From a bacterium (GTDB lineage: Bacteria; SM23-31; JAUVVT01), in assembly GCA_030616165.1 (NCBI GenBank), contig JAUWXV010000117.1:1-11277 (forward strand): DNA of 11,277 bases, given 5' to 3'. Both the position numbers and the translations under genes were made by a program. Position 1 is the stretch's first letter. Each line of letters begins with the position of its first letter. The notes below the pieces were generated by a model that did not search any database, had not been told where the DNA came from, and worked only from the letters and a program-made list of their open reading frames with translations. Shown here one piece after another: positions 1-11,277 of the stretch.

Positions 1-275
1 CCCATTTTTTCCAGAATTTGAATCAAGTTTTTCAAGAATTTTTCAGAATGTGAAATTATAAGCCCCGTCCCTTTAGAGATTAAAATCGGAAGGATAAAGC
101 ATATATATTTATCTTTTGAGGGGGGCATCACAATTAAAGTATTTTTCTCGGAGAGTATGCTCCTTACAATACCTTCCTGCCAGGCTTTCAGGGGTGGAAA
201 TCCGATATATTTTTTAAGAGTTTCTTTTATAAGATATTTAATCTCGGCTGCTCTATATCCCGATTTTCTTTTCAT
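1..275 (-). CDS. RecQ/DEAD-helicase-like protein, N-terminal fragment, P-loop degenerate (partial at left edge)
   Basis: An open minus-strand frame runs from an ATG at 275 off the left edge, giving 91 codons without a stop. Residues 21-90 follow the layout of a RecQ-type helicase start. LKKYIGF is followed by a WQ pair where RecQ has its conserved motif-0 glutamine, then a hydrophobic strand LIVMP, then ILPIL, then GLIIS matching the strand before motif Ia. The nucleotide-binding P-loop that should follow the LIVMP strand (PTGxGKS in the family) reads PPSKDKYIC, so the Gly-Lys-Ser/Thr needed for ATP binding is missing. The frame stays open upstream to a TAA at 357-359, so a TTG at 341 could add 22 residues; neither start has a clear Shine-Dalgarno. 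It is divergent from the sigma gene. It could be an inactive helicase relative, a decaying gene, or a divergent family. The family assignment rests on motif layout only. Confidence 0.5.
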   Translation of the reverse strand, partial: MKRKSGYRAAEIKYLIKETLKKYIGFPPLKAWQEGIVRSILSEKNTLIVMPPSKDKYICFILPILISKGTGLIISHSEKFLKNLIQILEKM

Positions 276-447
276 AATATGTAATTTAACTGCTGAACTC
301 TGGTTTATTCTTAATATGGTCAGACATTCTTGTCTGTCCAAACAAAATTTGTATCTTTAAAAAAGTACTGAATTTCTATTAACTACTTAAAATATAAGGA
401 ATAATACAAAATTATACATAATTCTTCAAGGAATATTTTTTTTTGTT

Positions 448-475
448 TTGATTATTTATCAATAAAATTTATATT
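448..475 (+). promoter_or_regulatory. Candidate promoter for the ECF sigma gene
   Basis: TTGATT (448-453) and TATATT (470-475) are separated by 16 bases, resembling sigma-70 -35 and -10 boxes. Transcription would begin near 482 and leave a leader of about 48 bases before the ATG at 530. The spacer is extremely AT-rich, so a match this good can occur by chance. The rest of the divergent spacer (342-529) shows no other strong signal. Confidence 0.25.
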
Positions 476-529
476 TAGATAAAATGTTTAGTGGAATAAA
501 ATTAATTTTCAAAGGTATTAATAATAAAG

Positions 530-1165
530 ATGATATTTGAAAAAATATGGGGAGATCCATTATTTTTGACTATTATTCTTTTTGTGCTGAATTCAGCACA
601 AAAAGTTGTTTCAAAAGAAGAGAAAGAATTAATAAAGAAAGTCAAAAATGGTAATAGATTTGCATTTAATACTCTTGTTAAAAACTATCAGAAAAAAATA
701 TATCATCTTGCAAGAAGAATTGTTATGAATCATGAGGATGCTGATGAAGTTGTTCAGGAGACATTTATTAAGGCATATATTAATATATCAAAATATTCAG
801 AGGAATACAAGTTTTATACCTGGCTTTATAGGATTGCTGTGAATACATCTTTAACTCTTTTAAAGAAAAAAAAGTATCGGGGGCTTTCACTTGAAAAACT
901 CACAGAGGATGGACATTTTCAACCAACAAGCGAAGACGATACTCAGCAGAGTTCACAAAATTCTGAACTTAAAAAACTCGTAAAAGAAGCTTTAAAAAGT
1001 CTCTCCCCACAGTTAAGGACGGTGTTTATATTGAGAACCTGGGAAGAAATGAGTTATAAAGAGATTGCTCAAACCCTGAAAATATCAGAGGGAACAGTAA
1101 TGTCAAGATTGAATAGGGCAAGAGACAAATTAAAAAGAATCTTAAAAAAAACCGTGGGATATTAA
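530..1165 (+). CDS. ECF-type RNA polymerase sigma factor (sigma-70 family, RpoE-like)
   Basis: This 211-residue protein would direct RNA polymerase to a dedicated set of promoters. Region sigma-2 lies at about residues 46-112, with the typical signature HEDADEVVQETFIKAY followed by TWLYRIAVN, which covers promoter melting and core binding. A polar linker (about 120-148) leads to region sigma-4 (about 150-205). There SYKEIAQTLKISEGTVMSRL forms the helix-turn-helix that reads the -35 element. Both regions are intact. The start is uncertain. ATG 530 gives a 28-residue N-terminal extension, partly hydrophobic (LFLTIILFVL) and unusual for ECF factors, and its nearest purine-rich stretch (AAAGG, 511-515) is too far away. 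In-frame alternatives are TTG 566, with GGGGAG at 549-554, and GTG 584, which lies inside a 28-bp palindrome. The next gene on the strand encodes a zinc-finger anti-sigma factor, the expected partner. Confidence 0.93.
   Translation: MIFEKIWGDPLFLTIILFVLNSAQKVVSKEEKELIKKVKNGNRFAFNTLVKNYQKKIYHLARRIVMNHEDADEVVQETFIKAYINISKYSEEYKFYTWLYRIAVNTSLTLLKKKKYRGLSLEKLTEDGHFQPTSEDDTQQSSQNSELKKLVKEALKSLSPQLRTVFILRTWEEMSYKEIAQTLKISEGTVMSRLNRARDKLKRILKKTVGY
578..605. promoter_or_regulatory. 28-bp perfect palindrome in the 5' part of the sigma gene
   Basis: Bases 578-591 (CTTTTTGTGCTGAA) are exactly complementary in reverse to 592-605, with no mismatch. In RNA this could fold as a 12-bp stem with an AAUU loop. 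It covers the in-frame GTG at 584, a possible start, and precedes the first conserved sigma-2 residues. As duplex DNA it has the symmetry of a repressor operator. As RNA it could hide a start site or slow ribosomes. The symmetry is seen; any function is inferred. Confidence 0.6.
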
Positions 1166-1234
1166 TATTTAGTTGGAATAATAACTAATATAATATATAT
1201 AATGAATATGAAACAAAAAACGCTAAATAACCAT

Positions 1235-1473
1235 GTCATTCCCGCAGGTGTGTGTTGCAGAACTATCTTTTTTGTCATTCCGAGCAAAGTTAGAGGAGTG
1301 AAGTCGAGGGAACTCCAGTTAGTTTTTGAGATTTCTCCACTACTTCCCCCGAGTACTCGGGGGACTTCGGTCGAAATGACACGGAGGTGTTGTTCAACAC
1401 CCACGCAGGCGGGAATCCATAATAAACATTATACTATGGGAAATAGATAGATTCCTGCCTCCGCAGGAATGAC
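1235..1473. repeat. Composite nested palindromic repeat between sigma and anti-sigma genes
   Basis: The spacer 1166-1500 is mostly made of small inverted-repeat units of the ATTCCC...GGGAAT type, resembling Neisseria dRS3-like and other dispersed intergenic repeats. An outer pair, ATTCCCGC...GTGTTG (1238-1257) and CAACACC...GCGGGAAT (1395-1416), flanks a separate complete element at 1274-1380, so one repeat appears inserted within another. GGTGTTG-TT-CAACACC (1386-1401) forms a tight hairpin inside the right outer arm. A further unit at 1450-1473 contains the hairpin ATTCCTGC-CTCC-GCAGGAAT. The unit ends GTCATTCC (1235) and GGAATGAC (ending 1473) are also inverted. Short open frames here on both strands read through repeat DNA and show no protein-family features. 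Confidence 0.8.
1274..1380. repeat. Inner 107-bp inverted-repeat element (copy 1)
   Basis: It begins GTCATTCCGAGC and ends GGTCGAAATGAC; the two 16-base ends are inverted copies with about 13 of 16 positions matching. Near the right end is the perfect 18-bp palindrome CCCCCGAGTACTCGGGGG (1346-1363). The last 35 bases recur at 10310-10344 with a single difference, and the stretch TTTTGAGATTTCTC recurs at 10258-10271. It therefore belongs to a dispersed family with at least two members in this window. It has no coding capacity and could be a MITE- or REP-like element mobilised in trans. Confidence 0.75.
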
Positions 1474-1490
1474 AAATAATATTTGATTAG

Positions 1491-1497
1491 AAAGGAG
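1491..1497 (+). promoter_or_regulatory. Ribosome binding site deciding the anti-sigma start
   Basis: AAAGGAG lies 3 bases before the ATG at 1501. This favours ATG 1501 over the in-frame TTG at 1483, which has no such site and would overlap the site itself. The spacing is short, but a similar 3-base gap precedes rarA. Confidence 0.6.
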
Positions 1498-1500
1498 ACT

Positions 1501-3390
1501 ATGAAAAAGCAAAATTGCAAATGGTTTAAAAAACTGCTTGGGAGTTATCTGGATAATGAAATAGATTCGACTACAAGGAAAAAGATAGATGAACATCTTT
1601 CTGAATGTGAATCTTGTCAAGCAGAATTTAATATCCTGAAAGAAGTAAATTCTGTTAGCAAAGTTCCATTATATTTAGAACCTTCAGAAGACTACTGGGA
1701 AAGTATAGTTCCCAGAATAAGGAGTAAAATTGAAGAAGAAATAAAAGAGACTGCCTGGGAAAGATTTGCTCAATTTTTTAGAGAATTTTTTGGGTATAAT
1801 AATCTTGCAAGGAATGTTGCCGGTGCGGCAGCTGCCGCAGTCATTATAATTTTTGTCGTAAAGATTACAAATCAACAGTTAGAGTTTTTTAGCCAAAAGC
1901 CAAAAGAGACAGAAAAAATGGAGGTAGCAGAAAAAGTTGAAATCCCTCAAGAAGAGACACGTAGAGCAGAGCCTGCCGATATTTCTGAGGAAAAAAGAAC
2001 GGTACCAAAAGAAGAACCGAAGGAGAGCATTTCAGAGGTAAAAGAGACTGAAAAAATTGAAATTCCCTTAAAAGTAGAGATACCACATGAAGAAAAAATT
2101 ACATTGAAAAAGGAAGAAGCAGTTGCCCTTGCAACAAAAGAAGAAATTCAATCTGTTACGACTACTATAAAAGAAAAAGTAAAATTGGAAGAGAAGACCG
2201 ATAAATTTGAGACTGCGGTTGTGGTAAAACCTTTGGAAGAGAAAAAAGTTCCACCGAAAGAAGCAATAACTTCAGAAGATGAGAAAATCTTAGAGAGGGG
2301 CAATATTCTTAAGTATGAAGAAAAGCCGGGTATCATCATTCCTCAAAAGCAGAAGGAAGATATTTTCAGCAAAACAATAAGAAGGTCATTCCTTGATAAA
2401 GGGCCGTTATTAAGAAATGGATTTGTTGAATCGGAACAGCCAAGAAGATTAAAGAGAACTGAAATACCTATAACTGAAGAGCTATATCCCAATATACTCG
2501 ATAAATTACCCGATATTCCTTCTCCTTTTACGGCTGAAGATGGAACGGAAATTGTGATAGCCTTTTTGAAAGATAAAAAATATGCGCTCATACCTGTTAC
2601 TGTTGAGAATGGGGAACCTTTGGATTACAATAAAAATCAATGGGGCAAAGGAAATCAGCTTGAAGTCAGCATAAAAGATTTTCCAACATTAGCCATGACA
2701 GGCCTTCACTCGGAAATAGAGTTGGAAAAGACAGTTGCAATCACAGGAAAATCTATTTCAGAAATCACCTATTTGGGCAGGCCTGAAAGATCATCTACTG
2801 CAGGTTTTATGAGTGAGAATGAAGATATTATTTCCGTCTTGAAAAGCGATAATAGACTTGTGAAAAAATTAGGATTGACTCATCCTCAATCTACAAAACC
2901 ATTGTTTAATGTTTTCAATCTAATCCTGGAACATCTCGAGTATTATAGAAATAACATTAGACCATGGGAAGATATCAGTTACATTCTATATAACGGGAGA
3001 AAGATATACTTGGAGTGGGGAGGGGCAAAGGGATGGCAGGAATCAATATTTAATGATGAGGTCCTGGGATACTATCGGATTAATATTTGGAGGGAATTTA
3101 GCCAAGAGGAAAAAGCCTTTTTAGACAAAAAGTATTCAAATCTTAATGCAGAACAAATGTCAGAATTAGTAAAAAAACTTTCGCATATTCATACAGGTGA
3201 GATGGTGCCGTATTACATTATGCGCTATGGTTTCTATGAAGGGCATACAGACTATCGAACAGACCCTATAGCCATTTCATTTATCTTTGGGCTAAGGAGT
3301 CTAGAAGATATTGAAATTGCTTTTACGGGGAATTTGTATAACACCTTAACAGAACATTTTACAGAAGACAATATTATTACAATAGATTAA
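1501..3390 (+). CDS. Transmembrane anti-sigma factor with zinc-finger N-terminus and large unrecognised periplasmic domain
   Basis: The 629-residue product opens with a ZAS/zf-HC2 anti-sigma domain: C6, then H32, C36 and C39 in the HxxxCxxC arrangement that binds zinc and clamps the ECF factor in this family. One membrane helix follows (about 102-120, Ala-rich then VIIIFVV), putting the rest outside the cytoplasm. Residues about 130-320 are a Lys/Glu/Pro-rich, probably extended linker; a block near 135-153 (ETEK, then VEIP and EE) recurs near 181-199. The final 300 residues look globular: aromatic-rich, with WGGAKGWQ, a His/Glu-rich stretch (H562, H564, E567) and YGFYEGHTDYRTDP (576-589). I do not recognise this domain. 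Typical anti-sigma factors have 100-300 residues, so this one is unusually large. It sits 335 bases after its presumed sigma partner, with repeats between them. The anti-sigma role is confident; the sensing ligand is unknown. Confidence 0.85.
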   Translation: MKKQNCKWFKKLLGSYLDNEIDSTTRKKIDEHLSECESCQAEFNILKEVNSVSKVPLYLEPSEDYWESIVPRIRSKIEEEIKETAWERFAQFFREFFGYNNLARNVAGAAAAAVIIIFVVKITNQQLEFFSQKPKETEKMEVAEKVEIPQEETRRAEPADISEEKRTVPKEEPKESISEVKETEKIEIPLKVEIPHEEKITLKKEEAVALATKEEIQSVTTTIKEKVKLEEKTDKFETAVVVKPLEEKKVPPKEAITSEDEKILERGNILKYEEKPGIIIPQKQKEDIFSKTIRRSFLDKGPLLRNGFVESEQPRRLKRTEIPITEELYPNILDKLPDIPSPFTAEDGTEIVIAFLKDKKYALIPVTVENGEPLDYNKNQWGKGNQLEVSIKDFPTLAMTGLHSEIELEKTVAITGKSISEITYLGRPERSSTAGFMSENEDIISVLKSDNRLVKKLGLTHPQSTKPLFNVFNLILEHLEYYRNNIRPWEDISYILYNGRKIYLEWGGAKGWQESIFNDEVLGYYRINIWREFSQEEKAFLDKKYSNLNAEQMSELVKKLSHIHTGEMVPYYIMRYGFYEGHTDYRTDPIAISFIFGLRSLEDIEIAFTGNLYNTLTEHFTEDNIITID

Positions 3391-3522
3391 TAGTATGAGT
3401 CTACTCTAAAAACCGCTAATTACGCAAATTTCACTAATTACCTGTTGGTTCATTTAATAAAGAATAATTGGTGTTAATTGGCGGAATTCGCGGTTTTAAC
3501 CTTTTTATACTTGACTCATATT
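3391..3522. repeat. Long imperfect inverted repeat filling the anti-sigma/VWA spacer
   Basis: An outer pair TATGAGTC (3394-3401) and GACTCATA (3513-3520) surrounds an inner pair: ACCGCTAATTACGC... (3412-3440) against its imperfect reverse complement (3465-3494), about 24 of 30 positions matching. AATT recurs every 9-10 bases within each arm (3418, 3427, 3436; 3466, 3476, 3485). It starts directly after the anti-sigma stop codon and ends about 40 bases before the next start codon. It looks like a dispersed palindromic repeat. It could also act as a weak terminator or mRNA-stabilising fold, but no T-run follows it. Confidence 0.65.
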
Positions 3523-3549
3523 ATTCAATTAAAAAATAACAATGAAAAC

Positions 3550-3556
3550 GAGGTGA
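3550..3556 (+). promoter_or_regulatory. Ribosome binding site deciding the VWA gene start
   Basis: GAGGTGA ends 5 bases before the ATG at 3562, and the protein from that ATG begins with a signal peptide. The longer in-frame start (TTG 3478) would lie inside the inverted repeat and place 28 unlikely residues before the signal peptide. Confidence 0.75.
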
Positions 3557-3561
3557 TTTTA

Positions 3562-5760
3562 ATGAATAAAAGATGCCGAATTATGTTGTGCATCATTTTA
3601 ATTACAATTTTATCTTCCCCTGCCAATTTATCCGGTCAGGGATTTTTTATCCCTCGAGAAGAGTTCTCTATCGACAAAGGTTCATTGATACTTAAAAACT
3701 TAAATATTGATGTGGAGATTAATAACCAGAATGCAGAAGTAAAATTAGACCAAAAATTCATTAATGAGTCAAGATATTCTTTTGAAGGAACATATATCTT
3801 CCCAGCCCCGAGAGATGCTGCTGTAAGTAAATTTTCTATATTTTACAAGGGTAAAGAGATTAAAGGAGAAATCCTTGAAAAAAATAAAGCAAGAGGGATA
3901 TATGAAAAATATGTCAGGCGGTTTCGTGACCCAGGGCTTTTAGAATTTATAGACCAGGGGATGCTCAGGGCTTCGGTTTTTCCAATTCACTCGGGTGAAA
4001 AAACGAATATTTTTGTGGAATATAACCAGGAACTAAGAACAATCGGAGATTTGGTTAAATTATCAATTTCTCTTCATAATCTAAAAAGAAGCAGATGCCA
4101 GGATTTTATTATTACAGCACGTATCAGTGACAATAATCCAATTAATAACATCTATTCACCCTCACATAATATCGATATTGAAAGAATATCAAGACGTGAA
4201 GTAGAAATTTCATTCGAAGGAACAGGTGAAGTCAAAGATGGTGATTTCATCCTCATTTATGGAATAAGCAGGGATGAAACAGGTATGAACCTTGCGACGT
4301 TTAAAAAATCCAATGAAGATGGCTATTTTATGCTGCTTGTCTCACCATTAGAATACACCGGCAGACCGCCAAAGATAGGTCAGGATATTGTTTTTGTGCT
4401 TGACAAATCAGGCAGTATGTCAGGAGAAAAAATTCAACAGGCAAAAAATGCTCTTACTTATTGTCTGAATCAATTAAATGATGAGGACCGATTTAATATT
4501 GTGTTTTTCAGCACAAATGTGGAATCTTTTAACAAAACTCTTGTTAATCCCTCGGAACACATAAGGGAAGCAATAAATTTCATAAGAAACATCGAGGCAA
4601 GCGGCGGAACTAATATTAATGATGCTCTTCTTGAGGCACTAAAATTTAAAGAAAATAGACAAGGGCCATTCGTAATAATATTCCTTACGGATGGGCTGCC
4701 CACTGTGGGTGAAATGGATATCGGAAAAATCGTCAAAACAGTTACCGAAAAAGCACCCAATAATGTCAGGTTTTTTAACTTTGGTGTTGGATATGATGTT
4801 AATACACATCTGCTCGACCTTATAGCATTGAAAAACAGAGGAGCATCTGATTATATAGAGCCGGGAGAAAATATTGAACAGATTGTATCTTTATTTTTTG
4901 ATAAAATCTCAAAACCGTCTATGACCGATATTTCAATTGATTTTGGAGATATGATAGTTAAAGAAATTTACCCTGTAAAAATGTCTGACCTTTTTTATGG
5001 AAGCCAGATTGCAGTCTTTGGAAGATATGACGGATGGGGCAGTGAAACCATTATATTGAAAGGTAAAGTTAATGATATAAAAAAAGAATTAAGATATGAA
5101 ACATACTTCCCCAATGAAAACGAGGAGAATGATTTTCTTTCAATTTTATGGGCAAGAAGAAAGGTCGGGTATCTGATGGATGAAATAAGACTCAATGGAG
5201 AGAATGAGGAACTTGTGGAGGAAATTGTGGACCTGGCAAAAAAATACGGAATAGTAACGCCTTATACATCTTTCTTAGCACTTGAAGATGAACCTTTTGC
5301 ATATACTCCTTATCCACCCGGAAGAAGACAAAGGCCTTTTATTATTCCTCAATATCAATCAGACAAATTAAATGCTGTGGAATCTGAAGATTATACTGCA
5401 CCATTGATTTCAGTGGAAAGTGGAAAAACCGCAGTAAAAGTTAGTAAACTTACAAAATCACTCAAAGAAGGGTTCTCCCTTTCTGATGTAAAACAGAGTT
5501 CCTTAATTAAAAGGGTTGAAAATCAGACATTCTACTTGAAGAATGATTTTTGGGTCTCTTCTGATTATAATGAAGGGGACAAGACTGTCGATATAAAGTA
5601 TATGAGCGACGCATATTTCCAGCTTCTAAACAGATTTGAAGATATCAAACAGTTTCTATCAATCGGAGACAAGATTATATTTAAGTATAAAAATATATTC
5701 ATCAAAATAAGTGAATCCGGCAAAGAGAAGTTGGATGAGGATTTTTTTAAACTGTTTTAA
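3562..5760 (+). CDS. Secreted VIT and VWA domain protein (inter-alpha-trypsin inhibitor heavy-chain-like)
   Basis: The 732-residue protein starts with a Sec signal peptide (basic MNKRCR, hydrophobic MLCIILITIL, probable cleavage near LSGQG at 24-27), so it acts in the periplasm or at the surface. Residues about 33-165 form a VIT domain: GTYIFPAPRDAAVSKF, then GEILEKNKARGIYEKY. A von Willebrand factor A domain follows (about 274-445) with an intact metal-ion-dependent adhesion site: D281-x-S283-x-S285, T350, and D377 in LTDG. Such domains bind protein ligands through a divalent cation. Residues 564-573 (IVTPYTSFLA) match the conserved segment after VWA in bacterial VIT-VWA proteins. The last 150 residues end in a small domain with TFYLKNDFWV. 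There is no lipobox or sorting signal. It follows the anti-sigma gene on the same strand and a strong hairpin lies about 57 bases after its stop. Domain identity is firm; the ligand is unknown. Confidence 0.93.
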   Translation: MNKRCRIMLCIILITILSSPANLSGQGFFIPREEFSIDKGSLILKNLNIDVEINNQNAEVKLDQKFINESRYSFEGTYIFPAPRDAAVSKFSIFYKGKEIKGEILEKNKARGIYEKYVRRFRDPGLLEFIDQGMLRASVFPIHSGEKTNIFVEYNQELRTIGDLVKLSISLHNLKRSRCQDFIITARISDNNPINNIYSPSHNIDIERISRREVEISFEGTGEVKDGDFILIYGISRDETGMNLATFKKSNEDGYFMLLVSPLEYTGRPPKIGQDIVFVLDKSGSMSGEKIQQAKNALTYCLNQLNDEDRFNIVFFSTNVESFNKTLVNPSEHIREAINFIRNIEASGGTNINDALLEALKFKENRQGPFVIIFLTDGLPTVGEMDIGKIVKTVTEKAPNNVRFFNFGVGYDVNTHLLDLIALKNRGASDYIEPGENIEQIVSLFFDKISKPSMTDISIDFGDMIVKEIYPVKMSDLFYGSQIAVFGRYDGWGSETIILKGKVNDIKKELRYETYFPNENEENDFLSILWARRKVGYLMDEIRLNGENEELVEEIVDLAKKYGIVTPYTSFLALEDEPFAYTPYPPGRRQRPFIIPQYQSDKLNAVESEDYTAPLISVESGKTAVKVSKLTKSLKEGFSLSDVKQSSLIKRVENQTFYLKNDFWVSSDYNEGDKTVDIKYMSDAYFQLLNRFEDIKQFLSIGDKIIFKYKNIFIKISESGKEKLDEDFFKLF

Positions 5761-5816
5761 CATGATTTATTCATAAACTTTTTGCAACACTGAACTTGGC
5801 AAAAGAATGGTATAAA

Positions 5817-5856
5817 TAAGATAACTCATCCCGAAGTTTCGGGATGAGTTATTTTA
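5817..5856 (+). terminator. Strong hairpin, probable terminator of the VWA gene
   Basis: ATAACTCATCCCGAA (5821-5835) pairs perfectly with 5838-5852, a 15-bp stem with a 2-base gap. A G-T and three A-T/T-A pairs extend it to 5817-5856. It lies about 57 bases after the VWA stop. Only a short T run (TTTT) follows on the plus strand, partly inside the stem, so termination strength is uncertain; the symmetry also allows a role on the other strand. Confidence 0.6.
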
Positions 5857-5869
5857 GAGAGTTTTTTGG

Positions 5870-5894
5870 GACACCTTTTTTTTAAAAAGGTGTC
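5870..5894. terminator. Second hairpin, possible bidirectional terminator or repeat
   Basis: GACACCTTTTT (5870-5880) and AAAAAGGTGTC (5884-5894) form an 11-bp perfect stem around TTT. It follows the previous hairpin by 14 bases. With T-rich DNA before it (TTTTTT at 5862-5867) and A-rich DNA after it, it could act as a terminator on the minus strand or be a repeat unit. The remaining bases to 6028 are AT-rich leader of the next gene with no clear promoter. Confidence 0.4.
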
Positions 5895-6028
5895 AAAGGA
5901 AGTAAGTAAAAAACTTTACAATTATTACAGAAAACTTAAAATAGTCCTGATTGTTAGAATCAAAATGGAACATAATGAAGATTTTTTTAGTAAAAAAATA
6001 AAAATGATATTCTATAAAACGAGATAAT

Positions 6029-7171
6029 ATGAAAAAGATACTGAAAAATACGTCTATAATCTTAATCTATATATCAATTTCCATCTTCTTAACCTGTAAA
6101 CAAGATGTCGGATTATACTATTATCCCGAAAAAATGGCAGAATATCTCGAACTCAGTGAAGACCAAAGAGAGACTGTTTTCCCTAAACTAACTGCCATTC
6201 AAGAGGAGATTTTCAGATTCTTTGAGAAATGGGAAAAAATTTTTAGAACCCCTTATGGATTTGAAACTGAAGATACACAAATTGAATTTGAAAAAGAGCA
6301 AGAGGCTGCCGTCAATAAAATAATAGACACAGTCGGTGAAATTGCTAATTTATTAGATGAACAGCAGAAAGTTAAGTTATTTAATGTAGAGGTTCCTACT
6401 CTCTATTTTGAAGAAGCAATGGTAATTCAGAGAGAATACCTAATAGAAGAACAAAAGAAAGAGAATCCTGTTGTAAGAGTTTTGCCAACTATTAATGAAA
6501 AAGATATCCCAGCCAAACTTCCGGATTTATCAGAACTTCAAGATAAATGGACAGTAACCTTTGGAATGAGTAGAGGAAGGTCTGGAGGATTTTCCTTTAC
6601 AGGGGGTGGAGAAAGTCCCTCTGCAGGCATGGGTTTTCCACTTAAAATAAAAGCTACACTGCTCGACCCACTTCTCGTTATTGCACAAAAAAGACAAGAT
6701 GACAAAGTACGTGAATTCCCTTCTGATACTGCTATATCATATTTTGACAGTATAAAAAAAGATGTATTAGAAATACAAGTTTCGATAACTACTTCCTACC
6801 ATGAATCATATCTTGACCTGAAAAATTGGATTGTGTACCTGGAAAATGATAAAATTGAACAGTTCGAACCGTGGAAAATAGAAAAAAGAGAAAAACCATT
6901 TATTGAGCAGTCCAGAACTTTTAGACTTCCTTATTCTCAAAGAAGAGTTATACCTCCAACCGTGACTGATATCCCCGAGATGGAACCTTCCCGAATATTC
7001 GGAGATATGTCAAAATCTGCTTATTATTCCATATTTTTCAGGAATAAAATTCAGGGGAAACCATTTATAAGAAGAGATACTGAATTTTTGAAACTGATAT
7101 TTTTGAAAGAAATCGGAACAGCTGAACGTTCAGAGGGCAGATGGATATTTTCGAAAAGAGAATATTATTAA
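6029..7171 (+). CDS. Predicted envelope lipoprotein with LTxxQ-like helical N-terminus
   Basis: The 380-residue product has a hydrophobic leader and FLTC ending at Cys23. This resembles a lipobox, though Thr before the Cys is atypical, so lipidation is probable rather than certain. Residues about 30-150 look helical and charged, with LSEDQ (42-46) and LLDEQQ (108-113), the spacing and style of LTxxQ motifs in CpxP/Spy-type periplasmic stress proteins. A Gly/Ser-rich segment (about 176-205) then leads to a 170-residue C-terminal region rich in aromatic and basic residues that I do not recognise. The start is the first ATG; the upstream GAG at 6021-6023 is a weak ribosome site. The gene follows the VWA gene after two hairpins, so it may have its own promoter, and it converges with rarA. 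Localisation is moderately sure, function unknown. Confidence 0.75.
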   Translation: MKKILKNTSIILIYISISIFLTCKQDVGLYYYPEKMAEYLELSEDQRETVFPKLTAIQEEIFRFFEKWEKIFRTPYGFETEDTQIEFEKEQEAAVNKIIDTVGEIANLLDEQQKVKLFNVEVPTLYFEEAMVIQREYLIEEQKKENPVVRVLPTINEKDIPAKLPDLSELQDKWTVTFGMSRGRSGGFSFTGGGESPSAGMGFPLKIKATLLDPLLVIAQKRQDDKVREFPSDTAISYFDSIKKDVLEIQVSITTSYHESYLDLKNWIVYLENDKIEQFEPWKIEKREKPFIEQSRTFRLPYSQRRVIPPTVTDIPEMEPSRIFGDMSKSAYYSIFFRNKIQGKPFIRRDTEFLKLIFLKEIGTAERSEGRWIFSKREYY

Positions 7172-7276
7172 TTTTGTGTTAAAAAATCAACAGATTGCTT
7201 ATTTTTTCTGAAAAAGGGATAAAAAATACGAAGAACTCGCTGAGGCATGGAAAACTTACTTTTGTTTGTTATTATT

Positions 7277-8602
7277 TCATTTTATTCTCTTTTTCCATAG
7301 GGACTGGAGTCGCTCTTTTATTGGTTTTTCTCTCCCCTGCTCTGTAGGATAGTAGTAGATTTTATCTTTTAGTTTCGCCGGAAGATAATTATCCGGGATA
7401 AAATGCTTCTCAAATTGATGTGGATATTTATAATCCTTCCCATAACCCCACTTCTTCATCAATCGTGTAACTGGATTTCGTAAGTGAAGAGGAACCGGTT
7501 CATTTGAACTTTCTTTTACATCCTTTTTTGCATTAATCATAGCGGTATAAGAGGCATTGCTTTTTGGTGCAGAAGCGAGGTATGTGACAGCCTGTGATAG
7601 AATTATCTGTGCTTCAGGCATGCCGATATAAGTTACTGCAGTAAATGCGGATGTGGCGAGAGTAATCGCATAAGGGTCGGCATTGCCAATATCTTCTGAA
7701 GCGAGGATTATCATTCTTCGAGCAATGAATTTGGGGTCTTCACCGCCTTCAATCATTCTCATCATCCAATAAAGCGCTGCATCAGGGTCGCTACCGCGAA
7801 TGCTTTTGATGAAGGCCGATATCATATCATAATGATAATCGCCCTTTTTATCGTAAAGAGGAACCTTGCTTGTCAGAATCTTTTCAATATGTTCCGGGGT
7901 TATCTTTCGGTATCCATTTTCATCAGGATTAAAGGTCTCTGCAGATACTTCAAGAGCATTGAGAAGAATTCTTGCATCCCCCGAAGAAAAATTCACGAGA
8001 AATCTTTCCGCCTTATCACTCAGAATTACATTTAATTTTTTTAATTGTTCATCTTTACTTGTCGCTTTATTAACAATTTTCTCGAGTTCATCCTGAGTTA
8101 ATGAATTAAGTTGATAGATTTGACATCTTGATAGAAGAGGAGAAATGACCTCAAAGGATGGATTTTCAGTAGTAGCACCAATAAGAACAAGAGTTCCTTC
8201 CTCTACGCTCTTTAAAAGGACGTCCTGCTGAGCCTTGTTAAACCTGTGAATCTCGTCAATAAATAGCACCGTTCTTCGGTCGAGTGTTCTGCGGTTATAT
8301 TTAGCCTTTTCAATCACCTTTTTTAAGTCTGAAACTCCAGATGTAACAGCACTCATCTGGTGAAAGTCTGCTTTTGTTTCTGATGCTATTAATTTTGCTA
8401 ATGTAGTTTTACCTGTCCCAGGGGGACCCCATAATATTATTGAACTTAGAACACCAGATTGTATAATCTTCCTTATGGCACCATTGTGCCCGACGAGATG
8501 TTCCTGACCAATAATTTCATCAATACTGGTTGGTCTAATTCTTTCTGCAAGTGGTTTTTCTTCTGATGAATGAATTTCTCCGTTCGTAGTAAAAAGGTCC
8601 AT
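7277..8602 (-). CDS. rarA: Replication-associated recombination protein A (AAA+ ATPase RarA/MgsA)
   Basis: The 441-residue protein belongs to the RarA/MgsA/WRNIP1 family, AAA+ ATPases that act at stalled replication forks with single-strand-binding protein. It has the family order: IIGQEHLVG (30-38), Walker A GPPGTGKT (59-66), Walker B FIDEIHR (114-120), sensor 1 GATTENPSF (142-150) and the arginine finger in LSRC (R159). The C-terminal tetramerisation region includes EDIGNADP, and the usual YYYPTEQG appears near the end. Length is normal for the family and nothing is missing. ATG 8602 is preferred over ATG 8632 because GGGAG precedes it and the family region begins soon after. It lies 63 bases after the HIT gene on the same strand and is probably co-transcribed. 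It converges with the lipoprotein gene across 105 bases in which I see no convincing terminator. Confidence 0.96.
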   Translation of the reverse strand: MDLFTTNGEIHSSEEKPLAERIRPTSIDEIIGQEHLVGHNGAIRKIIQSGVLSSIILWGPPGTGKTTLAKLIASETKADFHQMSAVTSGVSDLKKVIEKAKYNRRTLDRRTVLFIDEIHRFNKAQQDVLLKSVEEGTLVLIGATTENPSFEVISPLLSRCQIYQLNSLTQDELEKIVNKATSKDEQLKKLNVILSDKAERFLVNFSSGDARILLNALEVSAETFNPDENGYRKITPEHIEKILTSKVPLYDKKGDYHYDMISAFIKSIRGSDPDAALYWMMRMIEGGEDPKFIARRMIILASEDIGNADPYAITLATSAFTAVTYIGMPEAQIILSQAVTYLASAPKSNASYTAMINAKKDVKESSNEPVPLHLRNPVTRLMKKWGYGKDYKYPHQFEKHFIPDNYLPAKLKDKIYYYPTEQGREKPIKERLQSLWKKRIK

Positions 8603-8605
8603 TTT

Positions 8606-8610
8606 CTCCC
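8606..8610 (-). promoter_or_regulatory. Ribosome binding site deciding the rarA start
   Basis: On the minus strand GGGAG ends 3 bases before the ATG at 8602. This supports that start over the ATG 30 bases upstream, which has only an A/T-rich leader. Confidence 0.55.
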
Positions 8611-8665
8611 TTCTTTTAAAAAAATAAGACATTTTCCCAGGGAGTTATGAAAAACCAACCCGATT

Positions 8666-9010
8666 TTAACTTGGGGGCCAAGGCATTCTTCTTCCACCAA
8701 GCAAATGAAGATGAAGATGAAATACTGCCTGTCCAGCATCTTTTCCATTATTAATTATAACCCGGTAACCACCTGCAAGATTCGGTTCTTTTTCTGCCAA
8801 CTCTTTAGCCTTTAGAAAAAGTTCACCGATAATTCCTTTATCTTCTTCTGTGCACTCGCTTAAAGATGAGATATGCTTTTTAGGAACAATCAGATGATGA
8901 ACAGGAGCCTGAGGATTTATATCCTTGAAAACAGCAATACGTTCATCCTCATATATTATATCACTTTTCATCTCTTTGGAAATTATCTTACAAAAGATGC
9001 AGTCAATCAT
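8666..9010 (-). CDS. HIT-family (histidine triad) nucleotide hydrolase, HINT/PKCI-like
   Basis: The 114-residue protein is a complete histidine-triad protein of the HINT branch, cytoplasmic enzymes that hydrolyse phosphoramidate or adenylylated nucleotides such as AMP-lysine-type substrates. The catalytic triad H98-L-H100-L-H102-L-L is intact, followed by GGRRMPWPP at the C-terminus, as in bacterial HinT. The N-terminal CIFC pair (C4, C7) with H46 in VPKKHI is the zinc-ligand pattern of many family members. ATG 9010 is chosen over ATG 9025 because GAGGAGG sits 6 bases upstream and MxDCIFCKI is the usual family start. It precedes rarA closely and follows rsmE after a 220-base spacer with an inverted repeat. 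Confidence 0.95.
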   Translation of the reverse strand: MIDCIFCKIISKEMKSDIIYEDERIAVFKDINPQAPVHHLIVPKKHISSLSECTEEDKGIIGELFLKAKELAEKEPNLAGGYRVIINNGKDAGQAVFHLHLHLLGGRRMPWPPS

Positions 9011-9016
9011 AAAATA

Positions 9017-9023
9017 CCTCCTC
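9017..9023 (-). promoter_or_regulatory. Ribosome binding site deciding the HIT gene start
   Basis: GAGGAGG on the minus strand, ending 6 bases before the ATG at 9010, is the best Shine-Dalgarno in the window. It lies between the two candidate start codons and rules out the upstream ATG at 9025. Confidence 0.85.
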
Positions 9024-9068
9024 AAAAAGTATTTGTTCCGTTCAATTTCACAACAAAAAAAGTAATAA

Positions 9069-9225
9069 TAAATTCTAAATCCTAAATTCTAATATCTAAA
9101 TAAATCCAAAATCCAAATTTCAAATGTTATAAACATATTTTAACTTCTCTATTATGAATTCAATTTCTTTAGTAAATATTTATCTCACTTAATCACATTG
9201 TTTTGAATTTAGGATTTAGTATTTA
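9069..9225. repeat. AT-rich inverted repeat in the rsmE/HIT spacer
   Basis: The arm 9069-9089 (TAAATTCTAAATCCTAAATT plus one C) matches the reverse complement of 9205-9225 at 20 of 21 positions. Short AAATCC/CCAAAT runs (for example AAATCCAAAATCCAAATTTC) extend the left side to about 9122. The repeat fills the 220-base spacer between rsmE and the HIT gene. It has no coding capacity and resembles dispersed AT-rich intergenic repeats of uncultivated bacteria. The 115 bases between the arms hold nothing else recognisable. Confidence 0.6.
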
Positions 9226-9230
9226 AACCA

Positions 9231-10013
9231 TTACAAGTCCCCCTCACTAAAAAGCAGAATTGTGAGCGCCACGATGCTTGCAGTTTCACTCCTCAACCTC
9301 CTCTCGCCAAGATTAATAGGGAAAAAATTATTTGTTTTTGCGTATTTTATCTCATCTGCTGTAAATCCACCTTCTGGACCAACAGCAACGGCTGCTGTCT
9401 TTATCACACTCTTATGCTTTCTTACTTCAGGTATTACACTGCTCTCAAGCGATTTAAAACCGGACTTGAACTTAGAGTGAGCAATAAGTTTTATATCACA
9501 CTTTTCAACCTTTTCGAGGGATTCCTTGAATGAACATACCTCGGAAATCTCCGGCAGAACCGACCTTCCAGACTGTTTCATTGCTGAAATTGCTGTATTT
9601 TCCCAGTGCTTTATATCTTTTACTGAATCCATTGAAAGACTTCTCTCTGTGTAAACAGGAATAATTTTTCTTACCCCGATTTCAGTTGCTTTTTCAACAA
9701 AATATTTAAATCTATTTCCTTTAATCAATCCCTGGATTATGCTCACCTCTAAAACAGGTTCTCTGGGTTTTAGTAATGTTTTAAATATCGAACCTACTAT
9801 TCTGTCGTACTGCATCTCTTTAATCATTCCAATATATTCATTACCATTTCCATCAACCACTATTATTTGGTCTCCGGTTTTCATTCTCAACACATTTTTT
9901 GCGTGATGAAACTCACTCCCTTTTATTATAAAGTTATCCCCATTAATATCACCAGGTTTAACGTAAAAAATCTCAATATGCTTTTGTGAAGGTAAAACCG
10001 TTATTCTTTTCAT
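9231..10013 (-). CDS. rsmE: 16S rRNA (uracil-1498-N3)-methyltransferase RsmE
   Basis: The 260-residue protein is a SPOUT-class methyltransferase that uses S-adenosylmethionine to methylate N3 of U1498 in 16S rRNA. The N-terminal PUA-like part holds HHAKNVLRMKTGD (36-48). The catalytic half has EKATEIGV (107-114), GPEGGFTADE (212-221) and LGERRLRSETA (235-245), the knot and cofactor-binding signatures of the family. Length is typical. The N-terminus carries about 14 residues before the usual IxxFYV start, with no better start codon inside, so ATG 10013 is kept. An AGGATGA stretch lies about 13 bases upstream, which is far for a ribosome site. It is the first gene of the probable rsmE-HIT-rarA set; its own 400-base leader separates it from the Omp85 gene. 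Confidence 0.96.
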   Translation of the reverse strand: MKRITVLPSQKHIEIFYVKPGDINGDNFIIKGSEFHHAKNVLRMKTGDQIIVVDGNGNEYIGMIKEMQYDRIVGSIFKTLLKPREPVLEVSIIQGLIKGNRFKYFVEKATEIGVRKIIPVYTERSLSMDSVKDIKHWENTAISAMKQSGRSVLPEISEVCSFKESLEKVEKCDIKLIAHSKFKSGFKSLESSVIPEVRKHKSVIKTAAVAVGPEGGFTADEIKYAKTNNFFPINLGERRLRSETASIVALTILLFSEGDL

Positions 10014-10052
10014 ACTTTTATTTTTTCATCCTGTTCTAAAAAATTTTGCTCA

Positions 10053-10080
10053 TCCGCCGGAGCGTTTCTGCTGATGCGGA
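10053..10080 (-). other. GC-rich hairpin in the rsmE leader
   Basis: On the minus strand TCCGC and GCGGA enclose AGC...GCT, giving a two-part stem with an internal loop about 40 bases before the rsmE start. It stands out as the only GC-rich patch in an AT-rich leader (10081-10200 has nothing recognisable beyond possible AT-rich promoter boxes). It may be another small repeat unit or a leader structure; support is weak. Confidence 0.3.
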
Positions 10081-10218
10081 AAAAACTTTATATTACATTT
10101 AACTTTGCATTTTAAAAGGAATTAAATTTTTTTTTATATTAACCTTAATAATTCATAAATGTTTCCTTTTGTGATTTATAAATAATATAAATACAAACAA
10201 TTGTGCATATCTCAATTT

Positions 10219-10344
10219 GTCATGTCGAGTCCCGAATGCTCAGGAAGACATCTCGTATTTTGAGATTTCTCTCCGCCAAAGGCGGATCCGCCTTCGGAGG
10301 ACACTCCGCCCCCCGAGTACTCGGGGGACTACGGTCGAAATGAC
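10219..10344. repeat. Dispersed inverted-repeat element (copy 2)
   Basis: This 126-base element begins GTCATGTCGAG and ends GGTCGAAATGAC, inverted ends like copy 1 at 1274-1380. It shares with copy 1 the TTTTGAGATTTCTC block (10258-10271), the 18-bp palindrome CCCCCGAGTACTCGGGGG (10310-10327) and the terminal 17 bases with one change. Between those blocks it carries about 37 extra GC-rich bases made of TCCGCC-AAA-GGCGGA (10272-10286) and TCCGCC...GGAGGA (10287-10301), small hairpins absent from copy 1. It sits in the 400-base spacer between the Omp85 gene and rsmE. Confidence 0.75.
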
Positions 10345-10413
10345 AAACTATCATACCCTCAAATTTTATGAACAATGCATATTAAATTAGGAAATTAATA
10401 TAATATCTTTTAT

Positions 10414-11277
10414 TTAAAGAGTTCTCATCAATCTTAAGGAAAAGGTAACATTGTCCCTTTTTCTATCAAGCCTTCTGGCAAAGTTAAATCTTAAGAATCC
10501 CTGAGCAAGTGAAAATGCGATACCAATATTGCTTTTAATTTTATTCCCGGGACCCCCTCCAAATCCCTCAAGTATATTATCTTCTTTTCCCGCAATAGTT
10601 GCTTTGCCTGCATCAAAGAAAAATATCAAATCAAACATCTCATAATAAGGAATAAAATTTAGGGGTAATTTTCCCAGGATACTTCTTCCGAAAAAATAAT
10701 CAAGGTTAAATAAAAATATCCGATTTCCTGTAAATTCTTTATGTCCATAACCTCTTAAAGTGCTGACACCGCCGAGGTCTATCAAATGCTGTTCGGCAGT
10801 AGTTTTTGTTCTGGAATGCAGATAAAGATTTGCCACGAGTCTATGGGACTCAAAAATCATTTGATATCTTTTAACATTAATTCCAGTTCCAAAATAATTG
10901 AAGTCATCGCTGCCTTTTTCAAGAATAATATTATAACGCCACTCATTAAAAGGCATTAAAAATGACTCCTGAAATCTTGAGTTTAAAGAAACCGTGACAT
11001 AAAACTCATTCCCGGGTTCAACTAAAGGATTCTTTCTAAATTTCCCTTTCCCAAATAAACTCCAGTCTGTCCTTTTATAGAGTGGTTTATATTTTCTTAT
11101 ATCACAACTTAGATTAAGATTTAATTTTTCACTGATGTAATACTCTGCTTCAATCCCGCCTCTTTTAAGATAAAAGTAATCCCGAAAATCCTTTTTTGCC
11201 AGTAAAGCAGATAGGTTATTTTCTGTATTTCCTATTATTTTGTAATCGTTTGTTTCGGTCTCCTTGTTGAAAAAAAT
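10414..11277 (-). CDS. Omp85/BamA-family outer-membrane beta-barrel, C-terminal part (cut by right edge)
   Basis: The frame is open on the minus strand from the right edge to the TAA at 10414-10416, giving 287 visible residues; the gene starts beyond the window. ATG 10956 is an internal methionine, because at least 107 in-frame codons without a stop precede it. The visible part alternates short hydrophobic strands and polar loops, as in a barrel. It holds the Omp85 hallmark LRGY (10747-10758), equivalent to the (V/I)RG(F/Y) motif of loop 6, followed by GNR and FNLDYFF. FFDAG and a final strand ending in LRLMRTL complete the pattern. Omp85 proteins insert or export proteins at the outer membrane. 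POTRA domains, if present, lie outside, so BamA, TamA, a two-partner secretion pore or another surface-antigen (D15) protein cannot be told apart. Confidence 0.85.
   Translation of the reverse strand: MFFNKETETNDYKIIGNTENNLSALLAKKDFRDYFYLKRGGIEAEYYISEKLNLNLSCDIRKYKPLYKRTDWSLFGKGKFRKNPLVEPGNEFYVTVSLNSRFQESFLMPFNEWRYNIILEKGSDDFNYFGTGINVKRYQMIFESHRLVANLYLHSRTKTTAEQHLIDLGGVSTLRGYGHKEFTGNRIFLFNLDYFFGRSILGKLPLNFIPYYEMFDLIFFFDAGKATIAGKEDNILEGFGGGPGNKIKSNIGIAFSLAQGFLRFNFARRLDRKRDNVTFSLRLMRTL

Follow-up and report, generated by a model that had tools for sequence, protein, structure and literature searches.

The window (the whole stretch of 11,277 bases analyzed here) encodes a zinc-type anti-sigma factor joined to a C-terminal domain of an undescribed exported family, and this protein is probably an envelope sensor in which the domain would act through a long linker to control the proteolytic release of the ECF sigma factor encoded by the preceding gene. 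The plan of such an anti-sigma factor is already known, and what is new is the domain family and its recruitment to an anti-sigma factor. The family is highly conserved, widely spread and exported, and it has neither a name nor a recognized fold or function. In the manner of a "Rosetta stone", the fusion hints that the target of the family is located in the envelope and that sensing it is worthwhile; if the reading is true, the fusion links this orphan family to envelope signaling and provides a ready reporter, in that the activity of the sigma factor could show what the domain responds to. The fuller reading, that a family with a fold not in the PDB and with HEAT-repeat partners takes part in an envelope process and was recruited here as the sensor of an ECF sigma factor, is one that we place slightly short of even.

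The fused anti-sigma factor and its sigma factor

Residues 6-40 of the fused protein (Table 1) match Pfam zf-HC2 with 40.3 bits (E 3e-10; cut-off 22.2 bits), and C6, H32, C36 and C39, found where the initial annotation had placed them, are invariant in an alignment of the window protein with the anti-sigma factors of loci L088, L089 and L093. Its single membrane helix is likewise confirmed, as residues 102-120 form the one strong hydrophobic segment (Kyte-Doolittle mean 2.16). The linker, which had been described as Lys/Glu/Pro and about 190 residues long, keeps its length (190 residues, 129-318) and its richness in Glu (21%) and Lys (16%) but is not Pro-rich (7%), and 190 residues do suffice, as had been supposed, for the C-terminal domain to extend far from the inner membrane. 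From about residue 319 to 629 (about 300-310 residues) the composition is that of an ordinary globular protein. The sigma factor is of the ECF type with regions 2 and 4 (Pfam), and its orthologs in the same phylum share 51-65% identity, two of them being encoded directly 5' of an anti-sigma gene. The gene order and the domain layout, with its zinc motif and hydrophobic helix, are direct observations; the anti-sigma part presumably binds the sigma factor, and the C-terminal domain is predicted to be periplasmic.

Table 1. Coordinates in the window of the fused protein, its parts and the neighboring genes
Feature	Position	Strand	Basis
Anti-sigma factor with C-terminal domain, 629 aa	1501..3390	+	ORF translation; ribosome-binding site AGGAG 5' of ATG 1501 (sequence inspection)
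Zinc-binding anti-sigma domain, residues 6-40	1516..1620	+	Pfam zf-HC2; C6, H32, C36, C39
Single membrane helix, about residues 102-120	1804..1860	+	Hydropathy scan
Glu/Lys-rich linker, about residues 129-318	1885..2454	+	Composition
C-terminal domain, residues 319-629	2455..3387	+	Undescribed exported family: relatives, alignments, AlphaFold models
Most conserved motif 1, GWQESIFNDE	3031..3060	+	Alignments
Most conserved motif 2, RYGFYEGH	3223..3246	+	Invariant in 28/28 aligned sequences
ECF sigma factor (partner)	530..1165	+	Pfam Sigma70_r2 and Sigma70_r4_2 above cut-off
VIT-VWA protein, possible pathway member	3562..5760	+	Pfam VIT and VWA; likely start ATG 3562

A widespread exported domain family

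Judged from its alignments, the C-terminal region is a true protein domain and not a chance extension, because it has relatives in many phyla and 57 columns are invariant in an alignment of 19 sequences. A first search, in a single genome for each species, found 18 loci, recorded under the names Aminicenantes, Zixibacteria, Eisenbacteria, Acidobacteria, Latescibacteria, Krumholzibacteria, Bacteroidota, Mcinerneyibacteriota and SM23_31, and further searches raised this number to about 45, counting fragments (38-70% identity where aligned). The members are mostly from metagenome bins and individual phylum names may be wrong, while the member from Draconibacterium orientale (L023) is encoded by the complete genome of the type strain. 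The spread is patchy: the domain was found in two of the six genomes of the window's phylum, in 15/142 genomes of the class and 6/297 of the phylum of L010, in 10/344 of the Draconibacterium order, in 2/47 of the phylum of L015 and in 3/132 of that of L012. Across 28 diverse sequences 30 columns are invariant, RYGFYEGH among them, and the window domain is homologous over its full length to the 27 other members aligned (again 38-70% identity), with both GWQESIFNDE and RYGFYEGH present. The fused copy retains 78 of the 81 positions that are conserved at >=85%, on par with the stand-alone members, and in a tree it forms a short branch near Aminicenantes sequences, a position without strong support.

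The initial annotation had suggested looking for the same domain as a stand-alone protein, and such proteins are the rule, as nearly all of the about 45 relatives are separate exported proteins. Those with a complete start are nearly all 320-400 residues long, and nearly all of them have, on inspection by eye, a hydrophobic signal or a lipoprotein-like start at the N-terminus. The members from D. orientale (L023) and Aminicenantes (L010), for example, have the same domain of about 300 residues and the same conserved positions, but they differ from the window protein in having their own N-terminal export-like signal and no attached regulator, and HEAT repeats are frequently next to the stand-alone members or fused with them. 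An anti-sigma fusion was seen in none of the about 45 other members, nor was a zinc-type anti-sigma gene present in the flanks of the first 18 loci, and the fused form is known from the window's genome alone. PD40 propeller repeats precede the domain in two Bacteroidota members (L022 and L027). A HEAT-type region follows the domain in the same frame in L024 and in a frame broken by TAA in L113 (Aminicenantes class), and the next gene encodes a HEAT-repeat protein in seven loci (L014, L019, L020, L022, L023, L025 and L027) and probably in L021, where the contig ends; L048 gave a weak match to the HEAT neighbor and no Pfam match. Since such proteins are adjacent or fused to the domain in several phyla (e.g., L020 6927-7847, L014 1214-2593 and L113 1951-3258), this gene arrangement suggests that they and the domain work together.

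Some other neighbors and forms were also seen. Methyltransferase genes are near the domain in L010, L011, L018, L020, L023 and L025. Those of an Aminicenantes bin (L011 2604-3413) and a Bacteroidales bin (L020 8758-9555) encode homologous SAM-dependent enzymes (phmmer E about 1e-65), while in the two Draconibacterium genomes the gene immediately upstream of the domain (L023 5158-5859, L025 5106-5843) encodes a PCMT (protein-L-isoaspartate methyltransferase) that has an export-like N-terminal signal. The enzymes differ in kind, methyltransferase genes are common, and they provide a weak lead only. A frame of 125 residues with its own hydrophobic start (L115 1393-1767) contains the C-terminal part of the domain only and may be a relic or a minimal version of it. 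An apparent recombinase fusion (L043/L116) was rejected because its frame crosses a stretch of N.

That the C-terminal region matches no recognized family, as first claimed, was borne out by searches of PHROGs, Pfam and NCBIfam with single members of the family, and of the PDB with single members and a profile, none of which gave a credible match that was consistent between members. The best scores were low and inconsistent: Pfam DUF3654 reached E 0.0011 in 3 of the 28 members, one PHROG reached E 0.009 in a single member, and the PDB profile search gave E 0.36. Structure prediction, also proposed at the outset, gave AlphaFold2 models of an alpha/beta domain for the window protein (pLDDT 77, pTM 0.83) and for a relative (L012, 1640-2560, model mb13b311a7be2; pLDDT 84, pTM 0.87). 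Neither model has a fold match in the PDB by Foldseek or VIA-align, which suggests a new fold, although such an absence is no proof, and no fold match assigns a function to the domain. Against viral models, the top three Foldseek hits of the L012 model were uncharacterized proteins of giant viruses (Hyperionvirus, Terrestrivirus, Satyrvirus), alike in source and not significant (E 0.04-0.4, TM 0.24-0.38). Neither relatives nor the YGFYEGH motif turned up in viral contigs beyond chance matches, and we therefore reject a viral link for the present; in phage and plasmid collections the domain was not found.

Origin of the fusion and comparison with known anti-sigma factors

Orthologs of the sigma factor are present in two sister genomes of the same class (G005, 52% identity; G004, 51%), and in both of these a gene for a zinc anti-sigma factor is at most about 50 bases 3' of the sigma gene. 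These sister anti-sigma factors (L088 and L089; 381 and 392 residues) have the helix and a polar linker, which is shorter than that of the window protein, but they have a different short end and are without the C-terminal domain. They end (L088 3176-4318, L089 2896-4071) in a different, short conserved segment (KNQWL..YL ... NSPKELKKEALDF; about 100 residues), for which no Pfam match was found in L088. In the nearest genome (G001, sigma factor 65%) the contig stops inside the sigma gene. In one of the sister genomes, G005, a separate gene for the domain (L014/L008) is also present; its product has an export-like start, and the next gene encodes a HEAT protein. We infer a gene fusion because sister sigma/anti-sigma pairs are without the domain and a separate domain gene is present in G005, and the simplest history, as read from these sequences, would be that a stand-alone gene was fused to an existing anti-sigma factor with a long linker. 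The homology to proteins with export-like starts, the absence of the fusion in the sisters and the conservation of the fused copy are directly observed. The proposal of a new type of ECF signal input is partly supported: an unrecognized domain is indeed attached to a zinc anti-sigma factor, but the domain, which would be the sensing part, is not peculiar to this one protein and belongs to a widespread exported family that was fused to an existing anti-sigma factor.

Like class I anti-sigma factors (e.g., RsiW, RsrA), the window protein has an HxxxCxxC motif (H32-C36-C39 plus C6) in an N-terminal domain of about 100 residues, an adjoining ECF sigma gene (orthologous pairs are in L088 and L089), a membrane helix and, as in many groups of this class, an extra C-terminal domain. 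Members of the class bear group-specific extra domains that are thought to perceive the stimulus (PMC7406223); the window protein differs in that none of the libraries searched contains its domain, and the literature searched yielded no case of this domain on an anti-sigma factor. A cytoplasmic domain, one helix, a long extracytoplasmic stretch and an exchangeable C-terminal domain are shared with RsgI, the anti-SigI factors of Clostridium thermocellum, which use a trans-wall region with a variety of C-terminal sensors, not all of known kind (PMC12203970). RsgI differs in its anti-sigma domain, its autocleaving periplasmic domain and its SigI partner, whereas the window has zf-HC2, the only domain matched in the protein (Pfam, NCBIfam; the RsgI N-terminal domain is absent), and a sigma factor with ECF regions 2 and 4. 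The extracytoplasmic part of RsiV, the Bacillus lysozyme receptor, binds its ligand directly (PMC4183432), the mechanism proposed for the window protein, but residues 314-629 of the window protein match no RsiV domain in Pfam or NCBIfam at E up to 1.

Proposed mechanism, alternatives and gene surroundings

In the proposed mechanism, the membrane-bound zinc anti-sigma factor would hold the ECF sigma factor encoded by the preceding gene, having gained at its extracytoplasmic end, by gene fusion, a domain that is exported separately in other bacteria. The fused domain would still bind its own target in the envelope or outside the cell, or act on it, and this state would be relayed through the linker and regulate proteolysis close to the membrane, where site-1 cleavage followed by an RseP-type intramembrane cleavage would free the ECF sigma factor. 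Sensing by the domain and release of the sigma factor by proteolysis are both predicted steps. An M50 protease encoded in the window's genome is a candidate for the intramembrane step, and is no more than permissive since M50 proteases are present in 14 of 14 control genomes. The VIT-VWA protein, the start of which resembles a signal peptide, may also belong to the pathway because the gene order is repeated in an Eisenbacteria genome (L093), where sigma and anti-sigma genes are followed about 2 kb on by a VIT-VWA gene on the same strand and the anti-sigma factor (570 residues) is without the C-terminal domain. The link is modest because four other VIT-VWA relatives (L090, L091, L092 and L094) have no adjoining sigma gene in the frames listed.

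The domain could instead be an enzyme or effector that is simply tethered to the membrane via the anti-sigma factor, giving a protein with two jobs in which the activity of the sigma factor is set by the linker, the helix or the VIT-VWA protein. The dense conservation of charged, polar and aromatic residues (GWQESIFNDE, EM, RYGFYEGH, R, DP) resembles that of an active site and would also fit an enzyme, the stand-alone form is itself an exported protein, and RsgI C-terminal domains can be glycoside hydrolases. We nevertheless regard this as unlikely, as comparison of the models with the PDB recognized no enzyme fold and an intact anti-sigma part in a fusion to a regulator is more simply an input. 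Less likely still is an anchor to the cell wall, the outer membrane or a partner, whereby spacing or damage, rather than a chemical ligand, would be felt as tension or release. A Glu/Lys-rich linker of 190 residues could span a periplasm, the genome looks diderm because an Omp85-type protein is encoded in the window, and HEAT-repeat partners suggest protein binding; yet the domain libraries contained no matching peptidoglycan- or membrane-binding family, and orthologs without the domain also have long polar linkers. An assembly error or a recent functionless join is very improbable, even though the fusion was seen in a single draft genome of 343 contigs, where its contig has 11,277 bases, and the contig of the closest relative stops within the sigma gene. 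The frame of 629 codons is open through the joint, the domain is conserved, and the sequences on either side of the joint both seem to belong on this contig, given that a VIT-VWA gene is near a sigma/anti-sigma pair in another phylum also.

Also in favor of the envelope sensor, other anti-sigma frames found in the window's genome are 138-242 residues long. The regions upstream of the sigma orthologs have no common promoter beyond AT-rich noise. Between the sigma and anti-sigma genes of the window is an element of about 250 bases (1234-1482), compared to a spacing of merely about 50 bases in sister genomes; its inverted ends (TGTCATTCCCGC ... GCAGGAATGACA) are 92% complementary, and it resembles a small repeat of the mobile or palindromic type. 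Further downstream, 6029-7171 encodes a lipoprotein-like protein of 380 residues that has no Pfam match and contains a segment, LELSEDQRETVFPKLTAIQEEIF, that recalls, by eye only, the helical repeats of periplasmic stress proteins such as CpxP/Spy.
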